This document shows, one piece after another, positions 1-64,000 of a DNA stretch of 64,000 nucleotides; position 1 is the stretch's first letter; the number at the start of each line of letters is the position of its first letter. The stretch comes from Parafrankia discariae (lineage in GTDB: Bacteria > Actinomycetota > Actinomycetes > Frankiales > Frankiaceae). The stretch covers positions 305,474 to 369,473 of the forward strand of contig NZ_KB891103.1 in the NCBI RefSeq assembly GCF_000373365.1, given 5' to 3'. Both the position numbers and the translations under genes were made by a program. The notes beneath the pieces were generated by a model. That model saw only the letters and a list, made by a program, of their open reading frames with translations. It made no database searches and was not told where the DNA came from.

Positions 1-1
1 C

Positions 2-1093
2 GGTCTACCGCCGGTGGACGGCGGCAGGCCGCTGGCGGAGGGTGGCACGCCGCCGGTGTCAACGTCACGCCCACGCGTGGGAGGTGTGACGCTGACCGAC
101 GGCGCGACGCTTGCCGCCGACCTGGTACTGGACTGCGGCGGCCGCCGGTCACCGGTCACCGGCTGGCTCGCGCGCGCGGGCGTCACCGTCCCGGTGGACC
201 AGCAGGCGTGCGAGTTCACCTACTACTCCCGCTACCTGCGCGCGGTCGGCGACGGACCGGTGACGAGGGGCTTCCCCAGGGCCGACCTCGGCTACCTGAT
301 CTGCTGGACCTTCCCCGGGGACCACGGGACCTACGGTGTGGCGATCGGCGGCCCGCCCTGGGACAAGGAGTTCAAGGTGCTGCGCCACAACCGGGCCTGG
401 GAACGGCTCGCCGGCAGCGTGCCGGCCATCGCCGGGTGGGTCGATCCCGTCACCGGCGGCGTGCCGCTCCACGACGTCCAGGTGATGGCCGGGCTCACCA
501 ACCAGCGACGGCACTTCGTGGTCGACGGCGAGGTGCTGGTGGCGGGGCTGCTCGTCCTGGGCGACGCGCTGTGCACGACGAACCCGTTCTTCGGCTGGGG
601 CGCGTCGCTCGCCCTGACCCACGCCGCGGCCGCGGCCGACGCGCTCGCCGAACACGGCAGCGGCAGCGGCAGCGACGGCGACGGCGACGGCGTTGCGGCC
701 CTGACAGCGGCCTACTACGACGGTGTGAACGCCGAGGCGTCGTCGCTGTTCCGGTCAGCCTCGACGATGGACCGGCTGCGCTCCTACCGGTGGCGCGGAG
801 TACCCGTGCCCGACGCGGACACCGAGGCGGCCGAGGAGGAGGACCTCATCACCCGGGGCCTGCTGCCCGCGGCGACCAAGGATCCGGATCTGCTGCGCGC
901 GCTCATGCGGCGGATGGCCCTGCTCGACTCGGTGGACACACTGTTCGACGACCCACTGGTGCGGGCCAAGGCGGAGGCCGAGCGGGCGCGGGGCATCGAG
1001 GGTGCCGCCGGGGCGGGCCCGTCCCGCGAGGAGGCGCTCGCGCTGCTGGCGTCGGTGGGCCGACCCCCCGCGCCACCGGCCTCAGCCGGCTGA
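2..1093 (+). CDS. FAD-dependent oxidoreductase, C-terminal part (truncated by window edge)
   Basis: The reading frame is open to the left edge, so the N-terminal FAD-binding part probably lies outside the window; a GTG at 14 is the first internal start but is unlikely to be the true one. The visible part has 'LVLDCGGRRSPV', the hydrophobic-strand-then-Gly pattern found before the flavin in flavoprotein monooxygenases and halogenase-like proteins, and 'GDALCTTNPFFGWGASLA', which matches the GD...P..G.G flavin motif of that superfamily. The middle has long hydrophobic strands and several Trp residues as in substrate-binding domains. A Gly/Ser/Asp-rich linker lies near residues 215-230. The substrate cannot be told. 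The next gene is convergent. Confidence 0.6.
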   Translation, partial: GLPPVDGGRPLAEGGTPPVSTSRPRVGGVTLTDGATLAADLVLDCGGRRSPVTGWLARAGVTVPVDQQACEFTYYSRYLRAVGDGPVTRGFPRADLGYLICWTFPGDHGTYGVAIGGPPWDKEFKVLRHNRAWERLAGSVPAIAGWVDPVTGGVPLHDVQVMAGLTNQRRHFVVDGEVLVAGLLVLGDALCTTNPFFGWGASLALTHAAAAADALAEHGSGSGSDGDGDGVAALTAAYYDGVNAEASSLFRSASTMDRLRSYRWRGVPVPDADTEAAEEEDLITRGLLPAATKDPDLLRALMRRMALLDSVDTLFDDPLVRAKAEAERARGIEGAAGAGPSREEALALLASVGRPPAPPASAG

Positions 1094-1149
1094 CCCACCC
1101 GCGCCACCGGCCTCAGCGGGCGAGGCACCCGTAGCGCGCCAGCCCGCGC

Positions 1150-1617
1150 TCAGATCGCGGCGGGCCACCAGTCGTCCGACCACGACGTCGCGCGGAGGCC
1201 ACCGTCAGGCTGCGGGATCCGCCGGACCAGCCGGCGGTACCGCACCCGCCAGCCCTCGTCCGTACGGACCAGGACGTCGAGGCAGTCCCCGGAGGTGACC
1301 GTCGAGTCCGGGCGCACCGCGAGGTAGCGGCTGCGCGCCCTGACCGACCCGTCCGCGTTCTCGAACAGGACGGTGTCGTGGGTGTGATGGTCGGGCCGCG
1401 GGTAGTCGGCGGGAAGCTGGCTGAGCTGCTGCTGGAACTCGCTCAGTGTGAGCCCCTGGTCGCCCTCGCCGCCCGTCGGCACGAACCGCAGGTCGGCCGT
1501 GAACACCGTGTGGAACAGGTCGCTCCGCCGGTTGTCGATGACGTGGATCGAGAGCGCGATCGTCTGCCGGACGGCCTCGACGTCGGCGGGTTGAAGCACA
1601 CGGGGGACGACCGTCAT
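1150..1617 (-). CDS. SnoaL/NTF2-like nuclear transport factor 2 fold protein
   Basis: This 155-aa protein has the layout of the SnoaL_4/NTF2-like family: an N-terminal helix, 'DNRRSDLFHTVFTADLRFVPTG', a middle segment ending 'HHTHDTVLFENADGSVRARSRY' and C-terminal strands 'GWRVRYRRLVRR'. Family members are small cone-shaped enzymes or binding proteins, often isomerases, hydrolases or dehydratases. The ATG at 1617 is chosen because it overlaps the TGA of the upstream TetR gene by four bases (1614-1617), which indicates translational coupling. The pair therefore forms a TetR-enzyme operon. The substrate is unknown. Confidence 0.7.
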   Translation of the reverse strand: MTVVPRVLQPADVEAVRQTIALSIHVIDNRRSDLFHTVFTADLRFVPTGGEGDQGLTLSEFQQQLSQLPADYPRPDHHTHDTVLFENADGSVRARSRYLAVRPDSTVTSGDCLDVLVRTDEGWRVRYRRLVRRIPQPDGGLRATSWSDDWWPAAI

Positions 1618-2249
1618 ACGGAAGAGGCTATCGTTTCGTCTCTCTCGATGCCCTCCAGTGCCAGCACCAGGAGCCGGTCGGCGTACGCGCCGCCGTCCTG
1701 GACCTGTTCGGCCGCCCACGCGACCGAGCAGGACAGGAGCAGCAGATCCTCGACCGACACGTCGCGCCGGAGGGTGCCCGCCCGCTTGGCCCGGTAGACC
1801 AGCCGCCCGAAGGACTCGTGCATGGCCTGGCAGGGAGCCGCCACCCGCTCCTCGACCGCCATGATCGCGGCGGACTGGGCCGACAGACCCCGGAACCTGC
1901 TCACCGCCGCGACCAGCTCCAGCAACCAGCGGCGAACAGCACCGCCAGCGTCCAGATCCGGTTCCCCGAGCAGCTCGTCGGCACGAACGGCGAGGTGAGT
2001 GAACTCCTCCGCGACGACGCCGGCCAGCAGGGCCCGGCGGGTGGGGAAATGCCGGTACAGCGTGCCGACGCCGACACCGGCCAGCTTGGCGATGCTCTCC
2101 GGAGACGCGTCCACGCCCTCGCGCTCGAACGTCTCGCGCGCCACCTCGAGCAGCCGCCGCTCGTTGCGCGCGGCGTCCGCACGGCGCGCCCGCGCCGCCT
2201 CCGGCGGGCCCGACGCGACCTCCGGCCGGGTTCCCGCGGCCTCACTCAT
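1614..2249 (-). CDS. TetR/AcrR family transcriptional regulator
   Basis: The N-terminal helix-turn-helix is clear: 'ARRADAARNERRLLEVARETFEREG' followed by 'SIAKLAGVGVGTLYRHFPTRRALLAGV', the usual TetR recognition helix with the TLYRHFPTR signature. The C-terminal ligand domain is helical, and the protein is 211 aa, normal for the family. The ATG at 2249 has GGGAG about 10 bases upstream; a longer frame to 2333 adds only low-complexity residues. It is the first gene of an operon with the NTF2-like protein and is probably autoregulated with it. No clear palindromic operator was found in 2250-2487. Confidence 0.85.
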   Translation of the reverse strand: MSEAAGTRPEVASGPPEAARARRADAARNERRLLEVARETFEREGVDASPESIAKLAGVGVGTLYRHFPTRRALLAGVVAEEFTHLAVRADELLGEPDLDAGGAVRRWLLELVAAVSRFRGLSAQSAAIMAVEERVAAPCQAMHESFGRLVYRAKRAGTLRRDVSVEDLLLLSCSVAWAAEQVQDGGAYADRLLVLALEGIERDETIASSV

Positions 2250-2487
2250 CGACAGCCGCTCCCGACCCGGCACATCGGCCGCCAGCCGCCCCGGAACCGC
2301 CTGACCGAGCCGACACCTGCCACAGGAGCGCACGCATCATAACCTGAAGAGACTATCGGATCCGGTCAGCCTTCACCGCTCCGCTGCGGCGGCCTGACCC
2401 TGCCCCTCGACCTCCCCGACCGTCGAAGGTCACAAAGCGTTCCGTCCCCTCGCCGCTGGCGCGGCCTGATCGGCCATCATCGCGGCT

Positions 2488-3336
2488 GTGCCCAGAGTGC
2501 GACGATCACCCGGTACCCGGACCGCTCTCGACGTCCTCCGCGGGTTGTCGCGACCCACTGACCCGGACGCCGTGGCCAAGGTGGTGGCGGAGATGGACGC
2601 CGGTCGACTCGTCGGACAGCCCGTGGCCGTCACCTGTTTCCTACGCGGTGCCGCGGAAGTCTTCCCACATCGTTGGCGTAACGGTGTCCTGCTTCTCGAC
2701 GGTCGCACGTTGACATGGCGTCCCTCGCTCCGGCGCCAGAACCGAGCCATCCGCCTGCCGTCTCGGCTTGACGTGGAGCAGGTACGCGAGGTCCGGGGAA
2801 CCGAGGGGTACCTGATTCAGGCCGTCCTGTTCAGGATCGTGGTCTGCCAGGCGACGTCAGGCCGGGTGGAACCTGACGTACCGATCCCTGACGTTCCACT
2901 CGTCCTGCGTGCGATTCTTGCGGTGCGACGCGACCAGGGCACCTCGGCACCCGCTGTTCTCGGCGCACGCCTGCTCACTCTGGTGGACACCGGGATCTCG
3001 GCAGGGGTTCCGGCCGCCGAGACGGTCGCGGAGATCAACCGCCAGGCAGACAGTGCGATTACCGACGGAGTGGGCGTCAGCGCGCTCGACCCGCAGGCGT
3101 ATCAGCTGGCGCAGATCGAGCTCCTGGCGGCCCAGATCCCGGCACTACGCAGGCTTGCAGATTCCTCCGGAGACGCGCGCGTCACTCGATACGCAGATGT
3201 CCTGAGTGCGATGTACGAAAAGCTCGAGGGCGACCTCGCGGGTGACGATCCACAGGCCGGGCCCTCGCCCGCGTTCTTGTCACCCCTGAATGAACTGATC
3301 GAGATCAGACGGGAGCTGGGTATTCCCGACCAGTAG
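2488..3336 (+). CDS. hypothetical protein, possible PH-like N-terminal domain
   Basis: This 282-aa protein was not recognised with confidence. Residues about 50-110 ('VFPHRWRNGVLLLDGRTLTWRP' and after) recall PH-like/DUF2550-type domains in which a basic 'RWR.G' strand precedes 'L.W'. The C-terminal half is mostly helical and charged, ending 'LNELIEIRRELGIPDQ'. No signal peptide or membrane helix is visible. The GTG at 2488 starts the frame. The gene converges on the TIR-STAND gene with 16 bases between the stop codons, so the two may be inherited together, but no shared operon exists. Confidence 0.5.
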   Translation: MPRVRRSPGTRTALDVLRGLSRPTDPDAVAKVVAEMDAGRLVGQPVAVTCFLRGAAEVFPHRWRNGVLLLDGRTLTWRPSLRRQNRAIRLPSRLDVEQVREVRGTEGYLIQAVLFRIVVCQATSGRVEPDVPIPDVPLVLRAILAVRRDQGTSAPAVLGARLLTLVDTGISAGVPAAETVAEINRQADSAITDGVGVSALDPQAYQLAQIELLAAQIPALRRLADSSGDARVTRYADVLSAMYEKLEGDLAGDDPQAGPSPAFLSPLNELIEIRRELGIPDQ

Positions 3337-3352
3337 CGACGAATCCGCGGGC

Positions 3353-5500
3353 TCACTTCGTCTCAGGATCCGACCTCCGGAACTGTCGTTGGAGGTCGAA
3401 GAGCGTGCCCAGGAGATCTGGCGTGATGTTCGGACTCCCGCCGGCCTGCGGAGGCATGCGCCCCGAACCCGGGTCGACAAGGCCGACGAGAAGATCGACG
3501 ATGCCGTCGGTCACCCGCTCGGCGATCCTGGCCACGCCGGCCGTCGCGGGATCCTGCGCCGCCGGCCCGGTGAGATCCGCGGTCAGCCTGCGTCCTCCCG
3601 CGGCAGACGCACGCAGGGTCAGGCCACGCAGCGGGCCAAGCTCCCGGCCGCCGCGCCGTACCCGGTCGGCCAGCGCCGTCGCCGTGACGAGCGTGAGCTG
3701 GCGGATGGTCGCGTCGTCGAACGCATCGGCAACGGCCCGCGCGAACAGTTCCGGGTCGGGCAGGCGCGTCGCGACGTCGGCCGCCACGAGGACGAGTTCG
3801 TCAGGCCTCGTCCGCAGCAACTCCACGATCACGGTGGCCAGCTCCGGATGGCGCGGCAGCGCGCAGCCGAGCACCGCGAGGACGCCCGCCGCCTGCTCGA
3901 CCGAACAGAGACGGCTCAGGCCGCGAGCGAGCGAGAGATCGGCTACCAGCGTGCCGGCGGCCACGTGCTCCCCGTACGCGTCCGGCCGGATCTGATCGAA
4001 CCTCCATCGGCCTGGATAGAGCACACCGAGCTCCTCCTGACACTGCCGAATCCGCTCCGCGTCGACACCGAGAATCCCGGGCAGCTGGGCCGACAACGCC
4101 TCCGCCGCCAGGAAGGAACCGGGCCGCAGGAGCGTGGCCAGCGCGCAGATCCGGTCGGCCAGACCCGACCGAAGACGGCCATCGCCGTGATCGCTCCCGG
4201 GCCAGCGCCGCCGCTCGTGGTCCAGGAGCGTGGCGAGCGGGGGCCGGGAGCCACGGGTGTGGTCGAGACAGGCGTTCAGCGCCGCCGCGTGGACGTCCAA
4301 CACCGAGTGAAGATCGACGAGATCAGCCGGCGGCACGGCGATCGGCCCGGTCTGTCGCAACTCGACGCGGAACGCCGTGTAGGCCGCCTCGAAGTGGACG
4401 TGGCGCGCCCCGGCCCCGGCCGGAAGCGGCGTCCTCGGCTGAGCCCGGGCGGCCCGGAACAGCTCCCCGACCCCAGCGCCGGCCCGGGCCTCGGCCAGTG
4501 ACCGCAGGTCCTCCAGCAGGAGCTCGGTGGACCGCGTGAGCAGGAGCAGCCGCCGCGGCGAGATACCAGGCGCGGCCCCCTCGGCAAGCGCGGCAGCGAC
4601 CAGAACAGCCTGGTCGGGACACAGCTCGGCGCTGTCGACGACCACCAGCACCGGGACGTCCGACTCGCGCAGACACTGCAGCTGGGCCGGACTCAACGAC
4701 GAGTTGACCACCACCGTCAGCCAACCCTGCTCACTCAGCTCCACGCAGACCCGCATCGCCAGCCGTGTCTTGCCCGAGCCGGCCGCACCCGCCAGCAACC
4801 GCACGGAGACCGGGTCCGATCCAGCCGCCCACAGACGCAGCGCCGCCCGGTCACCGTCGAGCTCGACGAACGGCGCGACGCTGTGCTCGGGCCGCAGCAG
4901 CACACTCGGCGCGCAGGCATCGGAAAGGCGTGGCTCGGGACAGGAGAAGAACATCGCGCCGTGCCCTGCGGCGTCCGGCGCCTCCGGCCCGGGAAACGAC
5001 GGCTGGACGGACACCGCTCTCTCGTCCCACGGGTACGGCGGCGCGGAGGTGGGCTTTCCCCGTCCGCCCGAGACCGCCAGCCCCGCCGCCCACAGCAGCT
5101 GGAAACGAGCGACATCCTGCGGCCGGCCGAACAGGTCGACCGGGACGACCGAGCCGAGCAGCCCCGCAGGCGCGCAGTCCGCGACCCGGGCGACGAGCAG
5201 CCGTCGGCTCCGGCCCGTCGGGTCATCGGCCCAGGCAGCCGACCATTCCGCTCGATTCCGCTCGGAACTGAGGTACTCGTCGGACAGCACCGCGATCATC
5301 CGCTCGGACGACTGCAGACCGTCGTCCATGGCCGCGACCCGGTGGGAGCCGGGAACGGAATCCCAGGCTCGGATCTGAACCCGGTACCCGGCCTCCTCCA
5401 GCGTCCAGGCAATCCACGTCGCCCAGGTCTCGTCCGCCAGTGCATACGACACGTAGAAGTCGTAACCGGCGTGGCCGTCCGCGTCGCAGTGTGAGGTCAC
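3353..5500 (-). CDS. TIR domain-STAND NTPase protein
   Basis: This 715-aa protein starts with a TIR domain (residues about 10-150): 'YDFYVSYALADETWATWIAW', 'AWDSVPGS', 'MIAVLSDEYLSSE', a form common in actinomycete TIR proteins. A P-loop 'LLAGAAGSGKTRLAMRV' follows near residue 235, with a Walker B-like 'VPVLVVVDSAE', marking a STAND-type NTPase. The rest is helical without obvious repeats. Bacterial TIR domains often cleave NAD+, and TIR-STAND proteins are known from abortive-infection immunity; by analogy this may be a single-gene sensor-effector, but no target is evident. The GTG at 5500 is used. The gene stands alone on its strand, as stand-alone defence genes often do. Confidence 0.8.
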   Translation of the reverse strand: MTSHCDADGHAGYDFYVSYALADETWATWIAWTLEEAGYRVQIRAWDSVPGSHRVAAMDDGLQSSERMIAVLSDEYLSSERNRAEWSAAWADDPTGRSRRLLVARVADCAPAGLLGSVVPVDLFGRPQDVARFQLLWAAGLAVSGGRGKPTSAPPYPWDERAVSVQPSFPGPEAPDAAGHGAMFFSCPEPRLSDACAPSVLLRPEHSVAPFVELDGDRAALRLWAAGSDPVSVRLLAGAAGSGKTRLAMRVCVELSEQGWLTVVVNSSLSPAQLQCLRESDVPVLVVVDSAELCPDQAVLVAAALAEGAAPGISPRRLLLLTRSTELLLEDLRSLAEARAGAGVGELFRAARAQPRTPLPAGAGARHVHFEAAYTAFRVELRQTGPIAVPPADLVDLHSVLDVHAAALNACLDHTRGSRPPLATLLDHERRRWPGSDHGDGRLRSGLADRICALATLLRPGSFLAAEALSAQLPGILGVDAERIRQCQEELGVLYPGRWRFDQIRPDAYGEHVAAGTLVADLSLARGLSRLCSVEQAAGVLAVLGCALPRHPELATVIVELLRTRPDELVLVAADVATRLPDPELFARAVADAFDDATIRQLTLVTATALADRVRRGGRELGPLRGLTLRASAAGGRRLTADLTGPAAQDPATAGVARIAERVTDGIVDLLVGLVDPGSGRMPPQAGGSPNITPDLLGTLFDLQRQFRRSDPETK

Positions 5501-5912
5501 CGGCTGAGTGTTGCATCGCCTGTTTCCTGCTGAACGGCTGGCCGCCGTCCCGCGCTATCTCGACAGGTGGGGCCGAGGTGACCGCTGTTCGGAGTCTGTC
5601 TTTCGTTGCCATGAGCGAATCGGCGCGGCGCAGGGTCGGTGCCTGGTCATCCCTCGCCCGCACTCCATTCGATTCTTCCGCGCGTTCCCCGGTCAGCGCC
5701 TCCCCCACCGGGCGGTGAAGACCATGCAGGACGACCCGATGCGCCCCTGCCGCTCCGAGGCCGCCCGGGACCGCCGGGACCCGCCCGGAACCGCGGCCGA
5801 CTGTGGTCTCCCGGCCTCATGCCCGGAGCTGTCCGGCGGGCATGGTGGACGTCCGGCCGGTGGATCGAATCCATACACAACAGGGATGGGCAGGTTCACT
5901 GGCCATATCAAC
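5501..5912. other. intergenic stretch without recognised gene
   Basis: About 410 bases lie between the start of the TIR-STAND gene and the glycosylase remnant. Reading frames here have no recognisable domain and no good ribosome-binding site. It should contain the TIR-STAND promoter, but no -10/-35 pair stands out. Confidence 0.4.
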
Positions 5913-6078
5913 GCGACCTGCTTCAACAGCCGCCGCCCGTCCGCGGCGGTCGTCCACAGCCGTGCGGCGTCGCCGTCGTAACTGTCGACGATCCATCCCC
6001 GCCGGATCCGCCGGGTCCAACGAACGACCGAGCCACCGCGTCAGCTCCTGCGGCGCCGCGAACGCCCGCTCCAACGGA
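5913..6078 (-). pseudogene. 3'-part remnant of an HhH-GPD DNA glycosylase gene
   Basis: On the minus strand this segment matches the intact glycosylase gene at 8083-8658 from about its position 8303 to 8563, with roughly 95 internal bases missing. The deletion joins two GATCC motifs present in the intact gene (near 8384 and 8476), so it looks like loss between short direct repeats. There is no start codon and the frame is broken. The match stops at the gene position corresponding to codon 33, within 5 bases of the point where the dispersed 5'-end copies begin. The matched parts are about 90% identical by eye. Confidence 0.8.
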
Positions 6079-6171
6079 GTCCGCTCGTCCCGGCCAGTCT
6101 CGGAACGATGAAGCGGGGCCGTCCCAGGCGAGGGCCCACGTGTCGGGAGCGCGCACCTCGACACTATGTTA

Positions 6172-6183
6172 CTAGCATGCTAG
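6172..6183. promoter_or_regulatory. 12-bp perfect palindrome, likely RHH operator
   Basis: CTAGCATGCTAG is a perfect palindrome ending 10 bases before the GTG start of the ribbon-helix-helix gene. A TATGTT hexamer just upstream could be the -10. The position suits autorepression by the RHH protein. Confidence 0.55.
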
Positions 6184-6193
6184 CATCGCCCAT

Positions 6194-6373
6194 GTGGGCG
6201 ACGAGGACGTCAAGCAGTTCAACGTGTACCTGCCGATCGGGCTGATCAAGCAGGTCAAACACCATGCCATCGAGTCAGGACTGTCCCTCTCGGCGCTCGT
6301 CGCCGACGCACTGCGTACCTACCTCGACGACACCCCCCGGCAGCCACCGCAACCGTCCGAATCGGAGACCTGA
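6194..6373 (+). CDS. ribbon-helix-helix (CopG-like) protein
   Basis: This short gene encodes 59 aa: '[19 protein letters not shown]' gives the ribbon strand and first helix, and '[19 protein letters not shown]' the second helix, the standard RHH DNA-binding fold. The tail is Pro/Ser-rich. The GTG at 6194 is chosen because it opens directly onto the conserved fold. Its TGA is one base from the ATG of the VOC gene, so the three genes RHH, VOC and methyltransferase read as one operon. It may repress the operon through the palindrome at 6172-6183. RHH-VOC pairs may be antitoxin-like or plain regulators; nothing here decides. Confidence 0.75.
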
Positions 6374-6374
6374 C

Positions 6375-6743
6375 ATGACGGCCGAAGGAATAGAAGCCAT
6401 TTTCCTGGAGACCCACAACTGGGGTAAAGCGGCAAGGTTCTTCCAGGCGTTGGGTTTCAGGCTGGAGTTCGAGACCGATCACAACTCCGGTCAGCTCCGC
6501 AATGGTCAGGGTCCTTACGTGTTCATCGCCGAGGTACCCGAAACGAGGGAACCCCAGGCACCACGCATCGTGCTGAAGGTGCCCGACGCGGAGGCGTTCC
6601 ACCCCGACCCTGCCGTCGAGGTGGTCACTCCGTTCGAGGACACCCACTACGGGACCAGGGAGATGACTGTCCGTGATCCCGATGGGCGCCTCTGGAGCCT
6701 CCGGGCCCCCCTCGGAACCAGCCCGGAGAGCGTGCGGACATGA
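6375..6743 (+). CDS. VOC family (glyoxalase/bleomycin-resistance-like) protein
   Basis: The 122-aa protein has a single VOC module: 'GIEAIFLETHNWGKAARFFQALGFRLEFE' (first beta-alpha-beta-beta-beta unit) and 'YGTREMTVRDPDGRLWSLRAP' (second unit with the DPDG turn). Family members use a metal or bind small hydrophobic ligands; a conserved first-strand His is absent and replaced by Glu/Thr, so catalysis cannot be assumed. It is translationally coupled to the methyltransferase, whose ATG overlaps its TGA by four bases. Confidence 0.75.
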   Translation: MTAEGIEAIFLETHNWGKAARFFQALGFRLEFETDHNSGQLRNGQGPYVFIAEVPETREPQAPRIVLKVPDAEAFHPDPAVEVVTPFEDTHYGTREMTVRDPDGRLWSLRAPLGTSPESVRT

Positions 6744-7600
6744 CAGACCCACGGCACACGGCACCGGACAGCACCGCCGTGCGAGTCGCCCTCTGGCGGG
6801 CGATGCACGTCCAGGTCGACTCGCCACCGCACGTTCTCGCCGACGAGGTGGGCCTGCGGCTGGCCGCCCCCGACAGCGACTGGCGCACCCGGCCGGACAT
6901 GGACCCTCGCGCCACCAGCGGGTTCCGGGCGTCGATCGTGGCCCGTGCGCGTCTCATCCAGGACCTCGTCACCGAGAAGGCGGACCACGGCGTCGCCCAG
7001 TACGTCATCCTGGGCGCGGGCCTGGACACGTTCGCCCAGCGTGAACCGGAGATCGCCGCCCGCCTGACGGTGTTCGAGGTCGACCAGCCCGGCCCGCAGG
7101 TGTGGAAGCGCGAGCGCCTGATCGAACTCGGCTATGGCATCCCGGGCTGGCTGCGCCTCGTACCCGTCGACTTCGAGGCGGACGGGGACTGGTTGACGCA
7201 GCTGTCCGCCGCCGGCTTCGACGCCGGGCAACCGGCGGTGGTCGCCTCCACCGGCGTGACCATGTATCTCTCCAAGGAGGCCACCGCCGCCACCCTGCGC
7301 CAGATCGCCGGACTCGCACCCGGGTCGACGGTCGCGATGACGTTCCTGCTGCCTCCCGAGCTACTTCTCGACGAGGCCGACCGTGTCGGGCTGGAGGCGT
7401 CCAAGAAAGGCGCGCAGGCCTCGAACACACCGTTCATCAGCTTCTACACGCCCGACGAGATGCTGGCGGTGGCCCGTGAGGCGGGTTTCGGGGACGTCCA
7501 CCACGTGCCGGGCACGGTGCTTGCCGAGCGCTACTTCGCCGGCCGGGCCGACGGCCTCCGCCCGTCGAGCGGAGAGGACGTGTTGGTGGCCAGCACATGA
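6740..7600 (+). CDS. class I SAM-dependent methyltransferase, leucine carboxyl methyltransferase-like
   Basis: This 286-aa protein resembles the TIGR00027/LCM-like O-methyltransferases abundant in actinobacteria. The SAM-binding loop is 'QYVILGAGLDTFAQR', the acidic strand-2 end is 'TVFEVDQPGPQVWKRERL', and 'VVASTGVTMYLSKEATAATLRQIA' corresponds to the conserved 'EGV.MYL' motif. These enzymes methylate carboxyl or hydroxyl groups of small metabolites. The start overlaps the VOC stop (ATGA at 6740-6743). The gene is the last of the RHH-VOC-methyltransferase operon. Confidence 0.8.
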   Translation: MTDPRHTAPDSTAVRVALWRAMHVQVDSPPHVLADEVGLRLAAPDSDWRTRPDMDPRATSGFRASIVARARLIQDLVTEKADHGVAQYVILGAGLDTFAQREPEIAARLTVFEVDQPGPQVWKRERLIELGYGIPGWLRLVPVDFEADGDWLTQLSAAGFDAGQPAVVASTGVTMYLSKEATAATLRQIAGLAPGSTVAMTFLLPPELLLDEADRVGLEASKKGAQASNTPFISFYTPDEMLAVAREAGFGDVHHVPGTVLAERYFAGRADGLRPSSGEDVLVAST

Positions 7601-7614
7601 ACTCGCCGCCGTTT

Positions 7615-7956
7615 CAGGCATCAGTCACCGCCGCTGCCTCCTCCAGGTAGTCCCGAAGATCGCTTCCGCGGGTCGTCCACGCGGTGATCCCAGCCTCATC
7701 GATCGGATCGACAATCACGGTTCGGCACGAACCCGGCACTACGCGACTACCCGATCAGGCCAGCCGCGCCCATCCTGCTCCTCGGGTCCGGGTCACGAAT
7801 GATCCTCCGCGGATCCTTCACCGCTTCCAAGGTCCACTCAGGCTCGATATCGGTCGCGCCGGGATAACGATCAGACCGATGCCGGATGTACTCCGCGTCC
7901 TCCTCGTCCCGCCAAAGGCCGTCCACCACCACTTGCAGCGTCACACATCTACTCAC
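7615..7956 (-). pseudogene. frameshifted small protein gene, toxin-like (BrnT/DUF-type)
   Basis: The 5' part encodes 'RDEEDAEYIRHRSDRYPGATD', '...PEWTLEAVKDPRRIIRDPDPRSR', and ends at a TAG at about 7756. In another frame the same coding sequence resumes as 'RTVIVDPIDEAGITAWTTRG', 'SDLRDYLEEAAAVTDA' and stops at 7615. Removing one C in the run near 7740 and reading the TAG as Tyr restores one continuous protein of about 113 aa. It looks like the small actinobacterial proteins resembling BrnT-type toxins. There is no companion antitoxin gene. It is probably dead. Confidence 0.7.
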
Positions 7957-8082
7957 ACGGACGAACGAGCGCCAGACAACGACTACAGTGAGTCAACAGA
8001 GCGCCCGACATCGACGCGCGACCCTGGCCATCCAGCGGACACCTTGCGGACAGGATGGGGAGTTCACTCCCAGACCTGCAGG

Positions 8083-8658
8083 TCAGGCCGTTGCAGCCTT
8101 CACCGCCGCCTTCATCTGCTTCTTGTACTCGCGGACCTTGTCCCGGCTCGGCTGGTCGACGATGTCCGCCACCGAGAGGTAGCTGCCGGCCTCTCCGAAC
8201 GGGGCGGTGGCCTCCCGCCAGCCCGGGGCATCGACGCCGAGCTGCTTGCCGAGCAGCGCCACGAAGATCTTCGCCTTCTGCACCCCGAAGCCGGGCAGCG
8301 CCGCGACCTGCTTCAACAGCTGCCGCCCGTCCGCGGCGGTCGTCCACACGCCCGCGGCATCGCCGTCGTAGCTGTCGACGATGATCCGACAGAGCTTCTG
8401 CGTCCGCTGGGCCATCGCCGCCGGGAACCGGTGCAGCGCGGGCTGGATGGAGAAGACCGCGGCCAGCTCGTCCGGATCCATCCCCGCCAGATCCGCCGGG
8501 TCCAAAGAACGGCCGAGCCGCCGCGTCAGCTCCAGTGGCGCCGCGAACGCGCGCTCCAACGGAATCTGCTGGTCCAGCACCATCCCGATCAACAGCGCCA
8601 ACGGGTCGTTCGTCAACAGCTCGTCGGCCTCGTCGATCTGGCTCAGATGCAGTCCCAC
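8083..8658 (-). CDS. HhH-GPD family base-excision DNA glycosylase
   Basis: This 191-aa protein belongs to the actinobacterial HhH-GPD-type base-excision repair proteins. The N-terminal helices are 'HLSQIDEADELLTNDPLALL' and 'GMVLDQQIPLERAFAAP'; the helix-hairpin-helix is 'LLKQVAALPGFGVQKAKIF' near residues 125-145. No iron-sulphur cysteine cluster is present. It should excise damaged or mispaired bases, but the substrate is unknown. The GTG at 8658 is preferred because the dispersed copies of its 5' end conserve the frame from this codon; an in-frame ATG at 8679 would add seven residues. Its first 30-31 codons are repeated at least seven times to the right, making this the intact parent of an array. 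Confidence 0.85.
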   Translation of the reverse strand: MGLHLSQIDEADELLTNDPLALLIGMVLDQQIPLERAFAAPLELTRRLGRSLDPADLAGMDPDELAAVFSIQPALHRFPAAMAQRTQKLCRIIVDSYDGDAAGVWTTAADGRQLLKQVAALPGFGVQKAKIFVALLGKQLGVDAPGWREATAPFGEAGSYLSVADIVDQPSRDKVREYKKQMKAAVKAATA

Positions 8659-8677
8659 ATCATCACCGTAGCCGACC
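8568..8677 (-). repeat. parent copy of the dispersed glycosylase 5'-end repeat
   Basis: This segment, from 20 bases before the GTG start to codon 31 of the glycosylase gene, is the part found again at 13.3, 14.7, 16.4, 19.0, 24.7, 28.6 and 37.2 kb. All copies lie on the minus strand. Beyond 8568 the intact gene continues with its own sequence, while the copies change to a shared flank containing TTCCGGAACC or close variants. Confidence 0.9.
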
Positions 8678-8799
8678 ATGTCGGCCGGCCGCCGCGGCAG
8701 ACACGGACCGTCACGAGCTCGCCGCCGAGTCATCGCCCACTGACGATCCGCCGCGCTACGCGCACGGGATCTACGTGCCCATGCTGGCCGGGTGCCTAC

Positions 8800-8834
8800 A
8801 AAAAAAGCCCCGCCAGTCCCGGAGGACGGCGGGG
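8800..8834 (-). terminator. intrinsic terminator downstream of lnt
   Basis: Read on the minus strand: a 7-bp GC stem (CCCCGCC/GGCGGGG arms at 8808-8814 and 8828-8834) with a 13-base loop, followed by seven T residues (8800-8806). It lies 137 bases past the lnt stop codon and would end leftward transcription from lnt before the glycosylase gene. Confidence 0.85.
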
Positions 8835-8970
8835 AGGAAGTGACCACGAGGCCACAGTGCAGATCCAGACTCGTCAAACGCCGTTATGGTCGCTCGCTCT
8901 GCTCTTCGCTCCGGCGACCACAAGACCGACTTCTGTCTTTGTGTAGTCGAACAGACACGAAACGCCTTGT

Positions 8971-10548
8971 CTACTCCATCTTTCCGGAACCGACTGGTTC
9001 AGCACCCCGCGATGTGCGCGCGCCGGCCGGGTTCGCCCCCACCATGAGAGGGCGGGGTTCCGCTATGCGTCGACCTGCGCGTCGTATGCGTAGTGACGCC
9101 AGTCCGGCGGCGAACACGAGCAGGCAGGCCCAGGCGAACCAGTCACCGAATCTGGAGTACACGGTAGGAGCGGCTGGAGACGGCAGCCTGGTGACCACGG
9201 CCGCGATGGTCGCTGTGTCACTGCGTTTCTCGGCCAGCACCCGGCCGGTGGGATCGCTGACCGTCAGATCGCCTCTGCGTGCCGACCGTGCGATGGTGAC
9301 ACCGCTCTCGACACCCCCGGTGACAGCGATGCGGCTGTGAAGCCACCCATCGTTGCCAAAGTCCCACGCGGGCACGAAGACACCGGTCGCGCCGCGCTGG
9401 CGGTAGTCGCGGATCAGGCCAGGGAAGTCCATGTCCTTACAGACCGCGAGTGCCCATTCCCCGCCGGGGCCCGGTACGAGCATCGGCTGGTCGCCGGGAC
9501 TCAGGTCGCTTTCGGCGCCGGGGATCAGGTGACGCTTGTAGTAGACGGCGGGTGTTCCCTGGCCGGCTTGGAAGTCGATCGCGGCGTTGTAGGTCGTGCC
9601 GCCGCGGGTGAGTACCAGTCCGACGACCACGTCGATCTTCCGTTGCGAGGCGAGGCGGGCCAGGGGTTCCGAGAGCACGCGCAGGCTGCTGTCATCCGCG
9701 GCGAAGACCTTCTCCGGGATGACCACGACGCGAACCCCGCCCGTCGCCACGTCTCGGACGCGGGCAAGGTAGCGATCCAGCAGCTCGCGGCCCGCGGGCG
9801 TGACCAGGGAGACCGGGTCGTCGGGCCGGTCGGCGGCGAGCAGTGCCACCTTCGCCTCCTGTCGGCCAGGGGCGTGGGCCAGGTGCCAGCCGCCGTATCC
9901 AAGTGCCACAGCCAGCAAGGTCACGGCGACCGTGATGGCCTTCGCGCGACCCACCACGCCCGGCGCCAAGAGCACCGCCGCCGTGCTCGGGATCAGCAGG
10001 ACCAGGAAGGTGACGCCCCACGGCCCGGTGACGGACACCGTCTGCAACACCAGAAGCAGGTCAGCCTGGGTGTATGCCAGGCTCCACCAGGCGCCATGCG
10101 GCATCGCCAGCGACAGCAGGTACTCGAAGCCGGCCCACGTCACGGGCAGGAAGCACGCCGCGATCAGCGTTCGCCGTCGCACGAGCAGAGCATTGGTTCC
10201 CAGGACTGTGAGCCCGAACGCCAACGCCGTGCCGATGATGATGGACGTGCCCACCGCTGGTGGCATGTCCAGCGTCCCCAGAAAGTAGCCCCAGAGCTGG
10301 CTCTCCCCGCCGAGCCATGCGACGAACGCGAGGGCGAACGCCGCACGGGCGCTGAGACGAAGGGCCACCGCGAGCACCGGCAGGGGCGCAAGCCAGGTGA
10401 ACCAGGGGCACGGCTGTAGTCCGGTGCCCAGGCGGAACAGGAGCGACGACACCAGGACGGCCGCCACGGCCGCGACGGTCTGACGCGCCGCGATGGTCAC
10501 GGGCACCGGCACCGACGTTGCCGTTGGGGTTGGGGTTGGGGTTTTCAC
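8971..10548 (-). CDS. lnt: apolipoprotein N-acyltransferase-like membrane amidase
   Basis: This 525-aa protein has about seven membrane helices in residues 18-225 and then a nitrilase-fold domain with the expected Glu-Lys-Cys triad: Glu in 'VVVIPEKVFA', Lys in 'YYKRHLIPG' and Cys in 'ALAVCKDMDF'. A final helix 'WFAWACLLVFAAGL' precedes a basic tail. Lnt moves an acyl chain to the N-terminal Cys of lipoproteins; the standard enzyme has the same layout, but this one may be a paralogue because the gene sits in an accessory region. The start is GTG at 10548 with GGGAG nine bases upstream. The N-terminus is a TPTPTPT run, and the last residues come from repeat DNA. Confidence 0.8.
   Translation of the reverse strand: MKTPTPTPTATSVPVPVTIAARQTVAAVAAVLVSSLLFRLGTGLQPCPWFTWLAPLPVLAVALRLSARAAFALAFVAWLGGESQLWGYFLGTLDMPPAVGTSIIIGTALAFGLTVLGTNALLVRRRTLIAACFLPVTWAGFEYLLSLAMPHGAWWSLAYTQADLLLVLQTVSVTGPWGVTFLVLLIPSTAAVLLAPGVVGRAKAITVAVTLLAVALGYGGWHLAHAPGRQEAKVALLAADRPDDPVSLVTPAGRELLDRYLARVRDVATGGVRVVVIPEKVFAADDSSLRVLSEPLARLASQRKIDVVVGLVLTRGGTTYNAAIDFQAGQGTPAVYYKRHLIPGAESDLSPGDQPMLVPGPGGEWALAVCKDMDFPGLIRDYRQRGATGVFVPAWDFGNDGWLHSRIAVTGGVESGVTIARSARRGDLTVSDPTGRVLAEKRSDTATIAAVVTRLPSPAAPTVYSRFGDWFAWACLLVFAAGLASLRIRRAGRRIAEPRPLMVGANPAGARTSRGAEPVGSGKME
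8975..9007 (-). repeat. short remnant of the glycosylase 5'-end repeat inside the lnt 3' end
   Basis: About 33 bases match the flank-plus-boundary part of the other copies (compare 13294-13325): CCATCTTTCCGGAACC followed by CTGGTTCAGCACC. The match stops there. The last codons and the stop codon of lnt are read from this remnant. Confidence 0.55.
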
Positions 10549-10653
10549 TGAAGCAGCTCCCTTCGCTAAAGCTGCCCCTGATGCTTTCTTTCCACGGATG
10601 CCGCCGCATCGCCGCCGAGAGCGATCCCACGGATCAGACGTACGGACTACTCG

Positions 10654-11316
10654 TCACCCGTCCCCGGGAACGACGAGCCCGGACTCATACGCGAAAACCA
10701 CCGCCTGCACCCGGTCTCGCAGTCCGAGTTTCGTGAGGATCCTGCTGACGTGTGTCTTCACCGTGTGCTCGCTGACGACCAGCTCCGCTGCAATCTCGGC
10801 ATTGGACATCCCGCTCGCGACCAGCCGCAGGATCACGCCTTCCCGGTCGGTCAACTCGTTCAGCCGCATCGCCAGTCGTGGTGCGGTTCCGTGGCTGGGC
10901 CGCCTGATCAGGTTCTGCACCAGACGCCGGGTCACCGACGGGGCGAGCAGGGAGTCACCCGCGGCCACCACCCGCACAGCCTGGACCAGTTCGTCCCGGC
11001 GGATGTCCTTGAGCAGGAATCCGCAGGCGCCGACGCGGAGCGCGTCGTAGACGTACTCATCCAGATCGAACATCGTCAACACGAGTACCTTCGCCTGCGA
11101 CACCTCGCAGATCTGGCGGGTGGCCTCGACCCCGCCGATGCCGGGCATCCGAATGTCCATCAGGACGACATCCGGCCGCAGCTCAGCTACCTGGGACACC
11201 GCGGCATCACCGTCGTGAGCCTCCCCGACGACGGTGATGCCCGGCTGGGCGTTGAGGATCATGGCGAAGCCGGCGCGGATGAGGTCTTGGTCGTCGGCGA
11301 TCAGGACACGTAGCAC
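10654..11316 (-). CDS. NarL/LuxR-family response regulator
   Basis: The 220-aa protein has an N-terminal receiver domain with acidic pocket 'IADDQDL', phospho-acceptor Asp in 'VVLMDIRMPG', Thr in 'VLVLTMFD' and Lys in 'GFLLKD'. The C-terminal LuxR helix-turn-helix is 'ELTDREGVILRLVASGMSNA' with 'VSEHTVKTHVSRILTKLGLRDRV'. It lies 21 bases downstream of a sensor kinase gene on the same strand and is its likely partner. Its targets may include lnt, the next gene downstream, 105 bases away. Confidence 0.93.
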   Translation of the reverse strand: MLRVLIADDQDLIRAGFAMILNAQPGITVVGEAHDGDAAVSQVAELRPDVVLMDIRMPGIGGVEATRQICEVSQAKVLVLTMFDLDEYVYDALRVGACGFLLKDIRRDELVQAVRVVAAGDSLLAPSVTRRLVQNLIRRPSHGTAPRLAMRLNELTDREGVILRLVASGMSNAEIAAELVVSEHTVKTHVSRILTKLGLRDRVQAVVFAYESGLVVPGDG

Positions 11317-11337
11317 GACTCCGATCCAAGCGGATTC

Positions 11338-12537
11338 CTAACCCAGCGGCAGTGTCGCCGTCACCACGAATCCCGTTTTCCGCGGGTTCTCCGGCGGCCC
11401 AGCGCGCAGCGATCCTCCGCAGGACTCCGCCCGCTCACGCATCCCCGCCAGGCCGTATCCGCCGGTCGGGTCACCCGGGCCATGGCCGTCATCGGTCACC
11501 TCGACGACGAGAGTGGTCTCGGCCCACCGTAGGCAGACGCGCACGCGCCGGGCGTCGGCGTGGCGTAGCACGTTGGTCAGAGCCTCCTGGACGATCCGGT
11601 ATGCCGCCACTCCGACCTGGGCCGGGATGGGACGCTCGGAACGGCTGCCCTCGGCGGCCAGGGTGATCTCGAGTCCCGCGTGCCTGACCCGTTCGACGAG
11701 CGTGGGGATGCCGTCGAGTCCTGGCAGGGGTTCGACAGCATGGATCCCGCTGTCCCCGGTGAGGCGCAACGCGCCGAGCAGGTGACGAAGCTGCGTCAGA
11801 GCGCCTCGGCCGGTCTCGGCCACCGCGTCGAACGCGGCCTCCGCACGATCCGGGTCCGACCGCACCACCAGGGGCCCGGCTTCGGCCTGCACGATCATCA
11901 GCCCGACGGCGTGCGCGACGATGTCATGCATGTCCCTCGCGATGCGCAGCCGCTCGCTCGCTACCGCGGCGGCGCGCTCCTCCGCGAGCCGGCGGGCGCG
12001 TTCGGCCAGTTCCGCGGCGTGCGCTCGACGCGCCCGGGCGCCGGTGCCCAGGGCGTAGGCGGCGACGAACGCGGTGCCGACCGCGCGATAGGCGTCGCCG
12101 TTTTCATGCGGAAGGGCAAGCGAGAAGAGCACCGCCGCCCCGATGAGCGGCACGCTCATCGCGCGCAATGTCGGCGGGCTGAGTGCGGCGATGGTGTAGA
12201 CGCAGACCAGCGGGCCGAACGGGAGCAGTGGCTTCTCCCACAGCACCAGGAGCGTCATTGCCAGTCCAGCGACCAGCACCATCCGGATGGGGGCACGTCG
12301 CCGCCACCGGACGGGAACCGAGGTGAGGACCGCCAACCCGACGATCCACCAGGCTCGTGGGTGGGGAGCAAGGGTGGGGAGGACGGTCGCTGCCGTCACC
12401 GCGAGGGTGATCGCGACGTCCACCTCCCGGGACCGCGTCCGCCCGGTCCGGTCCCACCAGGCGGAAAGCCAGCGGGGTCGCGACATCCGACCTGGTCGAA
12501 TCAGCCAAGGGGTCCGCGACGTCGACATCTCGATCAT
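11338..12537 (-). CDS. sensor histidine kinase, HisKA_3 type
   Basis: The 399-aa protein has several N-terminal membrane helices (about residues 40-165), a coiled segment, the dimerisation/phospho-acceptor motif 'LRIARDMHDIVAHAVGLM' and an ATPase domain with 'AAYRIVQEALTNVLRHADA' (N box) and 'DDGHGPGDPTGGYGLAGMRER' (G boxes). This is the DesK/NarX-like class that pairs with LuxR-type regulators. No large extracytoplasmic domain is seen, so the signal may be sensed in the membrane. The ATG at 12537 is used; a second ATG is at 12528. It is the first gene of the kinase-regulator-lnt group. Confidence 0.9.
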   Translation of the reverse strand: MIEMSTSRTPWLIRPGRMSRPRWLSAWWDRTGRTRSREVDVAITLAVTAATVLPTLAPHPRAWWIVGLAVLTSVPVRWRRRAPIRMVLVAGLAMTLLVLWEKPLLPFGPLVCVYTIAALSPPTLRAMSVPLIGAAVLFSLALPHENGDAYRAVGTAFVAAYALGTGARARRAHAAELAERARRLAEERAAAVASERLRIARDMHDIVAHAVGLMIVQAEAGPLVVRSDPDRAEAAFDAVAETGRGALTQLRHLLGALRLTGDSGIHAVEPLPGLDGIPTLVERVRHAGLEITLAAEGSRSERPIPAQVGVAAYRIVQEALTNVLRHADARRVRVCLRWAETTLVVEVTDDGHGPGDPTGGYGLAGMRERAESCGGSLRAGPPENPRKTGFVVTATLPLG

Positions 12538-12639
12538 TCTCGCGGACCGGCCACTGCGTGGCGTCCCTCCCAAGAGTGATTGCCCGGATCCCTCTGGCCA
12601 CCGATGTGACGAGGGCGTACCTGCCCGGTCGAGCGTCCA

Positions 12640-13242
12640 TGACGATCTCCCTCATGACGAGGACGGGCGACCGCTACCTGGGCCACGCCGACTTCGACCC
12701 CTTGTTCGCCGAACTGAACCACCGCCGGGCCGTCGTGTTCATCCACCCCTTCAGCCTCCCGGAAGGCGGCACCAAGATCGCGCGGGTGCCGGACTTCATC
12801 GGGGACTTCCTGCTCGACACCACGCGGGCGGCGCTGAGTCTCGTCGGCTCGGGGACGCTGGACCGCTATCCAGACGTTTCGGTGATTCTCTCGCACGCCG
12901 GTGGAATTCCTGCCCTGGGCGGCCGGCCGCGCGGAATCCGCTGGCCGCCAGGGCGAGGGCCCGGACCCCGACGCCGTCCGCCGGGCGTTGCGCCGCTTCT
13001 ACTACGACACGGCGCTGCCCATGTCGCCGTACGCCACGCCGACCTTGCTGACCGCCGCCGACCCGACTCGTGTTCTCTACGGAACAGACTGGCCGGCCCG
13101 CCCCGCTCGGGAGGTCGCCGCCGTCACGGCCGCTCTGGACGTCGACCCGTTTCTCAACCCCACCACACGCCAGCGGGTCCGCCGGGACAATGCCCTACGG
13201 CTGCTTCCGAAGTTGGCAGCCCGAATCGGCAGAGGTTCCTAG
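12640..13242 (+). pseudogene. amidohydrolase (ACMSD-like) gene, 5'-truncated and frameshifted
   Basis: The sequence encodes 'TGDRYLGHADFDPLFAELNH', 'VVFIHPFSLPEGG', 'DTTRAALSLVGSGTLDRYPD' and 'VILSHAGG', typical of amidohydrolase family 2 decarboxylases and hydrolases. At GGAATTC (about 12902) the frame slips by one; the next frame continues as 'FLPWAAGRAESAGRQGEGPD', 'RFYYDTALPMSP', 'VLYGTDWPARP' to a stop at 13242. Deleting one A restores a continuous protein. The N-terminal metal-binding HxH region is missing. It is probably non-functional. The glycosylase 5'-end copy follows 42 bases downstream. Confidence 0.8.
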
Positions 13243-13283
13243 CCTAGGCATTGTTGTCTCGGGCGCGAGATCTGTGCGCTCCG

Positions 13284-13417
13284 TCCTTCCCGCTCCATCC
13301 CTCCGGAACCCGCTGGTCCAGCACCATCCCGATCAGCAGCGCCAGCGGGTCGTTCGTCAGCAGCTCGTCCGCCTCGTCGATCTGGCTCAGATGCAGTCCC
13401 ACGCCGTCACCATAACC
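13284..13417 (-). repeat. glycosylase 5'-end copy 1 (nearest)
   Basis: The coding part 13313-13417 matches the intact gene with about 9 differences by hand count. Over codons 1-30 all four differences are synonymous, so it still encodes the same 30 residues from the GTG start. Left of 13313 it carries the flank TCCGGAACCCGCTGG shared with other copies. No coding sequence continues past codon 31. Confidence 0.88.
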
Positions 13418-13541
13418 GGGACACCGGCGAAACCACGGAGGGCATTCCGCGCGACCGGGCCACCTTCGAGTTGGCTCCTGGCCGCGCGGCGTCGGACGAG
13501 CGAGAGCTGGGTCCTCCGTCGCGGGCTCAGACCGTGACGCC

Positions 13542-14177
13542 CTACGCAGGTGGGAGAGCGTCGACCAGGTTGAAGACCGTGCTCGGATCGCGCCCGGCGA
13601 ACAGCAGCGAGATCACGACTGCCGCCATGGCCTCGAGATGATGAGCATGGCGGAGATCGCCGACCGACACGGGTTCGCCTCCCACTTGCTCGATCAGCTG
13701 GCGGGCGACGGCCGCCGCGGCGGCCTCGTCCGTGCAGTACGGAACAGATAGCCGACGCCCGTCGAACAACGGCTCATCCATCTTCCACACGCGGGCATGG
13801 CACAGGTTGAATGCCTTCACCACCTGCCCGCCGGTCGCATTCTGGATCTCCCACGCCATGGCCTGGCCAGGGGCGGTGACCAACGTGAAGTGGTCGACCT
13901 CGACGGGGTTGTTGCAGTCGATTACCGGTTTGCCGCGCAGGCCGTCGCCGATCGCCGCCAGCGTGGCGGGCATCCCCTGGTAAAGAACCGCGATCAACGC
14001 CGCGTCGCCGAACGCGGCCGTCTCCTGAAACCCACCGACCCGGCCGCCCCACTTCTCCGCCAGAGCACGCGCCTTCTGTGTCGTTCGGCCCGCGACCATC
14101 AGCTCGTGACCGGCCGCCGCCCAGCGGGTTCCGAGTGCGTCCGCCATCACACCAGCACCTAGGATTCCGATTCGCAT
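13542..14177 (-). CDS. F420-dependent NADP reductase-like oxidoreductase
   Basis: The 211-aa protein begins with the Rossmann motif 'MRIGILGAGVMADALGTRW' and 'LMVAGRTTQKA', which would select NADP through the Arg; later 'PVIDCNNPVE' and 'VVKAFNLCHARVW' are typical of the NADPH-dependent F420 reductase-like family (NAD_binding_10/F420_oxidored). Without the F420-binding residues checked it could be a general NADP oxidoreductase. It is 45 bases downstream of an HxlR regulator on the same strand, forming a two-gene unit. A paralogue, also beside an HxlR gene, is at 53213. Confidence 0.8.
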   Translation of the reverse strand: MRIGILGAGVMADALGTRWAAAGHELMVAGRTTQKARALAEKWGGRVGGFQETAAFGDAALIAVLYQGMPATLAAIGDGLRGKPVIDCNNPVEVDHFTLVTAPGQAMAWEIQNATGGQVVKAFNLCHARVWKMDEPLFDGRRLSVPYCTDEAAAAAVARQLIEQVGGEPVSVGDLRHAHHLEAMAAVVISLLFAGRDPSTVFNLVDALPPA

Positions 14178-14222
14178 GCCGGCGACGCTAGGCAGCCATG
14201 GGGAACCATCCGGTGCCCTACG

Positions 14223-14567
14223 TCAGGCAAACGAGTCGTCGCCGAGTTCCTCCGCGTGCTCCTCGGCCCAGCGGGCGAGCACGGATACTGGCGCCAGCAG
14301 GCTCCGGCCCAGGTCGGTGAGCCGATACTCGACGCCCTTGGGCGCTGTGGCCAGGTCTCGCCGCTCGACGATGCCCCGCCGTTCAAGCTTCCGGAGAGTC
14401 TGAGTCAGCATCTTCTTGCTGATCCCACCAATCCGAGCACGAAGATCGGTGTAGCGCCGAGGACCGTCCCGGAGGGCGTACACCACCACGACCGACCAGG
14501 TATCGGCGATGACCTCCAGGGTCGTGCGAGCCGGGCAGTCGGCTACGAAGACGTCATAGTCGGCCAT
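14223..14567 (-). CDS. HxlR family transcriptional regulator
   Basis: This 114-aa winged-helix protein shows the HxlR pattern: 'CPARTTLEVIADTWSVVVVY', 'LRDGPRRYTDLRARIGGISK', 'KMLTQTLRKLERRGIVERR' and 'VEYRLTDLGRSLLAPV'. The single Cys near the N-terminus is the redox- or electrophile-sensing position in several relatives. It starts at ATG 14567 and precedes the F420-type reductase in the same direction, so it probably regulates itself and the reductase. Confidence 0.9.
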   Translation of the reverse strand: MADYDVFVADCPARTTLEVIADTWSVVVVYALRDGPRRYTDLRARIGGISKKMLTQTLRKLERRGIVERRDLATAPKGVEYRLTDLGRSLLAPVSVLARWAEEHAEELGDDSFA

Positions 14568-14639
14568 CGAACCCTTGTCACGCCACCTTGGCCGTCATGC
14601 CAGCGCAGGACGCGGCCGCCTCGTCGGCCAAGCTCGGGG

Positions 14640-14767
14640 ATCACTCCACGGTTCCGACATCCGCTGGTCCAGCACCATGCCGATCAGCAACGCCAACGGG
14701 TCGTTGGTCAGCAGTTCGTCCGCCTCGTCGATCTGGCTCAGGTGCAGTCCCACACCTTCACCGTAGC
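14640..14767 (-). repeat. glycosylase 5'-end copy 2
   Basis: The match to the intact gene spans 14664-14767, with about 11 differences by hand count. Over the first 30 codons all differences are synonymous, so the same 30 residues are encoded. The left flank is weaker (GTTCCGACATCCGCTGG). It lies between the HxlR start and the GNAT stop. Confidence 0.88.
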
Positions 14768-14856
14768 GGACCACCGCCGCGGCAACATCGTGCGGCCATC
14801 TGGCTCAGCTCGATGAGCCAACATCCGCGCGGCCTGGTCGAGTTGCCGTGATCTGA

Positions 14857-15312
14857 TCAGGTCAGGTAGATCCGAAACCCGGCGGCGGACTGGGTGAAGC
14901 CGACCGCCGCGTAGAAGGCGTGAGCTTTCGACCGGTCGTTGCGGGACAGAAGCTGAACCTTGTAGCAGTTGGAGGCGCGAGCGGCATCGAGAACGTGGGT
15001 CATAAGCGCCTCGCCGACACCGCGGCGGCGGGTCTGGGCGTCGACGACCATGTTTTCGACGATCGCCCACGGCCGGCCGCCGTGCGTCAGGTTAGCGATG
15101 ATCACTAGATCGGCGGTACCGACAACCCTGTCACCGGCCTCGGCAACGAGCAACCGCCGGGCCGGGTCGGTGAGGATGCGCGCGAGGACCGGGCCGGCGA
15201 CGGCCGGGTCGGTTGGCAGCGACCCGATCGGAAAGCGAGCGAGCTGCCGGTACAGTTCGAGCAGCGCGGGAAGATCATCGGTGACCGCGAGCCGGATGCG
15301 GAGGCTGCGCAT
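14857..15312 (-). CDS. GNAT family N-acetyltransferase
   Basis: The 151-aa protein has the GNAT fold: 'IRLAVTDDLPALLELYRQL' at the start, 'IVENMVVDAQTRRRGVGEAL' with the R/Q-x-x-G-x-G/A acetyl-CoA loop, and 'NCYKVQLLSRNDRSKAHAFY' followed by 'AAVGF', the usual motif B. It should acetylate an amine on a small molecule or peptide; the substrate is unknown. It starts at ATG 15312 and is followed downstream by a glycosylase 5'-end copy. Confidence 0.88.
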   Translation of the reverse strand: MRSLRIRLAVTDDLPALLELYRQLARFPIGSLPTDPAVAGPVLARILTDPARRLLVAEAGDRVVGTADLVIIANLTHGGRPWAIVENMVVDAQTRRRGVGEALMTHVLDAARASNCYKVQLLSRNDRSKAHAFYAAVGFTQSAAGFRIYLT

Positions 15313-15407
15313 GACACCGATCTTGCCGCCGGCTCGCCGCGCCGATCAAGGCCGCCGTTCGGCCGTTCGCAACGACGGAGCGTCAGCCCGGGATCGCGAG
15401 GAGCGTC

Positions 15408-15893
15408 TCAGATCGGTTCGACGACGATGTCAGCGCGGTCGAGGGTGGCGGTGTAGGCGGCTATGTCGTCCGGGTCGCTGGTGAGGATCTGGGCCGGGCC
15501 GTGAAGAGCAGCCGCTATGACGACCAGGGCGTCGATGACGTCCGGTCGCTTCTTCGTGGGAAGCCTGGCCTCGGCGAGCATGGCCCCCGCCCGTTTATAT
15601 GAGTCGAGGGTGAAGGTTCTCGCGCAGGCAACGCAGCCGGCGGGGAGACTCGACACGCCGCGCACAGGTGGCGTGCTCTCCCGAGTCTGGGGCACGGTGC
15701 AGTCCTTCAGGTACTGACTGAAGGCATGAACCGTCTCCGGGTCTGGTCGCCACGCCTGGGCGAGGACCGGGCCGATGACGACCGGCCGGTGCGGAGCCGC
15801 GCGTAGGCCGTGGTGGAGCAGCCGCGCCGAGGAGCTGTCTCGCAGGAGCGCCACCAGCATCCCGGCGTCATAGACGACAGTACGCGCGATCAT
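15408..15893 (-). CDS. PIN-domain toxin (VapC-like ribonuclease)
   Basis: The 161-aa protein has the spaced acidic residues of a PIN nuclease: Asp9 in 'VVYDAGMLVALL', Asp pair in 'KKRPDVIDALVVIAA' and Asp in 'ILTSDPDDIAAY'. Such proteins cut RNA. Its start overlaps the stop of the upstream antitoxin gene by four bases (15890-15893), the usual antitoxin-first order. The central insert with Cys residues ('LPAGCVACARTF') is unusual for VapC. No Mg-binding residue is obviously missing. Confidence 0.82.
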   Translation of the reverse strand: MIARTVVYDAGMLVALLRDSSSARLLHHGLRAAPHRPVVIGPVLAQAWRPDPETVHAFSQYLKDCTVPQTRESTPPVRGVSSLPAGCVACARTFTLDSYKRAGAMLAEARLPTKKRPDVIDALVVIAAALHGPAQILTSDPDDIAAYTATLDRADIVVEPI

Positions 15894-16201
15894 GCGACGC
15901 TTGCGGTGTCCGATCCAAGCGCGCTGTTCAGGACCCGGCGGACGAGCGCCTGCTCGTCCGCCGCCAAGGCGTCGAACGAAGGCAGGTCCGCCTCGGAGAC
16001 GTCGACAGTCTGCTCAAGGGCTGCCTGGTTGCGCGCGTCAAGGGCCGCGAAGGTCGCCGTGGCGGCATCGTCGCGCGCCATCTGCGCGACGGCCGCCGCG
16101 ACCATGTAGGCGGACACATCCATACCTGCCGCCTCGGCATGCATCCTGATCGCGGCCTGGACGTCCGAGGCCGTCGAGATCGTGAACCGAATGTTTGGCA
16201 T
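15890..16201 (-). CDS. antitoxin partner of the PIN toxin
   Basis: The 103-aa protein begins 'MPNIRFTISTASDVQAAIRM' and 'AAGMDVSAYMVAAAVAQMAR', a ribbon-helix-helix layout, then a helical and acidic C-terminus that would bind the toxin. The ATG at 16201 is chosen over an upstream GTG-type extension because it opens directly on the DNA-binding ribbon. An inverted repeat at 16209-16229 just upstream is a likely self-regulated operator. Confidence 0.8.
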   Translation of the reverse strand: MPNIRFTISTASDVQAAIRMHAEAAGMDVSAYMVAAAVAQMARDDAATATFAALDARNQAALEQTVDVSEADLPSFDALAADEQALVRRVLNSALGSDTASVA

Positions 16202-16208
16202 GCCGTCA

Positions 16209-16229
16209 GCGTAACACAGCGTATTACGC
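16209..16229. promoter_or_regulatory. inverted repeat upstream of the antitoxin gene
   Basis: GCGTAA and TTACGC arms, nine bases apart, end eight bases before the antitoxin ATG. The position suits autorepression by the toxin-antitoxin complex. Confidence 0.6.
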
Positions 16230-16309
16230 CGTCGTGACCACCATGCCACGGGCCGCGTTCCGCCGACGACCCGACCGAAGCAGGCCGTCGATACTGGGCT
16301 CCGCCTACC

Positions 16310-16440
16310 GATCGTTCCTTGTTTGTCCGACTTGCCGGTCCAGCACCATCCCGATCAGCAACGCCAACGGGTCGTTGGTCAGCAGTTCGTTTGCCTCGTC
16401 GATCCGGCTCAGGGGCAGTCCCACCTTTTCACCGTAGCCG
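16310..16440 (-). repeat. glycosylase 5'-end copy 3
   Basis: The match spans 16335-16440 with about 14 differences. The 30-codon frame is still open, but four residues have changed (H4P, Q7R, D12N and Q30R in gene numbering), so decay at the protein level has begun. It lies upstream of the antitoxin gene. Confidence 0.85.
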
Positions 16441-16655
16441 ACCGCACCGCGACGGCCGACAAGCCGCCGGTCAGACCGCTAAGTAGCCGGCGCGGTCCTG
16501 CCGCCGGGCATCACCGATTCCGTCGCCAGACATCACCGACCGCCCGGACGAGGCGCACAGGGCTTACGCACGGGGCTTACAGGGAGCCCGCGCCCGGCGG
16601 ACAGGCCGAGAGTGAGTGATCATAGCCAGATGATCAAAGTCATCCACTGTGCTAG

Positions 16656-16670
16656 TGTCACTCACTGACA
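16656..16670. promoter_or_regulatory. palindrome upstream of the MFS-TetR operon
   Basis: TGTCA and TGACA arms, five bases apart, lie 30 bases before the MFS start. A perfect 9-bp inverted repeat AGTGAGTGA/TCACTCACT also links 16611-16619 with 16658-16666. These are likely binding sites for the TetR protein encoded at 18380. Confidence 0.6.
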
Positions 16671-16699
16671 TTAAGTCACTTGATGACAAAGGTGATGTC

Positions 16700-18379
16700 A
16701 TGGATCGGAAGTGGTGGGCGCTGGCCGGCGTCGCGGTGGCCGTCTTCGCCGTTGGCGTGGACGGAACGGTGCTGGCGGTGGCGCTGCCGACGCTTGCGGT
16801 GAAGCTGCATGCCTCGGGCACGGATCTGGTGTGGTTCTCCTCGGCGTATCTGCTGACCTGGGCCGCGGCGATGCTGCCGTTGGGGTCGCTGGGTGACCGG
16901 TACGGGCGGCGCCGGGTGATGATCGCCTCTCTGGCCACCTTCGGGGCCACCTCGGCCTGGGCCGCCTGGTCCGGTTCGGCGGCCATGTTCATCGCCGCGC
17001 GCGCGGTGGGCGGAATCGCCGGGGCCGGCATCGTGGTGATGGCCATGTCGGCGGTCACGGTGATGTTCGCCGAGGACGAGCGTTCCCGAGCGGTCGGCGT
17101 GTGGGCGGGCGTGAACTTCCTGGCTCTGCCGACCGGACCGATTCTGGGCGGCTGGCTGCTCGACCGGTTCTGGTGGGGCTGGGTCTTCCTCGTCAACGTG
17201 CCGGTCGTGATCATCGCACTGGTCGCGGTGGTGGCTCTGGTGCCAGAGTCCCGGGGGTCGCACTGGGGCCGGCTCGATCTCGTGGGGATGACTCTGTTCA
17301 GCGGGGCACTGACCGGGCTGGTCTACGGGTTCACCGAGGCGGGCACCCGTGGTTGGGGCTCGACGGTCGTGATCTGCGCACTGCTGGCCGGCACCCTGTT
17401 GATGCTCGTGTTCGCAGCCTGGCAGCGTCGCCTGACCCGCCGCCTGCCCGTGGCACCGGTCACGGCTCGGACACGGGAGCCGCTGGTCGACATCGGCCTG
17501 TTCCGCATCCCCGACTACGTCTGGGGCACGGTCCTGGCCTTCCTGTGCTCGTTGGCGATGATCGGGGTGGTGTTCATCCTGCCGCAGTACTTCCAGGCCG
17601 TGCTCGGCGTGGACTCCATCGGCTCCGGCCTGCGGCTCCTCCCGCTGCTCGGCGGGCTCGCCGTCGGCGCGGTGGGTGCCGAGCCACTCACGAAGACGAT
17701 GGGCGCGAAGGTGGTGCTCGTCGGCGGCTTCACGGTGCTGAGCGCCGGCCTGGCACTCGGGTCCGGCACGAGCACGGGCAGCGGTTTCGGGTTTGTGTCC
17801 GCCTGGACCTCGATCACCGGCGCCGGGCTCGGCGCGGTCCTCGCCACGGCCACGGCCGCCGCGCTCGGGCGCGTCCCCGTCGCCCGGGCCGGTGTCGCCT
17901 CGGCCCTCATCCAGGCGTTGCAGGATGCCGGTAGCCCGTTCGGCGCCGCGATACTCGGAACCACCGCACTCGCCAGCTACCGCGCCAGCCTCGATGCCAC
18001 CCCGGCGATGACCGAGCTCACCCCGGCCCAGGCTGGTGTCGCGCGCGGCGGGGTCTTCGACGGCACCGCGCTGGCCCAGCAGCTCCACTCACCAGCCCTG
18101 CTCGCCGACATCCGCTCGGCGTTCGTCGACGGCGTCGACACCGCGTTGCTCGTCTGCGGCGGGATAGCGTTCACCGGGGCGCTTCTGGCGCTGGCACTGT
18201 TCCCACGCCGAGCGACCATCTACTCGCCAGACGCGACCGACGCCGGCGATGAAGGCGACGTTGTCGGAACCGACAGCGTCGCCGCCGGCGTGTCGGGGCC
18301 GTCGCCTGTCAGCCAGGCGGGTGACAGGGCAATGATCGACACAGCACGCGCTGACACCGTTGTCGGAGGGAGCGAGTAA
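16700..18379 (+). CDS. MFS transporter, DHA2 (14-helix) drug efflux family
   Basis: The 559-aa protein has about 14 hydrophobic helices. 'DGTVLAVALPTLAVKLHASG' (motif D1-like with the intramembrane Asp) and 'LGSLGDRYGRRRVMIA' (motif A) mark the DHA2 drug:H+ antiporters such as EmrB/QacA. The C-terminal 60 residues are hydrophilic. The ATG at 16700 has AAAGGTG seven bases before it; a frame extension upstream covers the operator and is rejected. The TetR gene follows with no gap, so pump and repressor are co-transcribed and the likely signal is a pump substrate. Confidence 0.93.
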   Translation: MDRKWWALAGVAVAVFAVGVDGTVLAVALPTLAVKLHASGTDLVWFSSAYLLTWAAAMLPLGSLGDRYGRRRVMIASLATFGATSAWAAWSGSAAMFIAARAVGGIAGAGIVVMAMSAVTVMFAEDERSRAVGVWAGVNFLALPTGPILGGWLLDRFWWGWVFLVNVPVVIIALVAVVALVPESRGSHWGRLDLVGMTLFSGALTGLVYGFTEAGTRGWGSTVVICALLAGTLLMLVFAAWQRRLTRRLPVAPVTARTREPLVDIGLFRIPDYVWGTVLAFLCSLAMIGVVFILPQYFQAVLGVDSIGSGLRLLPLLGGLAVGAVGAEPLTKTMGAKVVLVGGFTVLSAGLALGSGTSTGSGFGFVSAWTSITGAGLGAVLATATAAALGRVPVARAGVASALIQALQDAGSPFGAAILGTTALASYRASLDATPAMTELTPAQAGVARGGVFDGTALAQQLHSPALLADIRSAFVDGVDTALLVCGGIAFTGALLALALFPRRATIYSPDATDAGDEGDVVGTDSVAAGVSGPSPVSQAGDRAMIDTARADTVVGGSE

Positions 18380-18988
18380 TTGTCGCCGGAGCGGCCATCG
18401 TGGAGTCAGACGCAGACCATCGCGCTCAAGCAGGCGATCCAGTCGACCGCGCTGCGGCTGTTCGCCGAGCGAGGATACGCCGAGACCACGGTCAGCATGA
18501 TCGCCGAAGAGGTCGGGGTCGCGGCGCGGACCTGCTTCCGGCACTTCCCGACCAAGCCCGACATGGTCCTGTGGGACGCCGCCGACTACGATCTCCTGTC
18601 CCACTTCCGCGCCCGCCCGGCCGGCGAGGGCGTCATCACGGCCTTCCGCGAGGCGCTGCGCGCCGGCTACGCCGCCCTGAGTCCCGACCAGCGTGCCCTG
18701 GAGCAGCACCGCACCGAGCTCATCGCCGCGATACCCGAGGTCCGCGCGGCGCACCTGGATCACCTCACCTCCGCCACGCACGAGTTCACCGTGGCCGTGG
18801 CAGAACGTGCCGGACGCAAGGCGAACGACCCCGACGTCATCGCAGTCAGCGGCGCCATCATCGGCGTCATGATGATCAGCCAACTCGACACGTCCAGGCG
18901 ACCCGCACCGTCCTCGCCGCACCGGGACCCGCTTGTTGCGATCGACGACGCCCTGGCCCGGCTGCAACGAGGATTCGGCGCACTCTGA
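18380..18988 (+). CDS. TetR/AcrR family regulator of the MFS pump
   Basis: The 202-aa protein has the TetR helix-turn-helix 'TALRLFAERGYAETTVSMIA' and 'EEVGVAARTCFRHFPTKPDM'. It starts at TTG 18380, immediately after the pump's TAA, with GGAGGGAG about 10 bases upstream. It most likely represses the operon through the inverted repeats at 16611-16670. Its stop codon is followed within ten bases by a truncated glycosylase 5'-end copy. Confidence 0.9.
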   Translation: MSPERPSWSQTQTIALKQAIQSTALRLFAERGYAETTVSMIAEEVGVAARTCFRHFPTKPDMVLWDAADYDLLSHFRARPAGEGVITAFREALRAGYAALSPDQRALEQHRTELIAAIPEVRAAHLDHLTSATHEFTVAVAERAGRKANDPDVIAVSGAIIGVMMISQLDTSRRPAPSSPHRDPLVAIDDALARLQRGFGAL

Positions 18989-18994
18989 CCGGAA

Positions 18995-19042
18995 ACGGCA
19001 GCTCGTCCGCCTCGTCGATCTGGCTCAGGCGCAGTCCCACCT
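18995..19042 (-). repeat. glycosylase 5'-end copy 4 (truncated)
   Basis: Only about 45 bases match: the start codon and codons to about 14 (H4R, then a break). The codon 15-31 part and flank are missing, having been replaced by the 3' end of the TetR gene. Confidence 0.75.
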
Positions 19043-19223
19043 CCACGCTCCGGGCACCAGCAGCCGCTGCCAACGGCTGGTTGATCAAAACTGCGCAGTG
19101 ATCAGCAACACCCGGGCCTCCACGACCCGATACGACAGGAACGTGACGTCGGAATCTCGCCAGACTTCCGCTGCCACAGCCGCCACAGTTGAGGGGAACC
19201 ATATAGACGGGAGTTCGGGAAGA

Positions 19224-19961
19224 ATGTCGAAAATAGTCCTCATCACCGGCGGAAACCGGGGCCTCGGATTTTCGGCGGCCAAGGCATTGGCTCTTACCGG
19301 CGCCACAGTCGTTATCGGCGCGCGCGGTGAAGCCGCCGCACGCAAAGCCGTAGATGCACTGGAAGAGTCGGGACTCACCGCGGACTGGGTGGAACTCGAC
19401 GTAACCAGACCGGCGAGCGCGCGAGCCGCCGCCGAGATCATCCGGGAACGTTACCGCCGGCTCGACGTGCTGATAAACAACGCGGGCATTCTGCCCGAGG
19501 CGACCGACACCGTGGAGCATGAGTTCGCCGACACGGACATCTTCCGGCAGACGTTCGAGACCAATACATTTGGGTCGGTCACCGTGACGGAGATTTTTCT
19601 GCCGCTGCTGCGCCGGAGCGCCGCCGGGCGGATCGTCAACGTCTCGTCGACCATGGGCTCGCTCACCGATCAGAACAACCCTCTTTCGCCGTACTACTCG
19701 ATGCTCCTGCCGGCGTACCGAAGCTCGAAGGCCGCGCTGAACAGCATCGCCGTCGAGTTGGCGAAGAGCCTGAAGGACACTCCGATCAAGGTCACGTCAG
19801 TGTGTCCCGGCTTCGTTCAGACGGATCTGACACCGATCAGCAGACAGCAGGCGCCGCTGACCGCCGACGAAGCGGCGCAGATCGTGGTCACGGCCGCGAC
19901 GCTGCCCGCCGACGCGGAGTCAGGCACGTTCATCGACGCCAACGGCCCGGTTGCCTGGTAG
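19224..19961 (+). CDS. short-chain dehydrogenase/reductase
   Basis: The 245-aa protein is a classical SDR: 'VLITGGNRGLGFSAAKALAL' (TGxxxGxG cofactor loop), 'LDVLINNAGILPEA' (NNAG), catalytic Ser in 'RIVNVSSTMGSL' and 'YRSSKAALNSIAVELAK' (YxxxK with the Tyr in 'AYRSSK'). Residue 'GARG' after strand 2 suggests NADP. The ATG at 19224 has GGGA-type purines upstream. The first 200 bases use more A/T at third positions than neighbours, possibly a sign of recent transfer. No regulator is adjacent. Confidence 0.88.
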   Translation: MSKIVLITGGNRGLGFSAAKALALTGATVVIGARGEAAARKAVDALEESGLTADWVELDVTRPASARAAAEIIRERYRRLDVLINNAGILPEATDTVEHEFADTDIFRQTFETNTFGSVTVTEIFLPLLRRSAAGRIVNVSSTMGSLTDQNNPLSPYYSMLLPAYRSSKAALNSIAVELAKSLKDTPIKVTSVCPGFVQTDLTPISRQQAPLTADEAAQIVVTAATLPADAESGTFIDANGPVAW

Positions 19962-20194
19962 CCACGCCGGAGACTGTGCCGGTCGCGTGGTCGCGTGGTC
20001 GCGGGCAAGCTGGAGGACCGTCAGGACAACCGCCGCCAGGCCGCCGGGACAGCCGCCGCAGGGCCACGGGCGAAGTCGTCGGCGCTGGCTCGGTGCCGGG
20101 GTGCACCACCCCCCGCGCCGGTTGTCGCACGGCGGCGGCTCAGGTGGCCGGAGGCGGCGGTTGTTCCAGCAGGCTGACCCGCACCCGCCACGGT
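19962..20194. other. intergenic, no gene seen
   Basis: This convergent gap holds no recognised coding sequence or hairpin with a T run. Confidence 0.4.
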
Positions 20195-20912
20195 TCACCT
20201 CGGCCACGCCGGCACCACAACCTCCTCGACCGCCGTACTGAGCCGTTGGCCGGCCCGCCAGCGGCCCTGCTCACTTCCGGCTCCCACCGCGCGCAGATCC
20301 CAGCCCGGTAGCGCCCGGTGGATCGCCTGCTGGTCCTGACGCAGCATGAGGACCCGACCTTCCTCATGCTCCCGCGATCCGTCGGCGGTGGCTGGTGACG
20401 GCGCGGCAGGCCACCACGGCACCGAGAGTGCCCCGAAGATCTCGGCTGTCTCGGACGGCGACAGGGCGTCCCATCCGGGATATTCCCGGCGACGGCGGAG
20501 GAGAATCCAGCCGGCGACAGCGGGCATCGCCAGTCCGACTATGGTCAGGCCGATCGGAAGACCCCAGTTCCATGAACGGTCAAGTTCACGCGCCCGGGTC
20601 GGATCACGCTCGTCGTACTCCACTGTCAGGATTTCCCCGGCTCGCAGGTCCCCCCCGTCAGTGCTGATTTTCGTGACAATCTCCCTGCCCGCGCGGGTGA
20701 CGAAAAGTGCCGTCGGCCGCTCGTGCGGACCGCCGGCGTCCAGTACCTCGGCGGTAGCCACGACTCCATGCTTCGAGAAAGTGACGTTCGAGTGGAAATC
20801 GACAGTCTCCGGCGACCGTCGCCCAGTCCGCTGGTTGGCCGCCGCGGCCTCGCGCAGCGTTGCGCAGCGTTGCGCGCAGGCGCAGTGCGTCCGCGAACTC
20901 GGTGTGGCCCAC
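20195..20912 (-). pseudogene. DUF3592-like membrane protein gene broken by a 10-bp tandem duplication
   Basis: From GTG 20912 (GGGA seven bases upstream) the frame reads 'VGHTEFADALRLRATLR' and then fails. The sequence CGCAGCGTTG occurs twice in tandem at 20853-20872. Removing one copy joins the start in frame to '...EAAAANQRTGRRSPETVDFH' and on to 'GEILTVEYDERDPTRARELD', the DUF3592-type 'V.YD..DP' motif, then a membrane helix 'GLPIGLTIVGLAMPAVAGWI' and the stop at 20195. The restored protein is about 235 aa. As read, it is out of frame, but such a duplication can revert by slippage. Confidence 0.65.
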
Positions 20913-21008
20913 GGACGTCCCTTCCCTTGCCAGGCCGTGAGCGGTGAGCGGTGAGCCAGCGGCTCAGTGCCTCGGGAGCCGTGAACTGCTCGTGCGTCCG
21001 GTCTTCTT

Positions 21009-21303
21009 TCACAGGCTGCTGACCGAGGTCCTCGGGGAGGCCAGGTACTACATCCACGGCGGGGACCAGGGCGCGCCGATCGCCGAGTGGATGGCTTTCG
21101 AGCATCCGGACCACTGCTCCGGGCTACACACCACTCTCCTCGGCGTCCGCCACGACGGAGCGCCGCTGGGAAGCGGCCTGACCGGCGTCGAGGATCCAAC
21201 GGCGGACGAGATCCTGTTCGTTCAGCGGGAACACGACCTGAACACCGGCCCTCTGGGCGCCTACTTCCTCCTGCAGGCGACAGCGCCGCTCACACTGGCA
21301 CCA
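21009..21303 (+). pseudogene. epoxide-hydrolase-like alpha/beta hydrolase fragment
   Basis: The segment encodes 'RLLTEVLGEARYYIHGGDQG' and 'EWMAFEHPDHCSGLHTTLLG', matching the nucleophile-elbow region (HGGDWG-type, Asp) of EPHX1-like epoxide hydrolases. The N-terminal EHN domain and the C-terminal His part are absent, and the match ends at about 21303 where an oppositely oriented remnant begins. It is a decayed fragment. Confidence 0.7.
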
Positions 21304-21480
21304 GCTCCGAGGGTTCAGGCGGGGATCGGTGAACAGCACGTCGACCCACGTCTCAAGCAGCGCCGGGATCCCCGGGTCGTGCAGCGGGGCGGCGACGGTG
21401 ATCGCATCGGCGGTGAGGTCCTCGTCGGCGACGCGGGCGGAGGCGGCCTGCGCGTGGCGAGCCCGCGATCGTGGGCGCAC
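21304..21480 (-). pseudogene. NADH-azoreductase-like flavoprotein fragment
   Basis: On the minus strand it reads 'ADAITVAAPLHDPGIPALLE' and 'TWVDVLFTDPRLNPRS', matching the 'APMYNF.IPS.LK.WID' FMN-loop region of AzoR/flavodoxin-like quinone reductases. Conserved Tyr-Asn before 'GIP' is changed to His-Asp and both gene ends are missing. It probably lies next to its former LysR regulator at 21505. Confidence 0.6.
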
Positions 21481-21504
21481 AGGACGTCGCTCAAGGGGTC
21501 GGCT

Positions 21505-22434
21505 CTACCGGAACGGGGCGCGGGCCGGCCCGTCCGCGTGACCGGGTGGCTGGTCGGAGGCGAGCGTTGCGGCGAGGCCGATGAAGTCGCGGGCGGGCGC
21601 GGGCAGGGCGGCCGGGTTCCAGGCGACGGCGACGTCCGAGCCCGGGATGTCGGCGACCTCGACGAACGCCAGGCCGGGCCAGCGCTGCGCGCGGGCGATC
21701 GAGGCGGGGACCAGTCCGACCGCCTGGCCGGCGCGGGCCGCGTCGAGCAGATCGTCCAAGGTGTGGCCCTGAGCGCCGAACCGCGCAGGTCCGCTACGCC
21801 GCTCGTTCACCCGCCAGAACGCGCACCAGACGGGGTCTGACGCGACGACGTCGATCCACGGCAGATCGGCGATCTCCTCGAACCCGACGTTCTGCCTGGT
21901 CGACAACGGATGGCCGTCCCAGAGGGCTACGAACCTCGGCTCGGTGGCCACCACGACCAGATCCAGTCCCGCGCTGGTGAACGGTGGCCGCACGATCGCG
22001 ACGTCGCTCAGGTGGGTGCGCAGGCCGCCAGTCGGATCCTCCAGGCCGTAGTGCTTCGTCACGACGCGGACGCCGGGATGCCGCTCGGCGTAGGCGTGCA
22101 GCAGTCTCGGCGTGATCTCGACCGCCGCGGTGGCGGCCAGCCCGATCCGCAGGCTGGCGCCACCGCCGGCGGCGATGTCGTGCGCGGCGGTCGCGCAACG
22201 CTCCGCGACGGCGAGCAGGTCACGGGCATAGGGCAGCCACCTGGACCCGCGCTCGGTCAGCGCCACCGCCCGGGTGGAGCGCTCGAACAGGTCGAACCCG
22301 ACCTGCGACTCGAGTCGTGCGATCGCGCTGCTGAGCGACTGCTGGGCCACGCTGAGGCGCCGCGCCGCGCGGGTGAAGTTCAGCTCCTCGGCGACCGCCA
22401 CGAAGTAACCGAGCTGGCGGAGGTCGAACCGCAC
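21505..22434 (-). CDS. LysR family transcriptional regulator
   Basis: The 309-aa protein opens with 'VRFDLRQLGYFVAVAEELNF' and 'TRAARRLSVAQQSLSSAIAR' (winged HTH), and 'ARLESQVGFDLFERSTRAVAL'; the rest is a LysR substrate-binding domain. GTG 22434 is chosen because it starts at the conserved first helix; an in-frame ATG at 22512 would add 26 non-conserved residues across the promoter. It is divergent from a truncated globin gene and followed by azoreductase and hydrolase remnants, which may be its lost targets. Confidence 0.85.
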   Translation of the reverse strand: MRFDLRQLGYFVAVAEELNFTRAARRLSVAQQSLSSAIARLESQVGFDLFERSTRAVALTERGSRWLPYARDLLAVAERCATAAHDIAAGGGASLRIGLAATAAVEITPRLLHAYAERHPGVRVVTKHYGLEDPTGGLRTHLSDVAIVRPPFTSAGLDLVVVATEPRFVALWDGHPLSTRQNVGFEEIADLPWIDVVASDPVWCAFWRVNERRSGPARFGAQGHTLDDLLDAARAGQAVGLVPASIARAQRWPGLAFVEVADIPGSDVAVAWNPAALPAPARDFIGLAATLASDQPPGHADGPARAPFR

Positions 22435-22579
22435 GGCGGCGGGCCGCGGTGATGATCGACCGACAGCCGCTGTGGGGCCACCGAAAACTTCTGTTTCCCC
22501 TGCCGTGGGCATCGCTCTAGCGTTTCATGCAGTTGGTGCGCGGGACAGCGCACGCTGGGCGATGGGATCCCCCGACACC

Positions 22580-23026
22580 ATGGCAGAGACGTTGTACGAG
22601 CACGCCGGCGGTGATGCCGCCCTGCACCGGCTTGAGGAGTTGTTCTACCAGAAGGCGCTCGCCGATCCGGTGCTGAGCGAACTCTTTACGGAGCGCGTGC
22701 CGACCCATGTCGACCGTCTCACCTGGTTCACCGGGGAATCGTTCGGCGGCCCCGACCGCTTCAGCCACGAGGTCGGCTTCCAGTACCTGATCGACGTGCA
22801 CCGGCATCTCCAGATCACCGACGAGCAGCGGGAACGGTTCGTCGAGGCGTACCTCCAGGCACTCGACGAGGCCGGCCTGCCCGACGACACCCCGTTCCGC
22901 GCGGCGGTGCGCGAGCACATCGAGTTCGGCGCGCAGGTCGCCCAGCAGAACTCCTGGGCCGCCACCGACACCGAACTGCACCCGATCCGCGAGGTGCCCC
23001 GCTGGCAGTGGAGCCCGGACGGCTGA
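22580..23026 (+). CDS. group II truncated haemoglobin-like protein
   Basis: The 148-aa protein has the 2-on-2 globin pattern: 'LYEHAGGDAALHRLEELFYQ' (helices A-B), 'HVDRLTWFTGESFGGPDRFS' (E helix and loop), proximal His in 'YLIDVHRHLQIT' and Trp in 'QQNSWAATD' (G8-type position). Such proteins bind O2 or NO on haem and are linked to oxidative or nitrosative stress. The ATG at 22580 fits the family; ATG 22562 would add six residues. It is divergent from a LysR gene that may control it. Confidence 0.85.
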   Translation: MAETLYEHAGGDAALHRLEELFYQKALADPVLSELFTERVPTHVDRLTWFTGESFGGPDRFSHEVGFQYLIDVHRHLQITDEQRERFVEAYLQALDEAGLPDDTPFRAAVREHIEFGAQVAQQNSWAATDTELHPIREVPRWQWSPDG

Positions 23027-23168
23027 CCCCCTGAACCCGAGCAGGGAGCTCAGCTCAAGCCGCGGCACTGTCCGGCGACGGGCGACGCCGGTGATCGATC
23101 TCCGGGACCGCGGGTGGCACGCTGCCGCGGCCTCGCGGCTGGCGTGACCGCTGCCCGCGACCGACACT

Positions 23169-24557
23169 GTGTGCGTGTCCCAGGAGGACCCCAAGGCGGT
23201 CTACCAGCGTCTGCGCGCGGCGCACCTGAGTGCTGTGCGGGCCGCGCTCGAGGACCACGTGGCGCGGCTGGCGTGGCCGCGCCGACGCATCGAGCGCTAC
23301 CGCACCGAACGGCTCCGGTCGTTGCTGGGGTTCGCGCGTGAGCGCTCGCCGTTCCACGCGGCCCGGATGGCCGACATCGACCCGGCCAAGGCGACGGCCG
23401 ACGACCTCGCACAGCTGCCGATCATGACCAAGCGGGATGTCCACGACGAATGGGACACGATCGTCACCACGCCCGACATCGACCGTGCGGGCGCCGAGCG
23501 GGTGCTGGCCCGGCAGGGCTGGTTCTCCTACACGCCCGCGGGGCTCCAGGTGTTCACCTCGGGCGGTTCGAGCGGTGTGCGTGGCGTCTACGTATGGGAC
23601 TGGGAGCAGTTCGTCACGCTCGCCTGCCTCGCCTGGCGATGGCAGGCGCGTGACGAGCGCGCTTCCGGCTCGGCCGGCCGCCCGGCGCGACTGGCCGTGG
23701 TGGAGGCCGGCGAGCCGCCCCACGCCAGCACGCCGTTGTTCGACGTCGCGACCGGGCCGTCGACGCAGACCGTCGTGATCCCGGCGGCGGCGCCGTTCGA
23801 TCAGGTGCTGCGCGCGGTCGCGGACGCGCGGCCGACCCATCTCGTGGGCTACGCCTCGGTCATCGGTCGCCTCGCCCGGGCGGCGATCGCGGGGGAGCTC
23901 GACATCCGGCCGGTTCGGGTCAGCACCAACTCCGAGCCGCTCAGCCCACAGGACCGGCACGCGATCGGCGCCGCCTGGGGCGCCCCCGTCCACAATCTGT
24001 GGGGCTCGACCGAGATCGGCGTCCAGGCGGTCGGCTGCGGCCACGGCGACGGCCTTCACCTCTGCGCGGACGAGGTGATCCTCGAACGGGTCGACGCGGC
24101 CGGGCGCCCGGCCGCCCCCGACGAGCCGGCGGCGCGCACCCTCGCGACCGGGCTCGCCGGGCGCGCGTTCCCGTTTGTTCGCTATGACCTCGGTGACGAG
24201 ATCACGCTGCTGCCCGGCCGCTGCGCGTGTGGCAGCTCGATGCCGCGGGTCGCCGACATCGCCGGTCGGCGTGACGACGACTTCCGCTACGGGCCGCGCA
24301 CCGTCCCGGCGAGCGCGTTCCGGCATGTGCTGGGTACCGACCCGCTGATCTCCGAGTATCAGGTGCGGCAGACCAGAGGCGGGGCGGACGTGCTCGTGGT
24401 CGGGTCACCCGACACCGCCGCGGTGGCCGCGGCCCTGGCCCTCTCGCTACGGCCGTACGGACTCACGAACCCCGACCTCGGCGTAAGCATCGTTGAGCGG
24501 ATCCCCCGGCACACCTCGACAGGCAAGCTCAGGCGGTTCGTCGCGCTGGGTGGCTAG
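23169..24557 (+). CDS. phenylacetate-CoA ligase-like adenylate-forming enzyme
   Basis: The 462-aa protein resembles PaaK-type ligases: 'FTSGGSSGVRGVYVW' (P-loop-like SSG motif), 'YASVIGRLARAAIAGELD', 'NLWGSTEIGVQAVGCGHG' (adenylation motif) and 'FPFVRYDLGDEITLLPGRCA' (the YDxGD motif). C-terminal 'RIPRHTSTGKLRRFV' contains the catalytic Lys. It should activate an aromatic or other carboxylic acid as an acyl-adenylate; the acceptor is unknown. GTG 23169 is used, with a GTG at 23175 as alternative. No pathway partner lies next to it. Confidence 0.82.
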   Translation: MCVSQEDPKAVYQRLRAAHLSAVRAALEDHVARLAWPRRRIERYRTERLRSLLGFARERSPFHAARMADIDPAKATADDLAQLPIMTKRDVHDEWDTIVTTPDIDRAGAERVLARQGWFSYTPAGLQVFTSGGSSGVRGVYVWDWEQFVTLACLAWRWQARDERASGSAGRPARLAVVEAGEPPHASTPLFDVATGPSTQTVVIPAAAPFDQVLRAVADARPTHLVGYASVIGRLARAAIAGELDIRPVRVSTNSEPLSPQDRHAIGAAWGAPVHNLWGSTEIGVQAVGCGHGDGLHLCADEVILERVDAAGRPAAPDEPAARTLATGLAGRAFPFVRYDLGDEITLLPGRCACGSSMPRVADIAGRRDDDFRYGPRTVPASAFRHVLGTDPLISEYQVRQTRGGADVLVVGSPDTAAVAAALALSLRPYGLTNPDLGVSIVERIPRHTSTGKLRRFVALGG

Positions 24558-24607
24558 CCGCTTCGCGGCCCGGCGTTCCGCCAGGGGTTCGCTCCCCCGC
24601 ACCGCCC

Positions 24608-24702
24608 CGTTCGTTCTCTCCGGCACCCGCCGGTCCAGGACACCCGCCGGTCCAGCGCCATCCCGACCAGTGGGGCCGACGGGTCGTCGGTCAGCTCGTC
24701 CG
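24608..24702 (-). repeat. glycosylase 5'-end copy 5 (degenerate)
   Basis: The flank GTTCGTTCTCTCCGGCACCC is well kept, followed by a doubled CACCCGCCGGTCCAG and about 55 bases of the codon 12-31 region at roughly 80% identity with one codon lost. The start-codon end is missing. The XRE gene's stop codon lies two bases past the repeat. Confidence 0.7.
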
Positions 24703-24703
24703 G

Positions 24704-25474
24704 TCAGGATCGGATCCGCCGCGGCGGCGTCCCGGGTCCACCGACGGCCGCCGAGAGGGCTTCGGCTGTCGCGGGATCGACCGGGAGAAACGCCTCGAGC
24801 TTCAGCTCGGCCAGTGTCACGTCGACGGCTGTGGCGAAGGTCGTCACCGTTGTCATCAGGTGCAGCTCTCCGCGCGACGTCGCCAGGTGGAGTGGGACCG
24901 CGAAACCGAGCCGCCCGTCGGCCGGCCCGGGCTCGGGCACGTGTCGCGCCAGTTCGGCCCGCAGCTCCGGCAGGCGGCCAAGGCGGGCCAGGATGTGGTG
25001 CGCCCACTCGGCGAGATTGCGGATCCGGGGTGCCAGGCCGTCGGGGTGGAGCGCGAGGCGATAGACGTTCCGGCCCGGTCCCACCAGCTCGGGCGCGGCG
25101 CCTTCGGTGATCAGGCCGAAGGCGTCGTTCGCGGCGACCAGATCGCCGTTGCCGTCCGCGACCAGCGCGGGGTAGGGCAGGTGGCCGCGCAGGATGTGGT
25201 CGATCGCCGTGCGGGCCGGGGCCAGCACCGGGTCGTCGAGCGAGCTCTCCGGGTACACGGGGGCGTACCCGGCCGCCAGCAGGAGCTCGTTGCGCTCCCG
25301 CAGCGGCAGTTCGAGCGACTCGGCCAGCCGCACGACCAGGTTCCGGCCGGGAAAGGACCGACCGGACTCGAGGAAACTGAGATGCCGCTGGGTGGTCCCG
25401 GCCCGCAGCGCCAGGTCGAGCTGGCTGAGATGACGACAGTTTCGGCGTTCACGCAGGGCCCGGGGGAAGTCCAC
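24704..25474 (-). CDS. XRE family regulator with MmyB-like ligand-binding domain
   Basis: The 256-aa protein has a Cro/C1-type HTH, 'LRERRNCRHLSQLDLALRAG' and 'TTQRHLSFLESGRSFPGRNL', then the MmyB-like domain starting 'ERNELLLAAGYAPVYPES' and including 'DPVLAPARTAIDHILRGHLP', 'YPALVADGNGDLVAAND'. This class often binds a small hydrophobic ligand. It starts at GTG 25474 and is divergent, 85 bases away, from the LLM oxidoreductase it probably controls. Its 3' end abuts repeat DNA. Confidence 0.9.
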   Translation of the reverse strand: MDFPRALRERRNCRHLSQLDLALRAGTTQRHLSFLESGRSFPGRNLVVRLAESLELPLRERNELLLAAGYAPVYPESSLDDPVLAPARTAIDHILRGHLPYPALVADGNGDLVAANDAFGLITEGAAPELVGPGRNVYRLALHPDGLAPRIRNLAEWAHHILARLGRLPELRAELARHVPEPGPADGRLGFAVPLHLATSRGELHLMTTVTTFATAVDVTLAELKLEAFLPVDPATAEALSAAVGGPGTPPRRIRS

Positions 25475-25559
25475 CCCGTTGTTCTAACAATGGCGAGGGG
25501 CCCCGGCCATTCCCTGGCGGGAATTGTCGCCGTCGGCACCGGTCACGACCATCAGCCGC

Positions 25560-26534
25560 ATGGACATCGGCGTACTGCTCCCGACCGGCGCCGCCCAGTG
25601 GGGCGCCGACGGTGACCCTCGCGACCTGGTCGGTTTCGGCCGGCGGGCCGAAAGCCTGGGATTCTCCTCGCTCTTCGTCAACGACTCCCTGATCAGCCCG
25701 CGCGTCGAGGCGCTGACCATGCTGGCCGCGCTCGCCCCGGCCACCGAGACGGCGACCCTGGGGACGGGCGCGCTGCTGCCGTTCCTGCGACGTCCGATCC
25801 AGGCGGCGCAGTCCCTCGCGTCGATCGACCTGCTGTCCGGCGGACGGCTCACCGTGGCGGTCGGCGCGGGCTTCCCCGGTCGGTTCGGACGGCCCTTCTA
25901 CACGCTGTCCGAGGTGCCGTGGCAACGGCGCTTCGCCCGGCTGGACGACACGGTCGCGCTGTGGCGGGCCCTCTGGGACGGTGCCGACGCCTTCCACGGC
26001 GAGATCCTCAGGTTCGACGACCTCCCACCCGCGACGAGGCCGTCCCGCCCCGGCGGACCGCCGGTCTGGCTCGGCGGCGCGACCCCCACGGCGCTGGCCC
26101 GGGCCGGTCGGGCATACGACGGCTGGCTGCCGTACCCGCCCGATCCGGCCGACTACACCGCCGGGCTGCGCGACATCCACAGGGCGGCGCGCGCCGCCGG
26201 CCGGGCCGCCGAGCGCGTCACACCCGCGCTGTTCGTCTCAGTGCGGATCGACGAGGACGTCCAGAGCGGGCGCCGGGCACTCGAGGACTACGCGCGAGTC
26301 GCCTACGGGATGCCGCTGGAGGAACTGGAGAGGATTCAGGCGGTGGTCACCGGCTCCGCCGACCAGGTCCTCGACGGCCTGACCCGGTATGTCGCCGCCG
26401 GCGCGCGCCACATCGTCATCCGTTTGGGCGCCCTCGACCTGCGGTCGCAGAACGACCAACTCGACCGGATCGCGGAGCTGATCTCCGCCGTTCAGGCCTC
26501 GGCGGAGCGTCCGTCCGGGCCGGAGATGTCCTGA
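25560..26534 (+). CDS. LLM class (luciferase-like, F420- or FMN-dependent) oxidoreductase
   Basis: The 324-aa TIM-barrel protein starts 'MDIGVLLPTGAAQWG' and shows 'AESLGFSSLFVNDSLI', 'RPIQAAQSLASIDLLSGGRL', 'VAVGAGFPGRFG' and 'PVWLGGATPTALARAGRAYD', all standard landmarks. In actinomycetes many members use F420; no residue in view separates F420 from FMN. It is divergent from the XRE/MmyB regulator at 24704-25474 and ends 42 bases before a convergent SDR. Confidence 0.88.
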   Translation: MDIGVLLPTGAAQWGADGDPRDLVGFGRRAESLGFSSLFVNDSLISPRVEALTMLAALAPATETATLGTGALLPFLRRPIQAAQSLASIDLLSGGRLTVAVGAGFPGRFGRPFYTLSEVPWQRRFARLDDTVALWRALWDGADAFHGEILRFDDLPPATRPSRPGGPPVWLGGATPTALARAGRAYDGWLPYPPDPADYTAGLRDIHRAARAAGRAAERVTPALFVSVRIDEDVQSGRRALEDYARVAYGMPLEELERIQAVVTGSADQVLDGLTRYVAAGARHIVIRLGALDLRSQNDQLDRIAELISAVQASAERPSGPEMS

Positions 26535-26576
26535 CCACCGCCGTGCCGGTCGGGTGCTCGGCTCGGATCTGACACC

Positions 26577-27398
26577 TCAGGCCGTGCGGCGGTCGAACTG
26601 CGCCAGCAGGTCGCCGGTGAGGTCGTGGAGGCGACGGGCCTCGCCGAGATCCCACGACCCCGGCTCCAGCGACACCCGGCGGCCTTCCAGGACGGCGGTC
26701 AGCCGGTCCTGCCCGGTCGGCTCGAGGAACGGGAGGATCTCGGCGACGGCGGTCGCGACCGGCTTCCCGACCACGCGCAGCCGGTCGATCTGCGCGGCGG
26801 TCACCGGGTCGTACTCCCCGGCGAAACTCGTGACGACCACGCCCGGATGGTTCAGAACGTAGCGGATGCCGGTGTCGGCGTAGGTGTCCACGAAATCGAC
26901 GCCGAGCAGGTCGTTGAGCCGGCCGGCATGCCCCATCGCCCCGACACCGTGATAGCCACGTTCCAACTGGATGTCGTCCCACCGGACCGGCCCGGTCTGC
27001 CCGGCGCCCCCGAAGTTGAGCACGACCGGGTTCCCCGCGCGGCTCAGCGCACCGGCCAGGCCATGGCTCAGCAGGAACCTGCTGAGGTAGAACAGCGCGA
27101 AGTTGCTCTCGAACCCGTCCGCGGTCAGGACACGGTTCGGCCGGTGGTACCGCGCGCCGAGCACCAGAACGTCGAGAGCCGGGTGGCGCTGGGAGATGTG
27201 TTCGGCCAGCCGGCGGTTCTCGGCCACCCCGCTCAGGTCGGCGCTGATGAAGCGCGCCCGTTCGCCGGCGGCGGCGAACGCCCTGCCCTTCCGCTCGTCG
27301 CGCCCGACGACGAGCACCTCGAACCCGCGGCTGAGGTACGCCTCGGCGAGCGCTCTGCCGATGCCGTCGGTGCCGCCTGTGATCACTGCCGTAGCCAT
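26577..27398 (-). CDS. short-chain dehydrogenase/reductase
   Basis: The 273-aa SDR has 'VITGGTDGIGRALAEAYLSR' (TGxxxGIG), 'VVGRDERKGRAF' (Arg/Lys typical for NADP) and an atypical middle: 'LDVLVLGARYHRPNR' in place of NNAG. The YxxxK signature is not obvious: 'YHGVGAMGHAGRLNDLLGVD' stands at the equivalent place. It resembles retinol-dehydrogenase-like or non-catalytic SDRs. ATG 27398 has AAGGAG about 12 bases upstream. A 22-bp palindrome lies 39 bases upstream, matching control by the cupin-MarR protein encoded just before it. Confidence 0.78.
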   Translation of the reverse strand: MATAVITGGTDGIGRALAEAYLSRGFEVLVVGRDERKGRAFAAAGERARFISADLSGVAENRRLAEHISQRHPALDVLVLGARYHRPNRVLTADGFESNFALFYLSRFLLSHGLAGALSRAGNPVVLNFGGAGQTGPVRWDDIQLERGYHGVGAMGHAGRLNDLLGVDFVDTYADTGIRYVLNHPGVVVTSFAGEYDPVTAAQIDRLRVVGKPVATAVAEILPFLEPTGQDRLTAVLEGRRVSLEPGSWDLGEARRLHDLTGDLLAQFDRRTA

Positions 27399-27437
27399 GC
27401 GCCGGCTTCTCCTTCCTCGGAGGGGCACTCCGGGGGA

Positions 27438-27459
27438 ATGCTTTGAACTATCAAAGCAT
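27438..27459. promoter_or_regulatory. 22-bp palindrome, likely MarR-type operator
   Basis: ATGCTTTGA and TCAAAGCAT are perfect 9-bp arms with a four-base spacer, placed between the end of the cupin-MarR gene and the start of the SDR gene. Size and symmetry match MarR-family sites. Confidence 0.75.
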
Positions 27460-27479
27460 CTGCCCGGCGGCGGCGGGAA

Positions 27480-28532
27480 TCAGGGCGAGGCCGCTCCGTC
27501 CGGGGCATCCGAGGCGTCCGGGGCGTCGCCCCCGAGCTTCGCCCGCATCCCGGCGAGCATGTGGGCCTGGACGCGCAGCAGCAGCTCGGCCCCCTGCTCC
27601 AGGTCATCGTGGGGGACGTCGGCGAACACCGTCCGGAGGAGGTCGCGGCGCGCCGCGCGCACCTTCTCGACCGTCGCGCGCCCCTTCGGGGTGATGGCGA
27701 TCAGGCTTGCGCGACGATCTCCCTCGACGGGAATCGCCTCGACGAGCCGGTTCCCGCGGAGCTGACGCAGCTGAAGCGAGGCGGTGGAGACGTCGATGCG
27801 CAGGCACTGCGCGATGTCGGAGATCCGCAGGGGCTCCACCAGGTCGAAGAACTCCAGCAACCGCAGCTCGCTCGGCGCCGCGTCACACCCCGAACGCCGG
27901 GCGATCTCCGCGCGGATGTGCCTGCTCTCGCTCCACCGCACCACCGCCGCGACGCCGGCCTCCAGCCGCTCCAGCGGTGCCCGAGTGGTCGCGGGCGGGA
28001 GCGGCGGCGGGAGCGGTGGCGGGACCGCGTCCGGGTCGGGCAGGGGCGGCACGAGGACCGTCCGGTGGCGTGCCATCAGTTCCTGCGTCAGAGCCCGGCC
28101 GGGCATGGCTCCAGTTCTCGCCACGTGCTCCGCTACCTCGGCGAAGTAGTCCTCGTAACCGCTGGGCGTGAGGGTGGCGACGTAGCGGGCCTGCTCGTCG
28201 AAGGGATTCCCGAAGCCGTGTGCCAGCCGCCGGCCGGCGAACACCGTCTCACCGGCGACAGCGGTGTGGAACCCGTCTCCGACGCGGAACCGCAGCCGCC
28301 CCTCGACCAGCACGAACGTCTCGTCGTGGCCCTCGTGAACGTGCGGGAGCGGTCCGGGCTGCCGCGGGCCCATCCGGCCCTCCAGCACGGTGAGCCGGCC
28401 GAGGGTGTCACCCGCCGTGACCTTGACGAGCATCGACCAGTCCGGCAGGTCGATACGACGGCCCTCGTCACGACTCCGGGCGAAACCCCGGGCCGGTTGC
28501 TCTCCGCCCGGAGCCTGGACGCCGAATGTCAC
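27480..28532 (-). CDS. cupin-MarR fusion regulator
   Basis: The 350-aa protein joins two domains. Residues about 35-130 form a cupin: 'GPLPHVHEGHDETFVLVEGR' with the two metal-site His and Glu, and 'AGETVFAGRRLAHGFGNPFD' with the second-motif His. A Pro-rich linker (PPPLPPPLPP) at about 175 leads to a MarR winged helix: 'LRISDIAQCLRIDVSTASLQ', 'LRQLRGNRLVEAIPVEGDRR' and 'ITPKGRATVEKVRAARRDLL'. A cupin sensor fused to MarR is uncommon; it suggests a ligand- or metal-sensing repressor. The start is GTG 28532. The palindrome at 27438 and downstream SDR are likely targets. Confidence 0.85.
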   Translation of the reverse strand: MTFGVQAPGGEQPARGFARSRDEGRRIDLPDWSMLVKVTAGDTLGRLTVLEGRMGPRQPGPLPHVHEGHDETFVLVEGRLRFRVGDGFHTAVAGETVFAGRRLAHGFGNPFDEQARYVATLTPSGYEDYFAEVAEHVARTGAMPGRALTQELMARHRTVLVPPLPDPDAVPPPLPPPLPPATTRAPLERLEAGVAAVVRWSESRHIRAEIARRSGCDAAPSELRLLEFFDLVEPLRISDIAQCLRIDVSTASLQLRQLRGNRLVEAIPVEGDRRASLIAITPKGRATVEKVRAARRDLLRTVFADVPHDDLEQGAELLLRVQAHMLAGMRAKLGGDAPDASDAPDGAASP

Positions 28533-28566
28533 GTGTTCCCCACCTCAGGAGTGAGCCGGCGGCACC

Positions 28567-28693
28567 ACGTTCGTTCCGGCCGAACCTCGCTGGTCCAGCA
28601 CCATTCCGATCAGCGGTGCCGACGGGCCGTTCGTCAGCGGCTCGGCCGCCTCGTCGATCTGGCTCAGGTGCCGGCTTGTGGAGTCACAGTAGC
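28567..28693 (-). repeat. glycosylase 5'-end copy 6
   Basis: The matching part is 28590-28693, with about 24 differences in 109 positions. The start codon is lost and many residues are changed (for example A-A-E-P-L for A-D-E-L-L). The flank GTTCGTTCCGGCCGAACC is kept. It lies 58 bases upstream of the cupin-MarR start. Confidence 0.82.
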
Positions 28694-28876
28694 CGTCGGA
28701 TCGCGTCCTGGACGTCGGGCGTCGGTTCGGGCCGGGCGACCGCCACGGTGACGGCCCATCCCGCGCGGCGGCTACCCGGCCCCCTCCCCAAGCAGCGGCG
28801 GAGGGGTCGAAGCAGGAGGCCGATGACACGTGGCTCGGCGGGTCCCGGGACCCACCGAGCCACGTCAGTGCCGCTG

Positions 28877-29308
28877 TCAGCCGGCTGATGGCAGGAGAGC
28901 GAGCAGCGCGGCCGTGTCCGCGAAATACACCTCGCTCGCACGTAGAAGACCGCCGGAAATGGTGAACAGCTCCACCGTCGGCATCGCCACGTTATTTCCC
29001 GTCGCACGATCGGTGAATGTGACGGTGGCCCGTAGGATCATGCGGTCGCCCTGCCGGAGGAGCCATTCGGTCCGGAAGTCGAGATCGAACATTCCCACGA
29101 TGGCGGTCATCAGGGTGATGTAGGAGCCGATGCCGATGTGAACCCCACCCCACGGCAGTGATCGAGGTTCCGTGATGGTGAACTCCGGGTGCAGGATCTC
29201 GGATAGTTCGTCCCAGTTCCCGCCGCCCACAGCCGCGAGCAGGCGGTGGACCAGCTGGTCGGTGCCGGTCCCCGCGGCGGCCGTGGCGGCGGAGTGGAAG
29301 ACCGCCAT
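28877..29308 (-). CDS. SnoaL/NTF2-like protein
   Basis: The 143-aa protein has the NTF2-like layout: 'TDQLVHRLLAAVGGGNWDEL', 'LHPEFTITEPRSLPWGG', 'GSYITLMTAIVGMFDLDFRT' and 'NVAMPTVELFTISGGLLRAS' followed by 'EVYFAD'. It may be an isomerase or hydrolase for a small substrate, or a binding protein. ATG 29308 lies four bases after the SDR stop codon at 29313, so the two form an operon driven from 30032. Confidence 0.8.
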   Translation of the reverse strand: MAVFHSAATAAAGTGTDQLVHRLLAAVGGGNWDELSEILHPEFTITEPRSLPWGGVHIGIGSYITLMTAIVGMFDLDFRTEWLLRQGDRMILRATVTFTDRATGNNVAMPTVELFTISGGLLRASEVYFADTAALLALLPSAG

Positions 29309-29312
29309 CGGA

Positions 29313-30032
29313 TCAGCCCGCGAGCATGCGCTCGAGGCCCAGCGGGTCACCGAGGTAGACCGAGCCCGCGCCGGTGGAGGCGTCGTCAGGCCAGATGACG
29401 GTCTGTCCGGCGGCCACCCCGGCGACGATCCGTTCGGCGACGACCTCCGGGGCCGCCTTGTCTGCGTCGACTCCGGCGAGCATGTCGGTGTCGATGCCGC
29501 CCGGGTAGGCTCCGACGACCTCGATGTCCCTGTCGCGCAGCTCCGCCCGCAGGGACTGGGTGACCGAATGCGCCGCGGCCTTCGACGCGCAGTATCCCGT
29601 CATACCCGCCACCGGTGCCAGCGCGATCAGGGTCAGCACATTGACGATCGCGCCGGGCGCGTTCGCGGTCAGGACGGGAACGAAGGCCCGGCTCACCCGC
29701 AGCAGGCCCACATAGTTGGTCAGGGCATCCCGCTGGAACAGGTCCAGATCGCCCTCGAGCGCGCTGCCGAACCCGAGCACCCCCGCGTTGTTGACCAGGA
29801 CGGTGACGTCGGCCGCGGCCTTGGCCGCGGCGTCCACGCTGGACTGGTCGGTGACGTCCAGGGCGAGGACGCTCACCCTCGGGTCGGCGCTCACGGTCGG
29901 GGCGACACTGCGAGGGTCCCGGGCGGTGGCGTAGACCTTGCTGGCGCCAGCGTCGAGGAGATGGTCGACCAGGCGGGCGCCCAGGCCCCGGTTCGCGCCC
30001 GTCACCAGAGCGATGCTGCCTTTGACGTTCAT
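29313..30032 (-). CDS. short-chain dehydrogenase/reductase
   Basis: The 239-aa SDR is classical: 'GSIALVTGANRGLGARLVDH', 'VTVLVNNAGVLGFG' (NNAG), catalytic 'YCASKAAAHSVTQSLRAELR' (YxxSK). ATG 30032 has AAAGGTA seven bases upstream. It is transcribed divergently from an AraC-family gene (30169) that probably controls it, and is followed by the NTF2-like gene. Confidence 0.9.
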   Translation of the reverse strand: MNVKGSIALVTGANRGLGARLVDHLLDAGASKVYATARDPRSVAPTVSADPRVSVLALDVTDQSSVDAAAKAAADVTVLVNNAGVLGFGSALEGDLDLFQRDALTNYVGLLRVSRAFVPVLTANAPGAIVNVLTLIALAPVAGMTGYCASKAAAHSVTQSLRAELRDRDIEVVGAYPGGIDTDMLAGVDADKAAPEVVAERIVAGVAAGQTVIWPDDASTGAGSVYLGDPLGLERMLAG

Positions 30033-30168
30033 GAGTACCTTTCGGTCGCTTGTGGAATACAGCAACCGTATGGCGCATGGCAGCGTTAATGGATGACAGA
30101 TAGTCTCGAAATCTTGTCTGTCCGTCTCACAGCTCGGCTGGCTGTGCTCCCATCGGTAGGCTGCAGCA

Positions 30169-31131
30169 GTGGATCTGCTCGCCGACGTCCTGAGCGTCGC
30201 CGGTGTGCGCGGAACCGTCGCCGCCACAGTGCATGCCGGCGACCCGTGGGGGCTGCGGCTGTTCCGGATCTCCGCGGCGGCCTTTCACACCGTCACCGCG
30301 GGCACCGCCTGGTTGCGTCTGCCCGGCCAGCCCCCCGTGCGGCTCATGCCCGGCGACGTCGTGCTCCTGCCCACCGGGGCCGCGCACGGTCTGGCAGGAG
30401 ACCCGGAGGGCCCCCTGGAACCGTTCGATCACGCCGCGTCGAAAGCCGCGCCCGCCGCCGGCGGTCGGCTCGACGTCGGACCCGGACCGGCACGGACCAG
30501 GATCCTGTGCGCCTCCTTCCGGCACGATCCCGCCGTCACCACCCCGCTTTTCACCGTGCTGCCCGAGCTGGTCCACGTACCCGCCGGGACGTCCGGGGCC
30601 AGCCCGCTCACCGACACCGTCCGGCTGCTCTCGGGCGAACTCGCCGACCCCGGGCCGGCCACCACCACGCTGCTCGACCGGCTCGTGGACGTCCTGCTCA
30701 TCCAGGTGCTACGGGCCTGGCTGCGAGCCGCGCCCGCCGCGCCGTCGGCGTCCTGGCTGCGTGCGCTGAACGACCCCATGGTCAGCATGGCGCTCGCCGC
30801 CCTGCACGCCGACCCCGGCCGCGCCTGGACGCTGAGCTCTCTCGCCGACCATGTCGCCGTCTCCCGGGCCACCCTCGCGCGCCGCTTCCCGGCCCTCGTC
30901 GGTGAGACCCCTGCCGCCTATCTCACCCGATGGCGCATGGACCTGGCCGCCCGCCGACTACGCGACACCGACGACCCCATCGAGGTCGTCGCCCGAGCCG
31001 TCGGTTACACCTCCGAGTACGCGTTCTCCCGCGCCTTCTCGCGCGACCGCGCCATCCCTCCCGGGCGCTTTCGCGCCCAGAGCCGCATCCGGCACGGCAT
31101 CGCGGCCGCGTCCCCTCCTGCGCCCGTCTGA
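30169..31131 (+). CDS. AraC family regulator with cupin ligand domain
   Basis: The 320-aa protein has an N-terminal cupin_6-like domain ('GDPWGLRLFRISAAAFHTVT', 'RLMPGDVVLLPTGAAHGLAG') and a C-terminal double HTH: 'WTLSSLADHVAVSRATLARR', 'TPAAYLTRWRMDLAARRLRD' and 'PIEVVARAVGYTSEYAFSRA'. GTG 30169 begins at the first conserved helix. The gene diverges from the SDR-NTF2 operon across a 136-base gap. A broken relative is at 34065-34843. Confidence 0.9.
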   Translation: MDLLADVLSVAGVRGTVAATVHAGDPWGLRLFRISAAAFHTVTAGTAWLRLPGQPPVRLMPGDVVLLPTGAAHGLAGDPEGPLEPFDHAASKAAPAAGGRLDVGPGPARTRILCASFRHDPAVTTPLFTVLPELVHVPAGTSGASPLTDTVRLLSGELADPGPATTTLLDRLVDVLLIQVLRAWLRAAPAAPSASWLRALNDPMVSMALAALHADPGRAWTLSSLADHVAVSRATLARRFPALVGETPAAYLTRWRMDLAARRLRDTDDPIEVVARAVGYTSEYAFSRAFSRDRAIPPGRFRAQSRIRHGIAAASPPAPV

Positions 31132-31358
31132 CGTGAACCGACGCTCCGACCCCACGTGCTCGTGACCGTCGACGTGCCCTCCGGCTCGGCGAGGGCACGA
31201 GGACGAGGACGACCAGACCTTCGTGGAACCGGCTGAGCCCCACCGCCTGGGTGACGAGGAGTCTCGAGCGGTCGTGACCCGGTCCAGGGCGGAGCCGGGG
31301 GGCACCGTGAGACCGGGAGATCAGGGCCACCGCGCACTTTGCCGCACCCTGCTACTAC

Positions 31359-31380
31359 GCCATACGATGCATCGCATGGC
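31359..31380. promoter_or_regulatory. 22-bp near-perfect palindrome overlapping the PadR start
   Basis: Arms GCCAT and ATGGC flank CGATGCATCG; the only asymmetry is one base pair. It covers both candidate ATG codons of the padR-type gene, so a bound regulator would block its own initiation. Confidence 0.7.
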
Positions 31381-31699
31381 GAGATTCGGGCGGGACGAGG
31401 GCCTGGCCCGCTTCGGCGAGCCGGGAGTACTTGTCCTGCTGTCACTGAGCGACGGCGCGAAGCACGGTTACGCGATCACCGCCGACGTGCTGGAACAGAC
31501 CGGAGTCCGGCTCGGTCCTGGCACCCTGTACGGCTCGCTGACCAAACTGGTGGAACGCGGCCTGATCGCCGCGCTGCCCAGCGAGGACCGCCGCCGCCCC
31601 TACGAAATCACGGCGGCGGGAAGAGCGGCCCTGGCCGCGCAGTTGGCCACCTGGTCCCGGATCGTCCAGACCGGGCAGTCACGGCTGGCCCAGGCATGA
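31367..31699 (+). CDS. PadR family transcriptional regulator
   Basis: The 110-aa winged-helix protein shows 'VLLSLSDGAKHGYAITADVL', 'GVRLGPGTLYGSLTKLVERG' and 'RRRPYEITAAGRAALAAQLA', the PadR pattern. ATG 31367 or 31376 may be used; both lie inside the 22-bp palindrome. No ribosome-binding site is seen, consistent with a leaderless message. Its stop overlaps the ATG of the downstream membrane protein (ATGA at 31696). Confidence 0.9.
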   Translation: MHRMARFGRDEGLARFGEPGVLVLLSLSDGAKHGYAITADVLEQTGVRLGPGTLYGSLTKLVERGLIAALPSEDRRRPYEITAAGRAALAAQLATWSRIVQTGQSRLAQA

Positions 31700-32055
31700 A
31701 GCGCTTCCTTCTCGCCCTGTGTCCCAGACAGTGGCGGGCGCGCTACCGCGACGAGTTCGCCGCGCTCCTCCAGGACACTCCCCTGACCTTGGCCGTTGTC
31801 ATCGACGTCCTGCGCCTGGCCGTGGGGCTCCGTTTCCGGGCCAGGCCCTGGATCGCCCGGTTCGCCGGATCGGTATTCGCCACCGCCGTCATGGAAGCCG
31901 CTGCCGTACGGACCGGGCTCACCGACAACATCCTGTGGGCTCCGACCACGCCGCTGCGGGCACTGACCTTGGTGGTGGTCCTCACGCCGACCGCGCTGAC
32001 GGTCGGCTCCGCGGCCACGCGCCGTATCCGGCTCCACGGAGACGAAGCGGCGTGA
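31696..32055 (+). CDS. small membrane protein of the PadR operon
   Basis: The 119-aa protein starts 'MKRFLLALCPRQWRARYRDE' and 'FAALLQDTPLTLAVVIDVLR', the 'YP..WR.RY..E' motif found in membrane proteins coupled to PadR regulators in actinomycetes. Two or three hydrophobic helices follow. The role is unknown, perhaps in stress-induced membrane remodelling. It overlaps PadR by four bases and the next gene by four bases (GTGA at 32052). Confidence 0.7.
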   Translation: MKRFLLALCPRQWRARYRDEFAALLQDTPLTLAVVIDVLRLAVGLRFRARPWIARFAGSVFATAVMEAAAVRTGLTDNILWAPTTPLRALTLVVVLTPTALTVGSAATRRIRLHGDEAA

Positions 32056-32411
32056 CGGGACTGGCCGTAGCCGCTATGGTCGCGGCGGGCCTGATCACGG
32101 TGGCTCCGATCACTGCACGCCGACCGCCGCCGCCACCAGTCGTGGGCTGGGCCGCACGGCTACGGCGCGCGGTGGTCCGCCTTCTCCTCCTGGCCGCCGG
32201 CGCCTTTCTTGTCGCCCGGGCCGGATACATCCTTGCTAATGAGCACCCCGGCAATCCGGAGACGTATCGACACGCCTGGGGCGGCCCCCACTACATTGGT
32301 TTCATCGTGGTGCACGCCGGCCCCGCCGTCCTCGTCCTGTTCCTGGCCGGCCTGGCACTCCGCCGCAGGTCGCGGGTAAATCGGCGAGTAGTCGACCGGC
32401 AGCGCGGATGA
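32052..32411 (+). CDS. small membrane protein, third gene of the PadR operon
   Basis: The 119-aa protein begins at GTG 32052, overlapping the previous stop by four bases. It has an N-terminal hydrophobic stretch, a Pro-rich turn, then helices 'VVRLLLLAAGAFLVARAGYI' and 'IGFIVVHAGPAVLVLFLAGL'. It is not recognised as a known family. Translational coupling suggests it works with the preceding protein. Confidence 0.6.
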   Translation: MTGLAVAAMVAAGLITVAPITARRPPPPPVVGWAARLRRAVVRLLLLAAGAFLVARAGYILANEHPGNPETYRHAWGGPHYIGFIVVHAGPAVLVLFLAGLALRRRSRVNRRVVDRQRG

Positions 32412-32424
32412 CAGGAGACTCCGG

Positions 32425-33369
32425 TCAGCTCGCGGATCCCGACCACGGTGTGGGCGCGACATCGCGCAACGCCGGAGCGAGTTCACGCCATTCGTGTTCC
32501 GGAAACGCGGCGGGGTCCGCGGTGAGGACCTGGACGCAGACGTGATCCGCGCCCGCGGCAAGGTGTTGGCGCACTCGGTCCTGAATCACCTGGGCGTCTC
32601 CGTAGGCGACGATCGCGTCGACCAGGCGGCGGCTCGGCCCACCGGTATCGATCTCATCGAAGCCCATCCGCCGTATGTTCGCCGCGTGGTGCGGCGCCAT
32701 GGAGACGTAGGCACCGACGTGCGCCGTGGCTACCTCGCGGGCCCGCTCGACATCGGGATCCAGGACGACAGCCTGCTCGACGCCGAGGAACGCCTCTGGC
32801 CCCATGATCTGCCGCGCCCGCCGGGTGTGCTCGACGGGCACGAAGTACGGGTGCGCTCCCCAGGTCGATTCGGCCGCCAGCGACAGCATCCTCGGACCGA
32901 GCGCGGCCAGCACCCGGCGCGCGGCCGGCCGCGGCGACGGGCTGTGAACGGGGACGGCGTCCATGGCCGCCAGGTAAGAGGTCATAGCCGACACCGCCTT
33001 GCCCACAGCAGGTACGGGATAGCCGTCCAGTGTGTGGACGGTGTCGTCGACTCGGTGCCCGCCGAGACCGAGAAGATAGCGTCCGGGGAACGCCTCGCCG
33101 AGCGCGCGGGTCGCGGTCGCCATGACGATCGGATCGCGGAACGCGATGTTCGCGATGCCCGACGCGACGGTGATCCGCCGGGTGGCCGACAGCAGTAGCC
33201 ACGCCTGGCTCGCCGTGTCACGGCCGAACGCCTCGCCGTACCAGATCGCGCCGTAGCCCAGCTCCTCGATCTCCGCCGCGGCCTCCCGCACGCGGCCGGC
33301 TGGCTGGCCGTCGAAGGCCATCGTCCAGACGCCGATGCGACCGAGCGTGTGCCCCTGATCCGTTTTCAC
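32425..33369 (-). CDS. LLM class F420-dependent oxidoreductase
   Basis: The 314-aa protein resembles the TIGR03620 family: 'RIGVWTMAFDGQPAGRVREA', 'ELGYGAIWYGEAFGRDTASQ', 'RITVASGIANIAFRDPIVMA' and 'FPGRYLLGLGGHRVDD'. GTG 33369 is preferred, with GGAAGG six bases before it, over ATG 33393. It is divergent from a TetR gene, with two matching operators between them, so TetR probably represses it. Confidence 0.85.
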   Translation of the reverse strand: MKTDQGHTLGRIGVWTMAFDGQPAGRVREAAAEIEELGYGAIWYGEAFGRDTASQAWLLLSATRRITVASGIANIAFRDPIVMATATRALGEAFPGRYLLGLGGHRVDDTVHTLDGYPVPAVGKAVSAMTSYLAAMDAVPVHSPSPRPAARRVLAALGPRMLSLAAESTWGAHPYFVPVEHTRRARQIMGPEAFLGVEQAVVLDPDVERAREVATAHVGAYVSMAPHHAANIRRMGFDEIDTGGPSRRLVDAIVAYGDAQVIQDRVRQHLAAGADHVCVQVLTADPAAFPEHEWRELAPALRDVAPTPWSGSAS

Positions 33370-33397
33370 TGCCGCCCTTCCACCCTCCGCCATCAAT

Positions 33398-33446
33398 CGG
33401 ACAGCATGTCCGCTTTCGTTGCGCTAGAATACGGATAGCCTGTCCG
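33398..33446. promoter_or_regulatory. two near-identical 15-bp TetR operators
   Basis: CGGACAGCATGTCCG (33398-33412) and CGGATAGCCTGTCCG (33432-33446) share CGGAnA/TGTCCG arms and lie between the divergent LLM and TetR genes. The first sits 29 bases upstream of the LLM GTG and the second 32 bases before the TetR ATG. Confidence 0.85.
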
Positions 33447-33477
33447 GTTGTCCAGAGCGGGTGGGGAAGGAGCCACG

Positions 33478-34068
33478 ATGACGGCTGGGCGAGCTTCCGC
33501 AGAACGCCCGCTGCGCGCCGACGCCCGACGCAACCGGGACCACCTGCTCGCCGTCGCCCGCGAGGCGTTCGACGAAGCTGGGCCCGATGCGTCCCTGGTC
33601 GAGATCGCTCGTCGGGCCGGGGTCGGGCAAGGAACCCTCTACCGGCATTTCCCGACGCGGGCCGCGCTTCTACGGGCTGTTCTCGCTGACCGCATCGAGA
33701 CGTTGTGCCGGCGGGCGGCGGAGCTGTCCGCCGGCGAGTCCGCGGACCACGCGCTGGCCGCCTGGCTTCGGCTGTTCCTCGTCCACGCCCGGGTCAACCA
33801 GGGTCTCGCCGGGGCTTTCATGCTCGAAGGCCCCGAGACCTCCGTCATCGACTGCCACCAGACAATCACGGACACGGCGGCCGGCCTTCTCGCCCGCGCC
33901 CAACAGATCGGGACAGCCCGCCAGGACCTGAGCCCGGATGACCTCATTCAGCTCGTCGTCGGGATCGCCCTCGCCACCGCCCGCGACAACGACGACGGTC
34001 AGGCCGACCGGCTGCTCGCGCTGGCCCTCGACGCGGTGCGCCGGAAGCCACCGGTCGACGGGGGATGA
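33478..34068 (+). CDS. TetR/AcrR family regulator
   Basis: The 196-aa protein has 'ADARRNRDHLLAVAREAFDE' and 'IARRAGVGQGTLYRHFPTRA', the TetR HTH. ATG 33478 has GGGGAAGGAG nine bases before it. The paired operators upstream mean self-control and control of the divergent LLM gene. Its stop overlaps the first ATG of an AraC pseudogene. Confidence 0.92.
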   Translation: MTAGRASAERPLRADARRNRDHLLAVAREAFDEAGPDASLVEIARRAGVGQGTLYRHFPTRAALLRAVLADRIETLCRRAAELSAGESADHALAAWLRLFLVHARVNQGLAGAFMLEGPETSVIDCHQTITDTAAGLLARAQQIGTARQDLSPDDLIQLVVGIALATARDNDDGQADRLLALALDAVRRKPPVDGG

Positions 34069-34843
34069 CCGACAGCCCAGGGCCCGTGGGGGCTGCGGTT
34101 CGGGGGCGATCAGGGGTTCGGGTTCCACGTCATCCTGCGAGGCGCCTGCTGGCTGTCGAGCGCTGACGAGCCGCCACGGGCACTGCGGTCAGGTGACGTG
34201 GTGCTGCTGCCCGGCGGGAAGGAGCACACTCTGGCCGACGCTCCGGCCACCCCTGCTGTCGCCTTCCGCCTGGATGGCGAGCCGCGCGCCAAACGGATCG
34301 GTCACCAACACGTCGTCGGGGCAGTGGCCGGAGTGCAGTCGGTCCTGCTGTCCGGTGCCTACCGGCTCGAACCGCGCCGGCCGCATCCGCTGCTGGCCAC
34401 GCTTCCCGACCTGGTGCACCTGCCGAACCGGCGGCGCCACGGGCTGCACACGGCGGTGGACCTGCTCGGCATCGAGGTCGAGGAGCAGAAGCCGGGCGCT
34501 CGCCGACCCCGCGATCGGCCTCAGCCTCCATCGCATTCACCAGGATCCGGCGCGATCGTGGACGGTGGAACAACTGGGCGCCGAGGCCGGGCTCTCCCGC
34601 GCCACCTTCACCCGCCGGTTCACCGCGCTGGTCGGTGAACCGCCCCTGGCCTACCTCACCCGCTGGCGCCTGACCACCGCGGCCCGGATCCTGCGCCAGC
34701 AGGACATACCGCTGTCCGCCGTCGCTCACCGCGTCGGCTACACGTCCGAATTCGCCTTCGTCAAGGCATTCAAAAGAGAGTACGGCCTCGTCCCCGGAAA
34801 CTACCGTCGTGTGACCGGAGTCGACGAGGCCCGGTGGAACTGA
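34065..34843 (+). pseudogene. AraC family regulator gene with two frameshifts
   Basis: The sequence encodes, in three different frames, the parts of a cupin-AraC protein: 'GPWGLRFGGDQGFGFHVILR' and 'LRSGDVVLLPGGKEHTLADA' (frame from 34081), then from about 34495 in another frame 'RATFTRRFTALVGEPPLAYL', 'TRWRLTTAARILRQQDIPLS' and 'VAHRVGYTSEFAFVKAFKRE'. The natural N-terminus is lost. It is related to the intact AraC gene at 30169 and is dead. Confidence 0.85.
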
Positions 34844-34869
34844 CGCCGGGCCACCACGTCGGCGGCGGC

Positions 34870-35048
34870 TGGCGTTCACCGCCGATCGGGCTGTCGGCAC
34901 GGACGATGCCGACCAGTCGTTCGCGGTACAGCACGGCTGTCCGGATGTCAGGAGCCGCGACCTCGCCGGCGCCGATGTCCAGATCGACCGAGCCGTCGCG
35001 GAGGTCCTCGGTGCTTTCGCTGCCTTCGCCGACGAAGCGCAGCGTCAC
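34870..35048 (-). pseudogene. LysR substrate-binding domain fragment
   Basis: The minus strand reads 'VTLRFVGEGSESTEDLRDGS', 'VDLDIGAGEVAAPDIRTAVL' and 'YRERLVGIVRADSPIG', aligning with the ligand domain of the LysR protein encoded at 49124-50050 ('VRFLPEPSETDDPLRDGTAD'). The HTH and the C-terminal half are missing. Confidence 0.75.
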
Positions 35049-35094
35049 GCCCGGAGCGACCGCGGCTGTGGCTTCGACGACCGCGGTCGGCGCT

Positions 35095-35388
35095 GATCCG
35101 CCACGCGAGACTCACAGCCTGGGTGAGAACCCCGCCGGCCAGCAGCCCCAGCGACCCGCCGCCCCCGGTGACCAGTGTGTACGCGCTCATCGCCCGGGCC
35201 CACTCGCCCGGATTCGGGAACTCGGTGACGGTGATCGCGATACTGACCGACGAGGAGACGGCGGTGAAGAGGACGACGATCGACGAGTCGAGCGCGTTCA
35301 TCGACATGGCCATGCACACGACCACCAGTGCGATCCAGCGGCGGCGGTCGGCCTCGCCCTGAGTGGGGGCCGTCGCGGGGTCGATCAT
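35095..35388 (-). pseudogene. MFS (DHA2-like) transporter fragment with internal deletion
   Basis: From ATG 35388 it reads the first transporter helix 'RRRWIALVVVCMAMSMNALD', then jumps to 'ARAMSAYTLVTGGGGSLGLL' and 'AGGVLTQAVS', which belong to the central part of DHA2 transporters. Most helices are missing. It is upstream of the LysR fragment on the same strand. Confidence 0.72.
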
Positions 35389-35632
35389 CACCGGGCCGTG
35401 CCTCATGCGGCTGGCGATTTCAGGCTGCGCGGGACCGCCACGAGGCCGTCTCCCGGGTGTGAGCCACCGCGTGGCCACCCGGGGTGTGTCCCCATGACGC
35501 TGGCCTGCGGGCTCGCCGGCACAGGACCCGCCGCGCGGGTGACGGACCGGGGAGCCGTGGTGGCTCCCCGGTCCTACCGGGCCCTACCGGTCGGGTCAGA
35601 TAGGCGGCGGCGTTACTGAGAGTAGGACGGGA
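35389..35632. other. intergenic, no gene seen
   Basis: No coding sequence recognised. The doubled CTACCGGGCCCTACCGGTC near 35574-35592 lies close to the metallophosphoesterase stop. Confidence 0.35.
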
Positions 35633-36673
35633 TTACTGACCGGACGCCAGGTACGGAACCCGCTCCCAGCTGAGGACCTCCGCCGCGCCCGGCCGGTTGA
35701 TGGTGACCTTGAGCCAGTCAACATTGTTGGACGATCCGTCGACGGTGACGCGACGGAGGTTGTTCGCCGATCCGGTGACGCCGTAGGTGGTGAGCCATCG
35801 CGATCCAGCGGCCAACGGCTGGTCGCTCTCGTAGATGTGGCTGTCACCGTTGAACAGATAGACCTGCCCCTGGAACGAGCTGGACTCGTCGACGATGGCC
35901 TGGACGAGCGGCTTGAACGCCGAGATGTCGGTCCACGCGGGGGTGTACGTCGGGTCGAACATATCGGCCTGCAGGAGCAGCGCGACCGCCCTGTCGTGAC
36001 GCTGACGAGCGCCGGCGAATGCGTTGTGGACGACCGCGATCACGTTGGTCATCCGAGCGTTCTCCTCGGCCGTCTGCTCCGGGGTAACCGCCGTCTGCCC
36101 GATACCGGTCCAGGGCTGTAGGCCGTTGTTGCTGCCGACTACGTGCAAGGTCGCGAAGTCGACGCCCTGCCGGCGAAGCTGGACGTTCTCCGGGAATCCG
36201 GCGGCGGCCTGGCTGTCGACGGTAATCGGATTCTGGCCCAGCGTGGTGCCCGGCTTGGAAAAAAACACCGACCTGTCGAAGTCGAGTCGTTCCAGCGGAT
36301 TGTACCCGCCGTTGTTCGCCCGATGACAGTCGGTCCACTCATTGTCGCCAGGCGTATAGATCAGCGGACCGACAAAACGATCGAAGTCGGACTTGATCAA
36401 GTTGTAGTAGTCGTCGTCGCAACGGCTCGAGCCGTTCTTGATGTCACCGACATGAAACGTCATTTCTGGTTGAGCCGCGTTGATCTGATCGATCCAACCA
36501 GGAAATTTCGCGACCTGGTCGCTGCCGTAAGGTACGTCACCGATGACGGCGAACGAGAAGTGTCCGGACTTCTCCTGACCCGGAGGAGTGTCCGAGGCAA
36601 ACGCGGCTGTCGTCGACAGGGCGACACCGCTGACAGCGAGAGCTACCACCTTCACGAGGCGTGTCACACGCAT
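35633..36673 (-). CDS. secreted metallophosphoesterase
   Basis: The 346-aa protein starts with a signal peptide, 'MRVTRLVKVVALAVSGVALS' with cleavage likely after 'TTAAFAS'. The calcineurin-like metal motifs are 'AVIGDVPYG' (Asp), 'MTFHVGDIKNG' (Asp), 'IYTPGDNEWTDC' (GDNE) and 'LFNGDSHIYE' in place of GH.H. It should cleave phosphomonoesters or diesters outside the cell. ATG 36673 has a GGGGG-type ribosome-binding site five bases upstream. Codons are less GC-rich than those of its neighbours, perhaps pointing to transfer. Confidence 0.85.
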   Translation of the reverse strand: MRVTRLVKVVALAVSGVALSTTAAFASDTPPGQEKSGHFSFAVIGDVPYGSDQVAKFPGWIDQINAAQPEMTFHVGDIKNGSSRCDDDYYNLIKSDFDRFVGPLIYTPGDNEWTDCHRANNGGYNPLERLDFDRSVFFSKPGTTLGQNPITVDSQAAAGFPENVQLRRQGVDFATLHVVGSNNGLQPWTGIGQTAVTPEQTAEENARMTNVIAVVHNAFAGARQRHDRAVALLLQADMFDPTYTPAWTDISAFKPLVQAIVDESSSFQGQVYLFNGDSHIYESDQPLAAGSRWLTTYGVTGSANNLRRVTVDGSSNNVDWLKVTINRPGAAEVLSWERVPYLASGQ

Positions 36674-36969
36674 TGAACCCCCTAAATAGCATTTGCGTGC
36701 CAGGCGGGGGTAAACGGTGCCAGCGCATGGTGCCACGCAGGTAAACGCGGACCGGCGCACGGATGAATATTTGCTCACCGAGGTCACCCCTGACCTGGGC
36801 AGTCACCCAAGATGATCAGCCAAGCCAGGGGGATGGCGACCACGTCCGCCGCGCACCCATCCGTATTCGTGCCGAGCACACGGCTCCCTTTTCGCGTATC
36901 GGCTCTGTCGCGTTGCGCGAGCGGCGACACGGCCAGACACACGACAACGTGCGACATCCGGGAAACAGG

Positions 36970-37082
36970 TCATGCCGCACACCTGTGAGGAAGCGGTCCA
37001 GGCTCCCGCCGGCCCATCCGCCCTTCCAACACGGTGAGCATTCCGAGGGTGTCGCCGGCAGTGACCTCGACCAGCATCGACC
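36970..37082 (-). pseudogene. cupin fragment, remnant of a second cupin-MarR gene
   Basis: On the minus strand it encodes 'SMLVEVTAGDTLGMLTVLEG' and 'RMGRREPGPLPH', aligning with residues 33-66 of the cupin-MarR protein at 27480-28532. It then stops at a TGA at 36970. A glycosylase 5'-end copy lies next to it in the same order and orientation as at 28.5 kb. Confidence 0.85.
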
Positions 37083-37146
37083 GTTTCGGCCGCCGGAGAG
37101 TGCCGGCGAGCCATGACCGTCATGATCAGAGATCGTTGTCGGCGCC

Positions 37147-37273
37147 GCGTTCGTTCTTTCCGATACCAGCTGGTCCAGAACCATACCGACAAGGAGCACA
37201 TGCGAGTCGTTGGTCGACGACTCCTCGGCCTCGGCAATCCGGCTCAGATGAAGTCCCACGTCATCACCGTAGC
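37147..37273 (-). repeat. glycosylase 5'-end copy 7 (farthest)
   Basis: The matching part is 37170-37273, with about 24 differences in 109. The frame is open and starts with GTG but many residues have changed (for example S-R-I-A-E-A-E-E-S-S). The flank GTTCGTTCTTTCCGATACC is kept. Confidence 0.82.
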
Positions 37274-37504
37274 GCCCAGGCCAGCTGCGCCACGTCGTCC
37301 GCCTGACCGCGGATCAGCGCCCGTTGGCGTAACACGACGTCAGGCGTTGGCCGTGCGAAGCAGCATCAATGGTGGGCGTGAACGATCCGGCCGTCCTCGA
37401 CGTCGGCATCCCGCAAATTCTCGCTCTCTTCACCGCCATTCGACGGGTTCCATCCCCCCCCAGAAGCAGGCGACGGCCAGCCGAATCGGGTGTGAGATGC
37501 GTTG
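37274..37504. other. intergenic, no gene seen
   Basis: No coding sequence recognised downstream of the permease remnant. Confidence 0.35.
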
Positions 37505-38920
37505 TTACTCGTTCCGCGCCGACTCGGGGCCGGTGATCCGGTCTAGCAGCGGCAGTGTGGAGGCGACGGTGGCCAGCGACACCGCGAGCCCACCGGCGAC
37601 CGTCAGGTAGAAAGAGGCGGGTGGAGCGAGCAACGTGTACTGCAGCTGTGCGCGCAGGAACAGGTAGGCAGCCAGGAACCCCGTTCCGATCGCGACCACG
37701 GCGACCGCCAGCAGCGGTACCACCGTTTCGAGGGAGATCACCCGGCGCAGCGTCGCGAGCTGGACCCCGGTGAGCCGAAGCAGGCTGAATGGCCACCGCC
37801 GGTCCCGGAGTCCGGCCACCACAGTCACCGCCAGGCCGCATCCGGCGATCGGCAGGCCGCACACCACGACGACGTCCGCCAGTCGCTGGAACTGGGTCAG
37901 CTGCTGTGTCGTGCCGGCCTGCCACTCGCCGACGCTGACCGGGAAGTGGCCGGCCGGGAAGGCACTGATCAGCGTCGTGCGGACTCGCTCGAAAGCCGAT
38001 CGGGTGGTGGTGTCGACGACCACGGACAGGACGGGCTGGTCGTCCACCGCTTCGGGCCTGACGGGGGCGGCGTCCCACACGGCCGACGCGTTGCGCGAGA
38101 AGGCCCGCGGGCCGACGAGGTCCGGGTGCACGCTCGCGACCTGCGCGCCGGCCGGGCAGCTGCCGAACACCTCGAGCCGGTCCAGCTCGGCGCAGGTGAT
38201 CAGGCCCCACTCGCCCGACGGATCCCGGCGTACGAGTGTCACGCTGCGCACCCCGGGGGCCGCCGCGAGGCCGGCCGGGATCTGGTCCGCGGCCGGTGCC
38301 TGACCCTCTTCGGGCCAGAACACCTTGGACAGTGAGGTCGTGGTGATCGAATCGTTGGGTGACTGGCCCCGGTTCGCGACGTACGTGGTGATCGTGGCGG
38401 TCGCGACGGTGGTCACGAACAGGGCCACCACGAGCCCGCTGACCGGCCGGAAGCCCGCGTACGGGTTGTCCGCCAGTCGCCGCCCGGCGATCAGGGTGGC
38501 CGGCCGTTTCGCCCGCCCCGCCAGCAGCCGCGCGCCGACCATGGTCAGCCACGGCCCGGCCAGCACCAGGCCGATCATGATCAGCGTGAGTCCCGACAGG
38601 AACGCGAGGATCTGTCCGTTCGAGGTCTGGGGCCGCCGGCCGATGAGGTAGGTCAGCTCCGTGAGTCCGACGGCCGGCGGGAGCACCCGCCATGCGCTCG
38701 GCCGATTCGGCGTGACCCGCTGGTGAACGCCCAGCGGCGAGACCTGCACCCGACGCAGCGCCAGCCACGCCGCGACGACGGCGCCCAGCGGGATGCCGAC
38801 CGCGACCGCCAGCACGTTGGCGGCGGTGAGCGAAAGGTCCGACGGGAAGAACCGGTCGCCGGTGAACGGGATCGTGGCGAGTCCCGGCCGGCTCACGAAG
38901 AACAACGCGAGCCCCGCGGC
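37505..38920 (-). pseudogene. FtsX-like ABC transporter permease, N-terminal half missing
   Basis: The frame carries the C-terminal half of a MacB/FtsX-type permease: 'LALFFVSRPGLATIPFTGDR', helices 'GQILAFLSGLTLIMIGLVLA' and 'VSGLVVALFVTTVATATITT', a large extracytoplasmic stretch and a last three-helix domain ('VVVCGLPIAGCGLAVTVVAG' and after). Homology begins abruptly at about 38920. Upstream lie a TPTPTPT-encoding repeat and the 3' end of an SDR gene, so the 5' half was replaced. No ATPase gene is adjacent. The remaining half lacks a clear start and is likely dead. Confidence 0.75.
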
Positions 38921-39030
38921 CGGCCGGCCGCGCCCAGGCGCTGCGCGCCCACGCCTGACATCCCGCGTTCCCAGCTCCCGCGCCCGAGCGTCCGTCCAGG
39001 GCGGGGGCGGCGTGGGCGTGGGCGTGGGCG

Positions 39031-39798
39031 TCAGAGCTTCGCCCCGCCGGTGGCGTCGATGACCTGGCCGGTGATCCAGCGGGCTTCGTCGGAGGCGATG
39101 AACGCCACCACGTCGGCGATGTCGGCGGGCTGCCCGATCCGGTCGAGGGCGGAGAAGGAGCTCCACAGCGCGACCTGCTCGGGGTCGTCGCGCAGCCACC
39201 TCGCGTTGCTGTCCACGTCGACGATGCCGGGTGAGACCGCGTTGACCGTGATCCCACGCGCGCCGAGCCCCTTCGCCAGGCTGTGACTGAGCGTGTTCAG
39301 CGCACCCTTGCTCATCGCGTACGTCAGCATCTCCGGGGCGGCGATCCGGGTGACTCCCGAGGAGATGTTGATGATCCGCCCGCCGGCACGCAGCCGCGGC
39401 AGCGCTTCCTGGATGACGAAGAAGGGCGCCCGGACGTTGACCGCGAAGACACGGTCGAACTCCGCCACGGCGGTGCCGGCGAGGTCGCCGGAGGACGAGA
39501 TGCCGGCGTTGTTGACCAGTATGTCCACCCCGGGCTCCACGTGGATCTCGGCCAGCCCCGTGTCGAAGGCCACCCAGAGGTCGCGCGCGGCGGCGGGCGC
39601 CTCGAGGTCGGCCCGGACGGTGAAGGCCCGGCCGCCCGCCCCGACGATGCGCAGGACCGTCTCCTTCGCCGCGGCCTCGTCCCTGCCGTAGTGCACGGCG
39701 ACCAGGGCACCGTCGGCCGCCAGGCGTTGCGCGATCGTCCGTCCGATACCCCGGCTGGCCCCCGTCACCAGCGCGGTCCTGCCGTCGAGACGTGCCAT
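39031..39798 (-). CDS. short-chain dehydrogenase/reductase
   Basis: The 255-aa SDR shows 'TALVTGASRGIGRTIAQRLA', 'DILVNNAGISSSG', 'GGRIINISSGVTRI' and 'YAMSKGALNTLSHSLAKGLG', the full catalytic set. ATG 39798 has GAGGG seven bases upstream. It is divergent from a TetR gene with paired operators between them. Its 3' end meets a GGGCGT triplet repeat and the permease remnant. Confidence 0.92.
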   Translation of the reverse strand: MARLDGRTALVTGASRGIGRTIAQRLAADGALVAVHYGRDEAAAKETVLRIVGAGGRAFTVRADLEAPAAARDLWVAFDTGLAEIHVEPGVDILVNNAGISSSGDLAGTAVAEFDRVFAVNVRAPFFVIQEALPRLRAGGRIINISSGVTRIAAPEMLTYAMSKGALNTLSHSLAKGLGARGITVNAVSPGIVDVDSNARWLRDDPEQVALWSSFSALDRIGQPADIADVVAFIASDEARWITGQVIDATGGAKL

Positions 39799-39823
39799 CG
39801 CGTTCCCTCTTCCATCGCGGATT

Positions 39824-39876
39824 AGATCTTTATCGATCACTAAAGATCTCGGGATGAACTTTAGCGATCGCTATAG
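39824..39876. promoter_or_regulatory. two 18-bp TetR operators between SDR and TetR genes
   Basis: CTTTATCGATCACTAAAG (39828-39845, arms extend to 9 bp over 39824-39849) and CTTTAGCGATCGCTATAG (39859-39876, containing a perfect 12-bp palindrome) are the same site twice, 31 bp apart. The second overlaps a TATAG -10-like element seven to twelve bases from the TetR ATG. Confidence 0.85.
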
Positions 39877-39885
39877 AATGCGTCA

Positions 39886-40509
39886 ATGGAGACGGCAGAC
39901 TCCCCCCGTCCGGGCAGACGCCGCACGTTCGACCGGGCGCGGGCGCTCGAGGTGGCGATGCTCGAGTTCTGGCGGCGCGGGTTCGACGCCGTCTCGATGG
40001 CGGAGCTCACCGCGCGGATGGGCATCGCCGCGCCGAGCCTGTACGCGGCCTTCGGGGACAAACGCGCCCTGTTCCGCGAGGTGGTCGACACGTACGCCGG
40101 CTCCTACGGCGCCTTCTTCGACCGGGCGCTGGCGGCGGAGGAGACGGTGGGCCGCGGGGTCCACCGCGCGCTGCGGGCCGCGGCGATCGAGTACACCCGG
40201 CCCGACCGCCCGCGCGGATGTCTCGTCCTGAGCGCCGCGGTGAACTGCGGCACCGCGTCGGCCGACGTCGAGGCGCTGCTGCGGGAGCGTCGGGAGGCGA
40301 ACACCGCGGCGTTGCGCGAGCGGATCGAGGCCGACATCGCCGCCGGGGTGCTGCCCGCCGCGACCCGCGCCGACGCGCTCGCCCGGTACGTGGGCGCCTT
40401 GCTACAGGGCATGTCGCAGCAGGCACGCGACGGCGCCGACGCGACGGACCTGCTCGCCGTCGTCGACGTGGCGCGGGCCGCGTGGCCGGCGGAGACGGCC
40501 ACGCCCTGA
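39886..40509 (+). CDS. TetR family regulator
   Basis: The 207-aa protein has 'RTFDRARALEVAMLEFWRRG' and 'LTARMGIAAPSLYAAFGDKR', a TetR HTH of the LYAAFGDK type seen in regulators of SDR and drug genes. ATG 39886 lies so near the -10-like TATAGAAT that the message may be leaderless. The two operators upstream mean it controls itself and the divergent SDR. Confidence 0.92.
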   Translation: METADSPRPGRRRTFDRARALEVAMLEFWRRGFDAVSMAELTARMGIAAPSLYAAFGDKRALFREVVDTYAGSYGAFFDRALAAEETVGRGVHRALRAAAIEYTRPDRPRGCLVLSAAVNCGTASADVEALLRERREANTAALRERIEADIAAGVLPAATRADALARYVGALLQGMSQQARDGADATDLLAVVDVARAAWPAETATP

Positions 40510-40515
40510 CCCCGA

Positions 40516-41247
40516 CTACCGGGAGAGCAGCGCGAGGACTCTCTTCATCGCATCGTCCCGGGCCGCCCGGTCGAAGGCCGGGGTGTCGGGCCAGAAGAAG
40601 GCGTGCTGAACCTCCGGATAGACCACGACCTCGTGCCGGACCCCGGCGGAAAGCAGTGCCGCGGAAACCCTGTCGACCTGATCCGCGTCGATCAGGAAAT
40701 CTTCTTCCCCGACGACGAACAGCAGCTCTCCGCTGATTCCCCTGGTCAGCTCCAGCGTGGGTTCCGGCTGGCTGAGCGGGATATCGGTGCTCGGGAGCCA
40801 GCCGCCGTACAGGACGGCCGTACGGGCGATCGGCAGCGTGGCCGCGGCGAGATAGGCCAGGTGCCCACCGGCGCTGAAACCGACCACCGCGGCCTCGCGG
40901 ACCGCGTACCGATCGGTGAGCACCGAGACCGCGGCCCGCGCATCGGCGACCGCCCCGGCCCGGGTCATGCTGTGGAGCAGGGCGAAACCCTCGGTGCGCC
41001 CGGCGTCGTCGCGGGAGAGGAACCGCCCCTTCTCAGCGTCCCGATGGTAGAACTCCGGCGCTGTCACCAGGTGTCCCGCGGCCGCGATCTCGTCCACGAC
41101 CGAACGGATCCCGGGGGTCACGCCGAACAACTCGTGCGCCACGATCACACCGACCGGGGAGAAATCACCGGCCGGCCGAGCGCAGTACGCGGCCATCGTG
41201 GTTCCGTCTTCCACCGGTATATCGATCCACTGCCCGACAACGTCCAT
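40516..41247 (-). CDS. dienelactone hydrolase family protein
   Basis: The 243-aa alpha/beta hydrolase has 'GVIVAHELFGVTPGIRSVVD' (oxyanion region with Glu), the nucleophile elbow 'AAVVGFSAGGHLAYLAAATL', Asp in 'FVVGEEDFLIDAD' and His in 'YPEVQHAFFW'. The classical family uses Cys at the elbow; here it is Ser, so it is more likely a general esterase than a true dienelactone hydrolase. ATG 41247. It is convergent with the TetR gene and divergent from an XRE regulator across an iteron array. Confidence 0.85.
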   Translation of the reverse strand: MDVVGQWIDIPVEDGTTMAAYCARPAGDFSPVGVIVAHELFGVTPGIRSVVDEIAAAGHLVTAPEFYHRDAEKGRFLSRDDAGRTEGFALLHSMTRAGAVADARAAVSVLTDRYAVREAAVVGFSAGGHLAYLAAATLPIARTAVLYGGWLPSTDIPLSQPEPTLELTRGISGELLFVVGEEDFLIDADQVDRVSAALLSAGVRHEVVVYPEVQHAFFWPDTPAFDRAARDDAMKRVLALLSR

Positions 41248-41311
41248 GCGGACCAGTCTTCAGCTCCGGGGAAGACGGGACCACAGCACGCTCATACTGG
41301 TACGGGCATTA

Positions 41312-41425
41312 CCAGGCTGGTTATGGTCCAGGCTGGTTACGGTCCAGGCTGGTGATGACCAGGCTGGTGATGACCAGGCTGGTGATGACCAGGCTGGTGA
41401 TGACCAGGCTGGTGATGACTAGGCT
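41312..41425. repeat. iteron-like tandem array, 15-16 bp units
   Basis: Two 16-bp units (41312-41343) and five perfect 15-bp units CCAGGCTGGTGATGA (41344-41418), then a partial unit that runs into a TAGGCT -10-like box. Each joint makes CTGGTGATGACCAG, an inverted repeat with 5-bp arms. The array fills the space just upstream of the XRE gene. Confidence 0.9.
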
Positions 41426-41433
41426 GGCAGGGC

Positions 41434-42267
41434 ATGGGACCTGATGGGGATCCGGCCGCGCTGGGCGAGCTGCTCCGTTCCCGCCGGGCCCGGCTCACCC
41501 CGGCGGCCGTGGGCCTCCCGCCGGGGGCCCGGCGGCGCACTCCCGGGCTGCGCCGCGAGGAGGTCGCCCTGCTCGCGAACCTGTCGCCCACCTACTACAC
41601 GTTCCTCGAGCAGGGCCGCCAGGTCCGCCCGTCCTCCCAGGTTCTCGACGCGCTCGCCACGGCGCTCCTCCTGGACGCCGCGGAACGCCAGTACCTGGAC
41701 GTGTTGGCCTACGGCCGCCCCGGCCACCTCGCGTCACGTCCCGCGTCCGACGGGCAGTCGGAGCCGCCGACCGAGGTGGTGGCCGTCGAGGTGGCCGATC
41801 TGGTCCAGCGCCTCGCCCCCCATCCGACCATCGTGAAGGGGCGCCGCTGGGATGTGCTGGCCGCGAACTCGGCGGCTCGCGAGCTGTTCACCGACTGGGA
41901 GGCACGGCCGCCGGCGGACAGGAACCTGGTGCGGTGGATGTTCACCGATGATCAGGCCAGGCAGGTCTACCTCGACTGGGAGCGCGAGGCGCGGGCCATG
42001 CTCGGACGCTTCCGGCTCGCGACCGCGGCGTACACGACCGAGCCGAGCGTCGCCGCGCTCATCGCCGAGCTTCTTCGCGACAGCCCGCACGTCAGGCGGT
42101 GGTGGCCGAACCACGACGTCGTGTCGATCGGCGGCAGCGGGGTGAAGAGGCTGCGCCATCCACGTCTCGGCCCGGTGGAGTTCACCCACGTCGTACTGAG
42201 GGTCGCCGATCACCCGGAGCAGACCCTGGTCACCTACACCGTGCGGACCGACGGGCCGACGGTGTAG
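41434..42267 (+). CDS. XRE family regulator with MmyB-like ligand domain
   Basis: The 277-aa protein has an N-terminal HTH, 'LGELLRSRRARLTPAAVGLP' and 'GLRREEVALLANLSPTYYTF', and 'LEQGRQVRPSSQVLDALATA', then a MmyB-like domain with 'WDVLAANSAARELFTDWEAR' and 'HPRLGPVEFTHVVLRVADHP'. ATG 41434 is eight bases after a TAGGCT box, so the message may be leaderless. The iteron array upstream is the obvious candidate for its own binding site; the divergent hydrolase may be its target. Confidence 0.9.
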   Translation: MGPDGDPAALGELLRSRRARLTPAAVGLPPGARRRTPGLRREEVALLANLSPTYYTFLEQGRQVRPSSQVLDALATALLLDAAERQYLDVLAYGRPGHLASRPASDGQSEPPTEVVAVEVADLVQRLAPHPTIVKGRRWDVLAANSAARELFTDWEARPPADRNLVRWMFTDDQARQVYLDWEREARAMLGRFRLATAAYTTEPSVAALIAELLRDSPHVRRWWPNHDVVSIGGSGVKRLRHPRLGPVEFTHVVLRVADHPEQTLVTYTVRTDGPTV

Positions 42268-42271
42268 CCGG

Positions 42272-42335
42272 GAGCGACGTCCTCGTGGACGGCGGTGTCA
42301 CAGCCTCCTGCCTGTTCGGTGAACCCGCGTCCGGT
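42272..42335 (+). pseudogene. tiny SDR C-terminal remnant
   Basis: The sequence encodes 'GSDVLVDGGVTASCLFGEPA', matching the C-terminal 'G.DVLVDGGVTA' end of many SDR proteins. Nothing else of the gene remains. Confidence 0.5.
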
Positions 42336-42350
42336 GAACGCGCGCCGCGG

Positions 42351-42992
42351 TCATGACGGGCCGGATCCGAAGCCGGCGTCGCGGGCCCGCAGGACCACCT
42401 CGGTACGGGTCGCCGCCCCGAGCTTGGTGAGGATCGTCGAGATCCGGTTGCGCACCGTCTTCTCGGAGAGGAGCAGCCGGGCGGCGATCTGCCCGTTGGC
42501 CAGGCCGTCCGCGACGAGGTCCAGCACCCGGACCTCGGCCTCCGTCAGCTGGGGGAACAGCCGCGGGGAGAGGCCGCCGACGGCGTGCCGCACCTTGTCG
42601 GCGATCCCCGGACCGATGACCAGCTCGCCTCGCGCGACGGCCGCCAGCGCTCGCGCGACGTCCGCCTTCGACGACTCCTTCAGCAGGTAGCCGCGGGCCC
42701 CCGCCTGGAGGGCCGCCTGCAGCGACGCGGTGTCCTCGCTCATCGTCAGGACCAGGACCGCGGTCCCGGGCGCCTGCTCGCCGATGCGCGCGGTGGCCTC
42801 GATGCCGCCCAGGCCCGGCATGCGCAGGTCCATGAGCACCACGTCGGGCCGGTGCAGCAGCGTCGCCGCCAGCGCGGCGTTGCCGTCCGCGGTCTCGGCG
42901 ACCACGGTCGCGCCCAGCTCGACCAGCAGGCCGCGCAGCCCGTCCCGGAACAACTCGTGATCATCGGCGATCACGACCCGCACGGACGTCAC
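42351..42992 (-). CDS. NarL/LuxR-family response regulator
   Basis: The 213-aa protein has a receiver domain ('VIADDHELFRDGL', Asp in 'VVLMDLRMPGLGG', 'VLVLTMSED', 'GYLLKESSK') and a LuxR HTH ('LTEAEVRVLDLVADGLANGQ', 'LLSEKTVRNRISTILTKLGA'). GTG 42992 overlaps the kinase stop by four bases (GTGA), so kinase and regulator are co-translated. Confidence 0.93.
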   Translation of the reverse strand: MTSVRVVIADDHELFRDGLRGLLVELGATVVAETADGNAALAATLLHRPDVVLMDLRMPGLGGIEATARIGEQAPGTAVLVLTMSEDTASLQAALQAGARGYLLKESSKADVARALAAVARGELVIGPGIADKVRHAVGGLSPRLFPQLTEAEVRVLDLVADGLANGQIAARLLLSEKTVRNRISTILTKLGAATRTEVVLRARDAGFGSGPS

Positions 42993-45190
42993 GCCGGCCC
43001 GCCTTCCCGCAGCGGAAGGCGAGCCCGCACAAGCGTGCCGCCGTCCTCGGTCCCGCCGGTGGATCGGGCGTCAAGGACTTCCAGCCGGCCACCCACCTCG
43101 CTCGCCCGCTCCCGGATGCTGCGCAGGCCGACTCCCGGGACCGCGTCGGCGGCCAGGCCACCGCCGTCATCGGCCACCTCGACCATCAGCCACGGGGGCT
43201 CGGCCCGGACCTGGACCACGCACCTCTCACAGCCCGAGTGGCGGACCGCGTTCGTCGCCGCCTCCGCGACGATCCGGTACGCCGCCACCTCGGTAGCCGC
43301 CGGCAGTACGAGTTCCGCCAGCTCGGCCGGCGCGTTCAGGGTCACGACCGGCGCGAACGGCGCGACGGCCTGTGCCAGGGCGACGGCCAGCCCGCCCTCG
43401 TCGAGCGCGGGCGGGCGCAGGTCCTCGACGATGTGCCGGATCTCGCGCACGGTGCCGCGCAGCCGGTCGCGGACCAGGGCGGCGCGCTCCGCCGCGGGAT
43501 CGGCCCGTTCCGCCAGGCCCTCGGCGATGCTGTCGAGCTGCATCGCCATCGCGGCGAGCTGGGGGCCGACGCCGTCGTGCAGGTCGCGGCGCAGCCTGCG
43601 GCGTTCCTCCTCGCGCGCGGCGACCAGCCGCTCCCGGCTGCGCCGCAGGTCATGCTGCGTACTCGCCGCGTCCAGCAGGTCACCGGCCCGCCGGGCGATG
43701 TCGTCGAACATCGCCCGTTCCGGCTCGGTGAACTGGTCCGCCGGGTGGCGGCGGCCCACGAGCAGGGTGCCGGCCCGCCCACGGCCGGTCCTGGCGGGCA
43801 CCGCCAGCCGCTCGAGCCAGCCGACGGGTGTCCCGGACTCGATCGTCGCCAGGCGTTCGTCACTGCTCTCGATCGCCACGTAGGGCACTTTCAGCGCCTC
43901 CCGCACCCCGTCCGCGAGCTGTGAGAGAGCGTCCAGCGGCCCGGTGGCCAGGTCGAGCCGGCCGCGCAGGACGGCGAGCACCGCGTACGGGTCGCGGGTC
44001 GCGCCGAACAGCAGCCGGTCGACGAGCCGCTGCAGCTGGTCGCGGGCCGCCGCCGCGACCAGTGCCGCGACCGCGAGCACGCCGTAGGCGATCCGCCGCC
44101 CCGGCACCAGCGCGCCCGCGCCGGCGACCGTCGCGGCGTACGCCAGCACCAGGAACGCGGTGAGCAGGCCGTACACCAGGGTCCTGCTGAGCGCCGTCCC
44201 GATGTCGAACAGCCGATGGCGGACGGCTCCGACGCCGATGGCGGCGACCAGCAGCACCATCCCGACGCCCAGGTCTGTGGCCTGCGCGTCCGGCCCGTGC
44301 GGGAGCGAACCCAGCAGGGTCGCGCCGACCAGACCGGCCACCCCGAGAACTAGCCACTGCAGTCGGGCCCGCTCGACGCCGGTGGACCGGCGCAGCCGCG
44401 TCACGACCGCCAGGAGCCCGAGCAGCCCGCCGCCGAAGATGGCGGCCAGGGCGGTGACCATGGTGACGTGGCGCAGCCAGGTCACGGTCTCCAAGCCGTA
44501 GGGGTTGCGCAACGCCGCGGACACGTCCAGCCCTGTCGGGCTGAGCATCCGGGCGATCAGGTGACATCCGATGGCCACGGCGATGGCGGCGACGGGAGCG
44601 CGCCACCTTCTGGAGGGCAGCCGTCCGTCGGGGAACAGCGCCGGCACCAACCCCCACAGCACGAAGTACGGAACGTAGCCCCAGACCGCGAACCAGGTGG
44701 CCGCGTCCTGCGCGGGCAGCCCCCGCTCGCCGGGCAGCAGGGCGAGGGCCGCGTACTGGGAGGCCAGCAGGTACGGGCCGGTCAGCGCGGTCGTGAGCAG
44801 CAGCCAGCCGACCCGGTTACCCGGCTGGTAGACCAGCACCAGGGCCGCGACCAGCGGGAACGCGACGGCGAGGACCAGATCCGCGGGGTCCAGCGCGACG
44901 TGCTGGGCCGTGCGGGCCGTGACGTACCGGTGCAGCAGCAGGGCACCGGCCGAGCAGAGGACCGACGACAGCGCCAGGCCGACCACGAGCACCGAGGCCG
45001 CGACGACTCCGGTCGTCACCGTGCCCGCCGGCGCGGGTGCCGGCGCCGGCGGGAGCACGGGCGCCGGCGGGAGCACGGGCGCCGGCGGGAGCACGGGCTC
45101 GGGTGCCGGCGCGGGCAGGAACACAGGCGCCGCCGCGTTTGATGCCGTGTCATCCCAGGTGCCGGCGGATACCGGTGCAGATGCCCCCAT
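42989..45190 (-). CDS. large sensor histidine kinase with multi-helix membrane domain and GAF-like region
   Basis: The 733-aa protein has a Pro/Ala-rich N-terminus containing three PVLPPA repeats, about eight to ten membrane helices to residue 380, a GAF-like domain (about 405-500), then 'ERRRLRRDLHDGVGPQLAAM' (HisKA_3 phospho-acceptor His) and an ATPase domain with 'AYRIVAEAATNAVRHSGCER' and 'DDGGGLAADAVPGVGLRSIR'. ATG 45190 is preferred; a longer frame upstream would only add basic low-complexity residues. The signal is unknown. It is divergent from a membrane protein gene at 45355 that may be its target. Confidence 0.88.
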   Translation of the reverse strand: MGASAPVSAGTWDDTASNAAAPVFLPAPAPEPVLPPAPVLPPAPVLPPAPAPAPAGTVTTGVVAASVLVVGLALSSVLCSAGALLLHRYVTARTAQHVALDPADLVLAVAFPLVAALVLVYQPGNRVGWLLLTTALTGPYLLASQYAALALLPGERGLPAQDAATWFAVWGYVPYFVLWGLVPALFPDGRLPSRRWRAPVAAIAVAIGCHLIARMLSPTGLDVSAALRNPYGLETVTWLRHVTMVTALAAIFGGGLLGLLAVVTRLRRSTGVERARLQWLVLGVAGLVGATLLGSLPHGPDAQATDLGVGMVLLVAAIGVGAVRHRLFDIGTALSRTLVYGLLTAFLVLAYAATVAGAGALVPGRRIAYGVLAVAALVAAAARDQLQRLVDRLLFGATRDPYAVLAVLRGRLDLATGPLDALSQLADGVREALKVPYVAIESSDERLATIESGTPVGWLERLAVPARTGRGRAGTLLVGRRHPADQFTEPERAMFDDIARRAGDLLDAASTQHDLRRSRERLVAAREEERRRLRRDLHDGVGPQLAAMAMQLDSIAEGLAERADPAAERAALVRDRLRGTVREIRHIVEDLRPPALDEGGLAVALAQAVAPFAPVVTLNAPAELAELVLPAATEVAAYRIVAEAATNAVRHSGCERCVVQVRAEPPWLMVEVADDGGGLAADAVPGVGLRSIRERASEVGGRLEVLDARSTGGTEDGGTLVRARLPLREGGPA
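45043..45096. repeat. 18-bp tandem repeat, three copies, in the kinase gene
   Basis: GCGCCGGCGGGAGCACGG repeats three times exactly, encoding the PVLPPA-type Pro-rich N-terminus. Length is a multiple of three, so copy-number change would keep the frame. Confidence 0.85.
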
Positions 45191-45354
45191 GCACCCAGGA
45201 TCGCGCCGGGAGCACGCCGGCTCGGCGCGGTGTCGCGCGCGCGTCCACCGCGGGGGGCGGCTGTCCCTCGTTTCCGGGACGCCGGGCACCCGAGGGTGAT
45301 CCTCACAACGCCGACGGCGATCGAGCCGCCGGTGCGAGGAGGGGACGGCACACC

Positions 45355-46116
45355 ATGACAACCACGACAGCGCGGGCCACCCGCGGCCACGCGGACGGCG
45401 GCGCCGCCGGTGCGGCCGGCGCGCCCGCCCGGGCCCGGTGGACGTGGCTCGGTGTCGGCGCCGGGGTGCTCGGCATCGTCGCGACGATGTTCACCAGCCC
45501 GAACGTCGGCAGTGACCGGGTCGGGCCGGAGGCCCTCGCCGGGCTCTCCCGAGGGCAGCTCCAGCTCGGTGGCGCGCTCGGCTACGCGACCGTCGCGCTC
45601 CTGCTGGTGCTGGCCGCGTCCTGGCGTGTGAAGGCGCTGGCCACGACGCGCGGCGCCGTGGCCGCCCGGGTCGTCGCCGACGGGCTCACCGCGTCCGCCG
45701 CGGCGCTGAGCCTGGGCTACGGCTGGAAGCTGGCGCTGGCGCTGTACCTGCCGGGCGGGATCAACGAGAACGGCTTCACCACTGACGGGCAGTTCTTCTA
45801 CTTCATGCTCAACGACTTCGGCCCGTTCATCGGCTATCTCGGAGTCGTCGTGGCCGCCGGCGCGGTCGCCTGGCTGAGCCTGCGCGACCGCCTGGTGTCG
45901 CGGTGGCTGGGCCTGGTCAGCCTGATCCCGCCGGTCGCGGTGCTGTTCATGTCGGGTGTGCTGTCGATCGCCGGCTTCCCGGGCATCGTCGGGCCGATCT
46001 GGCTGATCGTCGCGTTCGCCGGACTCAGCCTCGGCAGCCACGAGCTCCTCGGCACCGCCAAGTCCCAGCCCGATTCCCGGCGGGTATCCGGATCCGGATC
46101 TCTCGGTCGCCGCTGA
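45355..46116 (+). CDS. seven-helix-range integral membrane protein, unknown
   Basis: The 253-aa protein has an Ala/Gly-rich N-terminus, then about six to seven hydrophobic helices, for example 'WTWLGVGAGVLGIVATMF', 'LQLGGALGYATVALLLVLAA' and 'FGPFIGYLGVVVAAGAVAWL'. The family is not recognised. ATG 45355 has GAGGAGGGGAC about ten bases upstream, a strong site. It is divergent from the sensor kinase at 45190, which suggests control by that two-component system. Confidence 0.65.
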   Translation: MTTTTARATRGHADGGAAGAAGAPARARWTWLGVGAGVLGIVATMFTSPNVGSDRVGPEALAGLSRGQLQLGGALGYATVALLLVLAASWRVKALATTRGAVAARVVADGLTASAAALSLGYGWKLALALYLPGGINENGFTTDGQFFYFMLNDFGPFIGYLGVVVAAGAVAWLSLRDRLVSRWLGLVSLIPPVAVLFMSGVLSIAGFPGIVGPIWLIVAFAGLSLGSHELLGTAKSQPDSRRVSGSGSLGRR

Positions 46117-46145
46117 CTCGGAAGCGGCTACCGAGTCGCCGATCG

Positions 46146-46181
46146 CGGTCGCGGTCTCAGTTGCGGTCGCGACCGCGACCG
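46146..46181. terminator. GC-rich hairpin downstream of the membrane protein gene
   Basis: Perfect 11-bp arms CGGTCGCGGTC and GACCGCGACCG are 14 bases apart. There is no T run, but the position 30 bases past the stop codon suits a hairpin terminator of the kind common in actinomycetes. Confidence 0.5.
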
Positions 46182-46373
46182 TACGCCGCCGGCTGGCTGG
46201 CAGGTCCAGCAAGCCGGCGGTGAGGGCGCGGCTGGGGGCGAGCTGGGACGCGCCCCAAAGGTCTGTGTCCGTTCGTGCCTGACCCGCTACTATGTGTCCG
46301 GCCAGGTGATCTGTCGCGAAAGCCGCCTCGGATCGGCAGGCGTCATGCGGTCGTCATCGCGGGGGTAGGCGGC

Positions 46374-48272
46374 ATGTCCAGCGACAGTTTGAGCAACGAC
46401 GAGATACGTGAGCTCGCACGCGTCTTCCAGAAGCAGCAGGCGGCCGGCCATCTGCTGGACGCGGCAGGCTTCCCGCGCGGGCGCCATCCGACCTGGGCCG
46501 CGCAGAACTCCGAGGATTTCTGGCGACAGGTCAGCTCCGAGCTCAGCTCCGGCGTCCTTCATGACGGACGTCACCGTGTTCTCGCGGCCGCCCACAGCGT
46601 GTTTCCCGCGAACGTCGTCTTCGCCGCCGCCACCCAGCTCCGGGATCCGCCCGACGGGGTCCCCGGCGGAACCTCGCCAGTCCGATCCGTGCGGCTGTGG
46701 CGCCGGGGTCCGCTCGCGAGCCCCAGGACCCGGGTGGCTGTGGCCGCCGGGCTTGTTCTCGTCCTGGCCGGCGTCAGCCTGGCCGCCGGTTTCGCTCTGA
46801 CAAGCGGGGTAAGCGGCGGTCGTGAGCTGCGTCTGGAGCTCGCCGGCAAGCCGACCCTTGACGCGTTTATGCCGCCTGTCGGCCAGGACGAAGTCGTCGA
46901 GCCGCTTTCCTCCTCGCAGGGGCCGGTCAGCGGCGTCATACCAGCGGAGACCGTCGGCCTTTACGGGGGCACCAGGAACGCAGGCACCTGCGACCGGGAC
47001 AAGATGGTCCGCTACCTGCGTGATAATCCGCCGTTACTGGCTGCCTGGACAGGTGTTCTCCAGGTGAAGCCGGCGGATCTCGATGCCTTCGTTAAATCCC
47101 TGACGCCGGTCGTTCTGCGCGCCGACACCCTCGTCACGAACCATGGGTACAAGTCCGGCTCGGCGACGTCTTTCCAGGCGGTGCTGCAGGCCGGGACGGC
47201 GGTACTCGTCAACGGCGCGGGTGTACCGGTCGTCAAGTGCGGCTGCGGGAACCCGCTGACCAGGCCGGCGGTCAACCCCGTCGAGGCGAAGAAGGCGAAG
47301 ACCGTCGGCGAGGCCTGGCCACGTTTCTCGAAGAACACACTGACCCAGACGCAGCCACACGAGATCCCCGCGGACGTGTTCGTTCTCGTCGACGTGAAAT
47401 CGGACCAGCCCTTCACACGCGAACGCGGTTCCGCCGGGGAAGGCGACCACGACTTCACCCCGGCAGCCGACACGGACTGGCTCAACACCAAATATCACGT
47501 GGACTGCGCCGGGGAGAAGTCATTCACGGCGGAAAACGGCGTTGGTACCCTGACCGACGCGACGGGAACCTACGAACTGCGCGTGTTGAAGGTGGCCGTC
47601 GGCGACCTGGCGGGCAGCTCACATCGCGAGGTCGCGGTCCTGCTCTCGTGCGGCGCGAGCGGCAGTCCACACAAGAATCTGCTGTACGTCTACTACGATG
47701 GTCCTAATATTCTCGATCATCCGCAGCCACCGCTGGACAACGGCCAGCAGGCCACAGATTTCACCGGAGGTCGGCTGGCTGTCGAGAACGGGCTGCTCGT
47801 CACCGAGGCGAGTTTCCCGAGTACGGCCGGATCGGGTACCGGGGCGACACGCGATGCGCGATTCCTGTGGAATGGGCAACGCTTTGTCCCCACCTCGCTG
47901 ACCGCAAGCCCATCGCCTGGGACGAGCACTCCGGGCAGCAAGAAGGAAAACATCTCCGGCACCTGGCGGGGGGAGCTGCACATCACTCAGCCGGGCCCGT
48001 ACGAAGCTCCGGTCATCCTGGAGATCAATCAGAATGGTTCGTCCATCACCGGCACCATCAGCTCGCCCGACAGCGTGGCCGCAAGCGCGTGTGGCCTGAG
48101 CGGGCGCCCGATCTCCGGGACACTCGACGGCGACAAGATCGAGTTCGCCGTCTCCGATGATCCGAACGAGACCCGCTTCGAGGGACAGGTTCAGGGGGAC
48201 ACCATCGCGGGAACCGGGACGTCTCGGTGCTACGACGGCCGGGGCACCTGGAGCGTGCGGCGCGGCGGCTGA
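46374..48272 (+). CDS. EAD1-transmembrane-DUF6777 protein, possible conflict-system component
   Basis: The 632-aa protein has an N-terminal death-like effector-associated domain 1 (residues about 5-85): 'SNDEIRELARVFQKQQAAGH', 'LLDAAGFPRG', 'DFWRQVSSELSSGV' and 'HRVLAAAHSVFPAN'. One membrane helix follows ('VAVAAGLVLVLAGVSLAAGF'). The outside part has a DUF6777-like domain ('NAGTCDRDKMVRYLRDNPPL' and 'VVKCGCGNPLTRP') and a C-terminal beta-rich domain ('ISGTWRGELHITQPGPYEAP'). EAD1 domains recruit partner effectors through homotypic contacts. A role in sensing envelope damage or phage is inferred. ATG 46374 has a GGGGG-type site. No EAD1 partner is within the window. Confidence 0.8.
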   Translation: MSSDSLSNDEIRELARVFQKQQAAGHLLDAAGFPRGRHPTWAAQNSEDFWRQVSSELSSGVLHDGRHRVLAAAHSVFPANVVFAAATQLRDPPDGVPGGTSPVRSVRLWRRGPLASPRTRVAVAAGLVLVLAGVSLAAGFALTSGVSGGRELRLELAGKPTLDAFMPPVGQDEVVEPLSSSQGPVSGVIPAETVGLYGGTRNAGTCDRDKMVRYLRDNPPLLAAWTGVLQVKPADLDAFVKSLTPVVLRADTLVTNHGYKSGSATSFQAVLQAGTAVLVNGAGVPVVKCGCGNPLTRPAVNPVEAKKAKTVGEAWPRFSKNTLTQTQPHEIPADVFVLVDVKSDQPFTRERGSAGEGDHDFTPAADTDWLNTKYHVDCAGEKSFTAENGVGTLTDATGTYELRVLKVAVGDLAGSSHREVAVLLSCGASGSPHKNLLYVYYDGPNILDHPQPPLDNGQQATDFTGGRLAVENGLLVTEASFPSTAGSGTGATRDARFLWNGQRFVPTSLTASPSPGTSTPGSKKENISGTWRGELHITQPGPYEAPVILEINQNGSSITGTISSPDSVAASACGLSGRPISGTLDGDKIEFAVSDDPNETRFEGQVQGDTIAGTGTSRCYDGRGTWSVRRGG

Positions 48273-48432
48273 CCCGGGTAACCCGTCCCGGCACGGCCCC
48301 CGCGTCAGTCTCGGGTGGGGCATCCGCCGGATGCGGGTGGGCCAGGGGTCTTGGTCACCGCGGCCGACATCGTGGCGGGGACCTTCACACCAGCCCCACT
48401 GGATGGTCACGTGGTCGATCGTCCAGGCGCGG

Positions 48433-49020
48433 TCAGACCGGCGGCCGCGGGTCGTACTGGATGCCGCGCCGCACCTGTCTGGCGCGCTCGACATCCCGCA
48501 GGCGCGCCACGAGGTGCAGGGCCATGTCGATGCCCGCGCTGACACCTGCCGAGGTGACGATGTCCCCGTCGTCGACGAAACGGTCGTCGGGACGGACGAC
48601 GAGCGTCGGATCGAGTTCACGCAGCAGGCCCAGCGATGCCCAGTGCGTCGTCGCCGGTCGCCCCGCCAGCAGCCCGGCGCGCGCGTACACCAGCGAACCG
48701 GTACAGACACTGGTCATGAGCGGCACCTGCGCGCGTTGCCGGCGCACCCAGTCGAGCTGCGCCTCGTCGTCCAGGTGGGCGCGGGTGCCCTGCCCACCTG
48801 GATAGATGAGCACATCGAGCGGCGGAACCGTCTCGTAGGAGTGCTCGGGGTGGACGACGAGCCCCTTGGCGGCGGTGACCGGCGCGCCGTCCCGGGAGAG
48901 CGTGGTGACCTGCCAGCCGTCGTCGGGGAACTGGTGCGCCCAGAACGAGAGAACCTCCCATGGCCCCACCGCGTCGAGTTCCTCGAAGTCATCGAACAGC
49001 AGTATCCCAATGGATCTCAC
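48433..49020 (-). CDS. DJ-1/PfpI family protein
   Basis: The 195-aa protein has the DJ-1/PfpI fold: 'RSIGILLFDDFEELDAVGPW', 'DVLIYPGGQGTR' and nucleophile elbow 'VPLMTSVCTGSLVYARAGLL' with Cys in 'SVCTGS'. It resembles isonitrile hydratase and related members more than glyoxalase III. GTG 49020 has a strong GGAGGTGACG site. It is followed upstream by a same-strand LysR gene (49124), which could co-regulate it. Confidence 0.82.
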   Translation of the reverse strand: MRSIGILLFDDFEELDAVGPWEVLSFWAHQFPDDGWQVTTLSRDGAPVTAAKGLVVHPEHSYETVPPLDVLIYPGGQGTRAHLDDEAQLDWVRRQRAQVPLMTSVCTGSLVYARAGLLAGRPATTHWASLGLLRELDPTLVVRPDDRFVDDGDIVTSAGVSAGIDMALHLVARLRDVERARQVRRGIQYDPRPPV

Positions 49021-49123
49021 ACCGTCACCTCCGCCAGGTTCACACCCACATCGGCCGGCACCTGCGCCGGGCCGGTCGTTCAGCAAGCCGGCCCGGCGCT
49101 TCGGAAAGTACGCGGCGGGCCGG

Positions 49124-50050
49124 TCACCGGGGATCGAGCGCGAGCCGGAGGGTGTCACGCACGTGGCCGCGAAGCCAGCGATGCGGCGCGTCGGCCTCGT
49201 AGCGGGGATGCCACGCCTGCGCGATCGTCAGGGTGGGCAGGTCGAGGCCGAGGTCGAGGGCCACCAGGCCGAGGCTGTCGAGCAGGCCGCGGCCGAGCCG
49301 GGCCGGTACCAGGCCGACCAGGTCGCTGCCGGCGACGAGCAGCAGTGCGGCGGAGTGGGACGGAACCGAGACCGCCACCGTCCGGCGCAGGCCACGCGCC
49401 GTGAGGGCCTCGTCCAGCGGACCGGCGAACCGCCCCCGGCGGGATGCCGTGATGTGCCGGGCGGCGGCGAGGCGTTCCGGTGTCAGCCGGCCCCGGGTCA
49501 GCGGATGCCCGGCGCGGACGACGGCGAGGGCCCGCTCCTCGGCCAGGACCTCGATGTGGATCTCCGGCGAGGTCGAGTCGATGTCACCGATCTCCAGGTC
49601 GGCGGTCCCGTCACGGAGGGGGTCGTCGGTCTCGGACGGCTCGGGGAGGAACCGCACCCGCACATCCGGGGCGTCCCGGGTCAGCCGGTCGAGCAGATCG
49701 ACGCCGATCGCCGTGGTCAGCGCGTCGCTGGCCAGGATGGTGAACGTTCTGGCCAGGGTGGCCAGGTCGGGTTCCCGAACCGGGGCGAACACCGCGTGGG
49801 CCCGTTCCACCAGCGCGTGCACCTCGACCTGGACGGCCAACGCCCGCGGGGTGGGCACCATCCGATGACCGGCGCGTACCAGGACCGGGTCGTCCATCGC
49901 GCGCCGTACGCGCCCCAGCGCCCGGCTGACCGCGGATTCGGTCAGTCGCAGCCGCCGCGCGGCACCGTTGACGCTCCGCTCCTCCAGCAGGGCGTCGAGG
50001 GCCACCAGGAGGTTGAGGTCCAGCGAGGACGTTGATTGCATGGCATGCAT
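49124..50050 (-). CDS. LysR family transcriptional regulator
   Basis: The 308-aa protein opens 'SLDLNLLVALDALLEERSVN' and 'GAARRLRLTESAVSRALGRV', a LysR HTH, and has a type-2 periplasmic-binding-like ligand domain. The closest relative in the window is the fragment at 34870-35048. It is divergent from the siderophore-interacting protein gene (50108) and so is likely to control it. Confidence 0.88.
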   Translation of the reverse strand: MHAMQSTSSLDLNLLVALDALLEERSVNGAARRLRLTESAVSRALGRVRRAMDDPVLVRAGHRMVPTPRALAVQVEVHALVERAHAVFAPVREPDLATLARTFTILASDALTTAIGVDLLDRLTRDAPDVRVRFLPEPSETDDPLRDGTADLEIGDIDSTSPEIHIEVLAEERALAVVRAGHPLTRGRLTPERLAAARHITASRRGRFAGPLDEALTARGLRRTVAVSVPSHSAALLLVAGSDLVGLVPARLGRGLLDSLGLVALDLGLDLPTLTIAQAWHPRYEADAPHRWLRGHVRDTLRLALDPR

Positions 50051-50107
50051 CTTGCCACTGAGTAAGTTTCATTTGAGTGCTGATCGTCGGCTGCCTACGC
50101 TCGCCTC

Positions 50108-50953
50108 GTGACCGAACACTCCCCGGCTGTCTCCCCGCCCCGTCCCCGACGGGGGCCGCTCGCGCTGCTGGACCGGATGCTGCTGCGCGCGGAGGTCGAC
50201 AGCGTCGACCAGCTGGCCCGGCGCACCCGCCGGATCGTGCTGGCCGGCCCCGCGCTCGCCGACCTCACCTGGACACCGGGCCAGAACGTGACCCTGTTCC
50301 CCCAGGACCCGACCCGGCTGGACAGCTGGCGGCAGGGGCCCCGCGACCTCAAGCGCAGCTACTCGGTCTGGGAGTACGACCCGGCCGGACGGCTGGCGTT
50401 GGCCGTGTACGACCACGGCGGCGACTCCCCCGGCGCGGCGTGGGCCCGCGGCGTCGCGCCGGGAGACGAAGCGATCATCACGAAGCCGGACGGGCGCCTC
50501 GTCGCGCGGGCCGACGCGAGCTTCCACCTGTTCGTCGGTGACGACACCGCGGCGGTTCCCTTCGGCGCGATCCTGCGCGGCCTGCCCGCTTCCGCCCAGG
50601 TCCGCGGCGTGTTCGAGTGCGACGAGCCGGCGGACGCGCTGCCCTCACCCCGCGCCGGGGACCTCGCCTGGAGCTACCGCCACGGCGCCCCGGCAGCCGG
50701 CTCCCCGCTGCTGCCGGCGGCGCTCGCCGACCTCGACCTGCCCGACCCGCGGGACCCCGCCATCGGATCCGACGCCGGATCCGCCCCCGCCACCGGATCC
50801 GATGGCCGCACGGGTCGGCCCGTCGCCTACGTCGCCGGGGAGGCCCGGACCTGCCAGGCCGTCCGCCGCCACCTGGTGAGTGAGCGGGGCTGGGAGCGCC
50901 GCCAGGTCATCGTCCAGCCGTTCTGGACCCCGGGCAAACGCGGCATGGACTGA
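50108..50953 (+). CDS. siderophore-interacting FAD-binding protein
   Basis: The 281-aa protein has 'QNVTLFPQD', 'LKRSYSVWEYDPAGRLALAV' (the RxYSxR-type FAD motif with Ser) and 'AWARGVAPGDEAIITKPDGR', then 'HLFVGDDTAAVPFGAILRGL' and 'YVAGEARTCQAVRRHLVSER', typical of SIP/ViuB ferric-siderophore reductases. These release iron from siderophores with NAD(P)H. A Ser/Gly/Asp-rich insert sits near residue 220. GTG 50108 is used. No siderophore synthesis or transport gene is in view. Confidence 0.85.
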   Translation: MTEHSPAVSPPRPRRGPLALLDRMLLRAEVDSVDQLARRTRRIVLAGPALADLTWTPGQNVTLFPQDPTRLDSWRQGPRDLKRSYSVWEYDPAGRLALAVYDHGGDSPGAAWARGVAPGDEAIITKPDGRLVARADASFHLFVGDDTAAVPFGAILRGLPASAQVRGVFECDEPADALPSPRAGDLAWSYRHGAPAAGSPLLPAALADLDLPDPRDPAIGSDAGSAPATGSDGRTGRPVAYVAGEARTCQAVRRHLVSERGWERRQVIVQPFWTPGKRGMD

Positions 50954-51037
50954 CCCCGGCCACGGCTACCTCTCGTCCCTGCTGCCCCTCGACGACGGGC
51001 TGGAGCTGTCCCTGCGTCTCTGACCAAGTCAGGGCGC

Positions 51038-51658
51038 CTATGACCCGGGTCGGGCCGCCTGCCCGCCTGGTCGTGACGGCGCGGGCGGTGGGACGGCTCC
51101 GGGGGCCGCCAGCCCGTGGATCATCATCGAGAGGAGCCGCTCCGTCCGGCCCGGCGGGTCGGGCGACTGCTCGCTCGCCCACGCGATCGCGGTGACGAAC
51201 GCGAGCAGGTCGTCGATGGTGATGTCGCCGCGCGCGGCCCCGGCCCGCGCCGCGCGTTCGAGCAGCCCGGCGCCGGCGGCCCGCATGGCCGCGCACGAGC
51301 CGTGCAACGCCGAGCTCTCGTCCTCGAGGGCCGCCAGGATCGAGGCGGGCAGGCCCTGGTAGACGGCGGAGCCGGTGGCGACCTCTCCCAGCCACGTGAG
51401 CAGCGCGTCCCGGGGACGCGGCGCGGCGAGCAGGCTCTCGGCCCGCGCGCGCAGCCCGTCGAAGCCCCGGCCCAGCAACGCCTCCAGCAACGCCTCGCGG
51501 GTCGGGAAGTGGCGGTAGAGCGTGCCGATGCCGACACCGGCCCGACGCGCGATGTCCCTTAGCGAGGCGTCGATGCCGTGCTCGGCGAACACGTCCCGGG
51601 CGACGTCAAGGATCAGTTCGTAGTTGCGGCGAGCGTCCGCGCGCGGCGACTCGGCCAA
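51038..51658 (-). CDS. TetR/AcrR family regulator
   Basis: The 206-aa protein has 'ADARRNYELILDVARDVFAE' and 'IARRAGVGIGTLYRHFPTRE', the TetR HTH. TTG 51658 is used with GGAGGAG four bases upstream; an ATG slightly upstream is in another frame. It is divergent from an NmrA-like gene, with two identical operators between them. Confidence 0.92.
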   Translation of the reverse strand: MAESPRADARRNYELILDVARDVFAEHGIDASLRDIARRAGVGIGTLYRHFPTREALLEALLGRGFDGLRARAESLLAAPRPRDALLTWLGEVATGSAVYQGLPASILAALEDESSALHGSCAAMRAAGAGLLERAARAGAARGDITIDDLLAFVTAIAWASEQSPDPPGRTERLLSMMIHGLAAPGAVPPPAPSRPGGQAARPGS

Positions 51659-51681
51659 CCGGCTCCTCCGTCATTGACATC

Positions 51682-51718
51682 CGGAGCACCGCTCCGTATG
51701 TTTCGGAGCACCGCTCCG
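51682..51718. promoter_or_regulatory. two identical 15-bp TetR operators
   Basis: CGGAGCACCGCTCCG occurs at 51682-51696 and 51704-51718, 22 bp apart, each with CGGAGC/GCTCCG arms. The spacing puts them on the same face of the helix. They lie between the TetR start and the NmrA-like start. Confidence 0.9.
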
Positions 51719-51752
51719 GAACATGACCTGAGCCTAACAGAAGGGGCTCCGC

Positions 51753-52646
51753 ATGCCGACGCCCGACCGGACCATCCTCGTCACCGGAGCCACCGGTCAG
51801 CAGGGCGGGGCCACCGCGCGGCGTCTCCTGGCCGACGGCTGGCGGGTGCGGGCGCTGGTCCGCGACCCCGCCGGGCCGGCGGCGCGGCGGCTCGCCCTCG
51901 ACGGCGCCGAACTGGTGACCGGTGACCTGGACGACCGGGACGCGCTGGCCGCCGCCACCGAGGGCGTGTACGGGGTGTTCAGTGTCCAGCCGGCGAGCCA
52001 TGCCCCCCATTTCGACGAGGGGGAGGAAAGGTACGGCGTCAACCTCGCCGACGCGGCCAGTGAAGCCGGGGTCCGGCATCTCGTCCACACCTCCGCGGCC
52101 GGTACCGATCGGGACCCGGACGGCCCCGCGGCCTCGAAGGCACGGATCGAGCTCCACATCCGGGAGCTCGGCCTTCCCGCCACCGTGCTACGACCTGTCA
52201 TGTTCATGGAGAACCACACCGACCCGGTCTTCGGCGTCACCGGCCAGGCCTCGCTGGTCCGGATGATCCCGGCGGGGGTGACGGTCCAGCTCATCGCCGT
52301 CACCGACGTCGGAGCGTTCGCCGCGCTCGCCTTCGCGGACCCGGCCCACTATGTGGGTGCGGAGTTGGAGCTGGCCGGCGACGAGGTGACCCGCGAACAC
52401 CTGATCACCGCGATCAGCCGCGCGACCGGGCGCGACCTTCAGCTGGACCCGCTCCCCCGGGAGACTCTCGTCCAGCTCGGGGTCGACGTCGACGGCCTCG
52501 AGCGGGAGAGGTCCTTCAACGGCTGGCAGGCCGACGTTCCCGCGCTGCGGCGGCTGCACCCGGGGCTGATGGACTTCGAGACCTGGCTGGCGCGGGAGGG
52601 CGTGGCCCGGTTCGCCGCGCTGTTCGCCGAACCGGCGAGCCCCTGA
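51753..52646 (+). CDS. NmrA-like NAD(P)-binding protein (atypical SDR)
   Basis: The 297-aa protein has 'TILVTGATGQQGGATARRLL' (GxxGxxG NADP loop), 'VRALVRDPAG' (Arg for NADP) and 'GVRHLVHTSAAGTDRDPDGP'. It lacks the YxxxK of classical SDRs, as in NmrA/HSCARG redox sensors. It should sense or bind NADP(H) rather than reduce. The TetR protein encoded at 51038 is its likely repressor through the paired operators. Confidence 0.88.
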   Translation: MPTPDRTILVTGATGQQGGATARRLLADGWRVRALVRDPAGPAARRLALDGAELVTGDLDDRDALAAATEGVYGVFSVQPASHAPHFDEGEERYGVNLADAASEAGVRHLVHTSAAGTDRDPDGPAASKARIELHIRELGLPATVLRPVMFMENHTDPVFGVTGQASLVRMIPAGVTVQLIAVTDVGAFAALAFADPAHYVGAELELAGDEVTREHLITAISRATGRDLQLDPLPRETLVQLGVDVDGLERERSFNGWQADVPALRRLHPGLMDFETWLAREGVARFAALFAEPASP

Positions 52647-52689
52647 CACGCCCGGTGCCCGGGGCGTACCCGCGTCCGCCGCTCCGATC

Positions 52690-53082
52690 TCAGCCAGCGC
52701 CGGTACGCGCCTGAAGCTCCGCCGATCCGTCCTGGGCGTCCTGTAGTTCCTCGCCGTGCTCGGTGATCCAGTTTCCGAGCGCCTCCATCGGACCGTCCAC
52801 CAGGCTCTGCCCGAGTGGGGTCAGCGCGTATTCGACCCGCGGCGGGGCCTGCGCGAACGCACGGCGGGCCACCAGACCGTAGGCGCCGAGCCGGCGTAGC
52901 GATTCGGTGAGGACCTTGTCGCTCATACCGCCGATCGCGACGCGCAGCTCGCGGCGCCGACACGGCCCCGCACGAAGAGCCATCAGCACGACCGGGTCCC
53001 AGATGTGGATGAACAGGTCGGTCACCGCCCGGATACGGCAGTCCGCCACCAGCTCCTCGCAGTGACGTCCCTGGTCGCTCAT
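52690..53082 (-). CDS. HxlR family transcriptional regulator
   Basis: The 130-aa protein has 'CEELVADCRIRAVTDLFIHI', 'LRAGPCRRRELRVAIGGMSD', 'KVLTESLRRLGAYGLVARRA' and 'VEYALTPLGQSLVDGPMEAL', the HxlR wing and helices. ATG 53082 is used; ATG 53091 would add three residues. It is divergent from an F420-type reductase gene at 53213, a rearranged version of the co-linear HxlR-reductase pair at 13.5-14.6 kb. Confidence 0.88.
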   Translation of the reverse strand: MSDQGRHCEELVADCRIRAVTDLFIHIWDPVVLMALRAGPCRRRELRVAIGGMSDKVLTESLRRLGAYGLVARRAFAQAPPRVEYALTPLGQSLVDGPMEALGNWITEHGEELQDAQDGSAELQARTGAG

Positions 53083-53212
53083 TCTCGCCATCGTCGCAGA
53101 TCTCGCGCGCACCGATTGGTGCGTAACGGCCGCCTTACGGTCTCGGTCCGAGGCGATCGCGCCGCCCGCGGTCGACACGGTCGACGCGCACAAGCACGCA
53201 CGAGGAGGAATC

Positions 53213-53878
53213 ATGCGGATCGGAATTCTGGGCACCGGGGTGCTGGCTGAGGGGTTGGGACGAGCCTGGGTCCAGGCCGGGCACGAGGTGGTGATCGGCG
53301 GTCGATCGCGTGCCAGGGCGGACGCGCTCGCGGAACGCCTGGGCGGGACGGCGCGGGCGGCCGCCCCACGCGCGACTGTCGCCGGCCGCGACGCGGTGCT
53401 GCTGGCCGTGCTGTGGACCGGTGTCGAGGATGTCCTGCGCAGCGCGGGCGCGGGCGAGGGAACGCTGGCGGGGGTTCCGTTGATCGACCCGACGAACGCG
53501 GTCGAGCACGGCGTCGGCGTCCTGCTCACCGAGCAGGGCGACTCGGCCGCGGCCCGGATCGCCGCGGCGGCTCCTGGAGCGCACGTCGTGAAGGCGTTCC
53601 ACCTTTATCCCGCCGCCCAGTGGGCACGACCGCCGGCCGGCGACGCCGGTGCGGACACCTCAGCGCCCACAGTGGCGATCTGCGGCGACGACAAGTCGGC
53701 GCTGCGGGTCGTGAGCGATCTCGTCCGGGACGTCGGCGGCGTACCGGCCACGCTGGGAGCGCTGGTCCGCGCACGTCAGCTCGAGGAGGTCGCGGGCTTC
53801 GTCATCGGGCTGGCGTTCGCGGGCTTTGATCCGGCTTCGGCCATCCCCCGCGTACCGCGGGGAACAGTATCGGCCTAG
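53213..53878 (+). CDS. F420-dependent NADP reductase-like oxidoreductase
   Basis: The 221-aa protein opens 'MRIGILGTGVLAEGLGRAWV' and 'VVIGGRSRARADALAERLGG', and has 'GVPLIDPTNAVE' and 'AHVVKAFHLYPAAQWARPPA'. It is clearly a paralogue of the protein at 13542-14177 (same family, N-termini largely conserved). ATG 53213 has GGAGGAA about ten bases upstream. Its HxlR neighbour probably represses it. Confidence 0.85.
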   Translation: MRIGILGTGVLAEGLGRAWVQAGHEVVIGGRSRARADALAERLGGTARAAAPRATVAGRDAVLLAVLWTGVEDVLRSAGAGEGTLAGVPLIDPTNAVEHGVGVLLTEQGDSAAARIAAAAPGAHVVKAFHLYPAAQWARPPAGDAGADTSAPTVAICGDDKSALRVVSDLVRDVGGVPATLGALVRARQLEEVAGFVIGLAFAGFDPASAIPRVPRGTVSA

Positions 53879-54046
53879 CCGAGGACGGAGACGGTCAGCC
53901 AGCGTGCGAGCCGTCATCCACACGTCTGCTCGCCAGGTGGGACACGTGATCACCCCGCTTGCCAGCGCCATGTCACACCGGCGGCCGTGCCGGACATCTT
54001 CTGGTCAGCCGATCGACGTCGACGCTGGAGGCTGATCAGAATCAGG

Positions 54047-54838
54047 TTGCTGGATGACGGCGAGCTGGATCGCCGGGTGCGGTCCGCGGACCCGGTAAGA
54101 GCAGACCTGGCGAGCCACGACGACGTCGCCCGCCTGGTCGGCGAGCTCGCGCGGGCGGTTGTACGGACCGGGTCCGCTGACGAGGCCAGGCCGGACGGCC
54201 CGACGGAGCGGCCGGCCCGGTCGGGGCGACCGCAACGCCTGGGCCTGATGTCGGTGCGAGCGCCGGGAGACCATTCCGCCAGACGGCGCGTCGCGGTCGC
54301 CGGACTCGCGGCCGCGGCGCTGCTGGGAACGGCGGCGTTCACCTTCGGCGACGAGCTTGCCGCCCGCACAGGTCTGTTCGGCTCTCCGGGGATGACGGAG
54401 AACGACACCAGTGAGTGGCTGAACACCGGAGCGTCGGACTTTCGCGAGGCCATGGAGTCGTTGCGGCCGGCCGACATCCCCCTGCCGGCCGGCCGGAGCT
54501 GGCAGCCCGTCATCGACCGAGAGGTTGCGAACGGCCAGCGGGAGAGGGCGCTGATGCAGGTCACCGGAGTGCGTGCGACTTTCGCCTCGTACGCGATCTG
54601 TGTCTGGGACGGCGAATGGCTCGCTGCGCGCGGAGCGGGGGACAGCGCCCGGGCCGGGCGGGCTGTAGGAGTCATGCGCGGCATGCCGGCCTGGCCGATC
54701 ATCGTCGCGGTCGACGGGGGTGGCGTCAGGGACTACCTCCGCGACACCGCCGAGGCCGCTGCCCGCGGCGACGAGGGCCCGGCCCGGCAGTACATCACCG
54801 CGAACTGCGGCTCCGAGTGGAGCGGTACCGGCCAGTGA
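54047..54838 (+). CDS. single-pass membrane protein coupled to an ECF sigma factor
   Basis: The 263-aa protein has an N-terminal helical part 'DDGELDRRVRSADPVRADLA', one membrane helix 'VAVAGLAAAALLGTAAFTFG' near residue 90 and an extracytoplasmic domain with two Cys ('YAICVWDGEWLAARGAGDSA', 'ITANCGSEW'). TTG 54047 is preferred because the conserved 'DGEL..RVR.ADP' start follows; GTG 53987 is an alternative. The sigma factor start overlaps its stop by four bases (GTGA). It could serve as a membrane-bound anti-sigma or signal protein, but no zinc anti-sigma motif is present. Confidence 0.65.
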   Translation: MLDDGELDRRVRSADPVRADLASHDDVARLVGELARAVVRTGSADEARPDGPTERPARSGRPQRLGLMSVRAPGDHSARRRVAVAGLAAAALLGTAAFTFGDELAARTGLFGSPGMTENDTSEWLNTGASDFREAMESLRPADIPLPAGRSWQPVIDREVANGQRERALMQVTGVRATFASYAICVWDGEWLAARGAGDSARAGRAVGVMRGMPAWPIIVAVDGGGVRDYLRDTAEAAARGDEGPARQYITANCGSEWSGTGQ

Positions 54839-55425
54839 CCTCTGAGCCCGTCAGATCCGCCGCCCCTACGGCGTCGAGCGCTGAGACGCCGACAGCCGAG
54901 GAGACGACCGAGCAACGGTTCACCCGCCTCGTCAGCACGACCGGCCCGCGGCTTCTCGCCTTTCTCACCCGCCGGGTCGACCCGCCGGCCGACGCCGCCG
55001 ACCTGCTCGCCGAGCTCCTGATGACCGCCTGGCGGCGGGTCGCCGACCTGCCGTCCGACGACGGCTCCGCCACCGCCTGGCTGTTCGGCATCGCCCGTCA
55101 CACGCTCGCCAACCACCGTCGGGGCCAGACCCGCCGGGCGGCACTGGCCGACCGCCTTCGCGCCCATCTCGCCACTGTCGTCCCGGCGCACGCCGTACTA
55201 CCCGAGCGAGCCGTCGAGGTCCGGACCGCGCTGGCGCGGCTCACCGAGGCCGACCAGCTGATTCTCACGCTGACCGGCTGGGACGGCCTGAGCGCGGACG
55301 AGATCGCCGAGATCCTGCGGATCACGCCGTCGGCGGTCAGGCAACGCCTGCACCGGGCCCGGGAGCGGCTGCGGGAGGCGCTGGTCATTGGACACCCGGC
55401 GACCGACCAGGCGGCCTCCAGGTGA
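54835..55425 (+). CDS. ECF-type RNA polymerase sigma factor
   Basis: The 196-aa protein has region 2 'TRLVSTTGPRLLAFLTRRVD', 'ADAADLLAELLMTAWRRVAD' and 'ATAWLFGIARHTLANHRRGQ', and region 4 'LTEADQLILTLTGWDGLSAD' with 'EIAEILRITPSAVRQRLHRA'. It lacks a C-terminal SnoaL extension. GTG 54835 overlaps the membrane protein stop. It should direct a stress-response regulon; no ECF promoter motif was searched for in detail. Confidence 0.9.
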   Translation: MTSEPVRSAAPTASSAETPTAEETTEQRFTRLVSTTGPRLLAFLTRRVDPPADAADLLAELLMTAWRRVADLPSDDGSATAWLFGIARHTLANHRRGQTRRAALADRLRAHLATVVPAHAVLPERAVEVRTALARLTEADQLILTLTGWDGLSADEIAEILRITPSAVRQRLHRARERLREALVIGHPATDQAASR

Positions 55426-55544
55426 CCGGTGCCGCCCCTGCCGTGAGGACGACACAGCCGGACGGCCAGCTCGCCCCTCGGGCCGATGTCGTCTGACGCA
55501 TCGCACGCCTCCGGGGCCGCGCGGGACGGAACGGTCGGCCCGGG

Positions 55545-55871
55545 TCAGCCCGCGGAGCCGCCGGCGATCGTGTAGCTCCACAGTTCGCTGTGCACGCCGA
55601 CCGGCTTGGGCGCCTCGCCGCCGGCTCGTTCCGCCTCCGAGCGGTGCCCGTGGGCGAAGGCCGGTGAGCTGACCCATGCCTGGAACGACTCCTCGTCGCG
55701 CCAGCGGGTCACCACCAGCCACGTGGTGCGGTCGTCGGTCGGCTTGAGCAGCTCGAAGCCCTCGAAGCCGTCCCGGTCGTCGACGGCGCCGGCCCGCGCG
55801 GCGAAACGATGGGCCAGCTCGTCGCCGCTGTCCGGATCGACGGAGATAGCGTTGATCTTGATGACGGTCAC
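55545..55871 (-). CDS. antibiotic biosynthesis monooxygenase (ABM)/heme-degrading-like protein
   Basis: The 108-aa protein has 'VTVIKINAISVDPDSGDELA', 'GFEGFELLKPTDDRTTWLVV' and 'TRWRDEESFQAWVSSPAFAH', the ferredoxin-like ABM pattern. Members include quinol monooxygenases and haem monooxygenases (IsdG/MhuD type); 'WRDEESFQAW' is found in both. GTG 55871. It lies 58 bases from the epoxide hydrolase stop on the same strand. Confidence 0.82.
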   Translation of the reverse strand: MTVIKINAISVDPDSGDELAHRFAARAGAVDDRDGFEGFELLKPTDDRTTWLVVTRWRDEESFQAWVSSPAFAHGHRSEAERAGGEAPKPVGVHSELWSYTIAGGSAG

Positions 55872-55929
55872 GGTGCCCCGGCTTCCCCACTCGGTGGTCG
55901 CAACGCGGTGGTCGCACGTTTCGCCGATG

Positions 55930-57027
55930 TTATCGGCCGCCCAGGTCCAGGAAAAACGCCCGGATGTCGGCGGCGAGCAGCTCGGGCACCTCAAGCCCCG
56001 GGAAGTGGCCGCCACGGTCGGCCTCCGTCCACCGGGCGATCGGCAGCCGCCGCTCGGCGTACGACCGGACCGGGCGGGTGATGTCCTCGGGCAGGACGAG
56101 GACGCCCACCGGCTGGACGGTGTGCCACGACCGCGGGCCGCCGGTCTCCCGGTGCAGGCGGGGCGCCGTCCCGGCGGTGCCGGTCAGCCAGAACAGCGTC
56201 ACGTTCGTGAGCACCCGGTCGGGACTGATCGGGAAGTCCCGGGCCGCCCACATCGTCATCGGGTCGAGCAGCCAGGCGAGCAGCCCGACCGGCGAGTCGT
56301 TGAGGGCGTACGCCGGGGTCTGCGGCCGGGTGCCGTTGACCAGCCGGACCGCCGGCTGGTCGCGCAGGTAGGCCTCGGTCTGGGCGAGCCGCTCCTGGTC
56401 CCCCGGGGTCAGCCGGGCGCTGTCCGGGTCACCGGGCAGGCGCGGCGTCGGCAGATAGTTGAGATGTACTCCGACGACGTGGTCGGCGTCGTGCTGCGAC
56501 AGCGCCCGGGACACCGATGCCCCCCAGTCGCCGCCCTGCGCGCCGTACCGGCGGTACCCCAGGCCCCGCATCAGCTCCGCCCAGGCCCGGGCCACCCGGT
56601 CGACGTCCCAGCCGCGCTCGCGCGTCGGGCCGGAGAAGCCCCACCCCGGAATCGACGGGACGACCAGGTGGAAGTCCACCGAGAGCGGCCCGATCACGTC
56701 GAGGAACTCCACGACCGACCCCGGCCAGCCGTGGGTCAGCACCAGTGGGAGCGCGTCCGGCCGCGGGCTGCGCACGTGGAGGAAGTGGATCCGCTGGCCG
56801 TCGATCTCGGTGACGAACTGCGGATGGCTGTTCAGCTCGGCCTCCGCCGCCCGCCAGTCGTAACGGTGGCGCCAGTGGTCGGCCAGTTCTCTGACCCGGG
56901 CCAGCGGCACTCCGAACTCGTCGCCGACGCCCGGCAGCTCGTCGGGCCAGCGGGTGCGGCCGAGACGGGCGCGCAGGTCGTCGAGGTCGGCCTGCGGCAC
57001 CGCGACGAGGAACGGTTCGACCTTCAT
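55930..57027 (-). CDS. epoxide hydrolase (EPHX1-like)
   Basis: The 365-aa protein has the EHN domain start 'PQADLDDLRARLGRTRWPDE', 'HGWPGSVVEFLDVIGPL' (HGWPGS), nucleophile Asp in 'YGAQGGDWGASVSRALSQHD', the acid near 'EDITRPVRSYAERR' and His in 'TEADRGGHFPGLEVPEL'. It hydrolyses epoxides to diols. ATG 57027 lies two bases from the operator. MarR (57104) is divergent and its likely repressor. Confidence 0.9.
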   Translation of the reverse strand: MKVEPFLVAVPQADLDDLRARLGRTRWPDELPGVGDEFGVPLARVRELADHWRHRYDWRAAEAELNSHPQFVTEIDGQRIHFLHVRSPRPDALPLVLTHGWPGSVVEFLDVIGPLSVDFHLVVPSIPGWGFSGPTRERGWDVDRVARAWAELMRGLGYRRYGAQGGDWGASVSRALSQHDADHVVGVHLNYLPTPRLPGDPDSARLTPGDQERLAQTEAYLRDQPAVRLVNGTRPQTPAYALNDSPVGLLAWLLDPMTMWAARDFPISPDRVLTNVTLFWLTGTAGTAPRLHRETGGPRSWHTVQPVGVLVLPEDITRPVRSYAERRLPIARWTEADRGGHFPGLEVPELLAADIRAFFLDLGGR

Positions 57028-57028
57028 C

Positions 57029-57058
57029 GTTAGTCTCCCTAATGTTAGTGAGACTAAC
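57029..57058. promoter_or_regulatory. MarR operator between epoxide hydrolase and MarR genes
   Basis: GTTAGTGAGACTAAC at 57044-57058 has perfect GTTAGT/ACTAAC arms, and GTTAGTCTC at 57029-57037 is an extra half-site paired with GAGACTAAC at 57050-57058. The block overlaps the hydrolase start region, so bound MarR would block both genes. Confidence 0.82.
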
Positions 57059-57103
57059 GTTAAATCATTGGTGTTACCAACGCAAGCCCCTAGGATGCGG
57101 ACC

Positions 57104-57601
57104 ATGCCGGAACCCGACCGCCACGGGCCGACCGACCCGTCCGCCGTCCCCGCGCGCCTGCGGTCACTGGCCAGCCGGCTCCTCGGCCGCGGCGCGGTGC
57201 ACGCGGAACGGATCTCGAACGCCCGCCTCGCCGCGGCCGGGGCGACGCGCTGGCAGTACGCGACGCTGGTCACCCTCCGCGACGGCGGACCGGCGAGCCA
57301 GGCCACGCTCAGCGAGCGCACCGGCATCCACCGCAGTGACATGGTGGCCGTGCTGAGCGGCCTGACCGGGAGCGATACCGGGACCGGGACCGGAACCGCG
57401 TACGTGCGACGCGCCCCCGACCCGGCCGACCGGCGGCGCAACATCGTCACCCTCACCCCGGCCGGGCGGAGCTGGCTACGCACCCTGGACCAGCTCGTCG
57501 ACGAGACCCAGGACGAGCTGCTCGCCCCGCTCACCCCGGCCGAACGCGCGGAACTCGTCCGCCTGCTACAACGAATCGACGATCAGCACTCGGCACACTG
57601 A
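57104..57601 (+). CDS. MarR family transcriptional regulator
   Basis: The 165-aa protein has 'TRWQYATLVTLRDGGPASQA', 'TLSERTGIHRSDMVAVLSGL', a short Gly/Thr repeat wing and 'AYVRRAPDPADRRRNIVTLT', the MarR winged helix. ATG 57104 sits eight bases after a TAGGAT box, suggesting a leaderless message; ATG 57095 is an alternative. A PPOX-class gene follows 35 bases downstream and may be co-transcribed. Confidence 0.9.
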   Translation: MPEPDRHGPTDPSAVPARLRSLASRLLGRGAVHAERISNARLAAAGATRWQYATLVTLRDGGPASQATLSERTGIHRSDMVAVLSGLTGSDTGTGTGTAYVRRAPDPADRRRNIVTLTPAGRSWLRTLDQLVDETQDELLAPLTPAERAELVRLLQRIDDQHSAH

Positions 57602-57636
57602 CTGTTTGACACACTGACCGAGAGAGGGATCGAGCC

Positions 57637-58074
57637 ATGAGCGCTCTGCCGCCGGAACTGAAGGACCTCATCGAATCCGGCCCGATGGCCCATCTGACCA
57701 CGATCAACGCCGACGGCAGCCCGCAGGTGACGGTCATCTGGATCGGCCTGGACGGCGACGAGATCGTCACCGGGCACATGTCGAGGCAGGTGAAGCTGCG
57801 CAACATCGAGCGTGATCCGCGGGTCGCGCTGTCCTTCGACGCCCCGCGGGTGCCGGGCGCCTTCATGAACCAGTACGCCGTGGTGCGGGCACGGGCGACG
57901 GTCACGCCGAGCGACGACGCCTGGGACCTGCTCAACCGCCTGGCGAAGGTCTACGTCTCGCCGGAGACCGAGTTCCCGGCGCCGCGGGGCCCGGGGTTCG
58001 TCGTGCGCTACGCCGTCGAGCGCGTCAGCGGTGTCGGCCCGTGGGTGCCGACCGCGAGCCCGGCCGCCCGCTGA
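57637..58074 (+). CDS. PPOX-class F420-dependent oxidoreductase
   Basis: The 145-aa protein has 'GPMAHLTTINADGSPQVTVI', 'WIGLDGDEIVTGHMSRQVKL', 'RNIERDPRVALSFDAPRV' and 'YAVVRARATVTPSDDAWDLL', the split-barrel pattern of actinomycete F420-binding PPOX proteins. It reduces small substrates using F420H2, or may bind F420 or biliverdin. ATG 57637 has GAGAGAGG-type purines upstream. It is probably in one operon with MarR. Confidence 0.88.
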   Translation: MSALPPELKDLIESGPMAHLTTINADGSPQVTVIWIGLDGDEIVTGHMSRQVKLRNIERDPRVALSFDAPRVPGAFMNQYAVVRARATVTPSDDAWDLLNRLAKVYVSPETEFPAPRGPGFVVRYAVERVSGVGPWVPTASPAAR

Positions 58075-58107
58075 CCCGACGACGGAAAGTGCCCCAGGGT
58101 AGTCGAC

Positions 58108-58905
58108 CTACTGTTCGCGGACCGACCGCCCGGGAGCGCGGTTCTCGAAGGTCAGGCACGGCGTGCGGATTGTCGCTGGCCGGGTCTCGGTCGGGTTCGG
58201 GAGGCCGCGAAGAGCCTCCAGCGCGGGTTCGACGATCGAGGACCATTTCGCCGCGGGGATGTCCCACAGCGACGACCAGGTCCGCAGCTCGATCTGCCGG
58301 GCGGCTTCCAGCGGGGTCGCGGTGTGCCCGCCGGCGGTGACGGTGTGGTCCGCGATCGGGTGCATACCGGCCCGCTCGGCGAGCCCGGTGACAGTGTCGG
58401 CGGCGTCGCGGCGGGACGCACTGCCGGAAAGGGTGGCGTGCATGGCTCGAATCACCTCGGAGACGTCCGATCCGTCGGGCGCCCCCGCCCCGACGAAACC
58501 GAACCGGCCGCCCGGGCGCAGCACCCGGGCCACCTCCGCCAGCACCGCGGGCTGATCGCCGACGAGGTGCAGCACATGCACCGCGATACAGGCGTCCACG
58601 GTGCCTGTGCGGAGCGGGAGCGCCGTGGCGTCGGCGCGCACGACCCGACCGGGCAGCCGCACCGCGGCGTGGGCGAGCATCCGCTCGGAGAGATCCACCC
58701 CGGCCACGGACCAGCCGAGTTCGGCGAAGGCGGCGGAGATCAGACCGGTACCGACGCCGATCTCCAGCAGCCGCGCATGCTCCGGGGACGTCTCGCCGAG
58801 CAGGTGCGGAGCGAGCGCGGCGGCGACGGTCCGGCCGCGTTCCTCCCCGCCCCGTGTCTCGTCGTAGCGGTCCGCCATGCGGTCAAAGTTCACGGACTCC
58901 GGCAC
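58108..58905 (-). CDS. class I SAM-dependent methyltransferase
   Basis: The 265-aa protein has 'FDRMADRYDETRGGEERGRT', 'LLEIGVGTGLISAAFAELGW' (SAM loop), 'VAGVDLSERMLAHAAVRLPG' and 'TVDACIAVHVLHLVGDQPAV', a Methyltransf_11-type enzyme. The acceptor is unknown. GTG 58905 is used. It is divergent from the phytanoyl-CoA-dioxygenase-like gene with 138 bases between starts. Confidence 0.88.
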   Translation of the reverse strand: MPESVNFDRMADRYDETRGGEERGRTVAAALAPHLLGETSPEHARLLEIGVGTGLISAAFAELGWSVAGVDLSERMLAHAAVRLPGRVVRADATALPLRTGTVDACIAVHVLHLVGDQPAVLAEVARVLRPGGRFGFVGAGAPDGSDVSEVIRAMHATLSGSASRRDAADTVTGLAERAGMHPIADHTVTAGGHTATPLEAARQIELRTWSSLWDIPAAKWSSIVEPALEALRGLPNPTETRPATIRTPCLTFENRAPGRSVREQ

Positions 58906-59043
58906 AGCCCAAGGCTAATCCCGTCCCACGACACTCCGCCGGCATCGGCCGCCGGCATCGGCCGCCGCCCGGCTCGGCGGAAAATGCGTGGCGGGCGGGC
59001 GGCGGTCGCGGGCAGACTCCTGCGGCGGAGGTGGTCGCCACCC

Positions 59044-59937
59044 ATGACATCCGGACTCACGGCCGAGCCGAGTCGTCCCACGCTTACCGACGAGGAGATC
59101 GAGCGGTTCGTCGCGGACGGATTCGTGCGGGTGCCCGGGGCGTTCAGCCGTGCGGTCGCCGACGCGGGCCGGGCGATTCTCTGGGAGGCGATCGGCGCGG
59201 ATCCCGCAGACAGCGCCAGCTGGACGCGCCCCGTCGTCCGCGTGGACGGGCGCGCCGACGAGCCGTTCCGCGCCGCCGCGTCCGCACCGCGGCTGAACGC
59301 CGCGTTCGACCAGCTGGTGGGCCCCGGGCGCTGGCTGCCCCGGAGCGGGTTGGGCACCTTCCCGATCCGGTTCCCGCATCCCGACGACCCCGGTGACACA
59401 GGCTGGCACATGGACGGCAGTTACCTCCCGGACGACCCGGCTCAGGCCGCGGCGACGACGCCCTGGCCGTGGCTCAATGTGGCCTCACGAGGCCGCGCCC
59501 TGCTGATGCTCTTCCTCTTCTCCGACGTCGGCCCGGCCGACGCCCCGACCAGGATCAAGGTCGGGTCGCATCTGGACGTCCCCCGGTTCCTCGCGCCACT
59601 CGGCGAGCGCGGGACGGACGTCCTGAGCCTGTGCCGGACGATGGACGCCGCCGGCCGGCTCGACGCCGCGGACCGGCGGACCGCGCCGGCCACCGGGCAG
59701 GCCGGGGACGTCTACCTCTGCCACCCGTTCCTGATCCACGCCGCGCAGGCGCACCGGGGGTCGGTCCCCCGGTTCCTCGCCCAGCCGCCACTCGAGCCCG
59801 GCGGCCCACCGCTCCCCGACGGCGAGGACCGCCCCCGCTCGCCGGTGGAACTGGCGATCCGCCGCGGGCTGGGAGCCGACGGCTCAGGACCCTCCGGGAA
59901 CCCGGGGCACTCCGGCGGACCCGGCCGACCCGGCTGA
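59044..59937 (+). CDS. phytanoyl-CoA dioxygenase (PhyH) family Fe(II)/2-oxoglutarate enzyme
   Basis: The 297-aa protein has 'TDEEIERFVADGFVRVPGAF' at the N-terminus, the iron motif 'GDTGWHMDGSYLP' (HxD) and 'GDVYLCHPFLIHAAQAHRGS' (distal His), with 'RIKVGSHLDVPR'. PhyH enzymes hydroxylate or halogenate small substrates using 2-oxoglutarate. The tail after residue 275 is Gly/Pro-rich. ATG 59044 follows a GGCGGAGG-type sequence. No pathway is visible nearby. Confidence 0.85.
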   Translation: MTSGLTAEPSRPTLTDEEIERFVADGFVRVPGAFSRAVADAGRAILWEAIGADPADSASWTRPVVRVDGRADEPFRAAASAPRLNAAFDQLVGPGRWLPRSGLGTFPIRFPHPDDPGDTGWHMDGSYLPDDPAQAAATTPWPWLNVASRGRALLMLFLFSDVGPADAPTRIKVGSHLDVPRFLAPLGERGTDVLSLCRTMDAAGRLDAADRRTAPATGQAGDVYLCHPFLIHAAQAHRGSVPRFLAQPPLEPGGPPLPDGEDRPRSPVELAIRRGLGADGSGPSGNPGHSGGPGRPG

Positions 59938-59948
59938 CCCGGCCGCGG

Positions 59949-60290
59949 TCAGGAGGCTTTGACCTGGCGGCGGAGCCTGTTACGCGGACGTGGGCTCACC
60001 GTCCCCGGCGGCGGTGCCGAGGGGGTGACGAAGGCGGGCGGGGCCGGGAGCGGCACCGGCGGCGGAGGCGCGCAGTAGCCGTACTCGACCTGGCGCCGCC
60101 AGACGGTGAGCCGGCACTGCTCGCCGCTCACCGTCCAGGTGCGGCGTTCGGCGCGGTCCTCCACCTGCACGGGGCCGGTGTTCGCGGGTTCGGCTGATCG
60201 CAGGTGTGCCCAGGAATGCGCGTCCTCCCACGCCGCGAACGTGCCCACGAGCTCACCGTCGCCGTCGAACACAAGAAATCGCCGGGTCAT
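59949..60290 (-). CDS. hypothetical protein, 113 aa
   Basis: The start 'MTRRFLVFDGDGELVGTFAA' and 'WEDAHSWAHLRSAEPANTGP' form a small compact part, followed by 'RTWTVSGEQCRLTVWRRQVE' and a Pro-rich basic tail. ATG 60290 has a GGCGGGA-type site. It is convergent with the PhyH gene and lies in the same direction as another small gene at 60442. The family is not recognised. Confidence 0.55.
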   Translation of the reverse strand: MTRRFLVFDGDGELVGTFAAWEDAHSWAHLRSAEPANTGPVQVEDRAERRTWTVSGEQCRLTVWRRQVEYGYCAPPPPVPLPAPPAFVTPSAPPPGTVSPRPRNRLRRQVKAS

Positions 60291-60322
60291 CGTCGTCCCG
60301 CCTCTCTTCTCACGGCCGGCCG

Positions 60323-60433
60323 GGTCTTCTCGGCGGTCGGGTTGTCTCGCCAGTCGGAAGGTCTCGCCGTTCGGTGGCTCTCGCCGGTCGGTGCGTCTCG
60401 CCCTCTGGTAACTCCCGCCGCCTGGTGGGGCTC
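60323..60433. repeat. degenerate 18-19 bp tandem repeat
   Basis: About six imperfect units built around TCTCGCCGGTCGG lie between two small minus-strand genes. Third-base spacing is not kept, so it is not a protein repeat. Confidence 0.55.
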
Positions 60434-60441
60434 GCCGGGCT

Positions 60442-60708
60442 TCACCGGACGCGGCGGATACCCGCCGGCGACAGAAAGGACAGCGGCGCGACCAGGTAGT
60501 CGACATAATGGTTCTCGACCGCGTACGCATCGGCGTCGGACGCGGAGTCGAAGGCGAGGACGATCCGGCGCGCCCGACGCGAACCGGCCACGAAGAGGAT
60601 CACGCCGAACATCGAGGAGGAGTCGGGGTCGTCGGCCTCCCCCGGCCGCATCGTGGCCGGCCGGACGCGCCTGCCGCAATGACCCCTACTGCGCGAGTAA
60701 CGATTCAT
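60442..60708 (-). CDS. hypothetical protein, 88 aa
   Basis: It begins 'MNRYSRSRGHCGRRVRPATM' and ends 'IVLAFDSASDADAYAVENHY' and 'VDYLVAPLSFLSPAGIRRVR'. The C-terminal half resembles a small alpha/beta fold similar in shape to the neighbouring 59949 product, both starting with strand-type 'FGVILFVAGSRRAR' and an acidic helix. ATG 60708. Not recognised. Confidence 0.5.
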   Translation of the reverse strand: MNRYSRSRGHCGRRVRPATMRPGEADDPDSSSMFGVILFVAGSRRARRIVLAFDSASDADAYAVENHYVDYLVAPLSFLSPAGIRRVR

Positions 60709-61189
60709 CGGGACTCCAGTTCCCTGTTCTGCCGGGATTTCCGGGGCTGCCACCGGACGCGCGGCGGCCGGCCGGACAGCGGCCTGACGGGCGGCGGGCA
60801 CGGTCACCGGGTCGACCGCCCGGGTCGACACCACATGGGTCGGCGGAGTAGCCATGCCGGCGCGGCCGGGCGGCCCGGGGCACCGAGTCGATCCGCCGAA
60901 GCCGGGAGGCCGGCCGTGGCGGGGCGGACGGTACCGGCTCACGGCCATCCATCCCGTCCCGACCAGCACCGACGCTCCCCCGGTAGGCCCCATCGTCGAC
61001 AACATCTCACCCAGGGACTCGAATTCGCCACTCAAGGTGAGCACCGCTTCTGCAGCATGGAGCTTGCACCACGCATATGCAAGGTCTTGTGTGTTGGTTT
61101 CGCTACAGATTGCGCACTATCCATGTGATCAGATTGTGGATGAGTGACGGAACGCTCCACATCAGCTCCGATGACCGGGAGGACGGGGT
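60709..61189. other. intergenic stretch upstream of the XRE/DUF397 pair
   Basis: About 480 bases without a convincing gene. The A/T-rich part near 61060-61140 (GTTGGTTTCGCTACAGATTG and TGTGATCAGATTGTGG) is the likely promoter of the XRE gene, with two GATTG-type direct repeats. Confidence 0.4.
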
Positions 61190-62053
61190 GTGACGGCGAG
61201 GAACAGTGGTCCCACAGTGCGGCGCCGACGGCTCGGCGCCGAGCTCCGCCGGCTGCGCGAGACCGCCGGCGTCGACGTCGAGCAGGTCCGCGAGGTGCTG
61301 CGCTGCTCGGCGTCGAAGGTGAGCAGGTTGGAGAACGGGCGGATCCCGGTACGCACGAAGGACGTCGCGGACCTGCTCCGGCTGTACGGGGTGACCGATG
61401 CCGACCACCGCGGGGCGCTGCTCGGCCTGGCCCGGGAGTCGCGGCGGCACGGCTGGTGGCAGGCCTATCAGGACGTGGTCCCAGCCTGGTTCGAGGTGTA
61501 CATCGGCCTCGAGGCGGACGCTTCCTCGATCAGCGTGTACGAGCCGCAACTCGTCCACGGCCTGCTGCAGACCGCGGACTACGCGCGGGCGGTGATGCGG
61601 GCGAGCAACCCGGAGGCTCCCGACGACGAGATCGAGCGCCGGGTGGCGCTGCGGCTCGACCGGCAGTCCCGCCTGCGTGGCGACAACCCGCCCCGGCTCT
61701 GGGTGATCCTCGACGAGGCGGTCCTGCGTCGTCCGGTCGGCGGCGCGGCGGCGATGCGCGCCCAGCTCGAGCGGGTCGCGAAGGCGGCCGAACTGCCGAA
61801 TGTCACCGTTCAGGTGCTTCCCTTCGCGGCCGGGGCACATGCCGGCCTGGGCAGCACATTCTCCGTTCTGGGATTCGCGGACGAGACGGATCACGATGTG
61901 GTCTACATAGAAAAAGGCGCCGGAAGCCTCTACCTGGAACGTCCGTCAGAAATTCGCCGCTATAGAGTCAGGCTGGATCACCTGATGGCGTCCGCTCTTG
62001 GCCCGGCGGACTCCGTGGCGTTGATTTCCGCCGTTTCGGAGGCACTTCGATGA
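61190..62053 (+). CDS. XRE family regulator with DUF5753 domain
   Basis: The 287-aa protein has an HTH 'LGAELRRLRETAGVDVEQVR' and 'EVLRCSASKVSRLENGRIPV', then DUF5753: 'WFEVYIGLEADASSISVYEP', 'LVHGLLQTADYARAVMRASN' and 'LDEAVLRRPVGGAAAMRAQL'. This is the actinomycete WhiJ-like class that partners a DUF397 protein; some such pairs act as antitoxin and toxin. GTG 61190. The DUF397 gene overlaps its stop by four bases. Confidence 0.93.
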   Translation: MTARNSGPTVRRRRLGAELRRLRETAGVDVEQVREVLRCSASKVSRLENGRIPVRTKDVADLLRLYGVTDADHRGALLGLARESRRHGWWQAYQDVVPAWFEVYIGLEADASSISVYEPQLVHGLLQTADYARAVMRASNPEAPDDEIERRVALRLDRQSRLRGDNPPRLWVILDEAVLRRPVGGAAAMRAQLERVAKAAELPNVTVQVLPFAAGAHAGLGSTFSVLGFADETDHDVVYIEKGAGSLYLERPSEIRRYRVRLDHLMASALGPADSVALISAVSEALR

Positions 62054-62289
62054 GGACATCCGGGAAACCCGCGATCACCGACCCGTCCACGCTGCCCTGG
62101 CGCAAGAGCCGGCACAGCGGCGGGGAGGGCGGCATGTGCGTCGAGGTGGCCGACGTGGACGGCGGTGTGGCGGTCCGCGACTCCACCGACCCGCTCGGCC
62201 CGGTTCTCGCCTTCAGCGGCGCGGAGTGGGACGCGTTCCTCGCCGGCGTCCACGACGGCGAGTTCGACCGCCCGCGCGCCCACCGCTGA
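62050..62289 (+). CDS. DUF397 protein
   Basis: The 79-aa protein has the DUF397 landmarks 'LPWRKSRHSGGEGGMCVEVA' and 'GGVAVRDSTDPLGPVLAFSG', then 'AEWDAFLAGVHDGEF'. In Streptomyces such proteins (BldB/WhiJ-associated) work with an adjacent XRE regulator; a toxin role held in check by the XRE protein has been proposed. ATG 62050 overlaps the XRE stop by four bases. Confidence 0.93.
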   Translation: MRTSGKPAITDPSTLPWRKSRHSGGEGGMCVEVADVDGGVAVRDSTDPLGPVLAFSGAEWDAFLAGVHDGEFDRPRAHR

Positions 62290-62757
62290 CCGGCGCCGAC
62301 CGCGCCCTCGGGGGATGTCGAGCCGCTGACCGGCCGTTCTTCGGCTCTTGCGTAACCGGCCCACGTCGCGCACTCTGTAGATGTTCGTGCGGGCCGCGTT
62401 GTTCAGACGTCACGGTCGTGTCGATCGTGCGAGGCTCGCTGAGGCCGAGCGCGGGCGCACGGTGCCCGTCCGTCACGGAGGAGCGACGTCGTGATTGCCA
62501 TCGAGCGGGTACCCGCCCCGGCCTGACCCGGTACGACCTGCCGAGCGGCCACCCCGCACCGGCTCCGTGACCGGGCTTTCCGCGACGCGGACCGCGTTTC
62601 CGACCGGCACCGCCGGTCACGACACCGCCGGTCGCGTCAAGCCCGATCCGACTCGTCCACCCGGTCCACTCCGCCAAGCCCAGTTAACAGTTCGACCCAC
62701 TCCGTTGCATTTTGAGTCCGCCCTGTAGCACTCCGCCTGTTCCCCTGGTACCGGGAG
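62290..62757. other. intergenic, no gene seen
   Basis: About 470 bases after the DUF397 gene with no recognisable coding sequence. The A/T-rich piece near 62680-62720 (AACAGTTCG, GCATTTTGAG) may hold the promoter of the small gene at 62767. Confidence 0.4.
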
Positions 62758-62766
62758 GTGATCGCC

Positions 62767-62925
62767 GTGGCCACCGCCACGACCAACCTGCTGAACACCC
62801 CGCTGAGCGATCCGCGTGCGGAGCGGGTCCGCCGCGCCGCACTCGCCGCGTATGTGGACGGGAAGGTCAGCTTCGCGCAGGCGAACTCCCGGGTCAGCAA
62901 GGCGATCGAACGCTTCGGGCACTGA
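62767..62925 (+). CDS. small protein, 52 aa, unknown
   Basis: GTG 62767 is preceded at six bases by a perfect GGAGGTGAT ribosome-binding site. The protein reads 'TNLLNTPLSDPRAERVRRAA' and 'LAAYVDGKVSFAQANSRVSK', then 'AIERFGH', a single amphipathic helix pair. It is too short for most gene-length cut-offs but has good codon use and a strong start. It is convergent with the NAD-kinase-like gene, 26 bases away. Function unknown. Confidence 0.65.
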   Translation: MATATTNLLNTPLSDPRAERVRRAALAAYVDGKVSFAQANSRVSKAIERFGH

Positions 62926-62950
62926 CCGCGCGCCGGACGGGCGGGCGACG

Positions 62951-63928
62951 TCAGACCAGGTTGAGCCGTCGGTCGGCCATCCCGATCGTGAGACGCTGAC
63001 CCCAGGTCAGGGCCACCGAGTCGGTCTCGATGCCGTCGCCGAAGACGACCAGGCGCTCGGATTCGACCAGCAGCTCGAGCCGGACCGATCCGACGAGGAG
63101 CCCCTCGGTGCAGGCCGTCCCCGTGCTCGGAGACGGCCACGCCTCGCGGGTGAACCAGATCAGGGCAGGTGCCTCGCCGGCCGGCAGGTCGAGGGCGCTG
63201 TGCCGCTCCCGCCAGACGGACCGACACCACCCGGTGCTGCCCGTACCGGTGCTGACGATCAGCCCGGACGACGCCTGCCGCTCTGTCGTGACTCCGTCGT
63301 ACCCGGGCGCGCGCAGGAGGTAACGGGCCGTCTGGTGGCCGGGGTCCCCGATGTAGACCTCGTTCAGGGCACGCACCACCTGTCCGTCGTCGGAGCGTGC
63401 CTCGACCATGGTGAGGTGGCGCAGCGGGCCGCCGGCCCCGTGGCCGTCGGCACCGCGCCCGTCAACACCGCGCCCGTCAACACCGCGCCCGTCGGCACCA
63501 CCCGCGTGCCGGACCGCCTCGACGACAGCCAACAGGTGCCCGGTCTCGCCCGGCTGGTGCCGGACGAGCACCCCGGGGTTGCGCGCGGGGTCGGCGTCGA
63601 TGCCCACGACGGGCTGCCGGTCGACGTACTTGGCGACGTTGGCGACGAGACCGTCCTGGCCGACACAGATGATCACGTCCTCCGGGTCGAACAGGAAACG
63701 GTCGAGGTCGGCGCGTTCCACCTCGCCACGCCGCCAGCTCGGCGGCACCGCGGCGGCCACCTGGCGCCGGGCCGCCGTCTGGGCGGCATGCCGAGCCTCC
63801 ACCTCGGCGATGTCCCGGCCCCGCGACCGCAGGAAGAACTCCGCCTGGCCACGGGTGCCGTGGTGCTCGAGCAGCTCGGTGTACTCGGTACGCCGGTGGA
63901 CGATCACCGCGCGCGGGGCGAGACTCAC
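62951..63928 (-). CDS. NAD kinase/diacylglycerol kinase superfamily protein
   Basis: The 325-aa protein has an NAD-kinase-like fold: '[20 protein letters not shown]' in place of the GGDG motif, and '[20 protein letters not shown]' for the substrate loop, with beta strands '[20 protein letters not shown]'. The first Gly of GGDG is Gln, so phosphorylation activity is uncertain. A Gly/Arg/Asp linker near residue 150 is encoded by 15-bp tandem repeats (63446-63490). GTG 63928 overlaps the stop of the gene to its right. Confidence 0.8.
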
Positions 63929-64000
63929 CGCTCGCCCCCGGCTGGCGCGCCGGCCGACGCGCCAGCCGGGGCCGCGGCCGTCAGGCCGGGCCGGACGAAG
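63925..64000 (-). CDS. C-terminal end of a gene continuing past the window
   Basis: The frame ending in TGA at 63925-63927 is open to the right edge and encodes '[20 protein letters not shown]' then 'GGER'. It overlaps the NAD-kinase-like GTG start by four bases (GTGA), which supports a real upstream gene translationally coupled to it. The Ala/Gly-rich tail gives no family. Confidence 0.5.

Follow-up and report, generated by a model that had tools for sequence, protein, structure and literature searches.

The window, a 64,000-nucleotide stretch of DNA from Parafrankia discariae, carries one working TIGR03252 base-excision repair gene, together with pieces of the same gene and cassettes of other genes (Table 1). 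We found that 5′-end copies lie to the right of the gene and a 3′-part remnant lies to its left, and that all of them break at the same short core, GCTGGTCC. The gene matches of the 5′-end copies start at 8560–8568 and reach approximately 8672–8678 (copies at 13304, 14659, 16333, 28589 and 37169, with a weak copy at 24646 and an eroded one at 18999), and all copies in the window are on the plus strand, oriented like the gene. The 3′ remnant consists of two pieces, with approximately 92 gene bases missing between them, and a further 8–9 bases match across the core, to position 6090. In the whole 7.9-Mb assembly, clear copies were found at the TIGR03252 locus only, the two other matches having E values of approximately 0.004.

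An earlier note, made from the sequence alone, had claimed that the break points of the 5′ copies and the 3′ remnant of this glycosylase gene nearly coincide, and this claim was confirmed. Two of its details required correction. The 5-base gap that it placed between the two kinds of fragment does not exist, because both include GCTGGTCC (8568–8575) and thus overlap by one core, and the break falls at codons 36–38, counted from the ATG at 8677–8679, rather than at codons 31–33. The candidate core that it named, GGAATCTGCTGGTCCAGCACC, held, as it contains the exact centre of the site; the crossover is best placed at the TC at 8573–8574. Fragment ends scattered widely over the gene would have refuted a shared break point, and no such scatter was seen in the genome of the window or in its relatives.

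Table 1. Features of the TIGR03252 locus in the window. The att names are the probable assignments argued for in the text.
Feature	Position	Strand	Evidence or remark
Remnant (3′ part) of an earlier gene copy, internally deleted (B half of attL)	5912..6081	-	91% and 90% identity to gene 8302-8382 and 8475-8575
Core and P′-type arm beside the remnant (attL)	6083..6124	+	arm scores 20.7 without shift (99.9th percentile of background, 3.5)
TIGR03252 HhH-GPD base-excision repair gene, working copy and target (attB host)	8083..8679	-	NCBIfam TIGR03252 E 9.4e-87; Pfam PF00730
attB dyad around the core; proposed crossover at TC 8573-8574	8557..8590	.	centre equals attP-arm centre; mosaic switch at codon 35/36
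Shared core GCTGGTCC	8568..8575	+	common to gene, 5′ copies and 3′ remnant
attR 1: arm, core (13312) and 5′-end copy	13282..13418	+	
Cassette between attR 1 and 2: F420-dependent oxidoreductase and HxlR regulator	13542..14567	-	
attR 2: arm, core (14663) and 5′-end copy	14633..14773	+	
Cassette between attR 2 and 3: GNAT acetyltransferase and putative toxin-antitoxin-like pair	14857..16201	-	
attR 3: class I arm, core (16334) and 5′-end copy	16304..16443	+	
Cassette after attR 3: MFS transporter and TetR regulator	16700..18988	+	
Eroded 5′-end copy, only gene 8617-8661 left	18999..19043	+	
Weak 5′-end copy, core at 24646	24616..24700	+	
attR: arm, core (28589) and 5′-end copy	28559..28671	+	
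attR: arm, core (37169) and 5′-end copy	37139..37273	+	
Conserved right chromosomal flank: helix-turn-helix/DUF5753 and DUF397	61217..62289	+	syntenic in 8-9 genomes, 1.5-52.6 kb from gene

The same pattern fills the TIGR03252 locus in nearly all of 34 Frankiaceae genomes. We searched 58 relatives for copies, and nearly all members of the family were positive, with up to approximately ten scars per genome in some 30 genomes. The Frankiaceae arrays contain 98 non-functional 5′ copies, nearly all of which begin on the core side, and 14 or more 3′ remnants whose gene match ends at the core. The 5′ copies of the relatives occur at one locus and in one orientation and span the region between core and start codon. 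In many relatives, loose 3′ parts that break off at the core lie to the left of the gene, and 16 of the 28 loose 3′ pieces end within 8555–8567. The profile behind these end-mapping counts includes some arm sequence; when the gene alone was used for the search, the starts fell mostly at 8560–8572. The left and right chromosomal flanks are conserved, and the distance between the gene and the right flank is largest in the window. Among approximately 50 TIGR03252 loci from other actinobacteria and MAGs, no array was found. Two of these loci have a single 5′ copy with its break at the same codons (L192 7036–7142 and L196 587–685), outside the array-bearing Frankia genomes and in other flanking sequence, one of them in an Acidimicrobiaceae MAG.

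In place of the 3′ side of the gene, the 5′ copies carry a conserved arm, which falls into one of three related classes; examples are CGTTCCTTGTTTGTCCGATTT, CGTTCGTTCTTTCCGAAACCC and CCGCTCCATCCTTCCGATACTG. Across 87 copies, the information content was 0.58 bits per position over the 30 bases beside the core and 0.08 over the next 30, and the same conserved arm stands beside unrelated cassettes. In the 3′ remnants, the 5′ side of the gene is replaced by the reverse complement of this arm: all 14 matched best at zero shift, with the register set by a centre between core bases 6 and 7, and all 14 scored above the 99.9th percentile of the background. Four intact arm–core–arm dyads were also found, including CGTTCCTTGTTTACCCGATCTGCTGGTCGCAGCACATCGGACAAACAAGGAGCG in genome G016, which has an attP at C213:48022–48065, and a reversed control pattern yielded no match in the dyad search. 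Together, the arms on the 5′ copies, their reverse complements on the 3′ remnants and the intact sites support the further claim of the earlier note, that the break point is a specific recombination site rather than a product of random decay. No clear result was obtained by eye as to whether the arm classes follow a mirror order on the two sides of the arrays.

The site in the gene itself is a shorter dyad, GGGATCTGCTGGTCCAGCACCATCCC in most relatives, and it has the same centre, TC at 8573–8574, as the intact dyads. Accordingly, we assigned the gene as attB, the intact dyads as attP, the 3′ remnants (B–P′) as attL and the 5′ copies (P–B′) as attR. We consider this assignment likely; the recombination of attP with attB is inferred. 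Sites in which the P halves extend further than the B halves from a common dinucleotide are characteristic of large serine recombinases, and two criteria for an element of this type, both concerning the sites, are fulfilled: attB and attP are distinct imperfect dyads that share their central dinucleotide, and attL and attR are hybrids.

The cassettes carry accessory cargo, namely oxidoreductases and regulators, a transporter, an acetyltransferase and toxin–antitoxin-like pairs, and the same cassettes turn up at differing array positions from genus to genus. A PIN-toxin/antitoxin pair follows the P′ arm directly to the right of attL in G012, G016, G019, G027 and other genomes; it is present in nine genomes overall, with 89% identity both within and between genera. 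The putative toxin–antitoxin-like pair of the window (15408–16201, minus strand) is found in five genomes, the window and four others, and directly adjoins a class I arm in at least three of them. This pair has no Pfam match, and its antitoxin weakly resembles MobA. In G034 (contig C736, L074), two identical 485-bp 3′ remnants stand in tandem at 7675–8159 and 9736–10220, with different P′ arms.

The TIGR03252 gene behaves as cargo rather than like the genes of the flanks. Its identity is 79.8% within genera and 75.7% between them, resembling that of cassette genes, whereas the identity of flank genes drops from 92% to 73%, or from 76% to 55%. Several 3′ remnants, including two in G034, are 87–93% identical to the working genes of other genomes and 73–80% identical to the working gene of their own. 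The nearest relatives of the 5′ part and the 3′ part of a working gene often differ, as in the pairs G000/G023 (95% versus 72%) and G027/G030 (98% versus 74%). In seven discordant pairs, identity at third codon positions remains high up to and including codon 35 and drops at codon 36, in a stretch that was not used for picking the pairs. Thus, the two halves of the working gene probably have partly separate histories, and the change-over falls at codon 35/36, where the crossover is predicted; this inference rests on seven pairs that lack independence, and in its correlation form the test was only suggestive.

Serine recombinase genes adjoin some of the 5′ copies. Three genes with Resolvase and Recombinase domains, one of them with a detected zinc ribbon, are present in G013, which we take to be F. 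casuarinae CcI3, and one degenerate gene is present in G012; these four genes end approximately 40–65 bp upstream of the start codon of a copy. All four look truncated or broken, and in one case a transposase gene lies directly upstream of the cut N terminus. The gene piece beside the recombinase in G012 runs approximately 45 bp past the core and is followed by an attP arm. Adjacency is not universal, as two further recombinase fragments (G017 and G032) have no recognizable adjoining copy. No intact recombinase was found in any array; an intact member of this clade, 50% identical, is present in G028. No recombinase was found among the array genes scanned in the window, and a search of the window with the recombinases from 44 loci was likewise negative; the single apparent match was to a neighbouring hydrolase within a fused query. 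Since most cassettes lack a recombinase gene, the enzyme either acted in trans or decayed after insertion.

We rejected an origin of the recombinase in known phages or plasmids, as its relatives there are distant, with less than 60% identity. TIGR03252 itself had no match in phages and only remote matches in plasmids, viral contigs contained neither a recombinase relative nor an attR match, and a sequence search of the PDB gave no match. Separately, a tyrosine recombinase gene of G002 (contig C14, L043 2391–3758) directly adjoins the working gene at its 3′ end, and an attR lies 16 kb to the left of that gene, the sole clear case on the left side. It is possible that the tyrosine recombinase belongs to another element at the same gene.

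Taken together, the 5′ copies and 3′ remnants with the same break, the arms, the dyads, the mosaic genes and the recombinases lead us to the reading that the break point is the attB of a large-serine-recombinase-type integration system within a conserved DNA-repair gene of the Frankiaceae. We consider this reading likely, as we do the proposal that cassettes integrated serially into a gene that was rebuilt each time, leaving an array; the recombinase type and the array model go beyond what the earlier note had proposed. The recombinase family, the order of events, the arrival of replacement halves and the supply of a promoter are inferred. In the proposed mechanism, incoming DNA with arm–core sites would recombine at the central TC of GCTGGTCC and split the gene, and the part kept in use would be completed by a half from the incoming DNA: in most cases a new 5′ end, covering the core to the start codon, and in some cases a new 3′ part. 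The old half would be pushed outward as a scar, attR (arm and old 5′ end) to the right or attL (old 3′ part and arm) to the left, and repeated rounds would line up cassettes, each holding one to a few genes, into an array. The incoming DNA may also bring its own promoter. Canonical serine integrases join attP to attB and leave one attL for each attR, and the scars in these arrays are unbalanced, with approximately 90 attR and approximately 14–20 attL. This excess of attR implies either that the incoming sites were mostly of the P–B′ kind, bringing a new 5′ end as dusA islands do, or that whole-gene elements inserted and their left scars were later lost; both can operate, and the data do not decide between them.

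The strongest rival to this model holds that every element carries a complete replacement TIGR03252 gene and that a canonical insertion leaves one attL and one attR. The left scars would then have been lost either through homologous recombination, with the long 3′ repeats of 485 bp as partners, or by excision between non-cognate attL and attR sites, which would also make mosaics. In its favour, arm-bearing 3′ remnants are present and correspond to foreign gene types, the piece of the gene next to the G012 recombinase reaches approximately 45 bp beyond the core, and recombinase genes lie just upstream of the start of the gene. However, attL sites are few, the history of the 5′ half of a working gene is partly separate from that of its 3′ half and the G012 piece ends soon after the core, so that we lean slightly against this version without dismissing it. 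Less plausible is the view that one or a few site-specific events were followed by homologous recombination between the copies, with circles reinserted by RecA. The copies are direct repeats of approximately 110 bp that are 75–90% identical, and the arrays clearly gain and lose units, which speaks for this view. Nevertheless, it predicts switches anywhere in the 110 bp, whereas the observed switch is at the core, and it leaves the three arm classes, the reverse-complement arms of attL and the intact attP sites unexplained; we regard it as unlikely.

A tyrosine recombinase of the dusA-island type could instead do the joining, with the serine recombinase genes as passengers. Replacement of a 5′ end is known for dusA islands (PMC4482086), and a tyrosine recombinase gene does lie beside the 3′ end of the gene in G002. 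However, G002 is the only case beside the gene among the matches examined, and serine enzymes are a better fit to sites whose P arms are long, whose B dyad is shorter and which have a single dinucleotide in common; this makes this explanation very improbable. Ordinary duplication followed by random decay, with ends that meet by chance, can be all but ruled out. Some pieces are indeed eroded (the copy at 18999 and several 3′ pieces), but decay cannot place the ends at one point in some 30 genomes, nor can it give unrelated cassettes the same arm and the opposite fragments its reverse complement; it is already contradicted by the arms and the intact attP dyads.

The serine-recombinase array that we favour resembles several known systems without matching any of them. 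The integration point of islands and prophages at dusA lies within the 5′ end of a conserved protein-coding gene, with the element supplying a new 5′ end and the old one being carried to the far side (PMC4482086). The Frankiaceae arrays would be alike in this 5′-end replacement, an inference supported here by attR structure and mosaic genes, no event having been observed. The dusA islands are ascribed to an integrase family of their own and have 21-bp sites; they are described as single islands, and the word ‘tandem’ is absent from that text (PMC4482086). Their integrases are tyrosine recombinases. By contrast, the sites here are dyads of the serine type, the arrays hold up to approximately ten scars and 3′ parts are exchanged too; the dusA criterion, insertion in dusA by a dusA-type integrase, is not met, as the target is TIGR03252 and the copy-adjoining recombinases are of the serine type. 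The Ccr enzymes of SCC and SCCmec are large serine recombinases, and those elements target one housekeeping gene, which is kept working, and accrete in tandem; the arrays share the inferred recombinase type, the single conserved target gene that stays functional and the tandem accretion. SCC inserts at the 3′ end of rlmH and retains its ccr genes, whereas the site here is at codon 36 near the 5′ end, long gene fragments remain at each junction and nearly all cassettes lack a recombinase. The SCC criterion, ccr genes with insertion at the rlmH 3′ end, is not met because both gene and position differ, and the Frankia recombinase scored only 18.4 bits against CcrB, far below the cut-off of 900.

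Chromosomal integron arrays consist of many small cassettes, with one to a few accessory genes apiece, and have toxin–antitoxin-like pairs, direct repeats at the junctions and one insertion end, and they depend on a tyrosine recombinase and attC hairpins. They resemble the Frankiaceae arrays in cassette size, toxin–antitoxin-like cargo, direct repeats and the single insertion end. However, the repeat here combines an arm with the coding 5′ end of a host gene, and the scan of the window's array genes revealed no integron integrase. PAISt of Streptomyces turgidiscabies is an island at a palindrome in a conserved gene and excises in modules (PMC4057263). It is likewise actinobacterial but differs in being one island at an 8-bp palindrome at the 3′ end of bacA. 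The AICEs of Frankia are integrating elements located nearly always at the 3′ ends of tRNA genes and equipped with tyrosine recombinases (PMC3218068). They share the bacterial hosts and integration with the arrays and differ in tRNA sites and recombinase type; the AICE criterion is not met, since no replication or TraB-type transfer genes were found among the array genes scanned in the window. That paper neither mentions the glycosylase nor describes the TIGR03252 locus. The best label is therefore probably a large-serine-recombinase integration hotspot of a new arrangement, as the defining features of dusA islands and SCC are absent and integron membership is not established. We found no description of this system, and no paper that links HhH-GPD to attB, in the literature searched, most subscription papers being outside the search.

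A bolder reading, which we regard as no more than possible, is that the locus is a serine-recombinase counterpart of the integron, in which small cassettes without a recombinase, each closed by an arm and the 110-bp 5′ end of the gene, would move in trans as circles into one fixed gene. Each insertion would swap the first 36 codons, and possibly the promoter, so that the gene would be continually reassorted across the family. Under the more limited reading of a probable integration hotspot, a conserved repair gene serves as a family-wide docking site for accessory DNA in the nitrogen-fixing Frankiaceae and keeps a readable fossil record of it, which raises the question of how a serine recombinase could build one-sided arrays. 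It also offers a working gene whose two halves appear to have been inherited partly separately. Frankia has been described as lacking genetic tools (PMC3218068), and the att half-sites, being already defined, provide candidate attB/attP pairs for such tools.

Two other genes in the window lie outside the cassettes listed in Table 1. Just to the left of the attL remnant, a gene at 3356–5500 (minus strand) encodes a TIR-domain protein with a STAND-like NTPase region; it is possibly a defence gene, the PADLOC match being weak. A protein with the effector-associated domain EAD1 and DUF6777 is encoded at 46374–48272 (plus strand).

Follow-up and report, generated by a model that had tools for sequence, protein, structure and literature searches.

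A cupin-MarR gene and its broken twin in Parafrankia discariae most likely terminate two mobile segments that were acquired separately

The window, by which we mean the whole 64,000-nt stretch of DNA analysed here, carries an intact cupin-MarR gene and, some 8 kb away, a broken twin, each standing beside a copy of a short repeat. The gene and its twin most likely mark where two mobile segments end, each of which was acquired separately. The repeat is the 5′ end of a DNA-glycosylase gene (TIGR03252), and we consider it probable that the segments entered by serial site-specific insertion at codon 31 of this gene, through the action of recombinases of the large serine type. An earlier note on this DNA had taken the paired arrangement as a sign that related segments were inserted repeatedly; this is borne out, as segments recur at codon 31 of the repair gene. 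A single mechanism would account for the duplicated cupin as well as for the repeats and the fragments of the gene.

The glycosylase gene and its scars

Each repeat consists of the −10 box of the promoter and codons 1-31 of the HhH-GPD DNA-glycosylase gene, and the view that it is a free-standing element was therefore rejected. The better copies, all on the minus strand, encode the N-terminus VGLHLSQIDEADELLTNDPLALLIGMVLDQ and end there. Well-kept copies (5′ scars) stop at one common codon and run on into a conserved non-gene arm, and the 3′ remnants start at that same codon, behind an inverted arm. In a DNA search of the 7.9-Mb genome, seven of seven matches to the repeat fell inside the window; a decayed copy (24618-24702) and a scarless arm (8982-9002) were added by pattern and local search.

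The sole intact copy of the gene (8083..8658, minus strand) contains the attachment site, codon 31, at 8569-8571. Its product matches PF00730 and scores 290.7 bits against TIGR03252 over residues 4-190, the cut-off being 136.5. The gene begins with GTG, and the −10 box TACGGT lies immediately 5′ of it; the start is read here as leaderless. The start region is conserved from −16 onward in most genomes, the exception being G020, which has no scars.

The scars and arms of the window are likewise on the minus strand. The 3′ remnant (5912..6090) starts at the DQ codons (30/31), has an internal deletion and is preceded by an inverted class I arm (the right end, P; 6090..6118) with six mismatches to the consensus; the shuffled control of the inverted-arm search gave no matches. 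The arm at 8982..9002 is of class I and retains the last bases of the gene core, the remainder of its 5′ scar being lost. A 5′ scar comprising codons 2-31 (13313..13402) is followed by a class I arm (13285..13312), a second (14664..14753) by a class I-type arm (14636..14663), and a third (16335..16424) by a class II arm (16307..16334). A short decayed 5′ scar (18999..19043) and a decayed 5′ scar with arm (24618..24702) lie between these and the two scars that adjoin the cupin sequences, namely copy 6 (28590..28679), with a diverged arm at 28562..28589 (39% mismatch), and copy 7 (37170..37259), with the arm of the older cupin segment at 37142..37169. Compared with the reference copy over 122 nt, copy 6 (28570-28691) shows 78% identity and copy 7 (37150-37271) 75%. 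The class II arm is found again together with the next two genes (window 15408-16201) in G008 and G016, so that segments circulate as units; parts of the same segment occur in G014 (arm), G031 (genes) and G007.

The cupin-MarR gene and its broken twin

The intact cupin-MarR gene (27480..28532, minus strand; PF07883 and PF12802) forms a segment end immediately to the left of copy 6. The earlier note had reported a cupin remnant in the same place and orientation beside copy 7, and this holds, both being on the minus strand; the homologous block lies at 36985..37090, and not at 36970-37082 as then given. It is identical to the intact gene at 87 of 106 nt, and 29 of its 35 encoded residues (83%) agree with residues 30-64 of the cupin-MarR protein. 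The alignment score is 117, the maximum over 300 shuffles being 42, which bears out the proposed relationship. Codons 1-29 and everything past residue 64 are unrecognisable, and the piece is therefore a pseudogene. When the two junctions are aligned, as had been suggested, the similarity is continuous through the repeat, the non-gene arm, the spacer and the start of the cupin.

Two origins had been left open for this arrangement, namely that two segments ended with the same gene or that one segment was duplicated and decayed. The second, in which one segment was duplicated in tandem within the genome and the outer copy then decayed, would explain why order, strand and spacing are alike and why scar, arm and cupin are all doubled. 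The relationships to other genomes speak for the first. A junction consisting of 5′ scar, arm, GAACGAAC and cupin is present twice in G000 and also in G023 and G024, and G026 possesses a decayed one in which 15 scar codons stand beside a cupin piece. Within the shared 106-nt block, the cupin of copy 6 agrees with that of G003 at 100 positions, G024 at 97, G023 at 92 and copy 7 at only 87, whereas the cupin of copy 7 is equidistant (87-89) from those of the other genomes. A 33-nt spacer is common to copy 7 and G024 and is missing in copy 6 and G023. Since three foreign cupins resemble copy 6 more closely than copy 7 does, and copy 7 shares its spacer with G024, we favour two acquisitions over local duplication, which is also at odds with the differing remaining cargo of the two segments and which we regard as improbable. 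The comparison covers the 106-nt block only, copy 7 being a pseudogene, and within it acquisition of the cupin segment on two occasions fits better. The cupin-MarR gene would then be the left-end cargo of one segment family.

Dating the divergence by the glycosylase copies, as had also been proposed, is not valid, because under the insertion model the scar fragment and the cupin stem from different parents of the junction. The order of scars does follow their identity to the intact gene in the window (rho −0.97, five copies), but the relation breaks down family-wide (mean rho −0.23, permutation P 0.10), and scar order was rejected as a clock.

Distribution of the gene and its scars

Matches to the repeat were obtained in all six genomes of the genus and in 33 of the 35 genomes of the family; G028 has the intact gene alone. 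A query of 49 N-terminal residues found a match in 194 of 296 genomes of a class-level sample. Outside the family 168 genomes match, and more than one match is seen in only two of these (G192 and G292). Extra copies are family-specific and occur almost nowhere else in the class.

Stretches were taken in sets of 10, 40 and a further 19. The assembled regions contain 28 intact genes, one per region, and 81 distinct 5′ scars. Among partial matches starting in the first 20 residues, 65/86 end at residues 30-34; of the other partial matches, 10/23 start at residue 30. The 5′ halves are mostly found upstream of the intact gene and the 3′ halves downstream of it, and the two kinds share the codon at which they are cut. 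Two features of this distribution count against the model of insertion. In G001, G014, G023 and G029 a few 5′ scars are found on the downstream side of the intact gene. The imbalance between 5′ scars (81) and 3′ scars (about 10) is large, so that a process by which 3′ scars are lost is required.

In the one-contig genome G006 a lone scar with a class II arm (G006:C1:5045829-5045919; L116) is located about 4.4 Mb from the intact gene, and reflects either a far insertion or a rearrangement.

Arms and attachment sites

The non-gene sequence that follows the 5′ scars belongs to two main arm classes, one CRGGTATCGGAAGGATGGAGTGGGA-like and the other CAAATCGGACAAACAAGGAACGA-like. At ≤35% mismatch 68 of the 81 5′ scars are followed by an arm; among intact genes the figure is none of 28, and among 4000 random positions 0.18%. 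The motifs were derived from the same data on which they were counted, with the intact genes and random positions serving as controls. The arm of copy 6 is among the 13 beyond this cut. The arm scan gave 71 forward and 12 inverted arms, with none in shuffled sequence, and an inverted arm within the threshold of the scan is present at 8 of 10 3′-scar junctions. Across the 35 genomes, 18-19-nt arm patterns were found in 20 and 27 places, mostly at the codon-31 locus; the control gave none.

It has to be considered whether a single ancient insertion took place, after which the scar-plus-arm junction spread as a repeat by homologous recombination. The two arm classes are indeed distantly alike, sharing a TCGGA core, and with a length of about 95-120 nt the scars could recombine. 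Such spreading sits poorly with the existence of two arm classes of constant length, with inverted arms on the 3′ side, with different cargo directly behind each arm and with recombinase genes beside scars, and we judge it very improbable.

Three joints with the structure inverted arm-core-arm were found (G007, G012 and G024). They are palindromic at 18, 19 and 14 of 25 pairs, the random 99th percentile being 16, which is surpassed by two of the three. The attB site itself, over 50 nt, pairs at 8-12 of 25 positions against a random mean of 11.3. This lack of excess counts against the model, and a symmetric attB is unsupported over that length.

Proposed mechanism of insertion

We propose that a segment circularises, bringing its ends together in a symmetrical attP (arm-core-arm), and that the recombinase joins this attP to the GACCAG core of the gene, which would serve as attB within codons 30-31. 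The products would be the 5′ half followed by an arm (attL) and an arm followed by the 3′ half (attR). Each region keeps one intact gene, which requires that a replacement arrive with the segment, and most segments would carry a complete one beside the right arm. The cell would thereby retain the glycosylase and gain a fresh attB, with nesting in the manner of Russian dolls. Homologous recombination with the intact copy would subsequently remove most 3′ scars, and the segments of the window, having lost the recombinase, would be relics or elements that can be mobilised in trans.

An alternative is that the segments carry only the 5′ half of the gene (the −10 box and 31 codons) as an attP arm, somewhat like SXT at prfC. 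Every insertion would then swap the 5′ end and leave the old one in place, and rare mirror-image segments would carry the 3′ half. This would directly yield the excess of 5′ over 3′ scars, about 8:1, and a circulating 5′ end would be expected to be more uniform than the remaining protein, as is found: codons 2-31 stand at 95.6% within the family versus 74.7% for the rest, and at 65.5% versus 58.6% outside it. Against it, the inverted arms before 3′ scars and the arm-core-arm joints demand a symmetrical attP, and in G011 and G008 a right arm is found 60-115 nt from the end of the intact gene. Likewise, the 3′ part moves between genera: for this part a single clade was rejected for genus g1 (p-AU 5e-70), the values for other genera being 2e-4 (g2), 7e-6 (g7) and 0.02 (g6). 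We therefore regard carriage of the 5′ half alone as possible though rather doubtful. In G024 no more than 46 gene codons stand between the recombinase and the right arm, an incomplete copy that counts against the carriage of complete genes. It remains most likely that the elements bring with them a substitute for the gene that they break and so re-found the site.

Whether this extends to the whole family, such that serine-recombinase elements everywhere bring an intact copy of the broken gene, build an archive of cassettes and spread the gene between genera, we consider evenly balanced. If it does, each insertion kills the resident glycosylase gene, and the target is re-founded by the arriving copy, which has a −10 box of its own and a leaderless start; defence, toxin-antitoxin and metabolic cassettes would accumulate round one repair gene in an archive that is open-ended like that of an integron. 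The target gene would travel with the elements attacking it, which bears on the persistence of insertion hotspots in useful genes, and the arrays themselves form a catalogue of small mobile cassettes, toxin-antitoxin and nuclease-like genes included. The model offers a defined, testable set of attB, attP and recombinase. Few genetic tools exist for this host group.

Candidate recombinase

Genes or remnants of one large-serine-recombinase cluster are found near scars, and 4/6 of them end 48-67 nt before the scar start codon. Three of these are in G008 (62, 48 and 62 nt) and one, a remnant, in G024 (67 nt); further remnants in G014 and G031 are about 1.6 and 3.3 kb from scars. PF00239 and PF07508, the domains sought, are present in both G008 proteins scanned, and the zinc ribbon PF13408 in one of the two. 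Phage serine integrases are relatives of the G008 recombinase, one from a Streptomyces phage being 31.6% identical to it over 94%. In the 501-aa protein a serine occupies the aligned place (context AVLS versus ARIS), in a region that aligns poorly, and a second G008 copy has no N-terminus. With the Ccr family NF047343 the score is 18.3 bits against a cut-off of 900, and no Ccr match exceeded its cut-off. A PDB sequence search with the recombinase gave no match.

Several observations count against this candidate or limit its reach. Remnants aside, recombinase genes stand at scars in G008 alone, other family matches to this recombinase being on other contigs or distant from scars. No recombinase was found within the window, and the genome to which it belongs has no G008-type recombinase at the locus and only two weak matches genome-wide (E 2e-7 and 6.5e-5). 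The serine recombinases of the genus are located away from the codon-31 locus.

Tyrosine integrases were sought with an HMM built from G000's own integrases, and none was found at codon-31 sites in 52 stretches (1.22 Mb). The HMM gave one clear match, in G001 at the 3′ end of the gene, and two weak ones (E 4e-4 and 1.2e-3). A tyrosine integrase was rejected as the agent, the sole clear match belonging to a separate 3′-end site of an AICE-like module. At L038-L047 (G001, G002, G004 and G005) the last ~40 nt of the gene are repeated downstream of the intact gene, and in G001 the integrase adjoins the 3′ end. The 3′ end is thus a putative second, independent attachment site.

Cargo and other features

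In several genomes (G017, G024 and G011) a Phd/PIN toxin-antitoxin pair lies between the intact gene and a right arm, at L124:5301-5929 and in further regions. Recurring cargo at L124:14601-16415 and L125:7048-8316 includes a Schlafen AlbA_2/HATPase protein and an AAA_14-DUF4143 ATPase, each in five regions; both are possible defence genes.

A 27-nt hairpin with a T-run (window 8808-8834) is near-invariant across genera and was found in 20 places in relatives. It has a TTGACG...TAGCGT-like promoter in front and often an NYN-domain gene (PF01936) directly behind, and resembles a short, terminated leader RNA belonging to a mobile cassette with a nuclease gene. The NYN gene has been lost from the window copy. 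No Rfam family was detected in the window or in the stretches of two relatives.

The window also contains a tandem array (41311-41427) of 7.7 copies of a 15-nt unit with 91% matches, and a tRNA-like gene (52609-52703) predicted by ARAGORN with an incomplete anticodon, which is probably spurious.

Comparison with known systems

A literature search for HhH-GPD together with Frankia islands or with serine integrase gave no match, and the term "HhH" does not occur in an excerpt of PMC3218068. SCC/ECC elements, as an excerpt of PMC6222049 describes them, encode their own large serine recombinase, enter the chromosome at a single gene and have dyad-symmetric att sites. With these (CcrAB at rlmH) the codon-31 array would share the type of recombinase, the single entry gene and perhaps the dyad symmetry of the att sites. 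It differs in its target, which lies inside an unrelated gene and not, as in SCC, at the 3′ end of rlmH; the gene so entered is destroyed and would be replaced, and the recombinase falls outside the Ccr families. SCC composite islands and pseudo-SCC elements also exist.

The SXT/R391 elements are conjugative elements of ~100 kb with a tyrosine integrase. According to an excerpt of PMC2786100, they insert into the 5′ portion of prfC, a housekeeping gene, and form tandem arrays. In both these respects, as the excerpt gives them, the codon-31 array is similar; unlike them, it has no tyrosine integrase at the site, the enzyme by which SXT/R391, AICEs and integrons are recognised, and its sites are spaced 0.5-24 kb apart.

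CIMEs and accretion islands are att-bounded segments without a recombinase of their own, stacked at one site. The segments of the window, bounded by scar and arm, arranged in tandem and free of recombinase genes, correspond to this description, except that the codon-31 site would be regenerated by a new gene copy or 5′ half and not by duplication of a short 3′ end. Integron cassette arrays are chains of small cargo ending in recombination scars and contain toxin-antitoxin genes. The codon-31 array likewise strings together small units of cargo, has a recombination scar at the end of each and includes toxin-antitoxin genes, but there is no tyrosine integrase at the site and the scars are gene halves. 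By analogy, the array would work like a cassette chromosome or accretion island, with a different target and a different recombinase.
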